Part shown: positions 1 to 64,000 of the stretch, in pieces
Layout of the letters: every line of letters begins with the position of its first letter
Numbering within the stretch: position 1 is the stretch's first letter
Assembly: GCA_022800315.1 (NCBI GenBank)
Contig: JAAWQC010000006.1
Span: forward strand, 23,257-87,256
Length of the DNA: 64,000 nt
Reading direction: 5' to 3'
From: Clostridiales bacterium
GTDB lineage: Bacteria > Bacillota > Clostridia > Oscillospirales > Acutalibacteraceae
Program-made: the position numbers and the translations under genes
Notes under the pieces: model-generated
The model's database searches: none
What the model was told of the DNA's origin: nothing
Seen by the model: the letters and a program-made list of their open reading frames with translations, nothing else

Positions 1-475
1 TGTTTTGATATAGGTTGCTCATATCTTCGGAAAAGCTTACCTCGGTAAACAGCGGCTTGGTGGTCTCACTCGCAGCAAGCGGTTCGTTATAATAGTAATA
101 GCCATCCTTTTCAGTCCAGTTTTCTCTGTCGATATTCAGCCCGATCAGACCGAGATCGGCTTCTCCGACAGTTCCCTCCGCGAGAGCCAGTCCCTTCTCC
201 AACTGGATGCGGATATAGGCGGTTTTGTCGCCGGTGTTTTTCACCCCGACAATTTTGGATACCTTTCCACCTGGCATCACGCCGATCACGTCCTCAAAAG
301 GAACGGGATCGGCGCCGTCCTCCGGAACGGCTGTTTCCTGCAACTCGATCCGGACATTTCCGGTTGTGATAACATTGATAGCCGTATCCTCCGCCGTAAA
401 ATAAGCAATCGTTCCATAAGCAGCCAATGACAAACAGCTCACTGTCAAAGCCACAGCCACCAGTTTTCGTTTCAT
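1..475 (-). CDS. SipW-dependent-type secreted protein (TasA/camelysin-like), partial
   Basis: This is the third secreted-protein gene after sipW, and its 3' end lies beyond the left edge, so only about 158 residues are visible. It starts at ATG 475 behind a GAGGAAAAA ribosome site. The first 30 residues are a basic, hydrophobic signal peptide ending in the SipW-type pattern GTIAYFTAED, followed by the family landmark ITTGNVRIEL. Later parts resemble the two upstream paralogues, including a tyrosine-rich DGYYYYNEPL stretch like DYYYYSKVL in the next gene. Known family members (Bacillus TasA, camelysin CalY) are exported, cut by SipW, and assemble into cell-surface fibres or act as surface proteins. 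Fibre formation here is inferred only from family and context. Confidence 0.8.
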   Translation of the reverse strand, partial: MKRKLVAVALTVSCLSLAAYGTIAYFTAEDTAINVITTGNVRIELQETAVPEDGADPVPFEDVIGVMPGGKVSKIVGVKNTGDKTAYIRIQLEKGLALAEGTVGEADLGLIGLNIDRENWTEKDGYYYYNEPLAASETTKPLFTEVSFSEDMSNLYQN

Positions 476-546
476 AGTAGTTTTTCCTCCTCATTCATGA
501 TCATATTGCTTTATGTTTGGCTCAAATTTACCATCCGCCTTTTTCA

Positions 547-602
547 GGCAAGGCATGTGTGGGCATTCCCGCACCCGCCGGAATGCCCACATACGCCCTG
601 CC
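547..602. other. Strong intercistronic hairpin between two secreted-protein genes
   Basis: A perfect 12-bp stem (TGTGGGCATTCC at 558-569, GGAATGCCCACA at 580-591) with a 10-nt loop is extended outward by imperfect pairing to 547-602. It sits between the second and third SipW-substrate genes. There is no U-run on the operon (minus) strand, so it is more likely an mRNA-processing or stability element, or partial attenuator, than a full terminator. Confidence 0.6.
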
Positions 603-635
603 CTCAACCGAGGACAGGACAGTATGTAGGAAAGC

Positions 636-1211
636 TTATCCAATGCAGGTGGCGAACCAAGCAGCGATTTCCTCAACGGTCATTGTCTGTACTTCAGCCC
701 ATTTGGTTCTGGCGCCCTGAGCTTGGACAGCCTCAGCTTTTACAACGATGTCATAAATGCCGTCAAAACCGTTGGTGACGTCGGTGGAGAGAACGACCTG
801 GTCGAACAAAGCGTCGGTGGTGTTACTTCCTTCTTCCGTGCCGAGAACCTTGCTGTAGTAGTAATAATCACCGTGTTTTACCCAGTTTTCACCCAGCTTA
901 CCATCTACATAATCAGTACGATAAGACAGGGCCACATTTTCCGGCCACTCCACTTTTATGCGGACAAATGCCGGGTTCTTGCCGGTATTCTCAACGGTGG
1001 GATCCTTAGCGACTGCCTCGCCCGGATACAGATCTTCGACTTCTTCTGCATCCCACTTCGGCTCGGTCAGAGTAATGTCAACATTGCCGATAGTGAGGGT
1101 GTTGTGCTTCTCATCCTTGTCGGTGAAATAGGCCAGAGAGGAGCCGACAACGGCGACGGCGACCAGAGAAGCGGCCAGTGCGATGGAGAGAATTTTTTTC
1201 TTTGCGTTCAT
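636..1211 (-). CDS. SipW-dependent-type secreted protein (TasA/camelysin-like)
   Basis: A 191-residue exported protein. I chose ATG 1211 because GAAAGGAAG lies just upstream; in-frame upstream codons lack a ribosome site. Residues 1-30 form a signal peptide (MNAKKKILS, hydrophobic core, SSLAYFTDKDEKHNT), matching the SipW-type AYFTD consensus. LTIGNVDITL follows directly, the conserved N-terminal strand of TasA/CalY-like proteins. The rest is predicted as a beta-rich extracellular domain with ENTGKNPAFVRIKVEW. It follows a paralogue by 96 bp and precedes another, all on one strand behind sipW. Function as matrix-fibre subunit is inferred from family; the sequence itself shows only export by SipW. 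Confidence 0.85.
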   Translation of the reverse strand: MNAKKKILSIALAASLVAVAVVGSSLAYFTDKDEKHNTLTIGNVDITLTEPKWDAEEVEDLYPGEAVAKDPTVENTGKNPAFVRIKVEWPENVALSYRTDYVDGKLGENWVKHGDYYYYSKVLGTEEGSNTTDALFDQVVLSTDVTNGFDGIYDIVVKAEAVQAQGARTKWAEVQTMTVEEIAAWFATCIG

Positions 1212-1307
1212 GGTACAATACTTCCTTTCAGAATATAAATTTACTAACCAGTTAATAGGCCGGTTATTGCCTGTAAATAGGGAAAGAGGTTGGAAGCCTG
1301 TTTCCAA

Positions 1308-1856
1308 CTATGCGGCCGAAACTGTTTTCCAAGCCTCAGCGGGACTGAAATCCGCTTCGCTGCTCTTGTGCTGCTGTACCGCATAGACGGTGAAGGTCAG
1401 GGTCGGGAACGTATCCGATTTCAAATCGTCCATCATGGCCTTGTCAACAGTATCATTGACAGTTACGCTGTTGTCTTTCAGAACAGCAAACGTCTGATCA
1501 GCCGCACTGTTTGTCACCTGACGGTAGAAAACACCGGATTCGCTCTCTAAGGGCGTCCAGCCATTCGCCATGTCATAGGTCATAAAGGTATCAAAGTTTT
1601 CAGATTTCTCAACTTTGACGAACAGCCAGCAGTCCTCGCTGTCCTTAGTAACAGTTACTGTCGGATCCTTTGCAATGGTACAGCCGGGAATCATCTTATA
1701 ATTTTCAGTGGTTTCTTTTAATTTGATATCTACATTTCCCACCGTAAAGGTATTGACAACAGAATCTGTTTTATCGGTCAGCCAGGCCAGTGTCACGCAG
1801 TTCACAAAGCAAAGAACCAACGCCGCCGCAACAGAAGCTATGACTTCCTTTTTCAT
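1308..1856 (-). CDS. SipW-dependent-type secreted protein (TasA/camelysin-like)
   Basis: A 182-residue exported protein, the first substrate gene after sipW (84 bp downstream). ATG 1856 has a strong GGAGAAAGGAGGAG site. The signal peptide ends TLAWLTDKTDSVVNTF, with W in place of the usual Y, and is followed by TVGNVDIKLKET, the family landmark. The mid-region IAKDPTVTVTKDSEDCWLFVKVEKSENF resembles the repeated beta-strand pattern of the other two paralogues. Three diverged paralogues in one operon suggest a major subunit plus accessory or anchoring subunits, as in tapA-sipW-tasA of Bacillus. Which is which cannot be told from sequence. Confidence 0.85.
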   Translation of the reverse strand: MKKEVIASVAAALVLCFVNCVTLAWLTDKTDSVVNTFTVGNVDIKLKETTENYKMIPGCTIAKDPTVTVTKDSEDCWLFVKVEKSENFDTFMTYDMANGWTPLESESGVFYRQVTNSAADQTFAVLKDNSVTVNDTVDKAMMDDLKSDTFPTLTFTVYAVQQHKSSEADFSPAEAWKTVSAA

Positions 1857-1940
1857 GTTTTCTCCTCCTTTCTCCTTGTTTTAATAAAATATCGTCCGAA
1901 AAATTCAGGCGGTATTTTCTTGAGTAAACAGTCCCGCCGG

Positions 1941-2468
1941 TCAGTCATGCTTTTCTATTTCGGACACTGCAGGCGGTTCCTTTTTCCAAGCGTTCAGCAG
2001 CTCGGGCAAAAGCAGCACGGCTCCTGCCGCAATAGCTATATACAGTCCCGGCGGATTTTGAATATAAGTGGAAACATAACCGAGATAAGGAATGGAAAAT
2101 ACCGGTATACCGATTAGATTATTGAAATGTACCGGTGCACCGTCGGCGTTTTCATTGGCATCGCCTTTGGTATAAAATCGCTGATTTTCCTTGTCAATTT
2201 CAATCACACGGTGAGTCGCTACCACCAAATCCTCATTCAGCACAAAGGTGATAGCCTGGCCGACCTTGACCTCCTCCGGCGTTACCTTCTTTACATAAAT
2301 GAGGGAACCCGTTTGATAGGTCGGTTCCATACTGCCGGACAGGACGGTGTACGGCTGTAATCCAACAAGGCGGACCCCCACCAAAAGGACGGCGAGGATC
2401 ACCGCTATTACCACGAAAACGGTGGTGATAATATTCAGTGCTTTTAGGATTCGTTTGGATACGGCCAT
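1941..2468 (-). CDS. sipW: Signal peptidase I, SipW (ER-type) subfamily
   Basis: A 175-residue membrane signal peptidase that cuts the signal peptides of the secreted proteins encoded directly downstream. ATG 2468 is preferred over an upstream in-frame ATG because AAAGGATC precedes it. One transmembrane segment spans about residues 11-36. The catalytic serine is Ser46 in LSGSMEPT. His86 in ATHRV takes the place of the bacterial lysine, the hallmark of ER-type/SipW enzymes. The conserved KGDAN box holds Asp103. A second transmembrane helix lies near the C-terminus (LYIAIAAGAVLLLPELL), as usual for SipW. It is the first gene of the operon controlled by the invertible segment at 2540-2791. Confidence 0.92.
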   Translation of the reverse strand: MAVSKRILKALNIITTVFVVIAVILAVLLVGVRLVGLQPYTVLSGSMEPTYQTGSLIYVKKVTPEEVKVGQAITFVLNEDLVVATHRVIEIDKENQRFYTKGDANENADGAPVHFNNLIGIPVFSIPYLGYVSTYIQNPPGLYIAIAAGAVLLLPELLNAWKKEPPAVSEIEKHD

Positions 2469-2539
2469 GATTTGATCCTTTCTGTGGATTTTATCATCCG
2501 GGGAAATTCGCATAAAGTATCGTTATAACCCGGCATAAA

Positions 2540-2561
2540 GACATAAGGTTGATTATGTCGC
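2540..2561 (+). repeat. Left 22-bp inverted repeat / recombination site (IRL)
   Basis: These 22 bases are the exact reverse complement of 2770-2791. Within them GACATAA and TTATGTC form a 7-bp dyad around a 6-bp asymmetric centre, GGTTGA. A 6-bp core between two recombinase-binding arms is the layout of XerCD/dif-type sites. The site lies 71 bp upstream of the sipW start. Confidence 0.9.
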
Positions 2562-2635
2562 CGGCAATAATGAAGACTTGGACAGTAGGCGGACTGTCAA
2601 TCTTCTAAAAAGTCACTGGAATATCAGCGGCGGCT

Positions 2636-2705
2636 AAAAAGGGCGCAAAAGAACAGCCGGAGGAAAATCATGGATGATCCCGGCTTGTTTTTTCGCGCCC
2701 TTTTT
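2636..2705. terminator. Bidirectional hairpin terminator inside the invertible segment
   Basis: AAAAAGGGCGC (2636-2646) pairs with GCGCCC plus TTTTT (2695-2705). An inner stem forms between AACAGCCGG and CCGGCTTGTT with one bulge. The flanking A and T runs make it work on both strands. In the present orientation it shields sipW from read-through of the recombinase gene. Confidence 0.8.
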
Positions 2706-2725
2706 AAACTTTTCAACGATATGTA

Positions 2726-2754
2726 TTGCAAAATCAGCTAGAATATGATATATT
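2726..2754 (+). promoter_or_regulatory. Outward promoter of the invertible segment
   Basis: -35 TTGCAA (2726-2731), 17-bp spacer, -10 TATATT (2749-2754). The predicted start is near 2761, just before the right repeat. As it stands it would transcribe antisense into the 3' end of the recombinase gene. After inversion it would read into sipW. Confidence 0.75.
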
Positions 2755-2769
2755 ATTTTAAATCGGATA

Positions 2770-2791
2770 GCGACATAATCAACCTTATGTC
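2770..2791 (-). repeat. Right 22-bp inverted repeat / recombination site (IRR)
   Basis: Exact reverse complement of 2540-2561, with the same 7-6-7 dyad. It overlaps the last codons of the recombinase gene: the TAA stop (2785-2787) lies inside the repeat. Because the repeat is unchanged by inversion, the coding end is preserved in both orientations. Confidence 0.9.
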
Positions 2792-3606
2792 ATCAGCAGC
2801 TTTTCGACCCGTTCCAAACGGTGCCTGTGTTCGTTGCCGGTTTCCATTGTATAAATTCGGGTGGTATTCACGCTGCTGTGGCCGAGCAAATCGGCCAGAC
2901 GAACGATGTCCTTATCCACGCTGTAAAATGTTCTGGCAAAGAGATGCCGCAGATTGTGTGGAAACACCTTGTTCGGAGATATGCCCGCCCGTTCGCAGAG
3001 AAATTTCATGTCCCGCCAGATATTCCGGCGGTTCAGCGGCTTTCCGTTTCTTGTTACAAAGACTGTTCCGGCTGTAATGCCGGATTTTTTCATATATGGC
3101 TGCAACATCTTTTGAATTGACGTGGGGATGAAGATCACCCTCGTCTTATTTTTGCAGTTCACCACCGCTTTGCCTGCTCGTACTGCTTCCGCCGTAATAT
3201 ATTGCAGCTCGCTTACTCGAATACCGGTGCCGCAGATCGTCTGGATCACCAGCGATATCCGGGTGTTTCCGGCTGCTTTCACCAGCCGTTGGTATTCTGC
3301 CTTTGTCAGTTCCTTGTCCTCTCGGCTGAAAATCTGCCGCTGAATTTTAAGAGACTTCACGCAGCAGTCCTGCAATCCGATAAAACGCAGGAAACAGTTG
3401 AGAGCGATCAGCATAGAATTGACGCTGGACGGGGCATACCGTGCCCTCAGGTACTCTTTATATGCAATAGTTTTCTCTTTGCTGATTGGTCTGTCCGCCA
3501 GAAAAGCATAAAAGCAGCGAATATCCCGCCGGTATTTTTCAATGGTCGCCGCACTTTTTTCTTCTGTAATCAAATACTGTTCAAATTTTGAAATCTGTTC
3601 GTCCAT
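2785..3606 (-). CDS. Tyrosine recombinase (putative DNA invertase)
   Basis: A 273-residue XerC/D-type recombinase. ATG 3606 has GGAGGAAAG upstream. The N-terminal SAM-like core-binding domain covers about 1-85 and the catalytic domain about 95-265. All active-site residues are visible: Arg130 (GTGIRVSEL), a beta-hairpin Lys near 154 (CKNKTRVI), His217 and Arg220 (PHNLRHLF), His243 (LLGHSS) and nucleophile Tyr252 (RIYTM). It lacks the extra DNA-binding domain and neighbours (excisionase, relaxase) of phage or ICE integrases. Its 3' end runs into the right inverted repeat of the adjacent switch, which makes a dedicated invertase the best reading. Small tyrosine recombinases of this kind drive promoter inversion in clostridia and Bacteroidetes. 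Confidence 0.88.
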   Translation of the reverse strand: MDEQISKFEQYLITEEKSAATIEKYRRDIRCFYAFLADRPISKEKTIAYKEYLRARYAPSSVNSMLIALNCFLRFIGLQDCCVKSLKIQRQIFSREDKELTKAEYQRLVKAAGNTRISLVIQTICGTGIRVSELQYITAEAVRAGKAVVNCKNKTRVIFIPTSIQKMLQPYMKKSGITAGTVFVTRNGKPLNRRNIWRDMKFLCERAGISPNKVFPHNLRHLFARTFYSVDKDIVRLADLLGHSSVNTTRIYTMETGNEHRHRLERVEKLLMT

Positions 3607-3815
3607 ATTTCTTTCCTCCACAAGTTTATATATGGTTAGCATTCCCTTATTTCGTTTTACTATAAGGGGTCGTGGCGGAAAAAAGTGCGGCGGCGGGCCG
3701 TGAAGCAAGCCATAAAAAGAGAAATTTTATAAAAAAGCCTTGCTTTTTCGCCCGTGGTGCGTAAGATGTGACTCACATTAATCAGATCTTTAAGGAAGAT
3801 GCGGCCATGCTGTAA

Positions 3816-3902
3816 ATATCTGAGATTGTAAAGAAAATTGAGGAAATGTTCGAACTGTTCAACCAGCATTTTTACGGCGAAGAGTCTTTCGGGAGGAAAT
3901 AA
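3816..3902 (+). pseudogene. Stub resembling the start of a SprT-like metallopeptidase gene
   Basis: The frame reads IVKKIEEMFELFNQHFYG then EESFGRK and a TAA. The segment EEMFELFNQHFYG resembles the N-terminal helix of SprT-like proteins carried on clostridial mobile elements, where GGEL and the HExxH motif would follow. The frame is stopped upstream by a TAA and ends before any catalytic motif. Identity is tentative. Confidence 0.3.
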
Positions 3903-3913
3903 AAGAAATTGTT

Positions 3914-3942
3914 AAAAAGTATCCAGGCCAAGATACTTTTTT
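3914..3942. terminator. Hairpin terminator
   Basis: AAAAAGTATC (3914-3923) and GATACTTTTT (3932-3941) form a 10-bp stem with an 8-nt loop and flanking A/T runs, so it can act on either strand. Confidence 0.6.
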
Positions 3943-4076
3943 ACGATTCCTTTGGTTTTTTACCTTACTTATATAGGGTGGGGTGCAAATCCGGAGCCTT
4001 TGGGGTATTCCCGGCAGTCAACTATGCCGCAGGCGAACTTTTTGGGCCGCCGTATTACCTCGTGAAAATAGAAAAA

Positions 4077-4151
4077 GCCCGGAAACCGTATGAATACACG
4101 GTTTTCGGGCATAGACGCAAAAACAGCCCTCCAAAACGGAAGGCTGTTTTT
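4077..4151. terminator. Tandem hairpin terminators
   Basis: The first stem pairs GCCCGGAAACCGT (4077-4089) with ACGGTTTTCGGGC (4098-4110). The second pairs AAAAACAGCC (4119-4128) with GGCTGTTTTT (4142-4151), with a T-run on both strands. The second would end minus-strand transcripts of the VOC gene. Confidence 0.7.
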
Positions 4152-4210
4152 ATATCAAAGTTTACGCTTTGATTTGTGAGAGGCACATAAAAAAGATAAT
4201 TCCGGCTTTT

Positions 4211-4230
4211 CGGAGGTGGGAGTTGAACCC
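4211..4230 (-). other. tRNA/tmRNA T-arm-like fragment (possible attachment-site relic)
   Basis: Read on the minus strand, GGGTTCAACTCCC matches a canonical T-arm (loop TTCAACT) followed by an acceptor-like ACCTCCG. No matching 5' half is present. Such 3' tRNA/tmRNA ends often mark integration of mobile elements, which would suit the relic region, but it could be chance. Confidence 0.3.
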
Positions 4231-4265
4231 AAACAAATACAACTGATGTGCATTTGATGAATAAA

Positions 4266-4646
4266 CTATTCATTGTAATACAGTGCCCAACAAACACCAA
4301 ATTTATCTACTACTAGTCCTAACAACGTTGCCCACGGAAAAGGTCCTTCTAAACTACAATTTAAAGATTGTGCAGAAAGAATATCATATGCCTTTTTCAA
4401 ATCGTTCTCACTGTCAAAATGAAATTCACAGCACATTGCGTTTTCAATGATTTTATCAACTTTTTCACCCGGGGCTAGGAGAATTTTAATTCCATCCAAG
4501 TCCATTACAATGTGAATATCTTTGCCATCTGGCGGTATATTCTCAGAAATCTTTTTAGCATGAAAAGCTTGTTGATACATTTCAAAGGCTTCAATTCTTT
4601 CTTCATTTGTCTTCCCGATGTTAAAAGCCATCGCAAATTTTCCCAT
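4266..4646 (-). CDS. VOC-superfamily (PhnB/glyoxalase-like) protein
   Basis: A 126-residue protein with the fold signature of single-domain PhnB-like VOC proteins: a central DGIKILLAPGE strand region, the helix DLKKAYDILSAQ, and the C-terminal motif VVDKFGVCWALYYNE. ATG 4646 has GGAGGAAACAAT upstream, giving a better start than the internal ATG of MAFNIG. Members include bleomycin-resistance-like and dioxygenase-like proteins, so no substrate can be assigned. The gene is clearly more AT-rich than the core genes to its right and lies at the edge of the relic region, which suggests horizontal acquisition. Confidence 0.75.
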   Translation of the reverse strand: MGKFAMAFNIGKTNEERIEAFEMYQQAFHAKKISENIPPDGKDIHIVMDLDGIKILLAPGEKVDKIIENAMCCEFHFDSENDLKKAYDILSAQSLNCSLEGPFPWATLLGLVVDKFGVCWALYYNE

Positions 4647-4681
4647 ATTGTTTCCTCCAAAACTAATATAAATAACGGATT

Positions 4682-4710
4682 ATTATATTATACAAAAACA
4701 AAAAGCACAA
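4682..4710 (-). promoter_or_regulatory. Promoter of the VOC gene
   Basis: On the minus strand: -35 TTGTGC (4710-4705), 17-bp spacer, -10 TATAAT (4687-4682). The -35 overlaps the tRNA-Ser terminator hairpin. A second TATAAT lies 5 bp upstream at 4692-4687. Confidence 0.6.
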
Positions 4711-4744
4711 CACAGGAGTTTAACTCCACAATGCTGTGCTTTTT
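4701..4744 (-). terminator. Terminator after tRNA-Ser(GCT)
   Basis: AAAAGCACA (4701-4709) pairs with TGTGCTTTT (4735-4743), and an inner GGAGT/ACTCC stem caps it. The minus-strand side ends in a T-run directly downstream of the tRNA. Confidence 0.75.
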
Positions 4745-4745
4745 C

Positions 4746-4836
4746 TGGCGGAGAAGGAGGGACTCGAACCCTCGCGCCAGTTGCCCGGCCTACGCCCTTA
4801 GCAGGGGCGCCTCGTCACCAACTTGAGTACTTCTCC
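4746..4836 (-). tRNA. tRNA-Ser (anticodon GCT)
   Basis: 91 nt including an encoded CCA. The acceptor GGAGAAG pairs with CTTCTCC. The anticodon loop CTGCTAA gives GCT. A long class II variable arm (GTAGGCCGGGCAACTGGCGC) and T-arm GGTTCGAGTCC are present. It reads AGC/AGU codons. Confidence 0.97.
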
Positions 4837-4842
4837 GTATGG

Positions 4843-4873
4843 TAAAACCGCGTGTGGTAAACAGGCGGTTTTA
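4843..4873. terminator. Terminator between ddh and tRNA-Ser
   Basis: TAAAACCGC (4843-4851) pairs with GCGGTTTTA (4865-4873). The minus strand also ends in GGTTTTA, so it can end ddh transcripts before the tRNA. Confidence 0.6.
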
Positions 4874-4893
4874 TCTATTCAATTGTTAAGGAA

Positions 4894-5778
4894 TCAGACA
4901 AGCCGTCGAATCAGGGATTCCCGCTCGCCCGCCAAAAGGTCGATGGGGGGGAGCTCAATCATGGTGTAACATCCGGGCGTCTGCTTTTTGACGGCGCGGG
5001 CGGCGGCCACCAGGATCTGGCCGGTGAGGGCGGGGTTGTTGATGCTCATCTGAAAGCGCATATTCTGATTCTGAGTAGAACCGGAGACACCTTTGCGGGT
5101 GAGATCGACGCCGTGTCCCATATCCTTGAGCGCATCCACGCTTTCCACCGCGATGACATGGGTCTCATCGTGGATGAAGTAGGGATCGGCCTTGATCGCG
5201 GCGGCGGCCGTTTCGTAATCGGCGCCGGGCTCCAGCTCGATGTACACCATGCGGCGATGGAGACCGGTACCAACGGGGATGGTCATGGACAGGGCGTTTT
5301 TAACACCGGCGATCGCTTTGACAGCCACGGTGTGACCCATGCTCATACCAGGGCCGAAGTTGGTATAGGTAAGGCCTTTGGGAGCCATGGCTTCCAGAAT
5401 GGCCCGCACCATGGAATCGGTGCCGGGGTCCCAGCCGGCGGACATGACAGCCGCCGTACCGTTTGCTTTGGCCACCGCGTCAAGGCGCTGGCGGACCTCA
5501 TACACCGAGGAGTGGATGTCGTAGCTGTCCACCGTGCAGATCCCTTTCGCCAGCAGATCGGCGGCGAGATCGGGGACGGCGCGGCTTGGGGAACAGAGGA
5601 TGGCCACATCCACGGGGAGAAGGGCATCGATCGACCGAGCCACCGGGATATTCCCCAGTGCGCCGGGCTCCAGCGATCCGCTGACGACGCCGGCGATTTC
5701 GAAATCGGGGCTTTCCTTCAGCGCGTCCAGAGCGAAATGACCAATGTTTCCATATCCGTAAACGACGGCTCTCAGCAT
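4894..5778 (-). CDS. ddh: meso-Diaminopimelate D-dehydrogenase
   Basis: Reductive amination of tetrahydrodipicolinate to meso-diaminopimelate with NADPH, the one-step branch of lysine and cell-wall precursor synthesis. The protein has an N-terminal Rossmann motif VVYGYGNIGHFAL, the family block SAGWDPGTDSMVRA, and FGPGMSMGHTVAVKAI in the substrate domain, over about 294 residues, the usual length. I start at ATG 5778 because AAAGGA lies 9 bp upstream; an ATG 9 bp earlier overlaps the ribosome site itself. It stands alone between two tRNA-Ser genes. Confidence 0.92.
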   Translation of the reverse strand: MLRAVVYGYGNIGHFALDALKESPDFEIAGVVSGSLEPGALGNIPVARSIDALLPVDVAILCSPSRAVPDLAADLLAKGICTVDSYDIHSSVYEVRQRLDAVAKANGTAAVMSAGWDPGTDSMVRAILEAMAPKGLTYTNFGPGMSMGHTVAVKAIAGVKNALSMTIPVGTGLHRRMVYIELEPGADYETAAAAIKADPYFIHDETHVIAVESVDALKDMGHGVDLTRKGVSGSTQNQNMRFQMSINNPALTGQILVAAARAVKKQTPGCYTMIELPPIDLLAGERESLIRRLV

Positions 5779-5831
5779 GTAGTCCATCCTTTGCTGTTAA
5801 CGTGTGTCCGCCAGCACTGGCGGGAAAAGTG

Positions 5832-5918
5832 TGGCGGAGAGGAAGGGATTCGAACCCTTGGCTCTGACGAGTCACTGGTTTTCAAGACCAGCTCCTTAAA
5901 CCGCTCGGACACCTCTCC
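5832..5918 (-). tRNA. tRNA-Ser (anticodon TGA)
   Basis: 87 nt with encoded CCA. The acceptor GGAGAGG pairs with CCTCTCC, the anticodon loop TCTTGAAAA centres on TGA, and there is a long variable arm and T-arm GGTTCGAATCC. Confidence 0.97.
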
Positions 5919-5936
5919 ATTTTGCTGACGCAGATC

Positions 5937-5965
5937 ATAATAGCATGTTTGATTCCTGCTGTCAA
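5937..5965 (-). promoter_or_regulatory. Promoter of tRNA-Ser(TGA)
   Basis: Minus strand -35 TTGACA (5965-5960), 17-bp spacer, -10 TATTAT (5942-5937), with the predicted start about 12 bp before the mature tRNA. Confidence 0.8.
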
Positions 5966-6078
5966 TCGCTGGATGAGAGGTTTCTCGCAGAATTGACAGA
6001 AAACGGACTTCCCGTTTCTATAAAGCTGGCCTGCCTGTTCCTGTGACAAATATACCGGCGGCGTATGCGGAAGCAGCA

Positions 6079-6669
6079 TCAGCGCAGGTCTATCACGATC
6101 TCCGTATCGTTTCGACGGGATTCGGCGCTGCCGGTCAGGACGGCGAGAACGCTGCGGTAGAGCAGGACCGGATCGGTGAGGAAATGTTCACGAATCAACT
6201 GGGCCTGCAGGTCGTCCGCCACCTTGAGGCTGAGGGAGAGCAGCGGCGCGCCGTCGTCCTTGACGGTACAGGTGACCGTAATGCCGTTTTCCAGCTTCTC
6301 CATCGTGACGGTATTCTCCCGCTCCCGCCGGATGCGGGTAAGCAGCTGAAGGGCGGCTTTGACCGAACGCTCCCGCAGGGTATACGGGATCAGGCCGGAC
6401 AGGGTCGAGGCGGCCTGACGGCCCGTGTCGGTTAGGTCGAGGCGGCCGTCGGCATCTTCGGTCAGGTTCTCCAGACGGAGGAGTTCGTCGATGGCCCCCC
6501 CGGTTTCAAAAAAGTTGGCCATGCCGCCGCCGGCGATGATATCGAGCACAGCCTGACGGGGCATGGGCTCCCCCGCGCCGTTGAGCATGTAACAAATCAG
6601 AATTTTAATTTCCTGTGACGAATACAGGCCACCGGGTTCCACTCCGGCGGAAAAAGCGTCGTTATTCAT
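6079..6669 (-). CDS. DUF4364 family protein (putative winged-helix)
   Basis: A 196-residue protein typical of Clostridia. The N-terminal half (SSQEIKILICYMLN... MPRQAVLDII... AIDELLRLENLTEDADGRLDLTDTGRQAAS) reads as a winged helix-turn-helix like those of PadR/MarR-type proteins. The C-terminal half is a mixed beta domain (ENGITVTCTVKDDGAPLLSL). ATG 6669 has GGAGGATACC. The family is found widely in spore-formers without a proven function; DNA binding is inferred. It is monocistronic here. Confidence 0.8.
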   Translation of the reverse strand: MNNDAFSAGVEPGGLYSSQEIKILICYMLNGAGEPMPRQAVLDIIAGGGMANFFETGGAIDELLRLENLTEDADGRLDLTDTGRQAASTLSGLIPYTLRERSVKAALQLLTRIRRERENTVTMEKLENGITVTCTVKDDGAPLLSLSLKVADDLQAQLIREHFLTDPVLLYRSVLAVLTGSAESRRNDTEIVIDLR

Positions 6670-6827
6670 GGTATCCTCCGCATGTGTCTTTGCTATTCAC
6701 TTTACCATAAATCATGTGAAAAATACAGTGGTGAATTCCGACAAGGTTGGTGCGGGAGACCTCTTTCTTTTGGTTTCTCCTGCGGGAAGGACCTCTGGGA
6801 ATGATTCCCTGCCACCGGGGGGAGCCC

Positions 6828-6856
6828 TTGTCGTCTTCGGCGGATTCTGCTATAAT
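6828..6856 (+). promoter_or_regulatory. Promoter of the 6903 lipoprotein gene
   Basis: -35 TTGTCG (6828-6833), 17-bp spacer, -10 TATAAT (6851-6856). The leader is about 40 nt. Confidence 0.75.
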
Positions 6857-6902
6857 ACAACTGCATACAACACGAACATTTGGTTCTGAAAGGAGCTTAT
6901 TT

Positions 6903-7433
6903 ATGCACCGTCACGGTCGTTTACTGCCGCTGATAGCGGTTGGGCTGGCCGGCCTGCTCTTAGCCGCCGGCCTTACCGGCTGTTCGGAGGGCAAGCCGGC
7001 GGACGAGCCTTCCTCCAGCACGCTGACGACGGTCAGTGTGCCCCCGGCCATCGATGTGGACATCATCCAGCTGCTGCCGGCGGAGCAGGTGGCTTCCGTC
7101 TTGGGGGTGGAGTCGGTTACGTCGCAGATATATGAGGAAGGCACCTGGGTGAATTACGCTTCTGACGACAGGCTGACCACGGCGGATATCCATCTGAACA
7201 AATGCGACCGGGAAGTGTACGACGCCACCCTGTCCCTTTATACCGATCTGGCGGAGGCGCCCAACATCGGGGACACAGGCAGCTGGAGCCCTTCGACCAG
7301 GGAGCTGCTGGTATATGGACAGGGATATATGATCGGCATCGTGACCGATAAGCCGGAGGCGGACGACGACAACATGCTGGTGGCCTCCCGCGATCTGGCG
7401 GCCCGCCTGCTGGAGGCGCTGGCCAGCCGATGA
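6903..7433 (+). CDS. Putative lipoprotein of unknown function
   Basis: A 176-residue exported protein. ATG 6903 has AAAGGAGC upstream. Residues 1-27 are a lipoprotein signal (MHRHGRLLPL, hydrophobic core, AAGLTGC), so Cys27 or its neighbour would be lipidated. A Ser/Thr/Pro-rich linker follows, then a domain beginning IDVDIIQLLPAEQVASVLGVES. That opening resembles small extracytoplasmic domains that open with a helix at LPAEQVASVLG, but I do not recognise a named family. It has its own promoter and terminator. Confidence 0.75.
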   Translation: MHRHGRLLPLIAVGLAGLLLAAGLTGCSEGKPADEPSSSTLTTVSVPPAIDVDIIQLLPAEQVASVLGVESVTSQIYEEGTWVNYASDDRLTTADIHLNKCDREVYDATLSLYTDLAEAPNIGDTGSWSPSTRELLVYGQGYMIGIVTDKPEADDDNMLVASRDLAARLLEALASR

Positions 7434-7448
7434 CCGTAAAAGAGAAGA

Positions 7449-7485
7449 GCCGGCGGACTACGAAAAAGTAGTTCGCCGGCCTTTT
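7449..7485 (+). terminator. Intrinsic terminator
   Basis: GCCGGCGGACTAC and GTAGTTCGCCGGC form a near-perfect 13-bp stem with a GAAAAA loop, followed by CTTTTG. Confidence 0.85.
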
Positions 7486-7514
7486 GTCTGTCTGGACACA
7501 GTTTATCCGGATGC

Positions 7515-7940
7515 TCACGTCAGCTTCCCGTCACCGGCCATCAGCGCGGTCATCTCTTCAATTTTTTCAAGAGGGAAGGGCGGAAGCGCCACGGGTTTCA
7601 TGGCGATGGACATCAGTTTCATCGGATTGTCATCCGCCGCTATGCGGTTGGAAGAAAGCTCCCCGCACTGGCGGCAACGATGAATGACCGCCCATTCGCC
7701 ATTTTTGCGCGCCCACACGGCGATGGGCTCCATAATGCCGCCGCAGCCGGATTCACGGTCGCCCGGTTCTATGTCCACATGAAGGCTGCTCAGGCAGTTC
7801 GGGCAATGGTTGCGATGGCTGCTTCCGGCGCCTGCCGGCACCACCGGCCTGCCGCATACCTTACAGGTAAAGCTGTCGCCGCACGGGTGAGTTTTATAAT
7901 ATCCTTTTTGGAATTGTTTCCGTTTGTTTTCTCTATTCAC
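7515..7940 (-). CDS. RNHCP domain zinc-ribbon protein
   Basis: A 141-residue cytoplasmic protein. The name-giving motif RNHCPNCLSSLHVD is present, with CKVCG earlier and CRQCGEL later, giving two likely zinc knuckles. This small family is common in Firmicutes and actinobacteria and has no assigned activity; nucleic-acid binding is a guess. The start is GTG 7940 with AGGAGGATATTCTC upstream. Confidence 0.8.
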   Translation of the reverse strand: MNRENKRKQFQKGYYKTHPCGDSFTCKVCGRPVVPAGAGSSHRNHCPNCLSSLHVDIEPGDRESGCGGIMEPIAVWARKNGEWAVIHRCRQCGELSSNRIAADDNPMKLMSIAMKPVALPPFPLEKIEEMTALMAGDGKLT

Positions 7941-7974
7941 GAGAATATCCTCCTAAAAGTTTACAGATCCTTTT

Positions 7975-8012
7975 GGGAGGTTTGGCAGAGTTGATTTTTA
8001 CGCAAACCTCCC
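7975..8012. other. 10-bp stem hairpin upstream of the RNHCP gene
   Basis: GGGAGGTTTG (7975-7984) pairs perfectly with CAAACCTCCC (8003-8012) around an 18-nt loop. There is no adjacent U-run, and it lies in the leader of the RNHCP gene and downstream of the TetR gene. It could be an mRNA 3'-end stabiliser or leader element. Confidence 0.45.
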
Positions 8013-8067
8013 GGTCAGCGCACAATCTCCAGCCATATACGTTTTTTCATAAAGCCTTACTCCTGTT

Positions 8068-8691
8068 TTACAGATGGATACGAACCGCGTTGTTTTGGAT
8101 AAAGCGGTCAATGTGTTCCGACAGTCTTCTTTCGGCGTCGGCATCGCCGATATCCGCGTCGGACATATGGATGAGCAGAAACAGCGGCGCAAAATACTCG
8201 ATGGCAAGCTGCCGGGGATCGTTTTTTTTCAGGGTCCCGGCAGCCATCATTTCCCGGAAGATGTCTTCCATATAGCGGACAGGGCCGCCCACAATACAGT
8301 TGTGATACCGTTCATTCATTTCGGGATTGCGGTATTGTTCCAGCGCCAGCATTTTACGCAGGTTGGAGGTAAACTCATCCTCTGTCCAAAATCGGTATTG
8401 GGCGAGCGTAAACTGTTTGAGATTCTCGAGCTCTGTCTTGCGATACGGCTCCGGTGTGTCCGCAAAGGATTCCGCCGGTACGGCGTATGCCTGCGCCCGC
8501 TCCCGGTCCAGCTCAAAAATGCGGGCTACGATGCTGTCAAAAATATCCCGTTTACTGTGATAGTGCCGATACAGCGCACCTTTGGTCATACCCAGCTCTC
8601 CGGCGATCTTACTGACCGAGACCGCTTCGTAGCCGTCACGTGCGAACAGCCGAAGCGCCGTCATCGCTATTTGTTCCCTTGTGTCCGCCAT
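8068..8691 (-). CDS. TetR-family transcriptional regulator, autoregulated
   Basis: A 207-residue repressor. The N-terminal HTH runs from TREQIAMTALRLFARDGYEAVSVSKIAGELGM through TKGALYRHYHSKRDIFDSI (residues 3-50), an excellent TetR match. The C-terminal ligand domain is all helical and unassigned. ATG 8691 has AGGAGG 9 bp upstream. It is transcribed alone from a consensus promoter whose spacer is filled by a palindromic operator, so strong self-repression is expected. No divergent target gene is present, so its other targets lie elsewhere. Confidence 0.9.
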   Translation of the reverse strand: MADTREQIAMTALRLFARDGYEAVSVSKIAGELGMTKGALYRHYHSKRDIFDSIVARIFELDRERAQAYAVPAESFADTPEPYRKTELENLKQFTLAQYRFWTEDEFTSNLRKMLALEQYRNPEMNERYHNCIVGGPVRYMEDIFREMMAAGTLKKNDPRQLAIEYFAPLFLLIHMSDADIGDADAERRLSEHIDRFIQNNAVRIHL

Positions 8692-8709
8692 CCTCGGAGG
8701 CCTCCTGCG

Positions 8710-8760
8710 AAGTAAACGATCGTTCACTACCATTATAGTGAACGATCGTTTACTTGTCAA
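8710..8760 (-). promoter_or_regulatory. TetR promoter with embedded double operator
   Basis: Minus strand -35 TTGACA (8760-8755), 17-bp spacer, -10 TATAAT (8737-8732), both perfect consensus. Two 19-bp arms (8710-8728 and 8737-8755) are exact inverted copies around 8 bp. Each contains its own dyad AAACGATCGTT, so two operator dimers fit, one in the spacer and one downstream of the start. Confidence 0.9.
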
Positions 8761-8836
8761 GGTGCAATCGGCGGTTTTGGAGGAGATAATGGGGAAACAG
8801 TCAGTCTTCCCACCGGCATCGCCTGTTATGGGCTGT

Positions 8837-9616
8837 TTATAGTAAATCGTCCGGCGCGATGCCAAAGAGGCGGCAGGCGTTTTCCCGCGTGAGCGCATAG
8901 ATATCGTCGGGGGATACGCCGCGGATATCCGCGAGGCGTGCGGCGGTATGCGCGAGGTAGTCGGAACGGTTCCGTTTGCCGCGGAGGGGGACGGGAGTCA
9001 TATACGGCGCGTCGGTTTCCAGCAGCAGTCGGTCGGGGGGGATCGCCGCCGCCACCTGAACCGGCCGCCGTGCGTTTTTGAAGGTGACCGCTCCGCCAAG
9101 GCCGATATACATGCCCAGCCGCACGATCTCCTTCGCCATTTCGGCGCTGCCGCTGAAGCAGTGGACCACCCCCTTCGGCTGATAGCGGCGCAGCAGGCGA
9201 AAGACATCCTCGTGGGCGTCCCGGTCGTGGACGATGACCGGGAGGTCAAGCTCCTTTGCCAGCGCCAGCTGTTCCTCAAACCAATCCGCCTGCAGGTCGC
9301 GGGCCGGTTCGTCGTAGTGGTAGTCAAGGCCGATTTCCCCAATAGCGACGACGCGGGGATGGCCGGCCAACCGTTTGATCTCCTCCAGTTCGGAGAGGTC
9401 AGCTCTGCCTGCCTCCTGCGGGTGGACGCCCACCGCGGCCCAGAAATACGGATAGCGTTCCGACAGGGCGATCCCCCGTCGGGAAGAGGCGAGATCACTG
9501 GCGGCGTTGACCACGGCGCACACATTCTGGCAGGGGAGGGCGGCCAGCAATTCCTCCCGGTCCTCGTCAAAGGCCTCGTCGTCGTAATGGGCATGAGAAT
9601 CAAAAATAGCGTTCAT
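8837..9616 (-). CDS. tatD: TatD-family metal-dependent hydrolase (DNase/RNase)
   Basis: A 259-residue TIM-barrel hydrolase. Metal ligands are visible: FDSHAHYDD (HxH), the GEIGLDYH glutamate, VIVHDRDA and VVHCFSGS histidines, and the LLETDAPYM aspartate. Members trim 3' ends of DNA or RNA. It follows metG on the same strand by 90 bp, a common Firmicute gene order (metG-tatD, often with rnmV), although a hairpin lies between them. Confidence 0.92.
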   Translation of the reverse strand: MNAIFDSHAHYDDEAFDEDREELLAALPCQNVCAVVNAASDLASSRRGIALSERYPYFWAAVGVHPQEAGRADLSELEEIKRLAGHPRVVAIGEIGLDYHYDEPARDLQADWFEEQLALAKELDLPVIVHDRDAHEDVFRLLRRYQPKGVVHCFSGSAEMAKEIVRLGMYIGLGGAVTFKNARRPVQVAAAIPPDRLLLETDAPYMTPVPLRGKRNRSDYLAHTAARLADIRGVSPDDIYALTRENACRLFGIAPDDLL

Positions 9617-9647
9617 ATCGTCGTATCCTTTCCTGATCGGGAGAGAA

Positions 9648-9693
9648 AACCCGTCCGCCCCTGCCGATGAACAGGGAGGACGGGTTATTTTTT
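9648..9693. terminator. Terminator/attenuator between metG and tatD
   Basis: AACCCGTCC (9648-9656) pairs with GGACGGGTT (9678-9686), with an inner CCCTG/CAGGG stem. T-runs follow on both strands (four T on the minus strand, ATTTTTT on the plus). Confidence 0.7.
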
Positions 9694-9706
9694 CACAGGG
9701 AACCGT

Positions 9707-11656
9707 TCAGCGAACCTTGCTGCCGGGAGCGACGCCGTCCACGAACAGCACCCGGACGTCGTCGCCGTCGTCCGCCGCCAGTATCATGCCGCAGCTTTCC
9801 ACCCCGCAGAGCCTGGCGGGTTTCAGGTTGGATACCAGCACGATCCGTTTGCCCTTCAGATCGTCGGGGGCGTACCAGGGCGCGATGCCCGAGCAGACGG
9901 TGCGGGGTACGCCGGTACCGTCGTTGAGGGTGAGTTTCAGCAGCTTTTTCGCCTTCTTGATCGGCTCGCAGTCGGTGATTTCCGCGACCCGCAGGTCCAC
10001 CCTGGCAAAATCGTCGATGGTGACCTCCGGCAGGAAGGCGATTCCTTCAGGAGTTTCCTCCGCCTTTTGGGCCGCCGCTTGTTCTTGCTGTTCCTTCTGC
10101 ATTTCGGCCAGGACTTTCTCCGCGTCGATACGGGCGAAGAGGGGAGTGGGGGTCCCCACATCGAAGGCGGGGGTGGCGCCGAAACCGGTCTCCGCCGATT
10201 CCAGTGTGGTGAGTTCCTCCGCCGTCCGCAGCTGGGCGAAGATGCTGTCCGCCGTGGCGGGGAGGAAGGGACGCAGCAGCACCCCCAGGACGCGGATGCA
10301 TTCCAGCAGATGGTACAGCACCGCGTTCAGGCGGGGCAGGGACGCTTCCTCCTTGGCCAGGACCCAAGGGGCGGTTTCGTCGATGTATTTGTTGCAGCGG
10401 CGGGCCAGCGCGATCAGGATGTCCAGTGCCTCCGCGTTGCGGTAGATTTCCATCAGCCGGCGATAGTCGGCCAGCGTTTTGGCGGCCGTGTCCAGCAGGT
10501 CCTGATCGGGGCCTTCCAGTGTGGCGGGCCGGGCGGCGTGGCCGCCAAAATATTTATTGGTCATGGCGATGCTGCGGTTGACCAGATTTCCCAGCGTGTT
10601 GGCCAGGTCGGTGTTGTATTTGGCGATAAAGCTTTCATGGGTGATGGAGCCGTCCTGGGCGAAGGGAATCTCGGACAGCAGATAATAGCGCACCGCGTCG
10701 GTGCCGAAACGGGCTGCCAGTTCGTCGGCGTAGAGCACGTTGCCCCGCGACTTGCTCATTTTGTCTTCCCCGAACAGCATCCACGGGTGACCCAGCACCT
10801 GTTTGGGAAGGGGCTCGCCCAGCGCCATCAGGATAATGGGCCAGTAGATGGTGTGGAAGCGGACGATATCCTTGCCGATGACGTGGAGGTCGGCCGGCCA
10901 GTAATGATCGTACGCCGGGGCGGAACCGTCGGGATCGTAGCCCAGGGCGGTGATGTAGTTGGACAGCGCGTCCAGCCACACATAGACCACGTGCCGCTGA
11001 TCGAAGGTCACCGGGATACCCCAGGTGAAGGAGGTGCGGGAGACGCACAGATCCTCCAGCCCCGGTTTCAAAAAGTTATTGATCATTTCGCTGCGGCGGG
11101 ACTCTGGCTGGAAAAAGCCGGGATTTTCCTCGTAATACGCCATCAGGCGGTCACTGTATTTGCTCAGGCGAAGAAAATAAGCCTCCTCATTGGCGTCGAT
11201 TACCTCCCGGCCGCAGTCGGGGCACTTTCCCTCCTTGAGCTGGGAGGCGGTGAAAAAGGATTCACAGGGTACGCAGTATTTACCCACGTATTCCCCTTTA
11301 TAAATGTCCCCCTGGTCATACAGCTTTTTAAATATTTTCTGCACCGTTTTCTCATGGTTCTCATCGGTGGTGCGGATGAACTGGTCGTAGGTGACGTTCA
11401 TGGAATCCCACACGGCGCGTATCTGGGAGGAGACGCGGTCCACGTATTCCTGAGGGGTGATGCCCTCCGCTTTCGCGTATTCCTCGATCTTCTGACCGTG
11501 CTCGTCCGAACCGGTGAGAAAATAGACATCGTGGCCGGTCATGCGCTTGTAGCGGGCGATCATGTCGGCCAGCACGATGTCGTAGGTGTTGCCGATATGG
11601 GGCTTGCGCGAGGTATAGGCGATGGCGGTGGTCAGATAGAACTTGGGTTTGCTCAT
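9707..11656 (-). CDS. metG: Methionine-tRNA ligase
   Basis: Charges tRNA-Met. The 649-residue protein starts at ATG 11656 behind GAGGAGGAAC. It shows the HIGH-type motif KPHIGNTYD near residue 20, a zinc knuckle CVPCESF...KCPDCG, and KMSKSRGN. A C-terminal tRNA-binding (EMAP/Trbp111-like) domain begins FARVDLRVAEITDCEPI. A Glu/Ala/Gln-rich linker precedes that domain. No T-box leader is apparent in the 85-nt 5' region. Confidence 0.97.
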   Translation of the reverse strand: MSKPKFYLTTAIAYTSRKPHIGNTYDIVLADMIARYKRMTGHDVYFLTGSDEHGQKIEEYAKAEGITPQEYVDRVSSQIRAVWDSMNVTYDQFIRTTDENHEKTVQKIFKKLYDQGDIYKGEYVGKYCVPCESFFTASQLKEGKCPDCGREVIDANEEAYFLRLSKYSDRLMAYYEENPGFFQPESRRSEMINNFLKPGLEDLCVSRTSFTWGIPVTFDQRHVVYVWLDALSNYITALGYDPDGSAPAYDHYWPADLHVIGKDIVRFHTIYWPIILMALGEPLPKQVLGHPWMLFGEDKMSKSRGNVLYADELAARFGTDAVRYYLLSEIPFAQDGSITHESFIAKYNTDLANTLGNLVNRSIAMTNKYFGGHAARPATLEGPDQDLLDTAAKTLADYRRLMEIYRNAEALDILIALARRCNKYIDETAPWVLAKEEASLPRLNAVLYHLLECIRVLGVLLRPFLPATADSIFAQLRTAEELTTLESAETGFGATPAFDVGTPTPLFARIDAEKVLAEMQKEQQEQAAAQKAEETPEGIAFLPEVTIDDFARVDLRVAEITDCEPIKKAKKLLKLTLNDGTGVPRTVCSGIAPWYAPDDLKGKRIVLVSNLKPARLCGVESCGMILAADDGDDVRVLFVDGVAPGSKVR

Positions 11657-11739
11657 GGACAGTTCCTCCTCAGAGGGCGCGGATGCGCCGCTGGATTGAT
11701 ATACGAATTTAAAGACAAACAATTGAGATGATCCCTGCT

Positions 11740-11767
11740 ATTTTAACACAATTTATGGGAAATACAA
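11740..11767 (-). promoter_or_regulatory. Promoter of metG
   Basis: Minus strand -35 TTGTAT (11767-11762), 16-bp spacer, -10 TAAAAT (11745-11740), giving a leader of about 75 nt. Confidence 0.55.
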
Positions 11768-11895
11768 GCATACGTCCCAAAACGGCTGAAGGGAGGACGG
11801 CCTCGGGAAGCCCGGCGCTACCGGTAACATAGACGAAGATTGTCGACAGCCGGAAGGCGTCTGCCGGTGAAAGTGACGAAAATATGTTCGGCGTG

Positions 11896-11924
11896 TTGAC
11901 AAACATGGACACCGGCCCTATCCT
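11896..11924 (+). promoter_or_regulatory. Promoter of the MATE gene
   Basis: -35 TTGACA (11896-11901), 17-bp spacer, -10 TATCCT (11919-11924), with a start close to the GTG codon at 11955. The GC-rich stretch between the two divergent promoters (11768-11895) can fold but matches no riboswitch I recognise. Confidence 0.65.
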
Positions 11925-11954
11925 TTTATACAGTAATAAAGGAGTGGGAGTATT

Positions 11955-13376
11955 GTGAGTAAATTCCAGCGCGACCTGACAGAGGGCAGCGTGATGAAGC
12001 AGTTGCTGCGGTTTTCCCTGCCATTCCTGCTGTCCAACCTGCTGCAGGCGCTGTACAATCTGGCCGACATGCTCATTGTCGGCAATTACTGCGGGCCGGT
12101 GGGAACTTCCGCCGTGGGGATCGGCGGGCAGGTGACCATCCTGCTCATCAATCTGATCAGCGGACTCGCCGTGGGCGGCACCGTCATGATCGCCCAGTTC
12201 ATCGGTTCCAAAAAGCAGGAGGAAGTAGCCCGTACCATCGGTACCATGTTCTCCCTGTACGCCATCGCCGGCGTGGTGATGACGGTGGTTATGCTGCTGT
12301 CCAACCACGCGATTCTCGTTCTGATGGGCACGCCGCAGGAATCCTTCGCGGATGCCTATGCTTATCTCACCATCTGTATGAGCGGCACTATCTTCATCTT
12401 CGGCTACAACGCGGTGGCCGCCGTGCTGCGCGGCATGGGGGATTCCCGCCACCCGCTCATATTCGTCGCCATCGCCGCCGTGGTCAATGTGGTGCTCGAT
12501 TTCGTCATGGTGGGCGGCATGGGCATGGGCCCCGCCGGCGCCGCCTGGGCCACCATCATCGCACAGGCGGTCAGCTTCCTCCTGTCGGTGGTATTTCTCC
12601 GCCGCAGCGATTTTATCTTCGATTTCAAGCTGAAAAGCTTCCGCATCCATAAACGGCTGGCGGTCCAGCTGCTGAAGATTGGCCTGCCCTCCTCGCTGCA
12701 GGGGACGCTGGTGTGTTTTTCCTTCATGGCCCTGACCCGCATGGGCAACGATATCGGCGGATTGGTGGGCTCCAACGCCCTGAGCATCGCGGGCAAGGTC
12801 AACAGTATCGGTATCCTGCCCTCCATGGCCATGCAGGCGTCGGTATCCTCAATGGTGGGGCAGAACATGGGGGCTGGCAAGCCGGAGCGGGCGAAAAAGA
12901 CCATGTTCTGCGCCATCGGCATCGCTTTCGCCGTGTCCGCCCTGCTGTTTGCCGGGGTGAACCTGTTCCCTCAGCAGATCGTCGGCCTGTTCCTCGGTTC
13001 TCCCGAAGGGAGCGCCCTCGACCCGGTGATCTTCCGCCGCTGTATCGTGGAGGGGGCCGAGTACCTGCAATATATCAGTATGGATTACATCGTGGCCAGC
13101 GTGGTCTTCTGTATCAACGGGCTGGCCATCGGGGTGGGACAGACCACCTTCTCCCTGCTCAACAGCTTTGTCAGTTCCCTGCTGCTGCGGGTGCCGCTGG
13201 CGTGGCTGCTGGGTGTGCAGCTGGGTTACGGCCTGCCGGGCATCGGCGTGGCCGCGCCGCTGGCGGAGGTGGGCTCCCTCATCGTGGGGATCATCTACCT
13301 GAGCACCGGCCGGTGGAAAAAACACCGGCTGGCGGTGCTTGGCGGGGGAAATCCTCCGCCAAGGGAAGCCAATTGA
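11955..13376 (+). CDS. MATE-family multidrug/metabolite efflux transporter
   Basis: A 473-residue membrane protein with about 12 helices. It opens with the family start DLTEGSVMKQLLRFSLPFLLSNLLQALYNLADMLIVGNYCG and repeats the pattern in the second half (GSNALSIAGKVNSIGILPSMAMQASVSSMVGQNMGAGKPERAK). It uses GTG 11955 with GGAGTGGGAG upstream. It is a cation-coupled antiporter; the substrate is unknown. It is monocistronic and ends at a strong terminator. Confidence 0.93.
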   Translation: MSKFQRDLTEGSVMKQLLRFSLPFLLSNLLQALYNLADMLIVGNYCGPVGTSAVGIGGQVTILLINLISGLAVGGTVMIAQFIGSKKQEEVARTIGTMFSLYAIAGVVMTVVMLLSNHAILVLMGTPQESFADAYAYLTICMSGTIFIFGYNAVAAVLRGMGDSRHPLIFVAIAAVVNVVLDFVMVGGMGMGPAGAAWATIIAQAVSFLLSVVFLRRSDFIFDFKLKSFRIHKRLAVQLLKIGLPSSLQGTLVCFSFMALTRMGNDIGGLVGSNALSIAGKVNSIGILPSMAMQASVSSMVGQNMGAGKPERAKKTMFCAIGIAFAVSALLFAGVNLFPQQIVGLFLGSPEGSALDPVIFRRCIVEGAEYLQYISMDYIVASVVFCINGLAIGVGQTTFSLLNSFVSSLLLRVPLAWLLGVQLGYGLPGIGVAAPLAEVGSLIVGIIYLSTGRWKKHRLAVLGGGNPPPREAN

Positions 13377-13396
13377 TTTTCGGCTGAAAACCGTAT

Positions 13397-13437
13397 AAAA
13401 ACCGGCCGCCGGGCTTGCTTTTTCCGGCGGCCGGTTT
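13397..13437 (+). terminator. Intrinsic terminator
   Basis: ACCGGCCGCCGG and CCGGCGGCCGGT make a 12-bp GC stem followed by TTTAT. Confidence 0.85.
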
Positions 13438-13445
13438 TATAATCA

Positions 13446-13483
13446 GATCATGAATCCATCCGATTCATGATCCTCACTATACT
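13446..13483 (+). promoter_or_regulatory. Palindromic operator and -10 upstream of ilvE
   Basis: GATCATGAATC (13446-13456) and GATTCATGATC (13462-13472) are perfect 11-bp inverted arms around 5 bp. A -10-like TATACT follows at 13478-13483. No good -35 exists; its expected place falls inside the palindrome, suggesting activator or repressor control. Confidence 0.55.
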
Positions 13484-13534
13484 TTATCAAAATAACGCGT
13501 TACCCAAAGCTTATGAAACAGGAAGTGTTGCGCC

Positions 13535-14608
13535 ATGCAGGATATCCGCGTCGAACGGACCAAACAGCCGAAAGCCAAGCCCGCCGACTCTGACCGTCTG
13601 GGATTTGGCCAGTATTTTACCGATCACATGTTCCTGATGAACTACGACGCCGGACAGGGCTGGCACGACCCCCGCATCGTCCCCTACGGCCCGCTCCAGA
13701 TGGACCCCGCGGCCATGTGCCTGCATTACGGGCAGGAGGTATTCGAGGGGATGAAGGCGTATCGCGGACCGGACGGCGGTGTCGTTCTTTTTCGTCCCGA
13801 CCGCAATATGGCCCGTCTGAATCTGTCCAACGAGCGGCTGTGCATCCCCCTCATCGATGAAGCGCTGGGCGTCGAAGCGGTGAAAAAACTGGTGGAGATC
13901 GATCAGGACTGGATTCCCCAGGCGAAGGATACCGCCCTGTATATCCGGCCGTTCATCATCGCGGTAGATCCCCATCTGGGTGTTCACCCCGCGTCCCAGC
14001 TGCTGTTTATGATCATCCTGTCACCGGTGGGCGCCTATTATCCCGAGGGACTCAATCCGGTGAAAATCTATGTGGAGCGCCACTATGTCCGCGCGGTGCG
14101 CGGCGGCATGGGCTTCACCAAAACCGGCGGCAACTATGCCGCATCTCTGAAGGCCCAGGACGAGGCGGAGAAAAAGGGCTATACCCAGGTACTCTGGCTG
14201 GACGGCATCGAGCGCAAATACATCGAGGAAGTCGGTACCATGAACGTCTTCTTCAAGATAAACGGTGAGATCGTCACCCCGGCGCTGCAGGGGAGTATCC
14301 TCGGCGGCATCACCCGTCTCTCTGCCATCGAAATGCTCCGTTCGTGGGGCTACACCGTCAACGAACGGAAAATATCGCTGGACGAAGTGGTGAAGAGCGC
14401 AAAGGACGGCACACTGGAGGAAGCCTTCGGCACCGGTACGGCGGCGGTGATATCCCCCATCGGTGAGCTGATGGTGGACGAGGACCGCCTGATTATCAAT
14501 CAGGGCGAAATCGGCCCGGTGGCCCAGCGGCTGTACGATACCCTGACCGACATCCAGAACTGCCGGATTCCCGATCCGTTCGGCTGGGTGGTCCGTGTCG
14601 ATCAGTAA
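13535..14608 (+). CDS. ilvE: Branched-chain amino acid aminotransferase
   Basis: A PLP-dependent class IV aminotransferase that interconverts Leu, Ile and Val with their 2-oxo acids. The 357-residue protein has QEVFEGMKAYRGPDG near the N-terminus, FTKTGGNYAASLKAQDEA holding the PLP lysine, WLDGIERKYIEEVGTMNVFF, and EAFGTGTAAVISPIGEL. These match the long (type II, ilvE2-like) group. ATG 13535 has GGAAGTG upstream. It stands alone, not in an ilv operon, and has a palindrome in its promoter region. Confidence 0.94.
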   Translation: MQDIRVERTKQPKAKPADSDRLGFGQYFTDHMFLMNYDAGQGWHDPRIVPYGPLQMDPAAMCLHYGQEVFEGMKAYRGPDGGVVLFRPDRNMARLNLSNERLCIPLIDEALGVEAVKKLVEIDQDWIPQAKDTALYIRPFIIAVDPHLGVHPASQLLFMIILSPVGAYYPEGLNPVKIYVERHYVRAVRGGMGFTKTGGNYAASLKAQDEAEKKGYTQVLWLDGIERKYIEEVGTMNVFFKINGEIVTPALQGSILGGITRLSAIEMLRSWGYTVNERKISLDEVVKSAKDGTLEEAFGTGTAAVISPIGELMVDEDRLIINQGEIGPVAQRLYDTLTDIQNCRIPDPFGWVVRVDQ

Positions 14609-14712
14609 AATCCGCAAAGGCCATGACGATATAACCGATAAGGGGGGGCGGGCATTCACCGAAAGGGAATCCCCGCCTTCGCTTTACCCATTTGCAGAAA
14701 GGGGGCGCCGCC

Positions 14713-15630
14713 GTGCAGGAACTGACTTTTACAGTGCCGGAGGAATACGACGGCGGTACCGTGCAGGCCTTTCTGCGGCGGGGCTGCGGCCTGTCCTCCC
14801 GCATGCTGGCGCGTTTCCGCCAGGTGGACCGGGGGATTCTGGCGGACGGGGTTCCGCTGCGTACCATCGACCCCATCCGGACGGGACAGGTGTTGACCCT
14901 TCGGCTGCCGCAGGATACGCTGCGGGTGGAGCCGGCCGACCTGCCGCTGTCGGTGGCATACGAGGACGAGAGTGTGCTGGTGGTGGACAAGCCTCCCTAT
15001 CTGGCGGTGCATCCCTCCGCGGGAAAACCGGAACCCACACTGGCGGCGGCGGTGGTGGCCCATTACCAGCGCGGCGGGCAGAGCCTTTCCTTCCGCCCGC
15101 TGAACCGGCTGGACCGCAACACCAGCGGGCTGCTGCTGGCGGCGAAGAATGCCCATGCCGCCTTTGTCCTGTCCCCTCAGAACCCCCACGTGCAGGAAGG
15201 GACCCGCCGGGTGGAAAAGGAATACCTTGCCATCGCGCTCGGCAGGTTGGAGGGGGAGGGGGTCGTCGATCAGCCCATTCGTGTGCGGGAGGGCAGCTGC
15301 ATCACCCGCGAGGTGGGGGAGGGCGGCAAGCCCAGCCTGACCCGCTGGAAGGCATTGGCGGGGAACGATGCCGTCACCCTGCTGCATGTAGTTATCGAGA
15401 CCGGGCGGACCCACCAGATCCGGGTGCACATGGCGTGGCTGGGCCATCCGCTGGCGGGGGACACCCTGTACGGCTTCGACGACGGGCTGCTTCCCCGCCA
15501 CGGCCTGCACTGCGCGGCGCTGCGTTTCCAGCATCCCATGACCGGTGAAACGGTGGGGCTGAAAAGCCGGCTGCCGGAGGACATGCGCCGTCTTCTTGCG
15601 GAACAGGGGCTGCCCCATACCGCTGATTGA
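14713..15630 (+). CDS. RluA-family pseudouridine synthase
   Basis: Converts specific uridines in rRNA or tRNA to pseudouridine. About 305 residues: an N-terminal S4-like RNA-binding region (residues 1-75) and a catalytic domain with RPLNRLDRNTSGLLL, in which the Asp is catalytic. ETGRTHQIRVHMAWLGHPLAGDTLYG closes the active site. I chose GTG 14713 because AAAGGGGG lies just before it; a TTG 21 bp upstream has none. The exact target (RluD-, RluC- or YlyB-like) cannot be told. Confidence 0.9.
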   Translation: MQELTFTVPEEYDGGTVQAFLRRGCGLSSRMLARFRQVDRGILADGVPLRTIDPIRTGQVLTLRLPQDTLRVEPADLPLSVAYEDESVLVVDKPPYLAVHPSAGKPEPTLAAAVVAHYQRGGQSLSFRPLNRLDRNTSGLLLAAKNAHAAFVLSPQNPHVQEGTRRVEKEYLAIALGRLEGEGVVDQPIRVREGSCITREVGEGGKPSLTRWKALAGNDAVTLLHVVIETGRTHQIRVHMAWLGHPLAGDTLYGFDDGLLPRHGLHCAALRFQHPMTGETVGLKSRLPEDMRRLLAEQGLPHTAD

Positions 15631-15735
15631 ATCCGCCGGCGGGACGAAAGACAAGGAAGATTTCCCATATTGCATAAAAAACGGTTATACTAGGATACGG
15701 ATTCCACCACATTGTAACGGTTAGGAGAGGGTTCA

Positions 15736-16680
15736 ATGCCGGCTATGGTGACCCATTATCTGTTTACTCACCGTGTGTTTTACCGGCTGAAACGCCGGGG
15801 AATACCGGTGGCGGATCAGCGGGCGGCCCTCATCGGGACGCAGGGACCGGATATTTTCTTTTTCCATCGGGTGATGCCGTGGCAGTCCGGCGTCAGCTAT
15901 GCCAGGGAGGGCGGCCGTCTGCACCATATGAGCCCTGCCCGCCTGTTCGAAACGTTCCGCTCGGTACTGAACGCGGAAAGGGACCCGAAGCGGCGGGAGC
16001 AGATGCTTGGGTACGTCGAGGGCTTTTTCTGCCATTATGCCCTGGACAGGGCGGCCCACCCCTACGTTTTCTGGTTTCAGGAGGTGCTGCGGCAGGATCA
16101 GCCTCATTATGGCAGGAAGTCGTGGCAATACCACTTCCATATCGAGAGCGCGCTGGATAATCTAGTCCTTCAGCGGGACACCGGCCGGCGCATCCGTGAC
16201 TTTCGCCTGTCCACCGTACTCCCCCCCGATGGGGAGGGGCTGTACGCAGCGGTGGGCCGCCTGTATCAGCCGGTTTTCCGCCTGCTGCTGAAGGTGCCGG
16301 CGGAGGCGGAGCGGCTGGCACTGGCGCCGGGGGATATGCGCCGGGCCATGTCCCTCATGACCGACCGGTCGGCCCTGCGGCAGGCCCTGCTGCGTCCGGT
16401 GGAGGTGCTGTCGGGGCAGGGACACTTTGCGACCTCCCTGCTGCGTCCGCTGGACGTATCCGACTGGGATTATGCCAACGAAGCACGGCGGGAATGGAAG
16501 AATCCTTTCGATGAAGCCTATGTGAGCCGGGACAGCTTTTTTGAGCTGTACGACCGGGCGGCCGACGAAGCGGCGGATATGATCGCCGCGTTCCGGGAGG
16601 CTCTTCCCCAGGGAAAATCCATGGCGGAAATCACGCAGGACCGGGGGTTCCCCAGCGATCTGCCCGGTATCTACGAATGA
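15736..16680 (+). CDS. Zinc-dependent phospholipase C-like protein
   Basis: A 314-residue protein of the Zn_dep_PLPC group. Histidine-rich sites at MVTHYLFTHRVFY, GPDIFFFHRVMP, RLHHMSP, GFFCHYALDRAAHPYVFWF and HFHIESALDNLV give the expected set of His/Asp zinc ligands. No signal peptide is seen, so it is probably cytoplasmic, as for many clostridial relatives of unknown substrate. ATG 15736 has AGGAGAGGG upstream. It is followed by luxS after 14 bp, probably in one transcript. Confidence 0.82.
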   Translation: MPAMVTHYLFTHRVFYRLKRRGIPVADQRAALIGTQGPDIFFFHRVMPWQSGVSYAREGGRLHHMSPARLFETFRSVLNAERDPKRREQMLGYVEGFFCHYALDRAAHPYVFWFQEVLRQDQPHYGRKSWQYHFHIESALDNLVLQRDTGRRIRDFRLSTVLPPDGEGLYAAVGRLYQPVFRLLLKVPAEAERLALAPGDMRRAMSLMTDRSALRQALLRPVEVLSGQGHFATSLLRPLDVSDWDYANEARREWKNPFDEAYVSRDSFFELYDRAADEAADMIAAFREALPQGKSMAEITQDRGFPSDLPGIYE

Positions 16681-16694
16681 CAGGAGAATAGTGA

Positions 16695-17177
16695 ATGAAA
16701 CAGATAGCCAGCTTTCAGATCGACCACGACCGGCTGCTCCCCGGGATGTATGTGTCGCGGGTCGACGGGGATGTCGTGACCTATGACCTCCGTTTCGTGC
16801 GGCCAAACACGCCCCCTTTTTTATCGAACGGTTCGCTGCATACCATCGAGCACCTGTTCGCCACCTATGTGCGCAGCAGCGCCTATGCCGACCAGGTCGT
16901 TTATTTTGGGCCGATGGGCTGCCGGACGGGCTTCTATTTCCTGACGCGGGGCCTGTCTCACGACAAGGCCATTGCCCTTACGCAAGAGGCTCTGCGCTTT
17001 ATTGCTGGCTATACGGGGGAGATACCCGGCGCCACCGCCCGAGAGTGCGGCAATTATCGAGAGCACGACCTTGAACAGGCTCGTCTGGACGCGCGGAATA
17101 TGGAAAAGGCCCTCGAGGGATGGCAGGAAAACAAACTTTCTTATACGGCGGGCCGGATGGAAACACATCGGGCCTAA
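16695..17177 (+). CDS. luxS: S-ribosylhomocysteine lyase
   Basis: Cleaves S-ribosylhomocysteine to homocysteine and DPD, the precursor of autoinducer-2, in the activated methyl cycle. The 160-residue protein has metal ligands His49 and His53 with Glu52 in LHTIEHLF, Cys118 in RECGNY, and the active-site Cys76 in GCRTGFY. Coupling to a phospholipase-like gene rather than to pfs or metK is unusual. Confidence 0.96.
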   Translation: MKQIASFQIDHDRLLPGMYVSRVDGDVVTYDLRFVRPNTPPFLSNGSLHTIEHLFATYVRSSAYADQVVYFGPMGCRTGFYFLTRGLSHDKAIALTQEALRFIAGYTGEIPGATARECGNYREHDLEQARLDARNMEKALEGWQENKLSYTAGRMETHRA

Positions 17178-17267
17178 CCCTTTGGTATCACTGGCTTTTT
17201 TCGATCCTTTCCCTGTCGGAAAAGCGGGTTGGAAAATCGTTCCCGACGAAGAATCTGCGAATAAGGG

Positions 17268-17295
17268 TTGCATTTTTGTAGCATTTGAGTATAAT
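17268..17295 (+). promoter_or_regulatory. Promoter candidate of the M23 hydrolase gene
   Basis: -35 TTGCAT (17268-17273), 16-bp spacer, -10 TATAAT (17290-17295). A weaker alternative lies downstream: TTTTGA (17323-17328), 16 bp, TATGAT (17345-17350). The alternative would place the WalR-type box directly upstream of its -35. Confidence 0.6.
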
Positions 17296-17305
17296 GAACT
17301 AGAGT

Positions 17306-17322
17306 TGTTACAAAGTTGTAAC
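17306..17322 (+). promoter_or_regulatory. WalR (YycF)-type box
   Basis: TGTTAC, 5 bp, TGTAAC fits the published WalR consensus TGTWAH-N5-TGTWAH at every position, and sits before a cell-wall hydrolase gene, the typical WalRK target. It also reads as a GTTACAA/TTGTAAC dyad. Confidence 0.65.
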
Positions 17323-17373
17323 TTTTGAGGCCCCTCTTGGCCAGTATGATTTGTGTGAGGAAGTGAGCCGGGT

Positions 17374-19107
17374 TTGTTTCAATTGGGTGACAATGCAAGT
17401 GAAATTGCCAAACAGATAGGGCGCCGGCTGATGGAGCTGATAACAGCAGCTGGACACGGCCTTTATCGTATCAGTTATATTACCGGTATCCGCACGGTGC
17501 GAATCGTCCGGTATATGGGTCGTCGGATCGTTCACGTGCTGACTCCGGTCGGACGTGTGCTGTATAAGGGGCTGGACTGGCTCGTGCTTCGCCACGGGCG
17601 GAACATCGGACACGAATTCGTCCGCATCGGCCAGGGGTTCCGCATCGCCGGTCGACAGCTCAAGGCGGCTTTCCGCCGCCATCCGCTGCTGACCGTTCCC
17701 CAGCTGCTGACCCTGCCCTTCAAGGCGCTCCGGCGCCATGGGCGCGCGCTCATCAGCGTGCTGAATCTGGCGGCGCCGGTGGCCGCGGCCTTCGTGCTGG
17801 CGGGAACGGTTCAATACTGGAGCAACCTGACCTTCGCCCTGTCGCTGGAATACGACGGGCAGCAGGTGGGATACATCTCCAGCGAAGCGGTCTTCGACAC
17901 GGCGGCCACCATGGCGGTCGAACGGGTCATCAACACCGACAATTCCTTCGAGGTGCAGCGGATTCCCAAGATGACGCTGGCCGTGGTGGAAAAATCGGAT
18001 ATCCTGAACGAGACCGAGGTGTGCGACCAGATACTGAAATCCTCCAGCGGCTCCATCCGGCAGGCCAGCGGCCTGTATATCGACGGGCGGTTCGAGGGTT
18101 CCATGAATTCCCGTGAGGAGCTGGATGGCCTGCTGAACGCGATCCTGTCCGAGTATACCGACGGCAGTTCGGGCGAGCGGGCGGAATTCATCCAGAACGT
18201 GGACATCGTCGACGGGCTGTATCCGGTTTCCTCGGTGGTTGCCGCCGAAGCGATGGATCAGAAGCTGTCCGCCTCGATGGTGGTCGAGCGCCGCTACACG
18301 GTGGAGGCGGGGGACACGCCCATCGGTATTGCGGCGAAAAACAGCATGACGCTGGAGGAGCTGCGGTCCCTGAATGCCAACCTGGACGATCTCATGCTGG
18401 CGGGAAAAGAAGTGCTGGTTCAGCGTGCGCAGCCATACCTCCGGGTACAGGTGGTCCGCACCATCGAATATACCGAGCCCATCGCCTACAGCACCGAGAA
18501 GGTGGAGGATACCACCCAGTATCTCGGCTATGAAAAGGAGCGCAATGGCGGACAGAACGGTGAGAGAAAAATCACCGCCGAGGTCACGCTGGTGGACGGC
18601 ATCGAGCAGTCCCGCAGCATTCTGGCCACCGAGACCATCAGCAATCCGGTCAACCGAGTTGTGGTAGTAGGCGCCAAGAAGATGAACGCCAACGCCAACA
18701 TCGGCGACGGGGTATCCACCGGCAAATTCGTCTGGCCGCTGCCCAGCTGCCGCCGCATTTCTTCCGACTACGGCAATCGAGGCAGCTTCCACGCGGGCAT
18801 CGACATCTCGGGCAACGGTGTGTACGGCAAGGACATCATCGCGGCCGACGGCGGCACGGTAGTCGAGGTCAACAGCACCAACTGGTGGGGCCAGGGCTAC
18901 GGCTACTATGTCATGATCGATCACGGCGGCGGATATGTCACCCGCTACGCCCACTGCAGTTCGGTCCTGGTGACCAAGGGCCAGAAGGTTACGCAGGGCC
19001 AGCTGATCGCCAAGGCAGGCGATTCGGGCAACAGCCAGGGCGCCCATCTCCACTTTGAGATTCGCGTCAATGGCAAAGCTGTCGATCCCAAACCGTATCT
19101 GTATTAA
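17374..19107 (+). CDS. M23 peptidoglycan endopeptidase with LysM and G5 domains
   Basis: A 577-residue membrane-anchored wall hydrolase. A long basic N-terminal region (1-130) leads to one transmembrane helix (LAAPVAAAFVLAGTVQYW). The extracellular part has a LysM (RRYTVEAGDTPIGIAAKNSMTLEELRSLN), a G5 domain (RTIEYTEPIAYSTEKVEDT... through NRVVVVGAKK) and a C-terminal M23 domain. Zinc ligands are visible in GSFHAGIDISG and AHLHFEIR. The start is TTG 17374, supported by GAGGAAGTGAG 8 bp upstream; no ATG fits. The 130-residue positively charged cytoplasmic extension is longer than usual. A WalR-type box upstream suggests control by wall-stress signalling. Confidence 0.9.
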   Translation: MFQLGDNASEIAKQIGRRLMELITAAGHGLYRISYITGIRTVRIVRYMGRRIVHVLTPVGRVLYKGLDWLVLRHGRNIGHEFVRIGQGFRIAGRQLKAAFRRHPLLTVPQLLTLPFKALRRHGRALISVLNLAAPVAAAFVLAGTVQYWSNLTFALSLEYDGQQVGYISSEAVFDTAATMAVERVINTDNSFEVQRIPKMTLAVVEKSDILNETEVCDQILKSSSGSIRQASGLYIDGRFEGSMNSREELDGLLNAILSEYTDGSSGERAEFIQNVDIVDGLYPVSSVVAAEAMDQKLSASMVVERRYTVEAGDTPIGIAAKNSMTLEELRSLNANLDDLMLAGKEVLVQRAQPYLRVQVVRTIEYTEPIAYSTEKVEDTTQYLGYEKERNGGQNGERKITAEVTLVDGIEQSRSILATETISNPVNRVVVVGAKKMNANANIGDGVSTGKFVWPLPSCRRISSDYGNRGSFHAGIDISGNGVYGKDIIAADGGTVVEVNSTNWWGQGYGYYVMIDHGGGYVTRYAHCSSVLVTKGQKVTQGQLIAKAGDSGNSQGAHLHFEIRVNGKAVDPKPYLY

Positions 19108-19116
19108 GCGATAACC

Positions 19117-19147
19117 AAAGCGGCGGACTTCGTCCGCCGCTTTTTTA
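19117..19147 (+). terminator. Intrinsic terminator
   Basis: AAAGCGGCGGAC and GTCCGCCGCTTT enclose a TTC loop and are followed by further T residues. Confidence 0.9.
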
Positions 19148-19155
19148 CGTCCACA

Positions 19156-19184
19156 TTGCGTTCAGGCGGCGAAACGGTTATAAT
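19156..19184 (+). promoter_or_regulatory. Promoter of the esterase-acyltransferase operon
   Basis: -35 TTGCGT (19156-19161), 17-bp spacer, -10 TATAAT (19179-19184). Confidence 0.8.
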
Positions 19185-19229
19185 AAAATTATCAGGCTAT
19201 GCCGGACCGACGGCGGAAGGAGCGAATCC

Positions 19230-20363
19230 ATGCCCAGCTTTAAAAGCAAACTGCTCAGCGGCACCATCAAAAGTGTGAAACCCCTGTTGTCCGGCATTGA
19301 TATATCCCGGCAGCGCAAGGGGATGACCATGCTGGGCCGCCTGCTTCCCAAGCCGAAGGACGTGAAGCTGGAAAAGGCGGATGATGACTGCCCGCTGCCC
19401 GCTCGGTGGGCGATACCGGAGGGACGGGTACCGGATAAGGTGATCCTCTATACCCACGGCGGCTCCTATGTCTCCGGTTCCCCCGAAACCCACGAGCCGT
19501 TGATCTGCCGGCTGGCGGAGCGGTGCCGGGTAGCGGTATTCGCCTACGATTACCGCCTGGCGCCGGAGCATCCCTATCCCGCGGCCCTGCAGGACGCGCA
19601 GGCGGCTTACGACTATCTGCTGGGGGCCGGGTATGCCGCCGGCAACATCGTAATCTGCGGGGACTCCGCCGGCGGGGGGCTGACCCTGGCGCTGGCCATG
19701 TCACTACAGGAAAGGGAAACCCCTTTACCGGCATCCATCGTCCTGCTGTCACCCTGGACCGACCTGAGTGAGAGCCTGGATTCCCACTACAGCCGGGCGG
19801 CCGACGACCCGATTCTGTCCAGTGAGGAGCTGCGGGAAACCGCCCTGCTCTACGCCGGCGGGGAGGATTTGAAAAACCCCTATCTGTCACCCCTGCACGG
19901 GGATTTCAGCGGGTTCCCTCCCGTGCTCATCCAGGTGGGGACCGACGAGGTGCTGCTGGACGATTCCCGTGAGCTGGCGGTCCGCATGGACGCCCAGGGT
20001 CTCGACGTGGATATCGATATATACGAGGGCATGTGGCACGTCTGGCATCTCTACGATGTGCCGGAATCCCATCAGGCCATGGATAAGATCAAATGGTTCG
20101 TGTGCGTGACCACCCATATTGACGGGCTGGAAAAGCGCGTTATCCATCCCGGCGGAATCTACCGCCACTTCAAGGGACGGCGGTACCGGGTGCTCCACGT
20201 GGCGCGGCACAGTGAGACGCTGGAAGAGCTGGTGGTGTATCAGCAGCTCTACGGCGAGCACGGTATATGGGTCCGCCCGCTGGAGATGTTCCTGGGGACA
20301 GTGGAGCGGGACGGCAAAATGCGCTATCGTTTTGAAGAAGAGACGGAAGACCCCATCGAATAG
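19230..20363 (+). CDS. HSL-type alpha/beta-hydrolase fused to a DUF1653 domain
   Basis: A 377-residue two-domain protein. Residues 1-300 form a hormone-sensitive-lipase-type esterase: oxyanion motif THGGSYVSG, nucleophile elbow GDSAGGG, the acid in VGTDEVLLDD and the histidine in GMWHVWHLY. Residues about 308-372 form a DUF1653 domain (HPGGIYRHFKGRRYRVL... HSETLEELVVYQQLYG... WVRPLEMF), normally a stand-alone protein of about 70 residues. No frameshift separates the two parts. The next two genes follow closely, so it probably acts with the acyltransferase on a shared ester substrate. Confidence 0.87.
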   Translation: MPSFKSKLLSGTIKSVKPLLSGIDISRQRKGMTMLGRLLPKPKDVKLEKADDDCPLPARWAIPEGRVPDKVILYTHGGSYVSGSPETHEPLICRLAERCRVAVFAYDYRLAPEHPYPAALQDAQAAYDYLLGAGYAAGNIVICGDSAGGGLTLALAMSLQERETPLPASIVLLSPWTDLSESLDSHYSRAADDPILSSEELRETALLYAGGEDLKNPYLSPLHGDFSGFPPVLIQVGTDEVLLDDSRELAVRMDAQGLDVDIDIYEGMWHVWHLYDVPESHQAMDKIKWFVCVTTHIDGLEKRVIHPGGIYRHFKGRRYRVLHVARHSETLEELVVYQQLYGEHGIWVRPLEMFLGTVERDGKMRYRFEEETEDPIE

Positions 20364-20429
20364 CCGGTGTAAAGCGGAATAGCATTACGCATAGACGGCA
20401 GTCAATAAAACACGGGAAAGGGCGGCCAC

Positions 20430-21704
20430 ATGAACAAACCCGAAAGCGGCTGGATGTCGCTGGACAATTCAGCCAAAATTTATCCGGCGGTGACTTCCCG
20501 CAACTGGGCGGCGGTGTTCCGCGTCAGTGTGACCCTGCGGGAGACGGTGGAACCGGAAACCTTGCAGGCGGCGTTGGAGGATACGGTACGGCGGATGCCA
20601 TCCTTCTGTCTGTCTCTCCACCGGGGACTTTTCTGGTATTATTTCGATGCCAACCGTCAGATGCCCCGGGTGGAGCCGGACGTGGCCAATCCCTGCAAAA
20701 AGATTGATAAAAAAGAAAACGGGGGCTATTGCTTCCGGGTGCGGTATTATCGGGAACGGATTGCGGTGGAGCTGTTCCACTCCATCGCGGACGGCACTGG
20801 CGCCATGGTGTTTATCAAGACGCTGGCCGCCCGTTACCTGCAGCTGCGGGGGTTTCCTTTTACCGCCGGGGAGGGGGTGCTGGACTGCGACCAGCCGCCC
20901 CAACCGGTGGAATGGGAGGACAGCCATACCCGCTACGCCCGCTTCCAGCATATTGAAGGAAGGCGGGAAGCGAAGGCGTACCATCCCCGAATGGATCGGC
21001 AGCCGCCGCCCGCGCTGCGCATCATCACCGGCACCCTTCCGGTGGAAGCGGTGCGGGACCGGGCGCGGGAACTGAAGGTCACGGTCAACGATTATCTGGC
21101 CGGTGTGATCTGCTATTCCTTCTGCCGCCTGCAGCAGGCGGAGGGCAACCGGCGGCAGTACCCGGTTAAGCTCAGTGTGCCGGTCAACCTGCGCTCTTAT
21201 TATCCGTCGGAAACGGTGCGGAATTTCGCCACCTTCATCAATCCCGGGGTGGACCCCAATTACGGGGAATACGCCTTTGAAGAGATCGTCCAGCACATCC
21301 ATCACTTTATGCGGCTGCGGCTTAACGAGAAATATCTCAACGCCGTCCTCTCCGCCAATGTAGGCAACGAGACCAACAAGGCCATGCGGGTGGTGCCGTT
21401 GGTATTCAAGAACTGGGCCATGGCCTTCGGCTACCGTCTGTATGGAGAAAGCCGGTACACGGCGGCCTTTTCCAACCTGGGTGTGATACGGGTCCCTTCC
21501 GCCATGATCCCCCACGTGGAACGCTTTGATTTCATCATGGGGCCGCCGCGCACCAACCTGCACGGCGCGACGGCGGTGAGCTATGGCGGCAAGCTGAACC
21601 TCACCCTCTCCAGTGTGGCGGACCAGACCGACGCCGAGCGCCTGATCTTTACCGAACTGGTGAAAAGAGGGGTGCCGGTAACCATTGAAAGCAACCGGTA
21701 TTGA
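20430..21704 (+). CDS. Condensation-domain-like acyltransferase (alcohol acetyltransferase group)
   Basis: A 424-residue cytoplasmic protein with the CoA-acyltransferase/condensation signature HSIADG (HxxxDG) in VELFHSIADGTGAMVF. The typical N-terminal opening (WMSLDNSAKIYPAVTS) and LKLSVPVNLRSYYPSETVRNF-like latch region are also present. Relatives transfer acyl groups to alcohols. It lies between an esterase and a zinc-ribbon membrane protein in one operon. An ester-modification pathway is inferred; the product is unknown. Confidence 0.8.
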   Translation: MNKPESGWMSLDNSAKIYPAVTSRNWAAVFRVSVTLRETVEPETLQAALEDTVRRMPSFCLSLHRGLFWYYFDANRQMPRVEPDVANPCKKIDKKENGGYCFRVRYYRERIAVELFHSIADGTGAMVFIKTLAARYLQLRGFPFTAGEGVLDCDQPPQPVEWEDSHTRYARFQHIEGRREAKAYHPRMDRQPPPALRIITGTLPVEAVRDRARELKVTVNDYLAGVICYSFCRLQQAEGNRRQYPVKLSVPVNLRSYYPSETVRNFATFINPGVDPNYGEYAFEEIVQHIHHFMRLRLNEKYLNAVLSANVGNETNKAMRVVPLVFKNWAMAFGYRLYGESRYTAAFSNLGVIRVPSAMIPHVERFDFIMGPPRTNLHGATAVSYGGKLNLTLSSVADQTDAERLIFTELVKRGVPVTIESNRY

Positions 21705-21725
21705 CCGGTGAAAGCAGGTGAATCC

Positions 21726-22433
21726 ATGTCTTACTGTGTCAACTGCGGGGTGGAGCTCGCCCCGTCGGAGCGGGTTTGTCCCCTGTGCGGCACCGAGGTA
21801 AACAATCCCCGGCAGCCCTACGACCCGGCGGCGCCCAAACCTTTTCCCAATGAGATCGATCTGTTTGCCCCCAGCACCGACCGCACCTATCTGGCGGCGA
21901 TCCTGACCCTGCTGATGGCACTGCCCGCGGCGATCTGCCTGGCCTGTGACCTGGCCTATACCCACGGGGCGGGCTGGTCGATGCTGGTGGCGGGGGCCAT
22001 GGGGCTGTTGTGGATCGCCACAGCGCCGCTGGTACTCATCCGCCGCCACCGGGTACTGGTGGGTGTCGTGCTGGACGGCGCGGGGGTGCTGGGGTATCTG
22101 TGGCTCATCGAACGGTACGCGGCGCCGGGGGACTGGTACCTCCGTCTGGCGGTACCCATCGTCGTGCTGCTGGCCGTCCTGATTGCGGGCGACACCCTGC
22201 TGGTGACCAGGGTGGTCACGGGCAAGATGCGGCAGATGGCCGCGGCGGTGGCTTCCTCTGTCCTGCTGCTCGTCGGGATCGAAATCTGTGTGGACAATTT
22301 CCTCAGCGGTTCGGTCTCCCTTTTCTGGTCGCTGCTGGTGTCGGTGCCCTGCCTTATCCTCGCCCTGCTGCTGCTGGCCTTTGACCGGCGCAAGCGGTTC
22401 AAGGAGCAAATGAAAAAGCGGCTGCATCTGTAG
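21726..22433 (+). CDS. Zinc-ribbon multi-pass membrane protein (DUF6320-like)
   Basis: A 235-residue protein. It begins with a four-cysteine zinc ribbon (MSYCVNCGVELAPSERVCPLCGTEV), then has about six transmembrane helices and a basic C-terminus (KRFKEQMKKRLHL). ATG 21726 follows AAAGCAGG; an upstream in-frame start is weaker. The architecture and its position behind an acyltransferase fit the DUF6320 group, but I assign that name from memory of the pattern only. Function unknown. Confidence 0.72.
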   Translation: MSYCVNCGVELAPSERVCPLCGTEVNNPRQPYDPAAPKPFPNEIDLFAPSTDRTYLAAILTLLMALPAAICLACDLAYTHGAGWSMLVAGAMGLLWIATAPLVLIRRHRVLVGVVLDGAGVLGYLWLIERYAAPGDWYLRLAVPIVVLLAVLIAGDTLLVTRVVTGKMRQMAAAVASSVLLLVGIEICVDNFLSGSVSLFWSLLVSVPCLILALLLLAFDRRKRFKEQMKKRLHL

Positions 22434-22470
22434 GGAAAAGCGCCCGGCGGCCGGTAAAACCAAGAAAAAC

Positions 22471-22499
22471 TTGTCCTATCGGACAAAAAGTGCTATAAT
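22471..22499 (+). promoter_or_regulatory. Promoter of typA with palindromic -35
   Basis: -35 TTGTCC (22471-22476), 17-bp spacer, -10 TATAAT (22494-22499). TTGTCC-TATC-GGACAA (22471-22486) is a perfect 6-bp dyad covering the -35, a possible operator. Confidence 0.8.
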
Positions 22500-22544
22500 G
22501 CATCGGTTGTAAAAAAGAAATGACGGCGAGGAATGGGGCAGACC

Positions 22545-24368
22545 ATGGCAAAACGAGAGAATCTACGCAACGTGGCGATCATCGCCCACGTTGATCACGG
22601 CAAAACGACACTGGTGGACCAGATGCTGCGGCAGAGCGGTATTTTCCGCGAAAACGAGCAGGTGGCCGAACGGGTCATGGATTCGGGCGATCTGGAGAGG
22701 GAACGGGGAATCACCATTCTCGCCAAGAACACCGCCGTTAAATACGGTGATACGAAAATCAATATCGTGGACACTCCCGGCCACGCCGACTTCGGCGGCG
22801 AGGTGGAGCGCATCCTGACCATGGTGGACGGCGTCGTACTGCTGGTGGACGCCTTCGAGGGCTGCATGCCCCAGACCCGCTTCGTGCTGAAAAAGGCGCT
22901 GGGCCTCGGCAAAAAGCCGCTGGTGGTGATCAATAAGATCGACCGCGACGGCGCCCGCCCGGCGGAGGTGATCGACGAATTGATCGATCTGTTTATCGAA
23001 TTAGGCGCCGACGAGGACCAGCTGGAATTCCCGGTGATCTACGCATCGGGCCGCGACGGCTACTCCTCTACCGACCCCGACGCGCGGGAGGGGGACATGA
23101 CCCCGCTGTTCGAGGCGATTATGGAGCACGTTCCCGCCCCCGAAGGGGAGCTGGACGGCCCCCTGCAGATTCTGTTCTCCAACATCGATTACGACGATTA
23201 CGTGGGCCGCATCGGCATCGGCCGGGTGGAGCGGGGCAGCGTGCGCAACGGCCAGCAGGTCGTCTTGTGCAAAGCCGACGGCACCACCAAAACCGAACGG
23301 ATCGGCAAGCTGTATCAGTTCGAAGGGCTCAAGAGGGTGGAGCACGATTCCGCCGCTCTGGGCGACCTGGTGGCCGTCACCGGCATCACCGACCTGAATA
23401 TCGGCGAGACTGCCTGCGATCCGGAGCACCCCGAACCCCTGCCCTTCGTCCGTATCGACGAGCCCACCATCTCCATGATCTTCCAGGTCAACAACAGCCC
23501 CTTCGCCGGGCGGGAGGGCAAGTTCGTCACCAGCCGGAACCTGCGCGACCGCCTGTTCAAAGAGGTGGAGACCAACGTCAGCATGCGGGTCAGAGAGACC
23601 GATACCACCGACGCCTTCGAGGTGTCGGGGCGCGGTGAGCTCCACCTGTCCATCCTGATCGAAACCATGCGCCGGGAGGGCTTCGAATTTGCGGTCAGCT
23701 GCCCCCGCGTCATCTTCAAGAAGGATGAAAGCGGCAGGACGCTGGAGCCGATGGAGCTGCTCATGATCGAGGTGCCGGAGCAGTATGTGGGCCCCGTTAT
23801 GGAAAAGCTGGGAGCCCGCCGGGCGGAAATCGTCAACATGGGCACCCGCGACACCGGCATGAGCCATCTGGAATTCAAGGTTCCCTCCCGCGGGCTGATG
23901 GGCTACCGCCAGATTTTTCTGACCGATACCAACGGCAACGGGATCATGAACAGCGTGTTTGACGGCTACGAGCCGTATAAGGGGGATATCCCCCGCCGGG
24001 TGCAGGGCTCCCTCGTGGTGTTCGAGACGGGTGAAACCTCCACCTACGGCCTGTTCAACGCCCAGGAACGCGGCACCCTCTTCATCGGCGCGGGCGTGCC
24101 GGTATACGAGGGCATGATCGTGGGGGAATCGCCCCGCGACGAGGATATCGCCGTCAACGTGTGCAAGAAAAAGCACGTGACCAATACCCGCGCGTCCGGC
24201 TCCGACGACGCGCTGCGGCTGACGCCGCCCACCGTGCTGTCCCTGGAACAGTCGCTGGAATTCATCAACGAGGACGAGCTGGTGGAGATCACACCGGACA
24301 ATATTCGGCTGCGCAAGGTCATCCTGTCCAAGGAACAGCGGATGAAACAGCAGTCGAAAAAGAAATAA
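22545..24368 (+). CDS. typA: Ribosome-associated GTPase TypA/BipA
   Basis: A translational GTPase that binds 70S ribosomes and aids 50S assembly and stress growth. The 607-residue protein shows G1 AHVDHGKTT, G2 ERERGITI, G3 DTPGHADFGGEV, G4 NKIDRDGARP, then EF-G-like domains and the BipA C-terminal domain (ERGTLFIGAGVPVYEGMIVG). I start at ATG 22545 behind GAGGAATGGGG; an ATG 12 bp earlier overlaps that site. The next gene follows after 27 bp. Confidence 0.97.
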   Translation: MAKRENLRNVAIIAHVDHGKTTLVDQMLRQSGIFRENEQVAERVMDSGDLERERGITILAKNTAVKYGDTKINIVDTPGHADFGGEVERILTMVDGVVLLVDAFEGCMPQTRFVLKKALGLGKKPLVVINKIDRDGARPAEVIDELIDLFIELGADEDQLEFPVIYASGRDGYSSTDPDAREGDMTPLFEAIMEHVPAPEGELDGPLQILFSNIDYDDYVGRIGIGRVERGSVRNGQQVVLCKADGTTKTERIGKLYQFEGLKRVEHDSAALGDLVAVTGITDLNIGETACDPEHPEPLPFVRIDEPTISMIFQVNNSPFAGREGKFVTSRNLRDRLFKEVETNVSMRVRETDTTDAFEVSGRGELHLSILIETMRREGFEFAVSCPRVIFKKDESGRTLEPMELLMIEVPEQYVGPVMEKLGARRAEIVNMGTRDTGMSHLEFKVPSRGLMGYRQIFLTDTNGNGIMNSVFDGYEPYKGDIPRRVQGSLVVFETGETSTYGLFNAQERGTLFIGAGVPVYEGMIVGESPRDEDIAVNVCKKKHVTNTRASGSDDALRLTPPTVLSLEQSLEFINEDELVEITPDNIRLRKVILSKEQRMKQQSKKK

Positions 24369-24395
24369 CAAGCGCTTGAGGGGGATCATCTGACC

Positions 24396-24944
24396 ATGGA
24401 AAACGAGAACCGGACGTATACCATGACCATTGCCGGTTTGGAGCGGGAGCTGCCGCTGTGTAAGCTGAACGAACAGCTGAGTATCGCAGCCTTCGTGATT
24501 TTCGGCGATGTGGAGCTTACCATTGCGGCGGCCGACGAACTGCTGAAAAAGGCGCCGGAGTTCGATGTGCTCATCACGGCGGAGGCTAAAGGCATTCCGC
24601 TGGTATATGAGATGGCGCGCCAGAGCGGCAGGAAATACTTCATCGCCCGTAAGTACCCCAAGCTTTACATGTCCAACCCCATCTCGGTGGACGTGCGCTC
24701 CATCACCACCGATAAGGAGCAGACGCTGTATCTCGATGAGACCGAGATGCGGTACATACGCGGGAAACGGGTACTGATCGTGGACGACGTGATCAGCACC
24801 GGGGAATCGCTCCGTGCCATGGAGGCGCTGGTGGAACGGTCGGAGGGCAAAATCGCCGGCCAGTGCGCCATCCTGGCAGAAGGGGACGCCATCGACCGGC
24901 AGGATATTTTCTATCTGGAGCCCCTGCCCCTGTTTTCCAACTGA
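24396..24944 (+). CDS. Phosphoribosyltransferase family protein (Apt-like)
   Basis: A 182-residue type I PRTase. The PRPP-binding motif VLIVDDVISTGES is clear, and LITAEAKGIPLVYEMARQSG matches the adenine/xanthine PRTase PPi loop. Clostridial relatives are annotated as adenine phosphoribosyltransferase, but the base specificity cannot be read here. ATG 24396 follows GAGGGGG. It lies 27 bp after typA, so co-transcription is likely. Confidence 0.85.
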   Translation: MENENRTYTMTIAGLERELPLCKLNEQLSIAAFVIFGDVELTIAAADELLKKAPEFDVLITAEAKGIPLVYEMARQSGRKYFIARKYPKLYMSNPISVDVRSITTDKEQTLYLDETEMRYIRGKRVLIVDDVISTGESLRAMEALVERSEGKIAGQCAILAEGDAIDRQDIFYLEPLPLFSN

Positions 24945-25026
24945 ATCGGGAAGGGTTTCCCACCATCGTCTTTCGCGCCGTCCGGCCCCTGTGGATTAAC
25001 CGCAGTTGCAGAGAAAGGGGAGACGT

Positions 25027-27309
25027 ATGAAACGGCCGCTTGCCACGCTGGGTATCGTCTTTTTTCTGTCCCTGATCGCCGCCATGCTGATGGGACTCAA
25101 TCTGTCGATGACCGCGGCGGCCGTTTTTCTGACGGTATTCCTTTTTCTGCTAATATGCCGGCGCATGCCCGGCGGCCGCGAGGCGGCACGGACCAGTTTA
25201 CCAGCGGCGCTGCTGTCGGCAGTGGCCGCTTTTTCCTTATTTTGCTGCTTTGAGGTATTTGTTTACCGGCCCGTCCTGCCGCTGGCAGAGGGGAGAGCGT
25301 TAGTCCGCATGCAGGTGACCGAGCTGCCGCGGGAATTGGGCGGCGATACGGTTCGGTGTGAGGTGCGGGTGCTGGAGGATACGCCGGTGCAGGTGGAGGG
25401 GCAGGGAGTTCCCTATCTCATGATGCCGAAAGGTACTCGGCTACTTTTTACCTTCTCATCCGAGACAGTGCCCGACGCTTATGATATACTGGAGGCGGAG
25501 GTCGGACTCTATCAGCCGTGGGAAACCTGGTGGGACGAGCAGCAGTGCAAGGCGGACGGCATCTATCTGGGGGCTGGGACGTACAGCTACGGCGGCGAGG
25601 TGAAAATCCGGAAGCCGGACAGCGTGCCGCTCTACTATCACTTCATACAGCTGCGTAAAAAAGCGCTGGACACGGTGATGGAACGGCTGCCGGGCGATCC
25701 CGGCGCGCTGGTGTGCAGCATCTCTTATGGTTATAAAGGCGACCTGTCCGACCAGCTGAAGGAAAATTTCCGCGTCGCCGGCATCTATCACCTGCTGGCG
25801 GTGTCGGGCCTGCATGTGGGACTGGTCGCCCAGGCTTTTTGGGGGCTGCTGCTGATGCTGAAGGTGAACCGGCGGCTGGCGGCCGTCCTGGCCGCGGGCG
25901 CCGCGGTCTTTTTCATGGCGCTGACCGGTTTCTCGCCCTCGGTGATGCGGGCGGGCATCATGTGCGTCGTGTACTTTGGCGGCCTCGCCCTGCGGCGGGA
26001 GGCGGACAGCCTCAATTCACTGGGCTTTGCCCTGCTGGTGATGACCGTCGCCAGTCCCTTTGCCGCCGGGGACGTTGGTTTGCTGTTGTCGGCGGGGTCC
26101 ACCGGTGGCCTGCTCCTGATCCTGCCGGTATTCAATAAACTGCTGGTGGAGCCGGTGCGGCGGCGGGAAGGGTGGCGCCGGATGCTGGCGAAGCCGGTGA
26201 GCGCCCTGTGCGTCACCTTCGCGGCGACGCTGCCCACCCTGCCGATACTGGCCGTCGTCATGCGGCGGATATCCCTGGCGGCGCCGCTGTGCAACCTGCT
26301 GGCCGTCTTTCCCGCCTCGGTTATGATGGCGATGGGGTGTCTGGTGCTGCCGCTGTCCTTTTCCCCCTTTGCGGGCCCGCTGATACGGGGGCTGCTGTTT
26401 CTGGCCGGTATCATCGCCCGATACCTGACCGGGCTGGTCAATCTGGTTGCCTCCTGGGAATTTGCCGCCGTGTCTGTCAACGAACTGTATGTGGTGATGT
26501 GGATACTGGCGGGGCTGCCGGTCCTGTATGCCGGTTGGCGGCTGTCGAAGAAGAAAGGACTCCGCCTGGGCGTGTGCGCGTGTGTGCTGGCATTGACGGG
26601 TGGGCTGCTGGTCAATCAAACCATGATGCGGGGCGTGACTTCCCTCACCGTCCTGGATGTGGGTGACGGGTCCGCTCTTCTGCTCCAAAGGGGCGGCCAC
26701 GCGGGTCTGATCCTGGCGGAGGGGGGACGGCGTACCCCCCTGCTGGCGGCACGCGCCCTCCGTCAGCGCGGTGTGGGACGACTGGATTTTCTCCTGTGTC
26801 CCGATGTCGAATCGAATGCTGTCAGCGGCATCGGGTACCTCACCCGGCAGATACCCATCGATACGGTAGCGCAGGGGGAGATGGGGTATTACAGCGGCAC
26901 CCTGGAGCATATTCCCGCCGAACAGGAGCTGCTGACGGTGGACGGCGGGGCGTTCATCTTCTGGGACGACGGGAAGGCGGTACTGCGGGACGGATTCGTA
27001 CAGATACGGGTGGGGGATACGTCGGTGCTGCTGTGTCCCTCCGTCTCCAACGCGGCGGCGCTCACCGAACGGGAGCGCTGCGCCAACCTGCTGATCTTCA
27101 CCCAGACGCCGCCGCTGCACGCTGCCGCCTTCACCGCCCAGGCGGGGGTGCTCAGCTGTAATAAGGAAACGATACCCGCCGTGACCAAGGCGGTGCCGTG
27201 GGGAATCTATCCCATCAAAATAACCGGGAACGATGGGGATGTGACCCTGTATACGAGAGGCCGGGGCGACGTGGAATTCCAGCGATACGCTCTGCCGGAA
27301 GGATGGTAA
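25027..27309 (+). CDS. comEC: ComEC/Rec2-family DNA uptake channel, degenerate hydrolase domain
   Basis: A 760-residue polytopic protein. An N-terminal DUF4131-type region (helices to about 70, then an OB-like part) is followed by the Competence channel domain with HLLAVSGLHVGLVAQAF and repeated helices. The C-terminal beta-lactamase-like domain starts correctly (LTVLDVGDGSALLLQRGG), but LLCPDVESNAVSGIGYL stands where active members have a HxHxDH metal motif. Hydrolysis of the non-transported strand is therefore unlikely through this domain. ATG 25027 has AAAGGGGAG. It precedes holA with 1 bp between them, as in many Firmicutes. Confidence 0.88.
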   Translation: MKRPLATLGIVFFLSLIAAMLMGLNLSMTAAAVFLTVFLFLLICRRMPGGREAARTSLPAALLSAVAAFSLFCCFEVFVYRPVLPLAEGRALVRMQVTELPRELGGDTVRCEVRVLEDTPVQVEGQGVPYLMMPKGTRLLFTFSSETVPDAYDILEAEVGLYQPWETWWDEQQCKADGIYLGAGTYSYGGEVKIRKPDSVPLYYHFIQLRKKALDTVMERLPGDPGALVCSISYGYKGDLSDQLKENFRVAGIYHLLAVSGLHVGLVAQAFWGLLLMLKVNRRLAAVLAAGAAVFFMALTGFSPSVMRAGIMCVVYFGGLALRREADSLNSLGFALLVMTVASPFAAGDVGLLLSAGSTGGLLLILPVFNKLLVEPVRRREGWRRMLAKPVSALCVTFAATLPTLPILAVVMRRISLAAPLCNLLAVFPASVMMAMGCLVLPLSFSPFAGPLIRGLLFLAGIIARYLTGLVNLVASWEFAAVSVNELYVVMWILAGLPVLYAGWRLSKKKGLRLGVCACVLALTGGLLVNQTMMRGVTSLTVLDVGDGSALLLQRGGHAGLILAEGGRRTPLLAARALRQRGVGRLDFLLCPDVESNAVSGIGYLTRQIPIDTVAQGEMGYYSGTLEHIPAEQELLTVDGGAFIFWDDGKAVLRDGFVQIRVGDTSVLLCPSVSNAAALTERERCANLLIFTQTPPLHAAAFTAQAGVLSCNKETIPAVTKAVPWGIYPIKITGNDGDVTLYTRGRGDVEFQRYALPEGW

Positions 27310-27310
27310 T

Positions 27311-28363
27311 ATGCCGATAACCGAAAGTGAACTGAAAAAGCATCTTAAGGAGGGGAAACTGTCCTCCCTCTACTTCCTGTATGGGGAGGAGAGCTATCTG
27401 ACCGCCCATTACGCCTCCCTGATTGCCGAAAAGGCGGCGGGCGGTTCCGATTTCGATGAATTCAATTTGCAGAAGTTCGACGGGCAGGACAGTGATTTAC
27501 GTGCCATTGAAGAGGCGGTGGAGGCGCTGCCCCTGATGGCCGACCGCAAATGCGTGGTGGTGCGGGACTGGGACGCCGCCGCGGGAGGCCAGGCCGGACA
27601 GGAACGCCTGCTGGCGCTGGTCGCCGACCTGCCCGACACCTGCACCCTGATTTTCTGGCAGGATTCGGTGCCGGCGGAGGTCAAAAAAAACGCCAAGTGG
27701 AAGGCCTTTGCCGCCGCTGCAGAAAAACAGGGGGTGGTCGCGGCCTTCCCGCGCAAATCGGCGGCGGATATCGTCCGCCTGCTGGTCACGGGAGCGGGAC
27801 GCAGGGGCTGTACCCTGTCCCAGGACAACGCCCGTTTGATGGTGGAGCGGAGCGGGGACGACCTGAACCTCCTGCTCAATGAGCTGGACAAGCTGTGCGC
27901 TCTGGCGGGGGAGGGGGAGATCACCCGCCAGCACATCGAAACGGCGGGTATGCGCAATCTGGAGGCGTCGGTGTTCGACCTGGCCAAGGCCATCCTCCAG
28001 GGGCAGTACGAGCGGGCTTACGGCATCATCTACCGCCTGATGGATCAGCGGGAGGAACCGGTGTCGGTGCTGTCGGTGCTGTCCTCCGCCTACGCGGACC
28101 TGTACCGGGCGAAGGTGGCGGCCGCCGGCGGAGTGCCTGCCGCGTCCCTGTCCGCCGACTTCCAGTACAGGGGGCGGGAATTCCGCCTGCGCAACGCGGC
28201 GCGGGACTGCGCCCGGTTGTCCCTGCCGGTGCTGCGGGATAGTCTGGAGGTGCTGGCTCAGGCCGACCTCAAGCTGAAATCCAGCCGCACCGACAAACGC
28301 ACGGTACTGGAGCAGACGGCGGCAGAGCTGATCGTGCTGGCGAAGGGCGGCGCCGTCCGATGA
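27311..28363 (+). CDS. holA: DNA polymerase III subunit delta
   Basis: Clamp-loader subunit that opens the sliding clamp. The 350-residue protein has the family opening LSSLYFLYGEESYLTAHYASLI, the AAA-like core, and the C-terminal helical collar (SRTDKRTVLEQTAAELIVL). It begins 1 bp after comEC and overlaps rnmV by 4 bp (ATGA), indicating translational coupling. Confidence 0.93.
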   Translation: MPITESELKKHLKEGKLSSLYFLYGEESYLTAHYASLIAEKAAGGSDFDEFNLQKFDGQDSDLRAIEEAVEALPLMADRKCVVVRDWDAAAGGQAGQERLLALVADLPDTCTLIFWQDSVPAEVKKNAKWKAFAAAAEKQGVVAAFPRKSAADIVRLLVTGAGRRGCTLSQDNARLMVERSGDDLNLLLNELDKLCALAGEGEITRQHIETAGMRNLEASVFDLAKAILQGQYERAYGIIYRLMDQREEPVSVLSVLSSAYADLYRAKVAAAGGVPAASLSADFQYRGREFRLRNAARDCARLSLPVLRDSLEVLAQADLKLKSSRTDKRTVLEQTAAELIVLAKGGAVR

Positions 28364-29001
28364 AGAAGCGGCTGCGCGAAGCGCTGGTGGTCGAAGGGCG
28401 GTACGACCGCATCCGCCTGTTATCGGTGGTGGACGCCCTCATCGTGGAAACCGACGGCTTCGGTATCTTCCGCGATAAGGAAAAGCGCGCCCTGCTGCGA
28501 AGACTGGCGGAGGAGCGCGGCCTGCTGGTGCTGACCGACAGCGATGCCGCCGGTTTTGTAATCCGGGATCATCTGGCGGGCTTTCTGCCGCCGGAGAAAA
28601 TACGGCACGCCTATATCCCGGAGCTGAGAGGCAAGGAACGGCGCAAAACCGCGCCGTCTAAAGAGGGGCTGCTGGGCGTGGAGGGCGTACCGGGTGAGGT
28701 GATCCTCGAAGCGCTGCGGCGGGCGGGGGCTACCTTTGAGGAGGACGCGGCGCCGGCCGCCCCCGATGATGCCCCGCGGGCCGGCGCGCCGATCACCAAA
28801 CAGGATTTTTACGCGGACGGCCTGACCGGCTCCCCCGACAGCGCGGCCCGGCGGGAAGCGCTGCTGCGCCGCCTGTCCCTGCCAAGCCGGTTGTCTGCCA
28901 ACCGGATGCTTCAGGTGCTCAACGCGCTGTACACGCGGGAGGAATACCGCGAACTGCTGAGGGAATCGGAGAGCGGGAAAGGGGAGGACATCCCCCGGTG
29001 A
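28360..29001 (+). CDS. rnmV: Ribonuclease M5
   Basis: Matures the ends of 5S rRNA. The 213-residue protein has a Toprim domain: ALVVEGRYDRIRL with the catalytic Glu, and VLTDSDAAGFVIRDHL with the DxD pair (TDSD here, TDPD in most). The C-terminal DUF4093 region contains ITKQDFYADGLTGSPDSAARREALL. It is about 25 residues longer than Bacillus RnmV because of an Ala/Pro-rich insert near residues 128-146. Confidence 0.9.
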   Translation: MKKRLREALVVEGRYDRIRLLSVVDALIVETDGFGIFRDKEKRALLRRLAEERGLLVLTDSDAAGFVIRDHLAGFLPPEKIRHAYIPELRGKERRKTAPSKEGLLGVEGVPGEVILEALRRAGATFEEDAAPAAPDDAPRAGAPITKQDFYADGLTGSPDSAARREALLRRLSLPSRLSANRMLQVLNALYTREEYRELLRESESGKGEDIPR

Positions 29002-29073
29002 AGGGGGATATATCCTCTGCCTGCGGCGGTATTTTAGACGGCGGACCGCCGATAAAATTTTCAAAGAATCCTA

Positions 29074-29102
29074 TTGACAAACCCCTGCCGATTCGGTATA
29101 AT
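29074..29102 (+). promoter_or_regulatory. Consensus promoter of tRNA-Leu
   Basis: -35 TTGACA (29074-29079), 17-bp spacer, -10 TATAAT (29097-29102), a perfect SigA match, about 38 bp before the expected transcript reaches the tRNA. Confidence 0.92.
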
Positions 29103-29146
29103 AACACTCGTCGCTTGAGGGAATACCTCTTAGACACATACCATAT

Positions 29147-29233
29147 GCGGATATGGCGGAACTGGCAGACGCGTTAGATTCAGGTTCTAATGAGCGCAAG
29201 CTCATGGAGGTTCAAGTCCTCTTATCCGCACCA
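29147..29233 (+). tRNA. tRNA-Leu (anticodon CAG)
   Basis: 87 nt with encoded CCA. The acceptor GCGGATA pairs with TATCCGC. The anticodon stem TTAGA/TCTAA has loop TTCAGGT (CAG). A long variable arm TGAGCGCAAGCTCA and T-arm GGTTCAAGTCC are present. Confidence 0.97.
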
Positions 29234-29241
29234 AATCCTTT

Positions 29242-29290
29242 AAATCCGAACCCTTCACCGATTGGTGAAGGGTTCGGATTTATTCTTTAT
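29242..29290 (+). terminator. tRNA-Leu terminator
   Basis: Perfect 18-bp arms (29242-29259, 29264-29281) close a 4-nt loop and are followed by ATTCTTTATTT. Confidence 0.9.
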
Positions 29291-29307
29291 TTGCAGTATT
29301 CCTCAAT

Positions 29308-29347
29308 AAAAAAAGGACGAAACCTTGTTTTAAGGTTTCGTCCCTTT
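29308..29347. terminator. Second, bidirectional terminator
   Basis: GGACGAAACCTT and AAGGTTTCGTCC with a GTTTT loop, flanked by A- and T-runs on each side, so it also stops minus-strand transcripts of the regulator gene at 29502. Confidence 0.85.
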
Positions 29348-29501
29348 TTCAGTTTTGATTACCGGCCTCCGATTATCTCCCAACAGGAATACAACCACCC
29401 GACCATGCGGCGGCCAGAATATGTTTGCTAATCTGTTTCGACGATTGAGAGAGAATAACGGGCTTACGCCAATGCAACTTTTTCATAACGATTCTCCTAG
29501 T

Positions 29502-30542
29502 CTATAAAAGTAGTTTATCTAAATATACATTTATCATAGAACGCGCTGAATTTAAAAAATCACAATTCAGGGTATAGTATTTTTCAGGCCCTACTCTGCG
29601 GCTGATTTTGACAAATCCTAAATCACGTAGCCACAGCAATTGCGCATTTAGAGATTGACGCGTCACATTTACCTGCTCACTAAGCAGAGTGGCTGTGGAT
29701 TCCTTTTCCTTAAGGCTTTCCAGAATTTCTCTTTTCACAGGATGCGCCAGTGCGGTGAATAGATCCTGTATATCCAGGAAGGTATAGTTTACTCTTTTAG
29801 TAAGCAGGGAGTTTACCCCGTCTGGCTGACTTCCCAAAATAAAAGCATATCGATTTTCATATACAGTATAAAAAATAACGACAACATTGAAATAACTGAT
29901 CGCAGCCATTTGCCTTTTCAAAGGAACCGCCGCGTCCATCTGGCAAAACTCTCGAATCAGTGGTTCATACTTGGGGGTACTAAACTCAGTTAGAAGATTT
30001 CCGCTATTAGTATAGAGGGAAGTATGTAAATTTACAATAGGGACATACACTTTCTTCATGATTTCAAGGAGTGTCGACAGTGCCGTTTCAAACTGCGTCA
30101 ATACATTCAATATTTCGATTTTCAAACGATCCTCCATTTCGGTACTGATGATGGCCGGAATGAGAGGAAAGAAATCCTGTGTTTCAATACAGTGGTCAAC
30201 TAGCGCTTCATCCGATAGATAGTACAACAGGAAGTTCCGCTTTACATCGGGGTCGTTACCCAACTGCTCCGCATAATCATCAAACGTGTCGCTGAAGAAA
30301 TTCCAATAGTCACACATATACTGAATCAGAAATGACATCCGCGAAAAATCACTATAGAAAAACGGGTAAAGAAGAGAAGGAATTTCCGGCGCATCTTTCA
30401 ATACCAGTTCATAATACTCAAACAGATTTTCCGTAGTAGAATATGAATTCTCAAAAATTCTTTTCACGCTGTCGTGATTGAAATAGATAATCCCGAAAAA
30501 AATCGTGTCGTACATAACGCCTAATCTATCGTCGAGCTTCAC
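29502..30542 (-). CDS. Putative regulator with C-terminal ArsR-like winged helix
   Basis: A 346-residue protein. The C-terminal 90 residues are a clear ArsR-type winged helix: DLFTALAHPVKREILESLKEKESTATLLSEQVNVTRQSLNAQLLWLRDLGFVKISRRVGPEKYYTL. The N-terminal 250 residues are helical, aromatic-rich and unrecognised, probably a sensor domain. I start at GTG 30542 because GGGAGGGG lies 6 bp before it; upstream in-frame codons have no such site and would extend through the operator region. The gene is AT-rich compared with the core genes and follows the MmeI-like gene on the same strand. Its promoter and that of the MmeI-like gene share TATTGT half-sites, which suggests it controls both. Confidence 0.75.
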   Translation of the reverse strand: MKLDDRLGVMYDTIFFGIIYFNHDSVKRIFENSYSTTENLFEYYELVLKDAPEIPSLLYPFFYSDFSRMSFLIQYMCDYWNFFSDTFDDYAEQLGNDPDVKRNFLLYYLSDEALVDHCIETQDFFPLIPAIISTEMEDRLKIEILNVLTQFETALSTLLEIMKKVYVPIVNLHTSLYTNSGNLLTEFSTPKYEPLIREFCQMDAAVPLKRQMAAISYFNVVVIFYTVYENRYAFILGSQPDGVNSLLTKRVNYTFLDIQDLFTALAHPVKREILESLKEKESTATLLSEQVNVTRQSLNAQLLWLRDLGFVKISRRVGPEKYYTLNCDFLNSARSMINVYLDKLLL

Positions 30543-30635
30543 ACTTGGCCCCTCCCATCGTTCAGGCTTGCAACTGTGACAGAATATCTGTCGCCACATT
30601 GAACGGTCAAATCGTTTGCTCTGTGTTTGATGGGA

Positions 30636-30691
30636 ATACAATACACATGTATGTTTATTGTATATTACCATGAAACTTACAGGAAGACCAA
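30636..30691 (-). promoter_or_regulatory. Promoter and 28-bp palindrome upstream of the regulator gene
   Basis: Minus strand -35 TTGGTC (30691-30686), 18-bp spacer, -10 TAATAT (30667-30662). A near-perfect palindrome, arms ATACAATACACAT (30636-30648) and ATGTTTATTGTAT (30651-30663) with one mismatch, covers the predicted start. This position fits autorepression. Confidence 0.65.
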
Positions 30692-30747
30692 CTAATTCTT
30701 GTGATTTTTGTAATTCTGTGTATCAAAACAAAATATACCTGATATTT

Positions 30748-30772
30748 TTGGAACTTGTGACATTAGTTCCAA
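30748..30772. promoter_or_regulatory. TTGGAACT / AGTTCCAA dyad
   Basis: Perfect 8-bp inverted arms (30748-30755, 30765-30772) around 9 bp, 60 bp upstream of the regulator's -35. It could be a second operator or a small hairpin; no T-run is attached. Confidence 0.45.
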
Positions 30773-30807
30773 TAACATGATTTCCACAGGTACTTCTTTC
30801 CGCTTTG

Positions 30808-30941
30808 CTCCCCAGGGGGACAGGAGCCGCCCGCCCCCGCCAAACGGTGTTGTATATGCGCCGCCGGATAGCGGCGCATATACAACACTCTGCTTGCAGA
30901 GGGCAGTATCATCCCCCTGCGGCCGCGATTGTCCCCCGGAG
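30808..30941. repeat. Highly structured palindromic element (possible MITE-like repeat or structured RNA)
   Basis: An outer stem pairs CTCC and GGGGGACA (30808-30822) with TGTCCCCC and GGAG (30930-30941). Inside, a perfect 18-bp hairpin has arms 30847-30864 and 30871-30888 with a 6-nt loop. A small TCTGC/GCAGA stem follows (30889-30900). It lies between the MmeI-like gene stop and the regulator's upstream region and holds no credible frame. The nested shape suggests a transposon-derived repeat unit or a folded RNA. Confidence 0.6.
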
Positions 30942-30959
30942 ACCTGCGTTTTTTACTTA

Positions 30960-33674
30960 TTATACCGTTTCGTCCGATAGAAGAACGTCCTGCTGTTTTT
31001 GCATTTCGTAATAGCGGTTGAAAAGCAGGGAGATTCGGCCGTCGTCATCAGCAGGAGCCCCGTAAAGCTCGTCCAATATCTCGTCGAGGGCCCGGTGGGC
31101 AAGCAAAAGCGGTTCGGGCATACTGTCGGCACCGTATAATTCCCGCAGGGACAGGTCGGGATACATTCTTCTAATTTGGAGTATTTTATCCGTCAAAACA
31201 GCCACCATCTGCATCTGATCGGCCGTCGCATCGGGCCAGGGAAAATTATTGTAAACCCAACGGCGGGAATATCGCAGTTCATCGTTCAGGCGTGAACCCA
31301 CAGATCGCAGCCATAACATATGAATAGAGGAGCTGATGACGCCCAGATGATAGAGGGTCGCTTCCGGCAGTATCAGGAGATTATCGCCAGGTATCGTCTG
31401 CGGGGAGCAGTACGCTCCCGGGATCAGCCGCAATTCCTTCTCCTGTATGCGGGGAAAGGCCACATAAGAGGTTTTCAGCAGGGGTTCTATCTGAAAATGA
31501 GTAGGGGTCTCCGCCAATGCCCGGGTGGTTTTGCGTTTGCTCAGCCGCCGTTTCTCACGCACCTGCTCAACTCGTTGAGCCAACAGAGGCATTTTCTTCA
31601 GCTGGTCCGGCGGACAGTTTTTCAGGTACAGGCAATAGCGGGGCTGACAGGACAGCAGCTCATCCGCTCCCAGATAAGGGTGAAGCCAATCAGCGGCCTG
31701 CGGCTCTTCTTCGAGCAGCGCGTCACGTTCCGCCGCAGTGAACAGGTACCGGCCGCTGTCGAGTATCAAGGCCCCTGTCTGCAAAGGGGGAACACAACAG
31801 AGCGGTTTGTTTCGGGCGGTCAGGTAGACGGGGGATGAGGCGACCAGATAGGCGTTGATATTCTCAACGGAAACCGGATCGGGCAGCGGACGATTCTCCC
31901 GCACACGATACAGTTGTTTGATTTGCTGTCCTGTTCCTGTGATACAGGACAGTCCCGTAATGATGCGCTGTTCGGACGGTGGGGTGGATTCAGGATCCTG
32001 CCATTCAATGGGTGGATAGGCGAAGTTTGATTCGATTTGATGGTGTTCGTTCAGCAGCTGCCAGAGAAAGGCGGCCTGCTCCCCGTGACTCAATCCCTCA
32101 GGCGCGACAAAAGCACATCGTATGCGGGTTCCCCGCATATAGGCGGCGGCTTTGATATACCAGCCGGTGGCATAATCCAGATTGCCGCAGGCGCGGATAC
32201 CGTATAGCAGCTGGCCCAGCTCCGCTTTATGCCTGGCTTGCAGCGCACGGGCCGGGGTATTGGGCAGGTCGGCAAAAATATAATCGACCGCACGAGGGGC
32301 CGTGGCCTCTTCCCAGGAACAGCTCAGGGAATTCAGTGCCTGGATATCGGCGCGTTCACGGCGTCCCTGCTGTACCGATATTCTTTTTTCTATCGCTTCA
32401 CAATCGCATAGATGCCGGGTCATTTCCATAACCATCTGGGCAATTTGAACCGATTCCTCCTGTAAATCGGTGCCGTAGAACTGGGACAGGGCAACCTGTG
32501 CGGAAACGGCTGGGTCATTCAGGAGGGCCAGAGCTTCCATCTCCAGACGACGCAGCTCACGATACGCGACGGCCAGCATGGTACCACTGCGGCAGACTGG
32601 ATCATAAAAGCGCAGTGAAGACAGTTCCCCCAGAAAACGGAGAAGGGCGTATCGGTCGAAAGCGGAATCCTTCAATTTCCTGGCAAGAGGATCGATGAAC
32701 AGCGGACGCAGCACATACTGTATTTTTTCCTCAGAGATAAAGAAACGGCTCTGATGATATCGGTAGCCGGGTTTGAGGGCTGCCTGAAGCAGAGGTCCGA
32801 AAGAAACGGGATCGAGAATTCCCCAATCGAGAAAGGAACACATCAGCACCCGTTCCCTCAGATCGGGTGACCAGTCGACCGGCGAACCCTTTTCGTGGAA
32901 CAGGGTACCGCCGACATAGGGGAGGGACATCAGCTCGGAAGGAAGAGCGCTGCCGCGCTTATCCAAAGGGGTGTTAAGTGTGCTGAAAAATTCACCCAGA
33001 CGTAAATTCATCAGCCGCGGTTCCGTATTCAGCAGGTAGTCATAAAACGCGTGCTTATGTAATAGTCCCGTATTTTCGGCAAAAAAACAAAAGGAGAGAC
33101 GGATAATCCATTGGAGCAGATCAGAACCTTCGGCCCCTGCTTTTTTCAGCCCTTTCATTAAGTGATACAGCATCTGTACGATCTTGAAGCCGGCGTCGGT
33201 ACGCGCCTGGCTGCCGTCGTCGCCGGAGGGAAGGGATTCCACTCCCGCCAGGAAGAAAAAGACATTTATATGCTGTTCCAATTCGCACAGGGGGAAGTGT
33301 ATGGTACGATCTTTAATTTTATCGTGGAGTATGAGACGCTTCTCACTGCAGGATAAATTATAGCGGGGGAGCTCAAAATCGCGCAGAGATGCAAAATAAT
33401 GACTGGCATGCATATCTGCTGCATCGAGCAGCCGCTCATCTGGTCCGACCGTGAGCATAATCAGTCCCTTCCACAGAACGGCGGCGTAAATCCGTGATTC
33501 CTGATCGTTGCTGGTATAATAGAGAAAACGGTCGGTTTGTGATGGGTTTGTCCCCCATATTTGTAAAAAGGAGGACAAAAAGGGAAGGGCGTTTTGGAGG
33601 GTAACGTGAAAGTCCCGCTGAGATGACATAAAAGCGCGTGCCCTGTCATGCAAAATATCCGTATTTAGCATCAT
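30960..33674 (-). CDS. MmeI/YeeA-type restriction-methylase homologue, probably catalytically dead
   Basis: A 904-residue intact protein with the layout of MmeI-type type IIG enzymes. An N-terminal nuclease-like region (1-145) leads to a helical spacer (to about 340), an adenine-methylase core (350-560), and a target-recognition region (570-904) ending in LRSVGSRLNDELRYSRRWVYNNFPWP. The active sites are altered. Family motif D(P)ACGSGNF reads DPVCRSGTM (358-366). NPPF reads DLPNT (469-473). The ExK of the nuclease strand (KG..LIExK) reads KGLIMLTVG (69-77). ATG 33674 follows GAGAAGG. Full length with all three sites lost suggests a retained DNA-binding or decoy role, not plain decay. Confidence 0.82.
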   Translation of the reverse strand: MMLNTDILHDRARAFMSSQRDFHVTLQNALPFLSSFLQIWGTNPSQTDRFLYYTSNDQESRIYAAVLWKGLIMLTVGPDERLLDAADMHASHYFASLRDFELPRYNLSCSEKRLILHDKIKDRTIHFPLCELEQHINVFFFLAGVESLPSGDDGSQARTDAGFKIVQMLYHLMKGLKKAGAEGSDLLQWIIRLSFCFFAENTGLLHKHAFYDYLLNTEPRLMNLRLGEFFSTLNTPLDKRGSALPSELMSLPYVGGTLFHEKGSPVDWSPDLRERVLMCSFLDWGILDPVSFGPLLQAALKPGYRYHQSRFFISEEKIQYVLRPLFIDPLARKLKDSAFDRYALLRFLGELSSLRFYDPVCRSGTMLAVAYRELRRLEMEALALLNDPAVSAQVALSQFYGTDLQEESVQIAQMVMEMTRHLCDCEAIEKRISVQQGRRERADIQALNSLSCSWEEATAPRAVDYIFADLPNTPARALQARHKAELGQLLYGIRACGNLDYATGWYIKAAAYMRGTRIRCAFVAPEGLSHGEQAAFLWQLLNEHHQIESNFAYPPIEWQDPESTPPSEQRIITGLSCITGTGQQIKQLYRVRENRPLPDPVSVENINAYLVASSPVYLTARNKPLCCVPPLQTGALILDSGRYLFTAAERDALLEEEPQAADWLHPYLGADELLSCQPRYCLYLKNCPPDQLKKMPLLAQRVEQVREKRRLSKRKTTRALAETPTHFQIEPLLKTSYVAFPRIQEKELRLIPGAYCSPQTIPGDNLLILPEATLYHLGVISSSIHMLWLRSVGSRLNDELRYSRRWVYNNFPWPDATADQMQMVAVLTDKILQIRRMYPDLSLRELYGADSMPEPLLLAHRALDEILDELYGAPADDDGRISLLFNRYYEMQKQQDVLLSDETV

Positions 33675-33696
33675 GGAACACCTTCTCACTTCATGA

Positions 33697-33745
33697 ATAT
33701 TGTACACTATATTGTCAGTATAAACATTTTAATCACATCAATCAA
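33697..33745 (-). promoter_or_regulatory. Promoter and ATATTGT direct repeats of the MmeI-like gene
   Basis: Minus strand -35 TTGATT (33745-33740), 17-bp spacer, -10 TATACT (33722-33717). ATATTGT occurs twice (33697-33703, 33709-33715), 12 bp apart and over the predicted start. The TATTGT core matches the palindrome before the regulator gene. Confidence 0.65.
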
Positions 33746-33923
33746 GTGCTTTTGATAAAATACGTTAAAAAATTTAGATAAAAGTGTGGAATTATATCCC
33801 GCCTATGCTATCCTTAATACAACTCAAACACTTATGAGATATTTCACAGTGGGTGAGGTATCAGGATAACCGGGAGAGTACTAATAGTGTAATATCAGAG
33901 GAATATATTGAGAGGTTAATGAA

Positions 33924-33962
33924 ATGACGCTATCACTTAAATGGAATAATCAGGAGTTTTGA
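33924..33962 (+). CDS. Possible 12-residue leader peptide
   Basis: ATG 33924 with GAGAGG 8 bp upstream encodes MTLSLKWNNQEF and a stop. No promoter is evident directly upstream, and it ends before the uvrB promoter. Kept only because the ribosome site is reasonable. Confidence 0.2.
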   Translation: MTLSLKWNNQEF

Positions 33963-33993
33963 AAAAGAGGAAGATTTGTGCTATACTAACACA

Positions 33994-34022
33994 TTGACAA
34001 ACAGGGTATTGTGGAGTAATAT
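33994..34022 (+). promoter_or_regulatory. Promoter of uvrBA
   Basis: -35 TTGACA (33994-33999), 17-bp spacer, -10 TAATAT (34017-34022), predicted start near 34029. Confidence 0.85.
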
Positions 34023-34031
34023 AAGGAAGTG

Positions 34032-34045
34032 CGAACATTCGTTCT
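34032..34045 (+). promoter_or_regulatory. LexA (SOS) box of uvrBA
   Basis: CGAACATTCGTTCT fits the Gram-positive LexA pattern CGAAC-N4-GTTC and lies just past the predicted start, where a bound repressor blocks the polymerase. Confidence 0.85.
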
Positions 34046-34157
34046 AAAACAGTTTGACGAGCAATTTCGCGGTATGTGTAAATCAATCTGGAAACATATC
34101 AATATACAAGAGTATGTATTGGCCTATCAGGAGTCATAAAAACAGGAGATAATGCCT

Positions 34158-36137
34158 ATGAGTGAACAAAATGATAAAGAATTATTCAAATTGGTAGCGC
34201 CCTACAAGCCTACCGGAGACCAGCCGGAGGCGATTGCCCATCTGGTGGAGGGGATCGACCGCGGCGATAAGGAGCAGACACTGCTGGGTGTCACCGGTTC
34301 GGGTAAAACGTTTACCATGGCCAACGTGATCGCGCGGGTGAACCGGCCCACGCTGGTGCTGGCGCATAACAAAACACTGGCGGCGCAGCTGTGCAGTGAA
34401 TTCCGCGAATTTTTCCCCCACAACGCGGTGGAATACTTCGTCTCTTATTACGATTATTATCAGCCGGAGGCCTATATTGCCTCCACTGATACCTATATTG
34501 AAAAAGACTCCGCTATCAATGACGAAATCGATAAGCTGCGCCATTCCGCCACCTCGGCGCTGTCCGAGCGGCGGGACGTGATTATCGTCGCCAGCGTATC
34601 CTGTATTTACAGTCTGGGTGACCCCATCGACTATCGGAATATGGTCATTTCCCTGCGTCCCGGCATGACGAAAAAACGGGACGAACTGCTGTCCAAGCTG
34701 GTGGAGCTCCAGTACGAGCGCAATGACATCAACTTTATCCGCAACAAATTCCGCGTGCGCGGGGATGTGGTTGAAGTTCACCCGGCCTACGCCGGTGACA
34801 ATGTGATACGGGTGGAGTTTTTCGGTGACGAGGTGGAGCGTATCAGCGAGGTAAACTCCCTGACCGGCGAGCTGAAAGGCGTGCTGGGCCACGTGGCGAT
34901 CTATCCGGCCTCCCACTATATCGTGCCGCGGGACAAGATGGAATCCGCCATCGGCGACATCGAGCAGGAGCTCGTGGAGCGGGTGGAATGGTTCAAGCAG
35001 AATGGCCAGCTGCTGGAGGCGCAGCGCATCCTCCAGCGCACCCGGTACGATGTCGAGATGCTGCGGGAAATCGGCATGTGCAAGGGCATTGAAAACTATT
35101 CCCGCGTGCTGTCGGGCCGGCCGGCGGGCAGCGCGCCGTTTACCCTGCTGGACTATTTCCCCGACGATTATTTGCTGATGGTAGACGAATCCCACGTGAC
35201 CCTGTCACAGGTACGGGGCATGTTCGGTGGCGATTTTTCCCGCAAAAAGAACCTGATTGATTATGGATTCCGGCTCCCCAGCGCTTACGACAACCGCCCG
35301 CTGAACTTCGACGAGTTTTACGAGCGGGTCCATCAGGCGGTATTCGTCAGCGCCACGCCCGGTGTATTCGAGCGGGAACACAGCACCCAGGTGGTGGAGC
35401 AGGTAATCCGTCCCACCGGTCTGCTCGACCCCGAAGTGGTGGTCAAGCCGGTGGAGGGTCAGATCGACGACCTGATCGGCGAGATACGGCAGCGGTCGGA
35501 GAAGGGGGAACGGGTGCTGGTCACCACCCTGACCAAACGGATGGCCGAGGATTTGACCGATTATCTCGAAAACGTGGGTATCAAGGTACGGTATATGCAT
35601 CATGATATTGATACTATGGAGCGTATGGAGATCATACGCGACCTGCGGCTGGGCGAATTCGACGTCCTGATCGGCATCAACCTGCTGCGCGAGGGTCTCG
35701 ATCTGCCGGAGGTTTCCCTGGTGGCTATCCTCGACGCGGATAAGGAGGGCTTCCTGCGCTCCGAAACTTCCCTGATCCAGACAATCGGGCGGGCGGCCCG
35801 CAACGCCGGCGGCCAGGTGGTCATGTACGCGGACAGCGTCACCCCCTCCATGGAGCGGGCCATCTCCGAAACCAACCGCCGCCGCGCTATCCAGATGAAA
35901 TACAACGAGGAACACGGCATCACGCCGAAAACCATTATCAAAGAAGTGCGGGACGTCATTGAGATCACCGCCAAGGATAAAACCAAGGAAAAACCCGATA
36001 AGAAGCTCAGCAAGATGGAACGCGTGCAGCTGATCGAGCAGCTGACCCGGGAGATGAAAAACGCGGCAAAGCTGCTGGAATTCGAGCACGCGGCGTATCT
36101 CCGCGACCGCATCGAAAAGCTGCGGGCTGTCAAATAG
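34158..36137 (+). CDS. uvrB: Excinuclease ABC subunit B
   Basis: Damage-verifying helicase of nucleotide excision repair. The 659-residue protein has Walker A GVTGSGKT, the beta-hairpin region [27 protein letters not shown], helicase motif [24 protein letters not shown] and QTIGRAARN, and a C-terminal UVR motif ([26 protein letters not shown]). ATG 34158 has AGGAG at 9 bp; an ATG 6 bp earlier is too close. It is under SOS control and is followed by uvrA after 27 bp. Confidence 0.98.
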
Positions 36138-36164
36138 ATATCGAATGAATGGTGGATAAACGAG

Positions 36165-39005
36165 ATGCAGAATAATCAACTGATCGTCCAGGGGGCGAGG
36201 GAGCACAATCTGAAGGATGTGGATATCCAGATTCCGCGGGATAAGCTGGTGGTCTTTACCGGTCTGTCCGGTTCGGGAAAATCGTCGCTGGCGTTCGACA
36301 CCATCTATGCCGAGGGGCAGCGGCGGTATGTGGAGAGCCTGTCTTCCTATGCCCGTCAGTTTCTGGGTCAGATGGACAAGCCCGACGTGGACCTGATTGA
36401 GGGGCTGTCGCCCGCGATATCCATCGATCAGAAAACCACCTCCAAAAACCCCCGTTCCACTGTGGGCACGGTGACGGAGATACATGACTATCTGCGTCTG
36501 CTGTACGCGCGCATCGGCATTCCGCACTGTCCCATCTGCGGACGGGAAATCCGTCAGCAGACGGTGGACCAGATCGTGGACAAGGTGATGGAACTGCCCC
36601 AGGGCACCCGTTTGCAGATTCTGTCTCCCATCGTGCGCGGGCGTAAAGGCGAATACGTCAAGGAATTTGAAAACGCCCGCAAATCGGGTTATGTCCGCGC
36701 GCGGGTGGACGGCATCATTTACGACCTGTCCGAACCGATTAAACTGGAAAAAAACAAGAAGCATACCATCGAGATCGTGGTGGACCGTCTGGTCATCAAC
36801 GACGATATCCACAGCCGTCTGGCCGACTCCATCGAAACGGCAACCACCCTGTCGGGGGGGATCCTGACCGTCAATGTGCTGGACGACGGGGACGGTCGGG
36901 ACATGACCTTCTCCCAGAATTATTCCTGCCCCGAGCACGGCGTCAGCATCGAAGAACTGTCCCCCCGCATGTTCTCCTTCAACAATCCCTTCGGCGCCTG
37001 TCCCAAGTGCACCGGCCTGGGCATCTACATGTCGATGGATCCCGATCTGGTGGTGTCCAACCGCAGCCTTTCCATCCGGGAGGGGGCCATCCGGGCCAGC
37101 GGCTGGAGTTATATCGACGGCGGAACCATCGCGCAGATGTATTACGAGGGGCTGGCGAAGCATTACGGCTTTTCGCTGGATACCCCCTTCAACCAGCTGC
37201 CCGACAAAATCGTCGATATCCTGATGTACGGCAGCAAAGGTGAAAAAATAGAGATGGTGCGCAAAAAAGAATACGGTACCGGCGTATACAAGACCGAATT
37301 CGAAGGCGTTATCAACAACCTCCAGCGGCGGTACAAGGAAACCAACAGCGAGTGGATGAAGGAAGAGCTGGAAGCGTACATGAGCCAGATTCCCTGTCCG
37401 GAGTGCCACGGCCAGCGCCTGAAGCCGGAAAGCCTGGCCGTGACGGTGGGCGGCCTCAACATCGCCAAATTTTCCAGCAAGTCGGTGGCCGACGCTCTCG
37501 CGTTTATCGACAAGCTGGATTTGACCGAACGGGAGCACATGATCGGGGACCGTATCCTCAAGGAGATCACCGAACGGCTGGGGTTCCTGAGAAGTGTGGG
37601 GCTGGAATACCTGACACTGTCCCGCGCCTCCGGTTCCCTGTCGGGCGGCGAGAGCCAGCGCATCCGGCTGGCCACCCAGATCGGTTCCTATCTGATGGGG
37701 GTTCTGTATATTCTGGACGAACCCAGCATCGGCCTGCATCAGCGGGACAACGACCGTCTGCTGGCGACCCTGCAGCGGCTGCGGGATTTGGGGAACACCC
37801 TGATCGTGGTGGAGCACGACGAGGACACCATGCGGGCGGCCGACTGGATCGTCGACATCGGCCCCGGCGCGGGCATACACGGCGGCAGCGTCATTTTCAG
37901 CGGCACGCCGGATGAGATCGTCCATTGCCAGGAGTCGATCACCGGCCAATACCTGAGCGGCCGGCGGAAAATCCCGGTTCCGGAGCAGCGGCGGCCGGGC
38001 TCCGGCAAGCTGCTGACCGTACGGGGGGCCACCGAACACAACCTGAAGAATATCGACGTCTCCTTCCGGCTGGGGGCTTTCAACTGCGTCACCGGCGTAT
38101 CGGGTTCAGGCAAATCCTCGCTGGTGAATGAGATCGTCTATAAGCGCCTGGTCACCGAGCTCAACGGCGCCCACGCGCGGGCGGGCGCCCACGCGGGGAT
38201 GGATGGCATCGACGCGCTGGATAAGGTGATCGATATCGATCAGTCACCCATCGGGCGCACGCCCCGTTCCAACCCGGCTACCTATACCGGCGTGTTCAAC
38301 GACATACGTGAGCTGTTCGCCTCGACGGCGGACGCGAAGATGCGGGGCTTCAACACCGGACGCTTTTCCTTCAACGTGAAGGGGGGGCGGTGCGAGGCCT
38401 GCCAGGGCGACGGTATCATTAAAATCGAGATGCACTTCCTGCCCGATATCTATGTTCCCTGCGAGGTTTGCAAAGGGCGCCGGTATAACCGGGAAACGCT
38501 GGAGGTCAAGTATAAAGGCAAAAGCATTTACGATGTGCTGGAGATGACGGTGGAGGAAGGCGTCGAGTTTTTCGGCAGCATTCCCAAGATTGCCCGCAAG
38601 CTCCAGACCCTGTATGACGTGGGCCTCGGCTACGTCAAGATTGGGCAGCCCGCCACCACCCTTTCAGGAGGGGAGGCTCAGCGGGTGAAGCTGGCCACCG
38701 AGCTGTCCCGACGGGCTACCGGACGCACCGTCTATATCCTCGACGAACCGACCACCGGCCTGCATACCGCCGATGTGCAGCAGCTTATCGACGTGCTGCA
38801 GCGGCTGGTAGACGGGGGCAATACAGTGATCGTCATCGAACACAATCTGGATATGATCAAAACCGCGGATTATGTTATCGACCTGGGCCCCGAAGGCGGG
38901 GACAAGGGCGGTCAGGTGGTGGCCTGCGGCACGCCGGAAGAGATCGTAAAAGTGAAAAAATCCTATACCGGCCAGTATCTGGCGCCGGTGCTGAAAAGAA
39001 AATAG
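36165..39005 (+). CDS. uvrA: Excinuclease ABC subunit A
   Basis: Damage-recognition ATPase of nucleotide excision repair. The 946-residue protein has two ABC cassettes: Walker [15 protein letters not shown] and [13 protein letters not shown], with LSGGE signatures in both. Zinc modules are visible (CPEHG... [18 protein letters not shown]... CEVCKGRRY). It forms an operon with uvrB. Confidence 0.98.
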
Positions 39006-39018
39006 GCCGGCTTCAACG

Positions 39019-39066
39019 ATACAGCGTGAATCTTTCCTGTCGGAGAGGGACGCGCTGTATTTGTTT
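39019..39066 (+). terminator. Terminator after uvrA
   Basis: ATACAGCG (39019-39026) pairs with CGCTGTAT (39053-39060), with an inner CCT/AGG stem and TTGTTTG after it. Confidence 0.6.
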
Positions 39067-39320
39067 GTCGAGCCTTATTTTATTCTGGTAGAGAGGGCTG
39101 TGTCCTCCCTCATTTTCGATCTGCTGCTGCCGTATGCTGTTACATAAGGTTTTATCGAAAAGTGGGGCCGGGCGCCGCCGGCAAGCGGAATATTTACAAA
39201 TCTTTCATATACTGACACAGCGTATAGGGTATGATAGCCAGAGGAACGTGGGAAAAGCTGTCCCGCGTCCAGAAATAACCATCTGTTTAGGAATGAAAAC
39301 GGCGGGGAACAGGACAGACT
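39067..39320. other. Intergenic region before the DUF5685 gene
   Basis: With the uvrA terminator this makes 315 bp without a gene. A hairpin GGAACGTGGGA/TCCCGCGTCC lies at about 39241-39270. A -10-like TATGAT (39230-39235) has no acceptable -35, so I see no convincing promoter. Confidence 0.5.
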
Positions 39321-40223
39321 ATGTTTGGATACGTCCGCATTTACAAACCGGAACTGAAAATGGGGGAATATGAGCAGTACCAGGGCGTTTACTGCTCGCT
39401 GTGCAAGCAGCTGGGCAAAAGCTGCGGCCACTTTTCCCGTATGACCCTCAGTTATGACCTTACCTTTTTCGCCCTGTTCCGTATGGCACTGGACGAGGGC
39501 TGCCCCGGTTTTGAAAAAGGGCGCTGTTTTCTGCATCCCCTTAAAAAACGCGCCTGCTGCGGGGAAAACGAACATATCGCTTTTTCCGCCGACGCCTCCG
39601 CGCTGCTGACCTATTATAAGCTGCTGGACAATTTACAGGACGGGAGCTTTTTTCGACGGGCGGCGCTGCGCCTGACCCAGCCTTTTGCCGCCGGCGCGCG
39701 ACGGCGGGCACAGCGCAGGCAGCCTCAGCTGGACGAAGAAATCCGCCGCTATATGGAGCGGCAGGCGGCATTGGAAACGGCGAATACGCCTTCCATCGAC
39801 GCGGCGGCGGAACCCTCCGCCGATCTGCTCTCCTATATGGCACAGCTGTCCGCGCGGGATGAAAAAGAGCGGCGGGTGCTGGAACGGTTCGGCTATTGCC
39901 TGGGCCGCTGGATTTATCTGATCGACGCGATGGACGATCTGACGGACGACCTGAAAGAGGGCGGCTATAACCCCTATATCCTGTCCCGGAGGCTGAAAGC
40001 GGGGGAGGACGAGGCGGTCCGGGAGACGCGGGAATACGCACTGCTGACCCTGAACGCCTGCCTGGCGGAATGTATCGCCGCCTATAACCTGCTGCCCGTC
40101 CGCCGCTTCGACGGCATCCTGCGCAATGTGCTGGAACAGGGCATGCCTGCCGCTCAGCGGCAGGCAGTGGATGGGAAGAAACAAGACAAGCGTCCGAAAG
40201 CGGTGGAAAGCGCCGCATCCTGA
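39321..40223 (+). CDS. DUF5685 family protein
   Basis: A 300-residue protein with the family opening MFGYVRIYKPELKMGEYEQYQGVYCSLCKQLGKSCG. Cysteine pairs (CSLC; CFLHPLKKRACC) suggest metal binding. A helical C-terminal part contains LGRWIYLIDAMDDLTDDLKEGGYNPY, whose acidic DAMDDLTDD recalls prenyl-synthase-like helical folds. It is followed after 59 bp by a J-domain gene, a repeated pairing in Clostridia. Function unknown. Confidence 0.8.
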   Translation: MFGYVRIYKPELKMGEYEQYQGVYCSLCKQLGKSCGHFSRMTLSYDLTFFALFRMALDEGCPGFEKGRCFLHPLKKRACCGENEHIAFSADASALLTYYKLLDNLQDGSFFRRAALRLTQPFAAGARRRAQRRQPQLDEEIRRYMERQAALETANTPSIDAAAEPSADLLSYMAQLSARDEKERRVLERFGYCLGRWIYLIDAMDDLTDDLKEGGYNPYILSRRLKAGEDEAVRETREYALLTLNACLAECIAAYNLLPVRRFDGILRNVLEQGMPAAQRQAVDGKKQDKRPKAVESAAS

Positions 40224-40282
40224 TAGATTGAGTATGACTGAAACAGTTGTTTTGGTTAGCCGGAAAGGCGTGGTCAAAAGCA

Positions 40283-40891
40283 ATGAGCGTTAACGATCCC
40301 TATAAGATACTGGGCGTCAATCCCAACGCCACTGATGACGAGGTGAAAACCGCCTATCGTGAGATGGCGCGAAAATATCACCCCGACAACTACAGCAATA
40401 ATCCGCTGTCCGAGCTGGCGCAGGAGAAGATGCAGGAGGTCAACGAGGCCTACGACACCATCGTCAATATGCGCAAGGGCCGCGGTTCCGGCTCCGGCGG
40501 ATACGGCGGCGGCTCTGCTTCTTCCCGCTATGCGGATGTGCGCAATATGATCAACAGCGGCCGCATACAGGACGCCGAAATGCTTATCGACGGGGTGCCG
40601 GCCGGTTCCCGCGACGCGGAGTGGTATTTTCTCAAGGGCAGCATCCTGTATAAAAAGGGCTGGCTGGAAGATGCCTACCAGAACTTCGCTACGGCGTGCC
40701 GGATGGATCCCGGCAACGCGGAATATCAGGCGGCGATGAGTCAGATGAATTCCCAGCGGCAAACCGGCGGTTACCGGACCACCGGCGCTCCGGCGGGAGG
40801 CGGCTGTTCCGCCTGTGACGTCTGTAATGCCCTGATCTGCACCGACTGCTGCTGCGAATGCATGGGCGGGGACTTTATCCGCTGCTGCTGA
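40283..40891 (+). CDS. J-domain protein with cysteine-rich tail
   Basis: A 202-residue DnaJ-type co-chaperone-like protein. The J-domain (residues 4-65) has the HPD motif in REMARKYHPDNYSNNP. A glycine/serine linker and a TPR-like pair of helices (DAEMLIDGVPAGSRDAEWYFLKGS... GWLEDAYQNFATACRMDPGNAEYQ) follow. The tail (CSACDVCNALICTDCCCECMG) holds 11 cysteines and could bind metal or a lipid anchor. It probably recruits DnaK to a client made by the DUF5685 neighbour; this is inference. The ribosome site GGAAAGG is 14 bp before the ATG, a loose fit. Confidence 0.85.
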   Translation: MSVNDPYKILGVNPNATDDEVKTAYREMARKYHPDNYSNNPLSELAQEKMQEVNEAYDTIVNMRKGRGSGSGGYGGGSASSRYADVRNMINSGRIQDAEMLIDGVPAGSRDAEWYFLKGSILYKKGWLEDAYQNFATACRMDPGNAEYQAAMSQMNSQRQTGGYRTTGAPAGGGCSACDVCNALICTDCCCECMGGDFIRCC

Positions 40892-40960
40892 TGCCGGGCG
40901 ACAAGGGACGCCGGTTCCCGTGGGGAAAACGATACCTGAACGGAAAGGATGTTCCGGGCG

Positions 40961-41491
40961 ATGAAGCATACCAGCAAGGTGGCGCTGTGCGGTATACTGG
41001 CGGCACTCTCCCTGATTCTGATGGTGATGACGGCGATCCCCATCGCCACCTACGCGCTGCCGGCCATGGCTGGTGCGGTGCTGATCCCCGTGGTGATGGA
41101 GGCGGGGGTCAAATGGGGCTGGCTCGCCTATGCCGCGGTGGCGCTGCTGTCGCTTTTGGTGGCGCCTGACCCGGAGGCCAAGGTGCTGTTCATCACCTTC
41201 TTCGGCTATTACCCCATCGCCAAATCGCTGCTGGAGAAGATGAAAAAGCGCTGGCTGGAATGGATTGTGAAACTGGTAATTTTCAACGGGACCATGGTGG
41301 GGTCTTATCTGCTGACTATTTTCGTCTTTCACCTGCCGACCGACTTTGAACTGTTCGGGGTCAGCCTGCCGCTGGTCTTTCTCCTGATCGGCAATGTTAT
41401 TTTTGTGATATACGATCTGGCGCTGACCAATGTGATCACCGCCTACTGGTACCGGCTGCATCCCAAGCTGAGCCGGATTTTCCGCCACTGA
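40961..41491 (+). CDS. Integral membrane protein, ECF S-component-like
   Basis: A 176-residue protein with about five transmembrane helices, beginning MKHTSKVALCGILAALSLILMVMT, the typical opening of ECF-transporter substrate-binding (S) proteins. I prefer ATG 40961 over an ATG 12 bp upstream that directly abuts the ribosome site. No vitamin-specific motif or EcfAAT gene is nearby. It may act with the DUF5685/J-domain pair. Ends at a strong terminator. Confidence 0.65.
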   Translation: MKHTSKVALCGILAALSLILMVMTAIPIATYALPAMAGAVLIPVVMEAGVKWGWLAYAAVALLSLLVAPDPEAKVLFITFFGYYPIAKSLLEKMKKRWLEWIVKLVIFNGTMVGSYLLTIFVFHLPTDFELFGVSLPLVFLLIGNVIFVIYDLALTNVITAYWYRLHPKLSRIFRH

Positions 41492-41518
41492 GGCCGCGGG
41501 TTATCCGCGGCCTTTTTT
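41492..41518 (+). terminator. Intrinsic terminator
   Basis: GGCCGCGG and CCGCGGCC around GTTAT, followed by TTTTTT. Confidence 0.9.
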
Positions 41519-41588
41519 GCAGGAAAGGCACTTTCCTCTTGCATTAACGACCGTTTCGCTTTAAAATAGGGGACAGGAGGCGATCAAT

Positions 41589-42455
41589 GTGAAAGTGAAC
41601 CTGATCACCCTGATAACCGAAAAAATGCCTACCTTTTCCAAAGGGCAGAAGCGCATCGCGCGCTATATACTGGAGCACTACGATGCGGCCGCGTTCATGA
41701 CCGCGAACAAGCTGGGAGAGGCGGTCGGCGTCAGCGAATCCACTGTGGTCCGCTTTGCCACCGAACTGCAGTTTGACGGGTATCCCCGCCTGCAGCGGGC
41801 CATGCAGGAGCTGGTGCGCAGCAAGCTGACCTCGGTCCAGCGCATCGAGGTCACCCGCGCCCGCATGCGGGACGACGAGGTGCTGGACAATATCATGGCC
41901 TGCGATATCGCCAATATCCGCCAGACACTGGAGGAGCTGCCGCAGGATGTGTTTTATCAGGCGGTCGACGCTATTGTCGGCGCGCGGCGTGTCTACATTT
42001 TTGGGGCGGGAAGCTGCCGGGCGCTGGCCAATTTCCTGGCCTATTATCTCAAAATGCTCCTGGTGGACATCCATCTGATCTACACCAACAGTGAGACGGA
42101 AATATTCGAGGAAATGCTGCATATTGATGAATCGGACGCCATCATCGGCTTCAGCTTCCCCCGCTATTCCAGCAAGGCGGTCAAGGCGATGCATTTTGCC
42201 CATTCCCGTCATGCAAAGGTGATCGCTATCACCGACAGCCCCGCGTCCCCCATAGCGGAGCAGGCCAGCTATCTGCTGCTGGCCCACAGCGACATGGCTA
42301 CCATCGTGGATTCGCTGGTGGCGCCGCTGAGTATCATCAACGCCCTCATCGTGGCGGCATCGCTGAAAAAAATGGACGGCGTGACCCAGACGCTGGGCGA
42401 GCTGGAGGACCTGTGGGAAAAATACGAGGTCTATCAGAAATTCGGCGAGGAATGA
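41589..42455 (+). CDS. MurR/RpiR-family transcriptional regulator
   Basis: A 288-residue regulator. The N-terminal RpiR helix-turn-helix is TFSKGQKRIARYILEHYDAAAFMTANKLGEAVGVSESTVVRFATELQFDGYPRLQ. The C-terminal SIS sugar-phosphate domain includes RVYIFGAGSCRALANFLAYYL and DAIIGFSFPRYSSKAVKAMHFA. GTG 41589 has AGGAGG 8 bp upstream. No sugar-catabolic gene is adjacent, so its ligand is unknown; the flavoprotein gene follows in 13 bp. Confidence 0.92.
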   Translation: MKVNLITLITEKMPTFSKGQKRIARYILEHYDAAAFMTANKLGEAVGVSESTVVRFATELQFDGYPRLQRAMQELVRSKLTSVQRIEVTRARMRDDEVLDNIMACDIANIRQTLEELPQDVFYQAVDAIVGARRVYIFGAGSCRALANFLAYYLKMLLVDIHLIYTNSETEIFEEMLHIDESDAIIGFSFPRYSSKAVKAMHFAHSRHAKVIAITDSPASPIAEQASYLLLAHSDMATIVDSLVAPLSIINALIVAASLKKMDGVTQTLGELEDLWEKYEVYQKFGEE

Positions 42456-42468
42456 GTCCTCGCCTGGC

Positions 42469-43734
42469 GTGAAGGAGGCGGAAACGCTGGGACATCTGCT
42501 GATTGTCGGCGGCGGCGCCGCCGGGCTGACGGCGGCGGGATTCGCCGCCAAAGAGCGTCCGGATCTAAAAATTACCGTGCTGGAGCGGGGCGGCCGTCCG
42601 GCCCGCAAGGTGCGCATCACCGGCAAAGGGCGCTGTAATGTGACCAACAACTGTACGGTGGAGGAATTCATCCGGCATGTGCCCGAAAACGGGCGTTTCT
42701 TATACGGCGCGCTGTCGGCGCTGACGCCGCAGGATACCATGGAACTGTTTGAAGGTCTCGGTGTGCCGCTGAAAACGGAACGAGGAAGCCGGGTGTTTCC
42801 CTGCTCCGACAAGGCGGCCGATATCGCCGAAGCGCTGGTGCGTTTTGCCCGTGAGGGCGGCGTCCTGCTGAAGCAGGGACGGGGGGCGGCGCTGCTGATG
42901 AAGGACGGCGTGTGCCGTGGAGTGCGCACCGCCGACGGGGAAGAGCTGGCGGCGGACGCGGTAATCGTATGCACCGGCGGCCTGTCCTACCCGCTCACCG
43001 GTTCGGACGGCGACGGGTACCGGCTGGCGGAGCAGGCGGGGCATACCCTGATCCCCCCGCGGCCGTCTCTTGTGCCGCTGATTTCCCCGGCCCGCTGGTG
43101 CGCCGAGGCCCAGGGGCTGTCCCTGCGCAACTGCCGTCTGACTGCGCGGGACAACCGGACGGGCAAGACGGTGTTTGAAGACCTGGGAGAGCTTCTGTTC
43201 ACCCACTTCGGTCTGTCGGGCCCGCTGGTGCTCAGTGCCAGCGCCCATATGCGTCAGATGGCGCCGGGGCGGTATACCCTGCTGCTCGATCTGAAGCCGG
43301 GGCTGACGCCGGAGCAGCTGGACGTCCGCCTGCTGCGTGATCTGGAGGAAAACCGCAACCGGGATTTCGCCAACTCGCTGGATAAGCTGCTTCCCCGCAA
43401 GCTGATACTGCCGATGGTACGGCTGTCAGAGATTCCGCCCGACCGCAAATGCCATTCGGTGACCAGGGAAGAGCGGACGCGTCTCGCCGTCCTGCTCAAG
43501 GCTCTGCCGGTGCCGGTGGACGGTTTCCGCCCGGTGGAGGAAGCCATCGTGACCTCCGGCGGCGTCAGTGTGAAAGAGGTCAGCCCCAAGACCATGGAAT
43601 CCAAACGGGTGCCGGGGCTGTATTTTGCCGGCGAAGTGCTGGACGTGGACGCCTACACCGGCGGCTACAACCTGCAGATCGCCTTTTCCACCGGGGCGGC
43701 GGCGGGCCGTCAGGCGGCGCTGTCCCTCGACTGA
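42469..43734 (+). CDS. HI0933/YhiN-family FAD-dependent oxidoreductase
   Basis: About 420 residues with the FAD dinucleotide motif LLIVGGGAAGLTAAGFAA, the family-typical KVRITGKGRCNVTN, and C-terminal VTSGGVSVKEVSPKTMESK and GLYFAGEVLDVDAYTGGYNLQIAFSTG. Substrate unknown. The start is unclear. The frame opens at GTG 42469, but the only good ribosome site (AAGGAGG, 42472-42478) lies inside that reading and points to CTG 42487, which would remove six residues and fit relatives better. Confidence 0.88.
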   Translation: MKEAETLGHLLIVGGGAAGLTAAGFAAKERPDLKITVLERGGRPARKVRITGKGRCNVTNNCTVEEFIRHVPENGRFLYGALSALTPQDTMELFEGLGVPLKTERGSRVFPCSDKAADIAEALVRFAREGGVLLKQGRGAALLMKDGVCRGVRTADGEELAADAVIVCTGGLSYPLTGSDGDGYRLAEQAGHTLIPPRPSLVPLISPARWCAEAQGLSLRNCRLTARDNRTGKTVFEDLGELLFTHFGLSGPLVLSASAHMRQMAPGRYTLLLDLKPGLTPEQLDVRLLRDLEENRNRDFANSLDKLLPRKLILPMVRLSEIPPDRKCHSVTREERTRLAVLLKALPVPVDGFRPVEEAIVTSGGVSVKEVSPKTMESKRVPGLYFAGEVLDVDAYTGGYNLQIAFSTGAAAGRQAALSLD

Positions 43735-43770
43735 CGCGCTGTGATACTGTTCTGAAGGATGTCTGATAAC

Positions 43771-44469
43771 ATGAAGGATAAAAAGCGACCGCTGTCTGTC
43801 GCCATCGACGGACCCTCCGGTGCGGGGAAGAGCACCATCGCCAGAATGTTAGCAAGGGAACTGGGCTTTTTGTATGTCGATACCGGCGCGTTATACCGCA
43901 CCATCGGCTATGCCGTGCTGCAGGGCGGCGGCGACCCGGCCGATCAGGCGGCGGTAGAAGCGCTCCTGCCCACCCTGTCCATCCGTCTCGCTCAGCAGGA
44001 GGACGGACAGCACGTGTTCCTTGGCGGGGAGGATGTGAACGGCAAAATCCGCACGCCGGAGGTATCCATGGCAGCCTCCCGTGTGTCGGCGTTCCCCGCC
44101 GTGCGGGCGTTTTTGCTGGACATCCAGCGGGACACGGCAAAATCCATCAGCATCATCATGGACGGGCGGGATATCGGCACGGTGGTGCTGCCCGACGCCG
44201 ATCTGAAGGTTTTCCTGACCGCCTCCGCCGAGGTGCGGGCCCGCCGCCGTTTCGACGAGCTGGCCGAAAAGGGGACGGCGGTGACCTACGACGAGGTGCT
44301 GAAGGACATGACCCAGCGGGACTACGATGATTCCCACCGGGATATCGCGCCGCTCAGAGAGGCGGAGGGCGCGGTCCGGGTGGATTCCTCCGACCTGACG
44401 CTGGAGCAGTCGGCGGCGGTGATCCGCCGGCTGGTGGAGAGCCTTCAGCCTCCGGCTGACCAAACATAA
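43771..44469 (+). CDS. cmk: Cytidylate kinase
   Basis: Phosphorylates CMP and dCMP. 232 residues with P-loop AIDGPSGAGKSTIAR, YVDTGALYR and DGRDIGTVVLPDADLKVFLTASAEVRARRR. ATG 43771 has AAGGA upstream, while an ATG 12 bp earlier overlaps it. It heads the conserved clostridial order cmk-plsC-ispH/rpsA. Confidence 0.96.
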   Translation: MKDKKRPLSVAIDGPSGAGKSTIARMLARELGFLYVDTGALYRTIGYAVLQGGGDPADQAAVEALLPTLSIRLAQQEDGQHVFLGGEDVNGKIRTPEVSMAASRVSAFPAVRAFLLDIQRDTAKSISIIMDGRDIGTVVLPDADLKVFLTASAEVRARRRFDELAEKGTAVTYDEVLKDMTQRDYDDSHRDIAPLREAEGAVRVDSSDLTLEQSAAVIRRLVESLQPPADQT

Positions 44470-44484
44470 GAGAGGGTGTTCGCT

Positions 44485-45120
44485 ATGCGACTGGCACGAT
44501 TCTTACTGTGGTTTTTCCGTCCGCTCTTCTGGCTGCTGTTCCCCTACAGGGTGACCGGCCGCGAACATATTCCGACGGAGGACGGCGGCGTGCCCACCGT
44601 GCTGTGCGCCAATCATATCTCCGACATCGACCCGGTCTTTCTGCTCATCTGCCAAAAACGGCATATCTACTACATGGCCAAGGCGGAGCTGTTCAAGGTG
44701 GGGATAGCCAGCTGGTTTTTCGGCAAGAAATTCGGCGCGTTTCCCGTCAACCGGGGCGCCGGCGACACCGGCGCCATCGATACCTCGGTGCGCCTGGTGA
44801 AAGAAGGCAAGCTGCTGGGAATTTTCCCCGAGGGGACCCGGTCGAAGGACGGCAGGATGGGCCGCGCCAAATCGGGCGCCGCCCTGATCGTGTCCCGCAC
44901 CGGCGCGCAGGTTCTGCCGGTGGGCATCCACAGCAAAGACCAGAAGGTACGGCTGTTCCATATGACTTATATCGATATCGGTGAGCCCATCCCCTTCGAC
45001 CAGCTTCATCTGGACAATACCGAACGGCCCGACCTGCGGTATGCCTCCCGCCTCATCATGGGGCGCATCGCCGAACTGGCGGGACAGGGAGAAGGTGGGG
45101 AAACCGCCCCATCCGAATAA
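44485..45120 (+). CDS. plsC: 1-acyl-sn-glycerol-3-phosphate acyltransferase
   Basis: Adds the second acyl chain to make phosphatidic acid at the membrane. 211 residues with the NHISDIDP (HX4D) catalytic motif, FPVNRGAGD, and IFPEGTRSKDG. An N-terminal hydrophobic helix (FLLWFFRPLFWLLFPY) anchors it. ATG 44485 follows GAGAGGG. Confidence 0.95.
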   Translation: MRLARFLLWFFRPLFWLLFPYRVTGREHIPTEDGGVPTVLCANHISDIDPVFLLICQKRHIYYMAKAELFKVGIASWFFGKKFGAFPVNRGAGDTGAIDTSVRLVKEGKLLGIFPEGTRSKDGRMGRAKSGAALIVSRTGAQVLPVGIHSKDQKVRLFHMTYIDIGEPIPFDQLHLDNTERPDLRYASRLIMGRIAELAGQGEGGETAPSE

Positions 45121-45163
45121 AATTCCGTGAGATTTCGGGTACAATAGGTAAGGAGGCGTCTGC

Positions 45164-47278
45164 GTGGAGATACTGCTGGCCCATTCCGCGGGCTTTTGTT
45201 TCGGCGTGAGCAAGGCAGTGGCGCGTGTGAACGAGCTGCTGGACGAAGGGCGTACGGTGTATACCCTCGGCCCGATCATCCATAACCCCCAGCTGGTGGA
45301 CCAGCTGGCCCGGCGGGGCGTTCGTATCGCCCAGACACCCGACGAGGTGCCGGAGGGTGCTGTACTGGTCATCCGCTCTCACGGCGTTCCCCGCGATACG
45401 GTGGAACACATACGGGAGCTGCCGGTGGAGATGTGCGACGCCACCTGTCCCTTTGTCTCGAAAATCCACCGGATCGCCGCCGAGCAGTCGGCGAAGGGAG
45501 CGCTCCTGCTCATTGCGGGGGACCACCGGCATCCCGAGGTGATTGGTATTCGGGGTCATTGCTCCGGCCCATCCGTGGTCTTTTCTTCCGCCGAAGAACT
45601 GTCGAAAGAGATCGAAAAAGGGGAGTGGAGCGCCGATCATCCGGTAGCGATGGTTTCGCAGACAACATTTCACACCAAAACGTGGGAGAATTGCGTGAAA
45701 ATCGCAAAAAAGCACTATACAAATCTTCTCGTTTTTGATACAATATGTGATGCAACTGCCAAAAGGCAAAACGAGGCGGTTGAATTGTCGCTGAAAAGCG
45801 ATATAATGGTGATTGTCGGTGGACGTCAGAGCTCCAATACCGCGAAGCTGAGGGACGTGTGTTCCGCGAATTGCCCGACCGTGCTGATTGAAACGGCGGA
45901 CGAGCTTTCGCGCCAGTGGTTTGAGGGGATTCGGACGGCCGGTTTGACCGCCGGTGCGTCAACGCCTGCCGATATTATAAAGGAGGTACTTTCAACCATG
46001 TCCGAAATTGAAAAGAACAACGAAGTCCAGAGGGTCGAGGATGCCGCCGCTGCCGAGACCATCGTGTCCGATGCAGCGGCAGCCGCCGCGGAAACGGCCG
46101 ATCAGGCCGAGGCCGCCTCGACCGTCCCGGCCAAGTCGTTCGACGAGATGAGCTTTGAAGAGGCGCTGGAGGCGTCGCTGCAGAGCCTCAGTACTGACGA
46201 AAGGGTACACGGCGTGGTTGTCGGTATTGCACCCAACGAGGTGCAGGTTGAGGTCGTCGGACGCAAGCAGGCGGGGTATATTCCCGCCGACGAGCTGAGC
46301 GCCGATCCCAACGCCAAGGTCGAAGACCTGGTCAAGGTGGGTGACGAGCTGGAGCTGTTGATCATGCGCACCAACGATCAGGAAGGCACTATCATGCTGT
46401 CCAAGAAGCGTGTGGACGCCATGAAAGGCTGGGACAAGGTCGTCGAGGCGGAGGAAAGCGGCGCCGTTCTGGAAGGCACCGTCACCGACGTGATCAAGGG
46501 CGGTATGCTGGTCGTCACCAACGGTGTGCGCGTGTTCGTGCCCGCTTCCCAGGCGTCCGCCATGCGGATGGAGGATCTGTCTCCCCTGAAGGGCACCACC
46601 GTCCGGTTCCGCATCATCGAAACCAACAAGAGCCGCCGCCGCGCGGTGGGCTCTGTCCGTCAGGTCGCCCGCGAGGAGCGCAAGGAGAAGGAAGGCGCTT
46701 TCTGGGAGAAGGCCGAGGTCGGCCAGACCTACGCCGGCGTGGTCAAGTCCCTGACCTCTTACGGTGCCTTTGTGGATATCGGCGGCGTGGATGGTATGAT
46801 CCACATCTCCGAGCTGTCCTGGAGCCGTATCAAGCATCCGTCCGAGGTGGTGAACGTCGGCGACAAGGTTGAGGTTTACATCAAGGATCTGGATCATGAG
46901 AAGAAGAAAATTTCTCTGGGATACCGCAAGACCGAGGACAACCCGTGGGAAATCCTGAAGGAGCAATATCCGGTGGGTTCGGTCGTTAAGGCCAAGGTTG
47001 TCGGTATGACCACCTTTGGCGCCTTCGCCCAGCTGCTGCCCGGCGTAGACGGCCTGATCCATATATCCCAGATCGCCAACCATCGTGTGGAGAAGCCGCA
47101 GGATGAGCTTAAGGTGGGCGAAGAGGTCACGGTCAAGATCACCAATATTGACTATGACAAGAAGCGCATCAGCCTGTCCATCCGCGAACTGCTGGAGGAC
47201 GTCCCCGCTGAGGATGAAGGGGATTCCGAAACCGCTGAGGAAGCTCCCGCCGGGGAAACCGAAGAGTCTGCGGAATAA
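45164..47278 (+). CDS. ispH-rpsA: Fusion of IspH (HMBPP reductase) and ribosomal protein S1
   Basis: Residues 1-278 are IspH, the last MEP-pathway enzyme, which makes IPP and DMAPP. Its iron-sulfur ligands are Cys12 (GFCFGV), the DATCPFV cysteine and the SANCPT cysteine; a TFHT motif is also present. Residues 279-704 are S1-like with an acidic Ala/Glu linker and four S1 repeats; the third and fourth (GAFVDIGGVDGMIHISELSW, GAFAQLLPGVDGLIHISQI) are the best conserved. This fusion is known from Clostridia. The start is GTG 45164 behind GGAGG. An internal ribosome site and in-frame ATG at the junction could yield free S1. Confidence 0.96.
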   Translation: MEILLAHSAGFCFGVSKAVARVNELLDEGRTVYTLGPIIHNPQLVDQLARRGVRIAQTPDEVPEGAVLVIRSHGVPRDTVEHIRELPVEMCDATCPFVSKIHRIAAEQSAKGALLLIAGDHRHPEVIGIRGHCSGPSVVFSSAEELSKEIEKGEWSADHPVAMVSQTTFHTKTWENCVKIAKKHYTNLLVFDTICDATAKRQNEAVELSLKSDIMVIVGGRQSSNTAKLRDVCSANCPTVLIETADELSRQWFEGIRTAGLTAGASTPADIIKEVLSTMSEIEKNNEVQRVEDAAAAETIVSDAAAAAAETADQAEAASTVPAKSFDEMSFEEALEASLQSLSTDERVHGVVVGIAPNEVQVEVVGRKQAGYIPADELSADPNAKVEDLVKVGDELELLIMRTNDQEGTIMLSKKRVDAMKGWDKVVEAEESGAVLEGTVTDVIKGGMLVVTNGVRVFVPASQASAMRMEDLSPLKGTTVRFRIIETNKSRRRAVGSVRQVAREERKEKEGAFWEKAEVGQTYAGVVKSLTSYGAFVDIGGVDGMIHISELSWSRIKHPSEVVNVGDKVEVYIKDLDHEKKKISLGYRKTEDNPWEILKEQYPVGSVVKAKVVGMTTFGAFAQLLPGVDGLIHISQIANHRVEKPQDELKVGEEVTVKITNIDYDKKRISLSIRELLEDVPAEDEGDSETAEEAPAGETEESAE
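45979..46000 (+). promoter_or_regulatory. Internal ribosome-binding site and ATG at the IspH-S1 junction
   Basis: AAAGGAGG (45979-45986) lies 11 bp before ATG 45998, which is in frame and codes MSEIEKNNE, exactly where the S1 moiety begins. Confidence 0.75.
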
Positions 47279-47290
47279 GTATTCGATTAT

Positions 47291-47335
47291 AAAAACCGCC
47301 CGCTGTGGAAAACCACGGCGGGCGGTTTTTGTTTT
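47291..47335 (+). terminator. Intrinsic terminator
   Basis: AAAACCGCCCGC and GCGGGCGGTTTT form a 12-bp stem with an inner GTGG/CCAC pair, then TTTTG. Confidence 0.9.
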
Positions 47336-47346
47336 GAAGAATAGAA

Positions 47347-47769
47347 TCAAAGGTCATTATCAGTCCGCCACCGGCAATCGCTGCACCTCCCGTCCTGCAG
47401 AGAGAGAATACCTCCGCACGCCGGACAGGTATAGGCCGCCTTCTGCTGTTTCATAAAGGCGGCCAGCCCTTTTTCTTTAACAAAGCAGCTGTTTTGTATC
47501 AGGCTGGCACCGTATCGGGTGATGTAGCTCTTCTCCAAATTTTTAATGGATTTGCAGGGGTATTCGAGGCATTCATAGCAATAAGAAAGATCTTTTTTGA
47601 CGGTGCATTCCCGTATGGGGCAGTTGCGGCAATGCTTCGGCTTTTGCAGGCTTCTGCTGTGGCAGCCCCCGCACGGCTTCGGATGATCGCTATGCTGGTA
47701 ACATACCTGACAATTCATCCCACAGGGAGCAAACATCATCGGGTCGATGGGACCGGCTGGCATTTTCAT
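47347..47769 (-). CDS. DUF3795 cysteine-rich protein
   Basis: A 140-residue protein with the DUF3795 pattern FAPCGMNCQVC... PCGGCHS... CRNCPIRECTVKK... YCYECLEYPC, followed by a C-terminal zinc ribbon CPACGGILSLQDGRCSDC. Probably binds metal or Fe-S; function unknown. ATG 47769 follows AGGGTG. Transcribed alone. Confidence 0.82.
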   Translation of the reverse strand: MKMPAGPIDPMMFAPCGMNCQVCYQHSDHPKPCGGCHSRSLQKPKHCRNCPIRECTVKKDLSYCYECLEYPCKSIKNLEKSYITRYGASLIQNSCFVKEKGLAAFMKQQKAAYTCPACGGILSLQDGRCSDCRWRTDNDL

Positions 47770-48027
47770 CAGAACACCCTATACTTTATAATTGATTGTT
47801 ACAGAGACTGAGGCGCGTCGGCAGACAGCATCCAGTTTAATCGAATGAGGCAGGATTGTCAATTCGGTATTGACCGGATGAAAGGCGGCCTCGGATGATT
47901 CTGGCCGCGAAAATGGTAGAAATCGAGGAAAATGACGGCAGAAACGGTCGTTTGCCCCTCTTTTTCGGAACTCCTTTTTCTCCGGCGCGTATGATAGAGT
48001 AAACAGAGACGGAAGGGGGAAGGCTGT

Positions 48028-48714
48028 ATGAGAAGGACCATCGGTTCGCCCCGCGGACGCAGGCCGATGGCGCTGCGCCTGCTGGCGGCGGGGGTAGGCC
48101 TGATGCTGATCGCCCTGATGATCGACAGCCGTATCCGGCCGATTATCAAAGCTTATGGCACCAACCAGGCGCAGACACTGGCCACCATGGCGGTCAACAA
48201 CGCAGTTACCCAGGTGCTGGCGGGGGGAGAATACACCTACGACGGGCTGATCCACATACAAAAGGGACCAAACGGTGATATTCAGTCGGCGGAAGCCGAT
48301 ATCGTCAGCATCAACCGGCTGAAGGCGGCCACCACCACCGCCGTGCTGGAGGAGCTGGCCAAAAAGGAATATCAGGAATTCCGCATTCCGCTGGGCGATC
48401 TGATTGGGGGAGAATATTTTACCGGACGCGGCCCAAGGATTCCCATCCGCATCTCCATGAACGGCACGGCACTGTCCAATATCTCCAGTTCGTTTGCCTC
48501 CGCGGGCATCAACCAGACGCGGCACGAGATCCTGCTTACCGTCGAGCTGAACGTTTCGCTGGTACTGCCCGATTATGTCACCAATCTGACCACCTCCACC
48601 GACTTTATGGTGGCGGAAACCATCCTGAAAGGTGATGTGCCCGACGCCTACGCCCAGATCGACGGGCAGTTGGGGCTGGGCACCCTCCTCGGCGGCGCGA
48701 AGGCAGCGGAGTAA
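48028..48714 (+). CDS. yunB: Sporulation protein YunB
   Basis: A 228-residue mother-cell sporulation protein, SigE-controlled in Bacillus. It has a basic N-terminus and one transmembrane helix (ALRLLAAGVGLMLIALMI), then the family body: AVNNAVTQVLAGGEYTYDGLIHIQKG, GEYFTGRGPRIPIRI and TRHEILLTVELNVSLVLPDYV. ATG 48028 follows GGAAGGGGG. It is the clearest sign here that the organism is a spore-former. Confidence 0.92.
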   Translation: MRRTIGSPRGRRPMALRLLAAGVGLMLIALMIDSRIRPIIKAYGTNQAQTLATMAVNNAVTQVLAGGEYTYDGLIHIQKGPNGDIQSAEADIVSINRLKAATTTAVLEELAKKEYQEFRIPLGDLIGGEYFTGRGPRIPIRISMNGTALSNISSSFASAGINQTRHEILLTVELNVSLVLPDYVTNLTTSTDFMVAETILKGDVPDAYAQIDGQLGLGTLLGGAKAAE

Positions 48715-50959
<2,245 letters not shown>

Positions 50960-50989
50960 AAAACCCTGATGTTGAGAAAAGGAAGCGAA

Positions 50990-51025
50990 GAGGCCGCGGC
51001 GGATTATCCGCCGCGGCCTCCTTTC
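50990..51025. terminator. Shared terminator between ligA and the GNAT gene
   Basis: GAGGCCGCGGCGG and CCGCCGCGGCCTC form a 13-bp stem with an ATTAT-type loop; CTTTC follows on the plus strand. Confidence 0.75.
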
Positions 51026-51026
51026 A

Positions 51027-51527
51027 TTATTTGGCGGTAATTTTGCTCAGAGTCAGGGTCATCGGGGTAAACCGGATGCCATCCCGTGTCTGTTCTCCGC
51101 TGTCGTCGATAAAACCGAACCGCCGATAAAATCCCACCGCATAGGGAGAGGAATTGACCGTCATTTCTTCCGCGCCGCGGGAAACGGCGTTTCGTACGGC
51201 CTTCTCCATCAGGCGGGTGGCGGTCCCGCGCCGGTGATAAGGCGCGTCCACAAACAGCAGGCTGACATGGGCGGGTTCCCGCAGGCCCAGCACGCCGGCG
51301 AGGGTTCCGTCCGTCCGCGCGCACCAGAAGGTATACTCTCCCGTTCGCTGCCGCTCCGCCATATCGCCGCAATTGATGAAACGGCGAAAGGTTTCAATCC
51401 CCTCAGGCACATAATCCGGGGACTCGAACTGCTGAAAAACGCGCCAGACCAGCGCCATCGCCTCTTTCATCAAATCAGGCGGCAGGGGTACGACTGCCGG
51501 CAGGGACAAGGGAGTATTTTCAGGCAT
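51027..51527 (-). CDS. GNAT-family N-acetyltransferase
   Basis: A 166-residue acetyltransferase with the acetyl-CoA loop HRRGTATRLMEKAV (Q/RxxGxG/A) and the final strand MTVNSSPYAVGFYRRFGFI. The acceptor is unknown. ATG 51527 has AAGGAG at 8 bp; a GTG 9 bp upstream overlaps it. Convergent with ligA. Confidence 0.88.
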   Translation of the reverse strand: MPENTPLSLPAVVPLPPDLMKEAMALVWRVFQQFESPDYVPEGIETFRRFINCGDMAERQRTGEYTFWCARTDGTLAGVLGLREPAHVSLLFVDAPYHRRGTATRLMEKAVRNAVSRGAEEMTVNSSPYAVGFYRRFGFIDDSGEQTRDGIRFTPMTLTLSKITAK

Positions 51528-51726
51528 GATTACCACTCCTTTTTCTATAATGGAGATTTACTATATCATTTTACCGCTGGGGGAACAAGCGGGGTCACGC
51601 TTCTTTTCGGACAAGGCCGCGCATAGGATATAGGGGAATCGGGTGGGAATCCGGGTGCGTTTGGGGCCCTCTCCCGTCGGGTTGATTACAGCTTTGTTAC
51701 CATTGCGAAAATATGCCCGAATAGCA

Positions 51727-51755
51727 TCGACAGAGCAAAAAATTCGGCGTATACT
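51727..51755 (+). promoter_or_regulatory. Promoter of the polysaccharide deacetylase gene
   Basis: -35 TCGACA (51727-51732), 17-bp spacer, -10 TATACT (51750-51755). Confidence 0.65.
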
Positions 51756-51773
51756 GGAAAAAAGGGGTGAAGG

Positions 51774-52853
51774 ATGATGAATTTTATCAAAAAGCATCTG
51801 CGTATGGCCATCGCCACGGTAACGCTGGCGCTGATGGCCACCGGCGCCTGTATCATGACCCTTTCGGTGGAATCCCCGCTGTCCATCCAGACGCAAAACA
51901 CCGCCGCCCTGAACTCCTACCGTGAAAACGATGTCCACGAAGTATCCGACGACCCGCCGGCGACGGCGGGCACCACCCGCCGCCCGGCCGCCGCGACAAC
52001 CGAAGCGGCCGTTGAGGCCGCCGATACGACGTCTTCCACTTCCACGACGATCACGACCACCACGGCGACTACGGTGACCACCGTGACACAAACCTCCGCC
52101 CGCCCGACGGTGCCGCACCAAACCCAGATCACCACCCATCTGCCGACCTTCGACCCGCTGGCGGAATATCTGCCGGCCGACGCCGCGCCGGTCCCCCGTT
52201 ATGCGGAGCCGTCCGGTACCGCTTATCTCACCTTTGATGACGGGCCCAGCAAGCTGACGCCCCAGATCCTTGACATTCTGGCCGCCTATCATGTAAAGGC
52301 CACCTTTTTCGTGGTGGGACACGAGGACGCCTTCTCCCGTGAAATGTACCGCCGTATCGCGGCGGAAGGGCACGAGCTGGCCATACATACCTACACCCAT
52401 GACTATTCGCAGGTGTATCAGAGCGTCGACGCCTATTTTGAGGATTTCGACCGTATATCCGACCTGCTGTACAGCGAGACCGGGATGCGGCCCACCCAGT
52501 TCCGCTTTCCCGGCGGCAGCAGCAACACAGTCAGCTACAAATACGGCGGTGAAGGCCTGGTGCGGGAGATTGCCCTGCAGGCAAAGCGCCGGGGGCTGAC
52601 CTACCACGACTGGAACGTATCCTCCGGTGACGCCAGCGGTTACAAACAGACGGTGGAACAGGTGCTGGGCAACGTGATCGGCCCCTCGGTCAGCAAGCTG
52701 GAACCGGTCGTGCTGATGCACGACGTACCGGCTAACACCGCCACACGGGACGCCCTGCCCCAGATGATTCAGCAGCTGAGCGCGGAGGGCTATAATTTCG
52801 ATACGATATCCCACCGTTCAATTCCCTGCCAGCATCGGCACTGGGAAGAATAA
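51774..52853 (+). CDS. Secreted or membrane-anchored polysaccharide deacetylase
   Basis: A 359-residue NodB-type deacetylase, likely acting on peptidoglycan or a surface glycan. An N-terminal hydrophobic segment (MAIATVTLALMATGACIMTL) is followed by a long Thr/Ala linker (residues 65-125), including STSTTITTTTATTVTTVT. The catalytic domain has TFDDGPSKLTP (Asp pair), HTYTHDY (metal histidines), RFPGGSSN, YHDWNVSSGD and VVLMHD. The linker suits O-glycosylation or spanning the wall. Two ATGs (51774, 51777) share one AAAGGGG site. Confidence 0.92.
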   Translation: MMNFIKKHLRMAIATVTLALMATGACIMTLSVESPLSIQTQNTAALNSYRENDVHEVSDDPPATAGTTRRPAAATTEAAVEAADTTSSTSTTITTTTATTVTTVTQTSARPTVPHQTQITTHLPTFDPLAEYLPADAAPVPRYAEPSGTAYLTFDDGPSKLTPQILDILAAYHVKATFFVVGHEDAFSREMYRRIAAEGHELAIHTYTHDYSQVYQSVDAYFEDFDRISDLLYSETGMRPTQFRFPGGSSNTVSYKYGGEGLVREIALQAKRRGLTYHDWNVSSGDASGYKQTVEQVLGNVIGPSVSKLEPVVLMHDVPANTATRDALPQMIQQLSAEGYNFDTISHRSIPCQHRHWEE

Positions 52854-52865
52854 TACCGGAATAGT

Positions 52866-52893
52866 AAGTCCGCCGGCTGTATAGCCGGCGGAC
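52866..52893. terminator. Shared terminator between convergent genes
   Basis: AGTCCGCCGGCT and AGCCGGCGGACT form a perfect 12-bp stem with a GTAT loop. Confidence 0.75.
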
Positions 52894-52902
52894 TGCGTTC
52901 TT

Positions 52903-53274
52903 TCAATTGATGTGCGGGGCCGCATGGGCCTTGAGCCGTTCAAAGGTCTCCTGACTGATGACGTGCTCGATGCGGCAGGCGTCGGCGGCCGCGGTTTCGT
53001 CCGAGACACCGATAGCTTTCAGATAGTCGGTGAGCAGCCGGTGGCGCTCATAAATCTGTTCCGCAATCTGCCGTCCCGACGCCGTCAATTCGATACCGCC
53101 ATCCTCGTCGAACACGATATGGCCCGCCTTTTTGAGCACCGACATCGCCCGGCTGACGCTGGGCTTGGTAAAAGAGAGGGCGTGCGCCACATCAATCGAA
53201 CGGACATATCCCTTTTCATTTTTCAGCATTAAAATGGTTTCCAGATAATTTTCTCCGGATTCCTGCAGTTTCAT
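52903..53274 (-). CDS. DtxR/MntR-family metal-dependent regulator
   Basis: A 123-residue regulator. The winged HTH covers SGENYLETILMLKNEKGYVRSIDVAHALSFTKPSVSRAMSVLKKAGHI. The metal-binding/dimer domain includes ASGRQIAEQIYERHRLL and CRIEHVISQETFERL, with the His and Glu ligands of MntR-like proteins. It lacks an SH3-like domain, as in MntR. The target genes are not adjacent. Confidence 0.92.
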   Translation of the reverse strand: MKLQESGENYLETILMLKNEKGYVRSIDVAHALSFTKPSVSRAMSVLKKAGHIVFDEDGGIELTASGRQIAEQIYERHRLLTDYLKAIGVSDETAAADACRIEHVISQETFERLKAHAAPHIN

Positions 53275-53317
53275 GGCGGCAGCTCCTTCCGTCGTCGGAT
53301 AAAGTGGGGATACTCTT

Positions 53318-53346
53318 ATTGTAACACAGGCTTACAGGTGATTCAA
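53318..53346 (-). promoter_or_regulatory. Promoter of the DtxR-type gene
   Basis: Minus strand -35 TTGAAT (53346-53341), 17-bp spacer, -10 TACAAT (53323-53318). Confidence 0.7.
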
Positions 53347-53370
53347 GGATAAGTGCCGGGGCGCTTTGCC

Positions 53371-53400
53371 TTGACAGGGACGGCGGGCCCGCACTACAAT
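53371..53400 (+). promoter_or_regulatory. Promoter of the nitrilase-type gene
   Basis: -35 TTGACA (53371-53376), 18-bp spacer, -10 TACAAT (53395-53400). The start would leave a very short leader before ATG 53424. Confidence 0.75.
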
Positions 53401-53423
53401 AGGAAAAAGAGGAGGCGGAGGGC

Positions 53424-54257
53424 ATGAAGCTGGGACTCATCCAGATGCCGGTGACCGCTCATCGGGATCAGAATGTGCGCACGGCGCTGCGGTATATCGA
53501 GGAGATGAAACAGCAGGGGGCCGAATTGGCCGTCCTGCCTGAGATGTTTCTCTGCCCCTATGGGAACGAATCCTTCCGGTCCTTTGCGGAACCGGCGGGC
53601 GGGCCCGTCTGGAAGGCCATGAGCGCGGCGGCGAAGGAGACGGGACTCTATCTCGTGGCGGGGTCCCTTCCCGAGCAGGGAGAGGACGGCTGCCTGTACA
53701 ACACCTCCTTCGTTTTCGGTCCCGACGGGAGAGAGCTGGCCCGGCACCGCAAAATCCATCTGTTTGATATCGATGTCAGCGGCGGGCAGCATTTTCGGGA
53801 ATCGGACACCCTGTCGGCAGGAACCCACCCCACCCTATTCGACACCCCCTTTGGGCGGGTAGGGGTGTGCGTCTGTTTCGACATCCGGTTTCCCGAACTG
53901 TCGCGGTGGATCGCCCTGCAGGGCGCCCGCCTGATCGTTGTTCCGGCGGCTTTTAATCCTACCACCGGCCCCGCCCATTGGGAACTGGTTTTCCGCAGCC
54001 GGGCGGTGGACAATCAGGTGTTCACCGTGGGTGTGGCTCCGGCGCGGGACGAATCGGCCGCTTACGTTTCCTATGGGCATACCCTGGCGGCAGACCCCTG
54101 GGGGCGGTTGCTGGCGCAGTTTGGCGCAGAGGCGCAGGCCGCTGTGGTGGAGCTGGACTTAGGGAAGACGGATACGGTGCGGGAGCAGCTTCCGCTGCTG
54201 TCGGCCAGACGGGCCGACCTGTATGACCTGCGATGGGATTCTTCCTCCCTCCGTTGA
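53424..54257 (+). CDS. Carbon-nitrogen hydrolase (nitrilase superfamily, omega-amidase-like)
   Basis: A 277-residue amidase. The Glu-Lys-Cys triad is visible: LAVLPEMFLCPYG, RHRKIHLFDIDVSGG and VCVCFDIRFPEL. The close match around HLFDIDVSG and FDIRFPE fits the Nit2/omega-amidase branch, which removes ammonia from 2-oxoglutaramate-type amides. Monocistronic with a terminator behind it. Confidence 0.92.
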   Translation: MKLGLIQMPVTAHRDQNVRTALRYIEEMKQQGAELAVLPEMFLCPYGNESFRSFAEPAGGPVWKAMSAAAKETGLYLVAGSLPEQGEDGCLYNTSFVFGPDGRELARHRKIHLFDIDVSGGQHFRESDTLSAGTHPTLFDTPFGRVGVCVCFDIRFPELSRWIALQGARLIVVPAAFNPTTGPAHWELVFRSRAVDNQVFTVGVAPARDESAAYVSYGHTLAADPWGRLLAQFGAEAQAAVVELDLGKTDTVREQLPLLSARRADLYDLRWDSSSLR

Positions 54258-54280
54258 TGGATAGGTGAATTGTCGAAAAG

Positions 54281-54313
54281 AGCGCCGGCGGTGATATCCG
54301 CTGGTGCTTTTTT
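54281..54313 (+). terminator. Intrinsic terminator
   Basis: AGCGCCGGCGG and CCGCTGGTGCT form an imperfect stem followed by TTTTTT. Confidence 0.75.
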
Positions 54314-54376
54314 ACGGCCGGCGGCGTTTTACGCGGCCGGCGGGAAAGAATATTTTTCGGACAGCCCTTTTTTCTG

Positions 54377-54439
54377 TTGACAAAGGGACAATGGATGCAT
54401 ATAATAAACGTAAGATCAATTAAGCAATCATTTAATTGA
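54377..54439 (+). promoter_or_regulatory. Metal-export promoter and ArsR-type operator
   Basis: -35 TTGACA (54377-54382), 17-bp spacer, -10 TATAAT (54400-54405), perfect consensus. TCAATTAA (54416-54423) and TTAATTGA (54432-54439) are perfect arms around 8 bp just past the start, the usual place for SmtB/ArsR binding. Confidence 0.85.
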
Positions 54440-54486
54440 ATGAATAAAGCGGAACCTGTCCGCTGAGTAAGAAAGGGAGATTCACG

Positions 54487-54702
54487 ATGAAAAAGACCTA
54501 TCGTCTGGAAAACCTGGATTGTGCCAATTGCGCGGCGAAAATAGAAAATGCCCTCAAAAAGCTGGACGGCGTCAGCGACGCTTCGGTCAGCTTCATGACC
54601 CAGCGTATGACGCTGGAATGTGACGACAGCCGTCTGGACGACGTACTGGCAAAGGCTAAAACAGTGATCCGTAAACTGGAGCCGGAGGTAACCGTCCGGT
54701 AG
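54487..54702 (+). CDS. Stand-alone heavy-metal-associated (HMA) domain protein
   Basis: A 71-residue ferredoxin-fold metal binder with LDCANCAAKIENALKKL. The DCxxC form, with Asp before the first Cys, is typical of Zn/Cd-type HMA domains, not copper MxCxxC types. It lies 73 bp before a P-type ATPase that lacks its own HMA domain, so it looks like the pump's detached N-terminal domain or metal chaperone. Confidence 0.92.
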   Translation: MKKTYRLENLDCANCAAKIENALKKLDGVSDASVSFMTQRMTLECDDSRLDDVLAKAKTVIRKLEPEVTVR

Positions 54703-54775
54703 AGTCAGGCGTATTCGCGGCCACGAATCAAGCCCGTCGGCCGCTTTGAAGGCCGCCGGGGAAAGGATGACCGAG

Positions 54776-56632
54776 ATGAAACATAAAAAACAACTCATTC
54801 GTATCCTGCTGTCGGGTGCGGGATTGGTGCTGGCGGCGCTGCTGCCCCTGGAGGGAATCCCGCGCCTGATTGCTTTCCTGGCGGTTTACCTCCTGATCGG
54901 CTGGGATATCCTGTGGCGGGCGGCGGTCAACATCGCCCACGGGCAGGTTTTCGATGAGAATTTTCTGATGGCGATTGCCACGGTGGGCGCTTTTGCGGTG
55001 GGGGATTATCCCGAGGGCGTCGCGGTGATGCTGTTCTATCAGGTGGGCGAGCTGTTCCAATCCTATGCGGTGGGGAAGTCCCGCAAATCCATCTCCAGCC
55101 TGATGGATATCCGCCCCGATTATGCCAATGTGGAGCGCGGAGGGGAGTTGGTGCAGGTGGACCCCGACGAGGTGGAGGTTGGCGACTGCATCGTGATTAA
55201 TCCCGGCGAGCGTATCCCTCTGGACGGCCGGATACTGGCGGGCGTCTCTTCGCTGGATACCTCTGCGCTGACCGGTGAGTCGGTACCCCGGGACGCGGAG
55301 CCGGGCGATGAGGTCATCAGCGGCTGCATTAACCTGACTGGCCGGCTGACGGTAGAGGTTTCCCGTGTATACGGGGAATCTACCGTGGCTAAAATCCTGG
55401 ACCTGGTGGAGAACGCTTCATCAAAAAAGGCCAAGGCGGAAAACTTCATTACTAAGTTTGCCCGGTATTACACGCCCGCCGTCGTCATCGCCGCCGTCCT
55501 GCTGGCGGTGGTGCCGCCGCTGTTTCTGCCCGGCTATCCCTTCGGGGAATGGGTGACGCGGGCCTTGACCTTCCTGGTCATCTCCTGCCCCTGCGCGCTG
55601 GTGATCTCGGTGCCGATGAGTTTCTTCGGCGGCATAGGCGGCGCTTCGAAGGCGGGGGTGCTCATCAAGGGCAGCAGCTATCTGGAAGCACTGGCCGATA
55701 CCGAAATGGTGGTATTCGATAAGACCGGCACCCTGACCAAAGGAAGTTTTGCCGTCACCGGCGTCCACAGTACCGGGATGGACGACAGGGCGCTGCTGGA
55801 GCTGGCGGCTTATGCCGAGAGCAGCTCCTCACATCCCATTGCCCAGTCCATCCTGAGAGCCTACGGCGGCGTGGTTGACCGCTCCCGTGTGGAACGGGTG
55901 GAGGAACTGGCGGGACACGGTGTGCGGGCGGTTATCGACGGACGCGCGATACTGGCGGGTAACCGCCGTCTGATGGAGAGCGAGGGGATCGCTTTTGACA
56001 GCGGGCAGGAAGCCGGTACGGTGGTCCATCTGGCGGTCGATGGCGTTTATGCCGGGCGGCTGGTTATCGAGGACGAAATCAAGCCGGATGCGGCCGGCGC
56101 CATCGCCCTGCTAAAGGAGAATCATGTCCGGCGCACTGTGATGCTCACCGGCGACAGTGACGCGGTGGGACAGCGGGTGGCAAAGCAGGTGGGCATCGAT
56201 CAGGCTTATACCGGTCTGCTTCCCGCCGACAAGGTGGAGCGGATGGAAGAGCTGCTTACCGAAAAGAGCTCCCGGGGCAAACTGGCCTTCGTGGGGGACG
56301 GCATCAACGACGCGCCGGTGCTGGCACGGGCGGATATCGGCATCGCCATGGGAGGACTCGGCTCTGACGCGGCCATCGAGGCGGCGGATGTGGTTATCAT
56401 GACCGACGAGCCCAGTAAGCTGGCCGCGGCTATCCGTATTTCGCGGAAAACCCTGCGGATCGTGCGGCAGAACATCGTATTTGCGCTGGGGGTCAAGGCG
56501 GTGATCCTGCTGCTGGGCGCGCTGGGATATGCCAATATGTGGTCGGCTGTTTTTGCCGATGTGGGCGTGTCAGTGCTGGCGATAATGAACGCTATCCGCG
56601 CCCTGCAGGTCGAAAAGATCGTATCGGATTAA
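54776..56632 (+). CDS. P1B-type heavy-metal ATPase (Zn/Cd/Pb type)
   Basis: A 618-residue metal-efflux pump. It has the transmembrane CPC motif (ISCPCALVISVP), phosphorylation site DKTGTLTKG, the HP locus SSSHPIAQS, and GDGINDAPVLARADIGIAMG. The last helix has FADVGVSVLAIMNAIRALQ, whose Asp-x-Gly is characteristic of the ZntA/CadA branch. There is no N-terminal HMA domain; one is encoded separately upstream. ATG 54776 has AAAGG 9 bp before it. A convergent ArsR gene follows. Confidence 0.94.
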   Translation: MKHKKQLIRILLSGAGLVLAALLPLEGIPRLIAFLAVYLLIGWDILWRAAVNIAHGQVFDENFLMAIATVGAFAVGDYPEGVAVMLFYQVGELFQSYAVGKSRKSISSLMDIRPDYANVERGGELVQVDPDEVEVGDCIVINPGERIPLDGRILAGVSSLDTSALTGESVPRDAEPGDEVISGCINLTGRLTVEVSRVYGESTVAKILDLVENASSKKAKAENFITKFARYYTPAVVIAAVLLAVVPPLFLPGYPFGEWVTRALTFLVISCPCALVISVPMSFFGGIGGASKAGVLIKGSSYLEALADTEMVVFDKTGTLTKGSFAVTGVHSTGMDDRALLELAAYAESSSSHPIAQSILRAYGGVVDRSRVERVEELAGHGVRAVIDGRAILAGNRRLMESEGIAFDSGQEAGTVVHLAVDGVYAGRLVIEDEIKPDAAGAIALLKENHVRRTVMLTGDSDAVGQRVAKQVGIDQAYTGLLPADKVERMEELLTEKSSRGKLAFVGDGINDAPVLARADIGIAMGGLGSDAAIEAADVVIMTDEPSKLAAAIRISRKTLRIVRQNIVFALGVKAVILLLGALGYANMWSAVFADVGVSVLAIMNAIRALQVEKIVSD

Positions 56633-56649
56633 CCGTGAACCAAAAAAGA

Positions 56650-56676
56650 ACCGGGACCAGCTATGCTGGTCCCGGT
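56650..56676 (-). terminator. Terminator between the ATPase and ArsR genes
   Basis: ACCGGGACCAGC and GCTGGTCCCGGT enclose TAT. On the minus strand TCTTTTTTG follows, so it ends the ArsR transcript. Confidence 0.85.
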
Positions 56677-56703
56677 CCTCTACGATATCGGTTGTGTGTA
56701 AGG

Positions 56704-57090
56704 TCAGCGGATGGAATTGCGGGGACAGTTCATATCGAAAATATCGTCGACCATGCGATGGACCAGCCGCGCTTCCTCAGTGTCCGCCAGCCGGTAATAC
56801 ACCTCTTTGCCGTCGCGACGGCTGCTGAGCAGGCCGCTTTGGCGCAGGGTGCGCAGATGATGGGAGACGGCAGGACTGCTCATCCCCACGGCGGCGGAGA
56901 GGTTGTAAACGCATTCCTCACTGTGGCACAGCAGCCACAGAATGCGCAGACGGGACGGGTCGCACAGCTGCTGGAACACGTCGGCCGCCTTGCCGAATTC
57001 CCCTTCCGGAGGCATCTTTTTTAGCACCTGTTCGATATTCTGGCCGTGGTCGTGAGGCATCCGGCCGACGGACTGTTCCGCTTCCTGCAT
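56704..57090 (-). CDS. ArsR/SmtB-family metalloregulator
   Basis: A 128-residue repressor. The winged helix is FQQLCDPSRLRILWLLCHSEECVYNLSAAVGMSSPAVSHHLRTLRQSGLLSSRRDGKEVYYRL. C-terminal helix 5 (DTEEARLVHRMVDD) has Asp, Glu and His in positions like the zinc site of CzrA/SmtB. The N-terminal MPHDHG may add ligands. ATG 57090 follows AAAGGAG. It most likely represses the HMA/ATPase promoter at 54377-54439 although encoded convergently. Confidence 0.92.
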   Translation of the reverse strand: MQEAEQSVGRMPHDHGQNIEQVLKKMPPEGEFGKAADVFQQLCDPSRLRILWLLCHSEECVYNLSAAVGMSSPAVSHHLRTLRQSGLLSSRRDGKEVYYRLADTEEARLVHRMVDDIFDMNCPRNSIR

Positions 57091-57154
57091 GGGAATTCCG
57101 CTCCTTTTGTCTTTTCTATTATCATACCCCGCCTGCAAACGCTTGTCAAATAAA

Positions 57155-57185
57155 GCGGCCTCCCGTCCATCGGACAGGAGGCCGC
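57155..57185 (-). terminator. Terminator of the LCP gene
   Basis: GCGGCCTCC and GGAGGCCGC with an inner GTCC/GGAC stem; the minus strand continues TTTATTTG. Confidence 0.8.
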
Positions 57186-57200
57186 GTATCTGTCTCTGCT

Positions 57201-58343
57201 TTATTTCTTCGCCGCGGTAGTGGTGGTAGCCGGGGCGGTGGTGTAGGGATCCATGTCTTCGAAGATGAAATTTTTGATTTTCTGCTTGGTGACCGCCTCG
57301 TCGAAGGTGGCCACCGACATGCCGTACTTGGTATCGAATTTGATATCCACATCCATGGGGAAACGGGCCTGCTCGAATTCCGCGGCGCCGCTGGCCATGA
57401 TTTTGGTGCCCAGACCCAGGATTTTACCCATATCCATGGAGGTTTCCACCAGCGGGACCACCTTGGCGGCCAGGGCGGGATATTCGGCAACCGACATGTT
57501 CAGGGCTTTGTTGAACACCTTTTCGATGACGGTGCGCTGCCGTTCGGTGCGGCGGCGGTCGTCGCCGGCATTATGGTCGTATCGGACCCGGGAGTATCCG
57601 CAGGCCTGCATACCGTTGAGCAGCTGTTCCCCCGCGTTTTTCACATAGGTACGGTTTTTGATGCCGTAGATATCGGCGTATTCGTCGATACACTTGTTCA
57701 GACTTTCCAGCTCGCCCTGCTGCACGTCGATGGTAACGCCGCCCACGGCGTCCACCACCTTGGCCATGGAGTCGAAATCGATGGTCACATAGTCGGTGAC
57801 ATTCAGGCCGAAATTGTCATTGAGGGTTTTAATCGCCAGCTCAGGGCCGCCGTAATTGTAGGCGTGGCCGAGCTTTTCCTTGTGGGCTCGGCCCTCGATG
57901 GTGACGAAGCTGTCCCGCAGGAAGGAGGTGGCCTTCATCTTGTTGTTTTTGCGGTCGACCGTCAGCACCATGATCGCGTCCGAACGGCCGTTGCTGCCGT
58001 CACGGCGGTCCACGCCGAACAGGGCGATGTTGGTGATGTCGTCGTACTGGCCGTCGCCGAACGTGCTCTGGTCGATCTTCAGCGAGGAGGGGTCGGTGGT
58101 GATGGAGGTGACCTTCATTTTCCCCAGGGTCAGTGCCACGAAGGTGAACAGGCCGGCAGCCAGCAACACCATAAAGGCGATCACGCCGATGATGACCCGT
58201 TTGACTACGGTTTTTTTAGAAGCCTTGCGCTTGCCCCGGCGGACAGGCGTACCTTCCGCTGCCGGTGACGCACCGGGGGAGGAGGGCTCCACGATGGTTC
58301 GTTTGCTCTTGGCGTGCCGGTTTTTATCCTGATTATCCTTCAT
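57201..58343 (-). CDS. LytR-CpsA-Psr (LCP) family glycopolymer ligase
   Basis: A 380-residue membrane protein that attaches anionic or other glycopolymers to peptidoglycan. A basic cytoplasmic tail (1-48), one transmembrane helix (RVIIGVIAFMVLLAAGLFTFVAL), then the LCP domain: NIALFGVDRRDGSNGRSDAIMVLTVD, SFLRDSFVTIEG, KLGHAYNYGGPELAIKTL, VDAVGGVTIDV and the RVRYDHNAGDDRRRTERQR arginine cluster. A short Thr/Ala tail ends it. It is the last gene of a minus-strand run starting with the two-component system. Confidence 0.95.
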   Translation of the reverse strand: MKDNQDKNRHAKSKRTIVEPSSPGASPAAEGTPVRRGKRKASKKTVVKRVIIGVIAFMVLLAAGLFTFVALTLGKMKVTSITTDPSSLKIDQSTFGDGQYDDITNIALFGVDRRDGSNGRSDAIMVLTVDRKNNKMKATSFLRDSFVTIEGRAHKEKLGHAYNYGGPELAIKTLNDNFGLNVTDYVTIDFDSMAKVVDAVGGVTIDVQQGELESLNKCIDEYADIYGIKNRTYVKNAGEQLLNGMQACGYSRVRYDHNAGDDRRRTERQRTVIEKVFNKALNMSVAEYPALAAKVVPLVETSMDMGKILGLGTKIMASGAAEFEQARFPMDVDIKFDTKYGMSVATFDEAVTKQKIKNFIFEDMDPYTTAPATTTTAAKK

Positions 58344-58423
58344 ACTGTTCAGACCTTTCTGTTAGATGCACGGGATGTGCGTGTATTTTTTGCCCGCGAC
58401 ACGGCTGCCGATGGTGGTGTTCA

Positions 58424-59167
58424 TCAGTAGGGAATCAGCCAGCTGTCGATAAAGGCGTATACATTCTGCCGGTAAAAATCCACGGGGACGATCTGCAGCA
58501 GGAAGACGTTTTGTGTGGTATGGCATACCACCTGCAGCTGCGCTTTCTGCGACGTCAGACCAACTTCGTTGTATACCCAGTCCCCGAGGATATCCAGGTC
58601 GAGATAGGTAATATACTTTTCCATTATAGCGATTTGCGCCGTTTTGTCCAGTATTACCGGATTGTTATACAAAAACCGGAGGGTGAGCAGTTTGTTCGTC
58701 CGTTCCTCCATAAGAAACAGGAATTCGTGATACACATCCATTGCTTTGACGTTTTCCAAATAGCAAACGGATTCAATGATGTTCAGCGTACCTCCGTTGT
58801 ATCCCATATAGGAATCCCCCAAATAGGTATAGCCTTCCTCCATCCAGTCGTAAAGGCGGCTGTCCAGTATGTCCTGTTCGTTCATCTGCCGGAGCTGGAG
58901 GGGGAGCTGATCGCTCAGGCGGGCATAGCGGGCTTCATAACTCTGATTGCCGCCTTCATAGCCATTTTCATAAATATCCCGAATGGTTTCGACCAGATAG
59001 ATATCCTCTGCCTGCGGGTCGATTTTGCCGGCGGCGTTGGGAAGGGGATAGGACCTGCCGAAGAGGGTATCTTCCTGCTGTTCGAACAGTTTGAGCGGCA
59101 GCAGTTCGGCGGTCAGGACGACGGCGGCGGCGGCCAGGGAGGCCAGAATACCTTTATATATCTTCAT
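58424..59167 (-). CDS. Membrane-anchored extracytoplasmic protein of unknown function
   Basis: A 247-residue protein. ATG 59167 has AGGAGG and overlaps the kinase gene end by 14 bp. An N-terminal hydrophobic anchor (GILASLAAAAVVLTAELL) is followed by a mainly helical, Tyr/Asp-rich exported domain (SYMGYNGGTLNIIESVCYLENVKAMDVYHEF). No family is recognised. Translational coupling to the sensor kinase suggests it is an accessory or signal-input protein of that system. Confidence 0.75.
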   Translation of the reverse strand: MKIYKGILASLAAAAVVLTAELLPLKLFEQQEDTLFGRSYPLPNAAGKIDPQAEDIYLVETIRDIYENGYEGGNQSYEARYARLSDQLPLQLRQMNEQDILDSRLYDWMEEGYTYLGDSYMGYNGGTLNIIESVCYLENVKAMDVYHEFLFLMEERTNKLLTLRFLYNNPVILDKTAQIAIMEKYITYLDLDILGDWVYNEVGLTSQKAQLQVVCHTTQNVFLLQIVPVDFYRQNVYAFIDSWLIPY

Positions 59168-60605
59168 GTGCCGCCTCCTGTTCCGCCATGGCCAGTTCAA
59201 AGGACACGGTGGTTCCCCGGTCCGGAAGGCTCTCGAAACGCAGTTCGGCGCCGTGGAGCCTGGCGATCTGCCGGCACAGGGACAGCCCGATTCCCGCGCC
59301 GCCGCCGTCCCGCGTGCGGGACTTGTCCACCATATAGAAAGGTTCGGTGATATGGGGAAGCTCATCCGGCGGGATACCACGGCCGGTATCCGATACCTGA
59401 ACGGCCATTCGGCCGCGGGAATTGTCTGACGGCCGATCGTTTGAAAACTCCCAGAACAGTACCACCTCGTCGTTGATGGGACGGGAGCGGACGGCGTTTT
59501 CCACCAGGTTTTTCAGCAGGCACTGCAGCAGGTCGGGGTCGCCGTAAAACGTGCCCGGTCCGCCTCTCAGGGTGAGGGTGACGCCGCCCAGCAGGGGAGA
59601 AAGGGTGTCCCGCAGCCGTCGGAAGAAGCCGTCCGCCTCCAGGGGGACCAGCTCGACCTCCCGGTCGGTCAGGGCCATCAGATCCATCAGCTTGCGGGAG
59701 AGCTGCTCCAGCCGTTTTCCCTCCCGGAAGATGTAGTTGGCGGCCTTCAGCTGGACTTCCTTGCTGCACTGCGCGGAACGCAGCAGGTCGGCATAACCGA
59801 TGATGGCGGTCATAGGGGTTTTGATCTCGTGGGAAAATCCGGCGATGAAGTTATCCCGCTGCTGGAGCGACTGCCCCAGCTCGTCGATCTTTTCTTCCAC
59901 CGCCTGCGCCATCTGGTTGAAGCTGAGGCTCAGTTCCCCGATCTCGTCGGAGGTGTGGATATCGGTTCGTTCGTGATAGGCGCCGGCGGCGATTTTCCGG
60001 CTGGCGAGGTTCAGCTTCTTGATCGGGGCGGTCAGCAGCAGGGAAAGAAGGGCTACCGCCGCCACCGAAGCGACCAGGATCAGGGCGTCCAGCAGCAGGT
60101 ATTCCTGTAACTGGCGGTCCCGCTCGGTAAAGAGGGAGGTGACATCGTAGGCGCTGAGCAGGTAAGCCGGGTGATTCGCCACGTCCAGCCGGGAGGAAAA
60201 CAGCATGAGTACAGTGTCGCCTTCCCGCCGGTAACGATAGGTTTCGCCCTCCGACAGGATGTGTTCTGCTTCCTTCCGGCTGAGTGTGAAGCGGAGGTTG
60301 GAGAAGACGGTGCGGCAGTCCTCGGTATAGATGCACAGCTGCTTGCCCGGTTCCCCCATATAGCCGGTCAGGCGTTTGCCGTATTCCGCCAGCTTTTCGT
60401 TGGTGAGCATTTCGCCGTTCATGATGGTGTTGAGCATACTGGATTCCATGGCGTATCGTTCCAGTGAATGCTGCGTGTTGTTCTGGCTGGCGGCGGTTTC
60501 CAAGGAGTGGTTGAAATTTTGCCGTACCATGATGGTGCCGCCGGCGGAAAACAGCACCGATATCACCACGGTGGTGCACAGCACCAGCTTGAGTGAGAAT
60601 TTCAC
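59154..60605 (-). CDS. Sensor histidine kinase
   Basis: A 483-residue HPK1-type kinase. Two transmembrane segments (near 8-28 and 170-192) enclose an extracellular sensor of about 140 residues. Then come HAMP (APIKKLNLASRKIAAGAYHERTDI), DHp with FSHEIKTPMTAIIGYADLL, and the ATPase motifs NLVENAVRS, VSDTGRGIPPDELPHITEPFYMVDKSR and GGGAGIGLSLC. It overlaps its response regulator by 4 bp. Signal unknown. Confidence 0.95.
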   Translation of the reverse strand: MKFSLKLVLCTTVVISVLFSAGGTIMVRQNFNHSLETAASQNNTQHSLERYAMESSMLNTIMNGEMLTNEKLAEYGKRLTGYMGEPGKQLCIYTEDCRTVFSNLRFTLSRKEAEHILSEGETYRYRREGDTVLMLFSSRLDVANHPAYLLSAYDVTSLFTERDRQLQEYLLLDALILVASVAAVALLSLLLTAPIKKLNLASRKIAAGAYHERTDIHTSDEIGELSLSFNQMAQAVEEKIDELGQSLQQRDNFIAGFSHEIKTPMTAIIGYADLLRSAQCSKEVQLKAANYIFREGKRLEQLSRKLMDLMALTDREVELVPLEADGFFRRLRDTLSPLLGGVTLTLRGGPGTFYGDPDLLQCLLKNLVENAVRSRPINDEVVLFWEFSNDRPSDNSRGRMAVQVSDTGRGIPPDELPHITEPFYMVDKSRTRDGGGAGIGLSLCRQIARLHGAELRFESLPDRGTTVSFELAMAEQEAAHEDI

Positions 60606-61270
60606 GTCTGCTCCTCCGCCGGCATGAGCCGATAACCGATTTTATAGATGGTTTTGATCTGTTTTTCCCAGCCGAGCTTCCGGCGCAGCCGCTGAATATG
60701 CAGATCGAGGGTCCGCGTCTCGCCGCTGTATTCCTCGCCCCATATTTTTTCAAACATCGCCTCACGATACAGCACGGTATTGGGATTGCGTACAAAGAGC
60801 AGCAGCAGTTCGAATTCTTTGGGCGTCAGATCGATGGCCTGTCCGTCGCGGACGACGCTGCGCACCTCGGTGTCGATGGTGATACCGCCGAAATGCAGGA
60901 TACGCTGTCCCTTGTGATACCGGCGGAGCACCGACTCCACCCGGGCGAGGAGTTCGTCGATCTCAAAGGGTTTGACCAGATAGTCGTCCGCGCCCATCCG
61001 CAGGCCCTTGACCTTGTCCTGCACCGAGTCGCGGGCGGTAACGAAAATGACGGGGATGTGCAGGGGCGCGATATATTCCATCAGCTCAAAGCCGTCGAAT
61101 TCGGGCAGCATAATGTCGAGCAGGATCAGGTCGAAATCGCCTTCTTCGATCCGGTCGGCCCCGCTGCGGCCGTCCAGCGCGTATTCGCAGGCGTATCCCG
61201 CCCCTGTCAGGCTGAGCTGTATCAGTTCCGCGATAGCGGCTTCATCCTCCACGACCAGTATCCGGTTCAC
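60602..61270 (-). CDS. OmpR/PhoB-family response regulator
   Basis: A 222-residue regulator with receiver LVVEDEAAIAELI, phospho-acceptor Asp in LILLDIMLPEFDG, VIFVTARDS and DDYLVKPFEIDELLAR, then a winged-helix domain LTPKEFELLLLFVRNPNTVLYREAMFEKIWG... RTLDLHIQRLRRKL. GTG 61270 follows AAAGGAGG at 11 bp; a further upstream ATG would include the ribosome site. First gene of the four-gene minus-strand run. Confidence 0.95.
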   Translation of the reverse strand: MNRILVVEDEAAIAELIQLSLTGAGYACEYALDGRSGADRIEEGDFDLILLDIMLPEFDGFELMEYIAPLHIPVIFVTARDSVQDKVKGLRMGADDYLVKPFEIDELLARVESVLRRYHKGQRILHFGGITIDTEVRSVVRDGQAIDLTPKEFELLLLFVRNPNTVLYREAMFEKIWGEEYSGETRTLDLHIQRLRRKLGWEKQIKTIYKIGYRLMPAEEQT

Positions 61271-61486
61271 CTCAGCTTCCTCCTCCTTTACCATGTAACT
61301 GCTTTTGTAGTATACCAGATGTTTGTATCGGAGTTGTATACAAAACGTGATCTTTTTCGCCATGCCCGCCGCCTTACGAAAAAATGCGGGGAAAACAGGA
61401 CGGGGTATCCTTATCTGTGCTATACTGTACGGACTGGTTCCCGCTTTGACGGGCCCGGCATCTGCAATCCGATGAGGTGAATACCG

Positions 61487-62763
61487 ATGGATATTATCGG
61501 CAGCCGCGACACCCTGAAAATCGTAGAGCGCACCCTGAGCCGGGTGGACCCGCGCCTGCTCGACCACGGGTCGCGTGTGGCTTATCTGGTATACCGCCTG
61601 CTGTCCCGTGCGGAGGACCTGTCGCCCCACGAACGGGTAAACCGGGTAGTGGCCGCCCTGCTTCATGATGTGGGCGCCTATAAAACCGAGGACATCGACC
61701 GGATGGTGGTCTTCGAAACCGATACCGTATGGGAGCATTCGATATACGGTTACCTGTTTCTGAAAAATCTTTCCCCGCTGGAGGATTATGCGCGGGCTGT
61801 CCTCTTTCATCATCGTCCGTATTATCTGCTGACGGGGGAGGGGGAGGATGAGCGCACACAGGAGCTGCCTCCCTGATCCTGCTGGCCGACCGGATCGACA
61901 TCCTGCATCTGAGCGGTGTATCTCTTTTCCCTTATATAGAGAGACAGCGGGGTAAACTGTTTTCACCCCAGTGGGTCGACCGGTTTCGTCAGGCGGAGCG
62001 GGAGGAAGGCCTGATGGAGGCGCTGAAAACGGGCGCCTATCGGGACTCGCTTAACGAATTGTTCAAGACGGCGGATTTTACGCCGGAGGAACGGCGGAAG
62101 TTTCTGCAGATGGTCGCGTTTTCCATCGACTTCCGCAGTGAATACACTGTGCTGCATACCGTGACGACGGTGAGCCTGAGCGTGGAGATTGGGCGGATGC
62201 TGGGCGAACCGGATGACGAGCTGGACAGCCTGTATTACGGGGCCCTGCTCCACGACGTGGGGAAGGTCTCGACCCCCATCGCTATCCTGGAGAAGCTGGG
62301 GCGTCTGACCCCGGAGGAAATGACGGTCATGCGCCGGCATGTGGAGGTCAGCGACGAGATTCTTGCCGACCTGGTGTCTCCCTGTATCCGCCGCATCGCG
62401 GTGCGTCATCACGAAAAGCTGGACGGATCGGGCTATCTCCGGGGCCTAACCGGCGACCATTTGAGCACTGACGAGCGAATCGTCGCCATCGCGGATATCC
62501 TCAGCGCCCTGATACGCAAACGCAGTTATAAAGATGCCTATGACAAGGAGCGGGTCCGCGCCATCCTGACGGGGATGAAGGCGGACGGCCTTCTGTGTCC
62601 CGTGCTGGTGGATCTGGTGCTGAACCGCTACGATGAGCTGACCGCGGCGGCGGCGCAGAATTTGCGGGAGATACTGAGCCTGTATACCAGTCTCCGGGGC
62701 GAGTACGAGCGCCTTCTCGCACAGGTACGGCGGAGAGAGGAGCGGGAAGCGCTGCCCCTGTAA
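61487..62763 (+). pseudogene. Double HD / HD-GYP domain protein, split by a frameshift
   Basis: Two frames together give one protein of about 425 residues. Frame 1 (61487-61876) encodes an HD domain with ALLHDVGAYKTEDI and HHRPYY, then stops at TGA 61874-61876 after ERTQELPP. One missing base near 61867 would join it to SLILLADRIDILHL in the next frame. That frame runs to 62763 with the HD-GYP part ALLHDVGKVSTPIAILEKLG and HHEKLDGSGYLRGL. HD-GYP domains degrade c-di-GMP or related nucleotides. The downstream part has its own possible start, ATG 62014 behind GAGGAAGG. Sequencing error is a real alternative. Confidence 0.75.
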
Positions 62764-62791
62764 AGGGGATGGGCTTGAATCCTGTTTTCGC

Positions 62792-62820
62792 TTGCAACCA
62801 ACGGAAAAATCCGCTATGAT
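62792..62820 (+). promoter_or_regulatory. Promoter of cysK
   Basis: -35 TTGCAA (62792-62797), 17-bp spacer, -10 TATGAT (62815-62820). Confidence 0.75.
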
Positions 62821-62858
62821 AAACGGATAAGCGATTGAAACGAACAGGGGGTTTTTCC

Positions 62859-63788
62859 TTGACGGCAAACACGATATTGGAGGCTGTGGGCCACACCCCG
62901 CTGATCCGGCTGCAGCGTATGGCCGGTCCGGAGGACGCGCAGGTGCTGGTAAAATACGAGGGAGTGAATATTGGCGGTTCCATTAAGACGCGCACCGCTC
63001 TGCACATGATCGAGCGTGCGGAGGAAAAAGGCCTGATCGGGCCGGACACCCTGCTGGTGGAGCCCACCAGCGGCAATCAGGGGATCGGCATCGCCCTGGT
63101 GGGCGCGGTGAAGGGTTACCGGGTGGTCATTATCATGCCCGACTCGGTCAGCGAGGAACGCCGGCGGCTGGTGAGCCAATACGGGGCCGAGGTGATTTTG
63201 GTGCACGACGAGGGGGACATCGGCGACTGTATCGATCGCTGCATGTCTTTGGCGATGGAGATGGCGGCAAAGGATTCCCGTGTATTCATCCCGCAGCAGT
63301 TCGTCAATCCCGACAATCCCGACGTCCATCGGAAGTTTACCGCGCAGGAAATTCTGGAACAGGCGGAAGGGCCCATCGACGGCTTCTGCTCCGGCGTGGG
63401 TACCGGCGGCACCCTGTCGGGCATCGGCGAGGTGCTCCGCGGCCGGTATCCCGATATCGAAATCTGGGCGGTGGAACCGGAGAACGCGGCCATTTTGTCG
63501 GGGGGGAGTATCGGCACCCATCTCCAGATGGGTATTGGCGACGGGCTGATTCCCGATAATCTCAACACCTCGATCTATTCCGAGGTCTGCGTGGTCAGCG
63601 ACGAGGAAGCGCTGGGCACCGCCCGCCGCCTCGCCTCCCAGGAGGGGATTTTATGCGGGATTTCCAGCGGCTCCAATGTGGCCGCCGCCCTGCGCCTGGC
63701 GAAAAAGCTCGGCAGGGGCAAGCGGGTGGTCACCGTGCTGCCCGATACCGGTGAACGGTATTTCAGCACACCGCTGTTTGAGGACTGA
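62859..63788 (+). CDS. cysK: Cysteine synthase (O-acetylserine sulfhydrylase)
   Basis: A PLP-dependent enzyme making cysteine from O-acetylserine and sulfide. About 309 residues with VGHTPLIRL, the PLP lysine in GGSIKTRTA, the substrate loop PTSGNQGIGIAL, VGTGGTLSGIGEVL, and GISSGSNVAAAL. The start is TTG 62859 with AGGGGG 7 bp upstream; the other in-frame TTG at 62835 has no ribosome site. Confidence 0.94.
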   Translation: MTANTILEAVGHTPLIRLQRMAGPEDAQVLVKYEGVNIGGSIKTRTALHMIERAEEKGLIGPDTLLVEPTSGNQGIGIALVGAVKGYRVVIIMPDSVSEERRRLVSQYGAEVILVHDEGDIGDCIDRCMSLAMEMAAKDSRVFIPQQFVNPDNPDVHRKFTAQEILEQAEGPIDGFCSGVGTGGTLSGIGEVLRGRYPDIEIWAVEPENAAILSGGSIGTHLQMGIGDGLIPDNLNTSIYSEVCVVSDEEALGTARRLASQEGILCGISSGSNVAAALRLAKKLGRGKRVVTVLPDTGERYFSTPLFED

Positions 63789-63827
63789 ATAAAGGAGGGG
63801 GGAAGCGTCGCTTCCCCCCTCCTTTAT
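63789..63827 (+). terminator. Terminator after cysK
   Basis: Perfect 18-bp arms (63789-63806, 63810-63827) around a 3-nt loop; the T-rich end of the stem acts as the U-tract. Confidence 0.85.
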
Positions 63828-63879
63828 GACAGGGTATTTTTATTTGCTGTTTCAGAAAATATTTGAATTTGGTTAAGTT

Positions 63880-64000
63880 ATGCGCCTGTGCGGCGCGGGC
63901 ATTGCTCCGCAGGCCCCCTTTTCTTGACGATAAGAAAAGGGGGGAAAAGAATCGTTAAGGGGAAACCTTTCGAACGGGTTTCCCCTTAAAACCCCATCCC
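63880..64000. repeat. Cluster of strong palindromes at the window end
   Basis: Three stems follow one another: an imperfect GCCTGTGCGG/CCGCAGGC hairpin (63884-63913), CCCCCTTTTCTT with AAGAAAAGGGGG (63914-63925, 63932-63943), and TTAAGGGGAAACC with GGTTTCCCCTTAA (63955-63967, 63977-63989). No frame is supported. The density and exactness suggest a repeated extragenic element that continues past the edge. Confidence 0.5.

What the first reader, a model, noticed from the sequence alone, without database searches (positions are those of the whole stretch)
2540..2791. Perfect 22-bp inverted repeats beside a tyrosine recombinase: an invertible DNA switch
2540-2561 and 2770-2791 are exact reverse complements bounding 208 bp between a tyrosine recombinase and the sipW operon. 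Each repeat is a dyad (GACATAA, 6 bp, TTATGTC) with an asymmetric centre, the layout of a tyrosine-recombinase crossover site, and the two are in inverted orientation. Recombination would therefore flip the segment. I know of invertible promoters in gut Firmicutes and Bacteroidetes, but not of one described for a sipW/TasA-type operon.
Basis: partly seen in the sequence, partly recalled or inferred. Interest (0 to 1): 0.95.

Follow-up and report, generated by a model that had tools for sequence, protein, structure and literature searches.

The report
Flip-switch controlling a bacterial biofilm-fibre operon
A gut bacterium carries a 208-letter stretch of DNA between two perfect mirror-image repeats beside a recombinase gene, and in three pairs of related bacteria, one of them including this bacterium, the matching stretch lies in opposite directions; flipping it would likely turn on a surface-fibre (biofilm matrix) operon, a predicted on/off switch not yet tested in this species.

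Summary
The invertible-switch reading is well supported. Most sampled relatives of the adjacent tyrosine recombinase carry, just 3' of the gene, two inverted 18-bp sites ACATAA-N6-TTATGT with a locus-specific centre: 44 of 56 loci against 0 of 561 control windows, and 25 of 26 further loci. In three locus pairs the segment lies in opposite orientations, bounded at the sites: window/UBA1390, L084/L086, L125/L134. Contigs tend to break there. As assembled, the window's best-placed promoter points away from sipW (predicted OFF); flipping would put it 109 nt upstream of sipW. SipW/TasA-type genes lie behind at least 6 of 38 such switches. The kind is known: fimS-like invertible promoters, and Clostridia 'inverton group 139' (PMC11892184), probably this family. 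An inversion-controlled sipW-TasA operon was not found in my paper searches. Flipping in the window's own species, and its effect on transcription, are not shown.

The parts
2540..2561 (.). left inverted repeat; crossover core ACATAA-GGTTGA-TTATGT at 2541-2558
   Evidence: 22/22 with 2770-2791; for the core
2770..2791 (.). right inverted repeat; core ACATAA-TCAACC-TTATGT; contains the recombinase stop codon (2785-2787, minus strand)
2562..2769 (.). predicted invertible segment, 208 nt; as assembled in the predicted OFF orientation
   Evidence: orientation opposite to that in UBA1390 (L005)
2726..2754 (+). promoter-like site TTGCAA-17-TATATT with TG before the -10; points at the recombinase 3' end as assembled, would point at sipW after inversion
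   Evidence: 13.9 versus 5.2 for the opposite end; pooled shuffled 99% level 13.4; in-silico flip: 109 nt from the -10 to the sipW ATG; in the unrestricted scan the two directions score 13.9 and 12.4
2635..2706 (.). long hairpin with T runs on both strands, a predicted bidirectional terminator between recombinase and sipW
   Evidence: I7; -39.0 and -38.8 kcal/mol, z -5.4 and -5.6
2785..3606 (-). tyrosine recombinase, 273 aa, Xer-like; predicted to flip the segment
1941..2468 (-). sipW-type signal peptidase (175 aa), first gene of the operon predicted to be switched
1308..1856 (-). TasA/BsaA-like protein (182 aa; no profile hit itself, 40% over 82 aa to the next gene)
636..1211 (-). BsaA/camelysin-like SipW-dependent protein (191 aa)
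1..475 (-). third BsaA-like protein (188 aa; runs off the window). The contig goes on with a 753-aa VWA protein, a 194-aa BsaA-like protein and a 230-aa protein with a PPQTG anchor-like end
2755..2782 (-). weaker promoter-like site (TTGATT-16-TAAAAT) overlapping the right repeat; points at sipW as assembled but lies upstream of the hairpin

Best explanation
This is very likely a site-specific invertible promoter switch: two exact inverted copies of a predicted tyrosine-recombinase crossover site flank a 208-bp segment that holds a promoter-like site and a hairpin, and the recombinase encoded next to it is predicted to flip that segment and so switch the downstream sipW-TasA/BsaA-type fibre operon on and off. 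Shown: the sites, the recombinase family and its recurring site layout, and opposite orientations of the segment in related loci. Inferred: that this recombinase acts on these sites, in this species, by exchange within the 6-bp centre. As assembled the promoter points away from sipW and into the 3' end of the recombinase gene (predicted OFF), while the hairpin would stop read-through from the recombinase side. After inversion the promoter would lie 109 nt upstream of the sipW start with the hairpin behind it (predicted ON). Because the recombinase stop codon lies within the repeat itself, either orientation leaves the recombinase reading frame intact.
For: Perfect 22-bp inverted pair, the only exact sites of this pattern in the assembly. 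A motif-free inverted-repeat scan of relatives puts a pair just 3' of the recombinase in most loci whose contig goes on. With a fixed rule, 44 of 56 loci with >400 nt after the stop have a matched pair (6 of 6 at >=65% identity, 32 of 36 at 55-65%), against 0 of 561 control windows; 25 of 26 further loci do too (after removing one record that one search showed to be a repeat of the first set). The centre agrees between different loci in only 30 of 1892 comparisons. L084 and L086 have collinear flanks (82% and 96% DNA identity) while the stretch from core to core (278 nt) aligns end to end in reverse. The window and UBA1390 (L005, recombinase 84% aa) have oppositely oriented segments, and L005's promoter points at its operon. 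L125/L134, same genus, are inverted over 197 of 233 nt. 33 of 44 segments hold a promoter above the pooled 95% shuffled level near one end; 21 of the 33 with a called direction have the -10 46-49 nt from the core. Contigs start within 250 nt of the recombinase 3' end in 14 of 87 cases, but of the 5' end in 1 of 81 (one-sided p 4.8e-4; eight distance limits were tried, p 0.035 to 1.7e-4); 6 of 26 contig-end loci end 0-5 nt past a core. Published reads show orientation changes in Clostridia inverton group 139, linked to a tyrosine recombinase group, with IRs and spacers of matching size (PMC11892184: passages and section 8).
Against: No reads or second assembly of the window's own species show the other orientation; the one near-identical record (L004/G106) has the same orientation. 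Same orientation is the commoner finding: in the first set 5 of 7 locus pairs whose segments align over more than half their length, and 13 of 15 such pairs (60% or more of the query) involving the second set, the repeat record left out. Promoter direction is unresolved in 11 of 44 segments; the window's -10 is 18 nt from the core, not the common 46-49; and in an unrestricted scan that includes the repeats, the window's two directions score 13.9 and 12.4, that is unresolved (26 OFF, 9 ON, 9 unresolved). The other candidate is a minus-strand site that already points at sipW as assembled; only the hairpin would keep it silent. Promoter-like sites in the wider region are no more frequent than in shuffles (3 against 3.8). 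12 of 56 relatives have no pair by the rule, 6 of them among the 8 below 50% identity. None of the 28 best sipW relatives fetched from the family has the site within about 1.5 kb, so this is not a general feature of sipW operons. Of the 26 contig-end loci, 10 end 29-253 nt past a core and 9 show no core.
Confidence: 0.87

Rival explanations
1. A static regulatory palindrome: the two repeats are operator sites for a dimeric regulator or parts of RNA hairpins, and the neighbouring recombinase is incidental.
For: Each repeat is a dyad that can fold as a small hairpin (-7.2 kcal/mol); many regulators bind dyads (general knowledge).
Against: The sites go with the recombinase gene across families, sit at its 3' end, and a pair by the same rule is absent from 561 control windows. 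The centre is the same in the two sites of a locus but varies between loci, which fits a crossover region better than an operator. Segments lie in opposite orientations in three locus pairs.
Confidence: 0.05
2. Attachment sites of a mobile element: the recombinase is an integrase that moves the recombinase-plus-repeat module, and the repeats are att remnants.
For: The module stands in front of very different operons. The two other genomes of the genus have no close relative of the recombinase (best E 3.9e-10 in G001, none in G002), and a syntenic sipW operon in another genus lacks the site (L181), so the module seems to have moved over evolutionary time. Some loci carry direct as well as inverted copies, which would allow deletion.
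Against: The window's two sites are inverted, so recombination between them would invert, not excise; in the window only a promoter-like site and a hairpin lie between them. The 20-nt repeat has no exact match in viral contigs.
Confidence: 0.05
3. A decayed switch: the element once inverted but is now locked OFF in this species.
For: Only one orientation is seen in the window and in L004, and the contig is not broken here.
Against: The repeats are perfect over 22 nt, the recombinase is full length with the conserved R, K, HxxR, H and Y blocks visible in the alignment to solved Xer proteins (motif names recalled), and a promoter-like site is present.
Confidence: 0.12

Closest known systems
Clostridia inverton group 139 with tyrosine-recombinase invertase group 35 (PMC11892184)
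   Same: Class Clostridia (32 of 33 invertons); tyrosine-type recombinase/integrase within 5 kb of nearly all; in the two examples whose coordinates are given, IRs of about 13 and 25 nt about 228 and 206 nt apart; orientation changes measured in reads.
   Different: Its IR motif is in a supplement I could not open, so identity of the families is inferred. SipW, TasA and LPXTG do not occur in the main text.
E. coli fimS with FimB/FimE
   Same: A short invertible element (314 bp) carrying the promoter of a surface-fibre operon, flipped by tyrosine integrases (encoded beside it: recalled); element orientation also affects the fimE message through a terminator (PMC9993118 passages).
   Different: fimS has 9-bp repeats and two recombinases; IHF is essential and Lrp helps set the bias. 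Here the repeats are 22 bp, one recombinase is adjacent, and its stop codon lies inside the repeat.
Clostridioides difficile invertible sites (Cdi1-7, RecV)
   Same: Clostridia; short inverted repeats upstream of surface or motility genes; recombinase RecV (PMC5903667 passages; PMC7446863 abstract).
   Different: RecV is described as a master recombinase for several sites, and apart from Cdi2/Cdi5 the repeats are unrelated to each other. Here each recombinase sits by its own site pair with family-wide arms.
Clostridium perfringens sipW-bsaA operon
   Same: A SipW plus BsaA fibre operon with ON and OFF cells in one population (PMC7395162 passages).
   Different: There bimodality depends on a two-component system and PilA2; 'recombinase', 'inversion' and 'phase variation' have 0 occurrences.

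Membership tests
tyrosine recombinase (Phage_integrase, Xer-like) | Phage_integrase catalytic domain plus SAM-like N-terminal domain above Pfam cut-offs; catalytic R...K...HxxR...H...Y | tested here: met
   (92.2 and 33.8 bits versus 27.1 and 22.3); residues seen in the alignment, their names recalled
XerA/XerC/XerD equivalogs (NCBIfam) | score above the curated cut-off | tested here: not met
   154.5 of 220, 113.9 of 335.15, 117.4 of 329.6
invertible promoter (inverton) | inverted repeats flanking a segment with a promoter upstream of a gene | tested here: met
   (promoter by prediction only; unresolved in the unrestricted scan)
invertible promoter (inverton) | both orientations occur in the same species or population | tested here: inconclusive
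   opposite orientations only between related loci of different species; contig breaks suggest mixtures in relatives
invertible promoter (inverton) | orientation controls transcription | not testable with these tools
   needs RNA data
Clostridia inverton group 139 / invertase group 35 | shared IR motif | not tested
   motif is in a supplement that could not be opened; no named group-139 genome was searched
sipW-TasA/BsaA operon | SipW-type signal peptidase plus SipW-dependent TasA/BsaA/camelysin proteins | tested here: met
   above the cut-offs of TIGR02228, TIGR04088 and PF12389, below those of the Bacillus SipW and TasA equivalogs and of TIGR04090

The most novel reading that the evidence does not exclude
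The switch silences its own motor. In the OFF orientation the segment's promoter fires across the repeat into the recombinase gene as antisense RNA, throttling the recombinase, so OFF locks itself and ON erases itself. A whole clostridial family of private-key switches (shared ACATAA/TTATGT arms, one 6-bp key per locus) uses this design, here to gate an entire TasA/BsaA-type fibre operon.
Probability: 0.3. Interest if true: 0.78.

Novelty: new variant of a known kind. Interest (0 to 1): 0.66.

Why it matters
Phase-variable biofilm fibres in uncultured gut Clostridia would explain mixed matrix-producing and non-producing cells without a signalling circuit, and would make matrix state readable from ordinary metagenome reads. 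The family's site grammar (shared arms, private centre, position at the recombinase 3' end) would let such switches and their target operons be found from sequence alone, and would offer many mutually independent recombinase-site pairs. The promoter-into-recombinase layout makes a self-locking feedback directly testable.

Tried and rejected
Looked for the opposite orientation in the window's own species: only one near-identical record turned up (L004 = G106:C83, 99.98% over 11,143 nt, same orientation). The 20-nt repeat has no exact match in viral contigs. Scanning 60 related genomes with the window's own 22-mer (3 mismatches) found only the window's genome, since the centre differs between loci; the search had to go through the recombinase. 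Considered that sipW operons in general might carry the switch: 0 of the 28 best-scoring sipW relatives fetched do. Inverted-repeat scans of four of those regions gave no perfect long pair of the window's kind. A conserved terminator was not claimed: terminator-like hairpins occur on both strands in 31 of 44 segments, but no shuffled control was run. In L005 the hairpin is split by an insertion and does not fold better than shuffles. A second protein search aimed at naming a group-139 genus gave no such name.

Corrected on checking: the second set of loci (26 of 27) contained one record already in the first set (L189 = L014), so it counts as 25 of 26; an earlier thought that L189 and L014 were two genera sharing a segment was wrong and is withdrawn. 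L116 is also a copy (of L010) but had too little sequence to be counted. Confidence was lowered by 0.01 for the unresolved promoter direction.

Rows dropped before counts: short loci L027-L056 (replaced by longer ones or copies of L004, L015, L022), the archaeal hit L026, identical copies (window counted once with L004, L107 with L025), matches under 40% identity or ending before query residue 240. In one search 168 rows of the tables were typed in; one 5'-truncated row (G157:C3, E 5.1e-82) was left out and one row just above 1e-80 (G178:C47) kept. In one search 59 of the 60 listed proteins were used (the one left out started inside the right site). L186 and L187 were fetched and not used.

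Full report
The observation. The two arms 2540-2561 and 2770-2791 are exact reverse complements over 22 nt, 208 nt apart. About 5.5e-6 such pairs are expected in a 64-kb sequence of this composition. In the 2.45-Mb assembly the exact pattern ACATAANNNNNNTTATGT occurs at these two places only. The left core is 2541-2558, with centre GGTTGA.

The neighbourhood. On the minus strand lie a 273-aa tyrosine recombinase (2785-3606), then the repeat-bounded segment, then sipW (1941-2468), a TasA/BsaA-like gene (1308-1856), a BsaA/camelysin-like gene (636-1211) and a third (1-475, running off the window). The contig continues with a 753-aa VWA protein, a 194-aa BsaA-like protein and a 230-aa protein with a PPQTG end. 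The recombinase stop codon lies inside the right repeat; the same overlap is seen at the innermost matched site of 7 of 44 loci. Since recombination between the repeats regenerates them, the recombinase frame is kept in both orientations (inference from the sequence).

Inside the segment. Restricted to promoters pointing at a nearby segment end, the best is TTGCAA-17-TATATT at 2726-2754 on the plus strand, score 13.9 against 5.2 for the other direction; the 99% level of pooled shuffled segments is 13.4. It points at the recombinase, away from sipW. An unrestricted scan that includes the repeats gives 13.9 and 12.4 for the two directions, which does not settle it: the second is a minus-strand site (2782-2755) that overlaps the right repeat and points at sipW, but lies upstream of the hairpin. 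Promoter-like sites in the wider region are no more frequent than in shuffles (3 against 3.8). The region 2635-2706 folds into a hairpin of about -39 kcal/mol on either strand (z -5.4 and -5.6) with T runs, a predicted bidirectional terminator. A script that flips the segment puts the -10 109 nt from the sipW ATG and the hairpin upstream of the promoter.

The family. Relatives of the recombinase were taken from public genome contigs and from whole genomes of the same family and order. A scan for inverted repeats without any motif showed a pair just downstream of the gene in most loci whose contig goes on. With a fixed rule (two cores within 2 mismatches of ACATAA-N6-TTATGT, reverse-complementary centres, more than 100 nt apart, within 1 kb of the match end), 44 of 56 distinct loci with more than 400 nt after the stop have a pair, against 0 of 561 windows elsewhere in the same loci. 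By identity: 6 of 6 at 65% or more, 32 of 36 at 55-65%, 4 of 6 at 50-55%, 2 of 8 at 40-50%. Further loci give 26 of 27, or 25 of 26 without a record that repeats one of the first set. The centre matches between different loci in 30 of 1892 comparisons; within a locus it matches by the rule, and all 18 positions match in 38 of 44. This is the pattern expected of a tyrosine-recombinase site: binding arms shared by the family and a strand-exchange region that must be the same in the two partners (general knowledge of the enzyme class). In eight of nine genomes where I noted two or more such sites at different recombinases (G075, G114, G116, G121, G124, G132, G185, G286, G385) the centres differ; in G121 two loci share CTTTAA.

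Evidence of inversion. First, orientation. L084 and L086, from two genera, have collinear flanks (82% on the recombinase side, 96% on the operon side); the 278 nt from core to core align end to end in reverse, and the forward matches stop about 20 nt inside each core. The window segment and that of UBA1390 (L005, recombinase 84% identical) align in reverse in two pieces, 77% and 93%; L005's promoter points toward its operon, which has a PPQTG-anchored protein and a weakly BsaA-like one. L125 and L134, of one genus, align in reverse over 197 of 233 nt; their recombinase sides are collinear, while their downstream sides do not align. Against this, same orientation is commoner: 5 of 7 such pairs in the first set and 13 of 15 involving the second set (the two reversed ones are L125/L134 and L117/L084). 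Second, promoter direction: 27 toward the recombinase, 6 toward the operon, 11 unresolved. Third, assemblies. Contigs begin within 250 nt of the recombinase 3' end in 14 of 87 minus-strand matches, and within 250 nt of the 5' end in 1 of 81 plus-strand matches (one-sided Fisher p 4.8e-4; eight limits tried, p 0.035 to 1.7e-4). Of 26 contig-end loci looked at, 6 end 0-5 nt past a core, 1 ends 14 nt past, 10 end 29-253 nt past, and 9 show no core in the last 420 nt. In G330, G346 and G286 the same centre occurs on a second contig, in G330 6 nt from its start. A mixed population would make an assembly fork there; repeats elsewhere could also break contigs, so this is supporting, not conclusive. 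The window's own contig is not broken, and the one near-identical record has the same orientation.

What it switches. SipW-type signal peptidases or TasA/BsaA/camelysin-like proteins stand behind the switch in the window, L005, L079, L011, L020 and L023, at least 6 of the 38 loci with genes downstream; the L005 and L023 hits are below curated cut-offs. Others have collagen-like or pilin-like surface proteins, SPFH proteins or GGDEF proteins. Among the 28 best sipW relatives fetched from the family none has the site within about 1.5 kb. One of them, L181, has the same seven genes in the same order without the switch. So the switch looks like a module placed in front of a pre-existing operon (inference).

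How it likely works. The recombinase would pair the two sites and exchange strands within the six-base centre, flipping the segment. OFF: promoter toward the recombinase, hairpin between recombinase and sipW. ON: promoter toward sipW. Because the OFF promoter faces the recombinase 3' end (a terminator between them was not tested for systematically), OFF cells would make antisense RNA to the recombinase. That would bias the population toward OFF and fits the 27:6 count, but it is untested, and the count may only reflect which state dominated the sequenced samples.

Comparison with what is known. It works like fimS of E. coli (PMC9993118, passages). In Clostridia, RecV switches of C. difficile (PMC5903667, passages) and inverton group 139 (PMC11892184, passages and section 8) are the nearest. 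Group 139 has 33 invertons, 32 from Clostridia, nearly all with a tyrosine recombinase of invertase group 35 nearby; two examples changed orientation over culture passages. I think it is the same family, but the motif is in a supplement I could not open. The C. perfringens sipW-bsaA operon is bimodal through a two-component system and PilA2 (PMC7395162, passages). Searches of the open-licence library for an inversion-controlled sipW or TasA operon found none (broader ones 34, 48, 52); (sipW + invertible + recombinase) returned zero papers. Subscription papers are mostly outside that library.

Verdict. The kind is known. The target operon, the stop codon inside the site and the family-wide site grammar make it a new variant.

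Noticed in passing
L004 (CATJNB010000083.1) and G106:C83: A 14,042-bp contig in a MAG filed in another genus of the family is 99.98% identical to the window region over the 11,143 nt held; probably a misbinned contig, or a very recent transfer.
   Followed up: partly
L005:9034-9393: The invertible segment of UBA1390 carries a RelB/DinJ-type antitoxin ORF in an insertion that splits the hairpin; I saw no toxin ORF beside it in the segment but ran no profile search for one.
   Followed up: partly
L077, L079, L018, L020, L023, L098, L178: Some switches carry a third copy of the site, or two direct copies, beside the inverted pair, so deletions or inversions of different length are possible.
   Followed up: no
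L076 and L102 (genome G121): Two switch loci in one genome share the same six-base centre and 90% identical segments, so these two could cross-react.
   Followed up: no
window 4746-4836 and 5832-5918: Two tRNA-Ser genes (gct, tga) flank a diaminopimelate-dehydrogenase-like gene (name recalled, not searched) just upstream of the recombinase.
   Followed up: no
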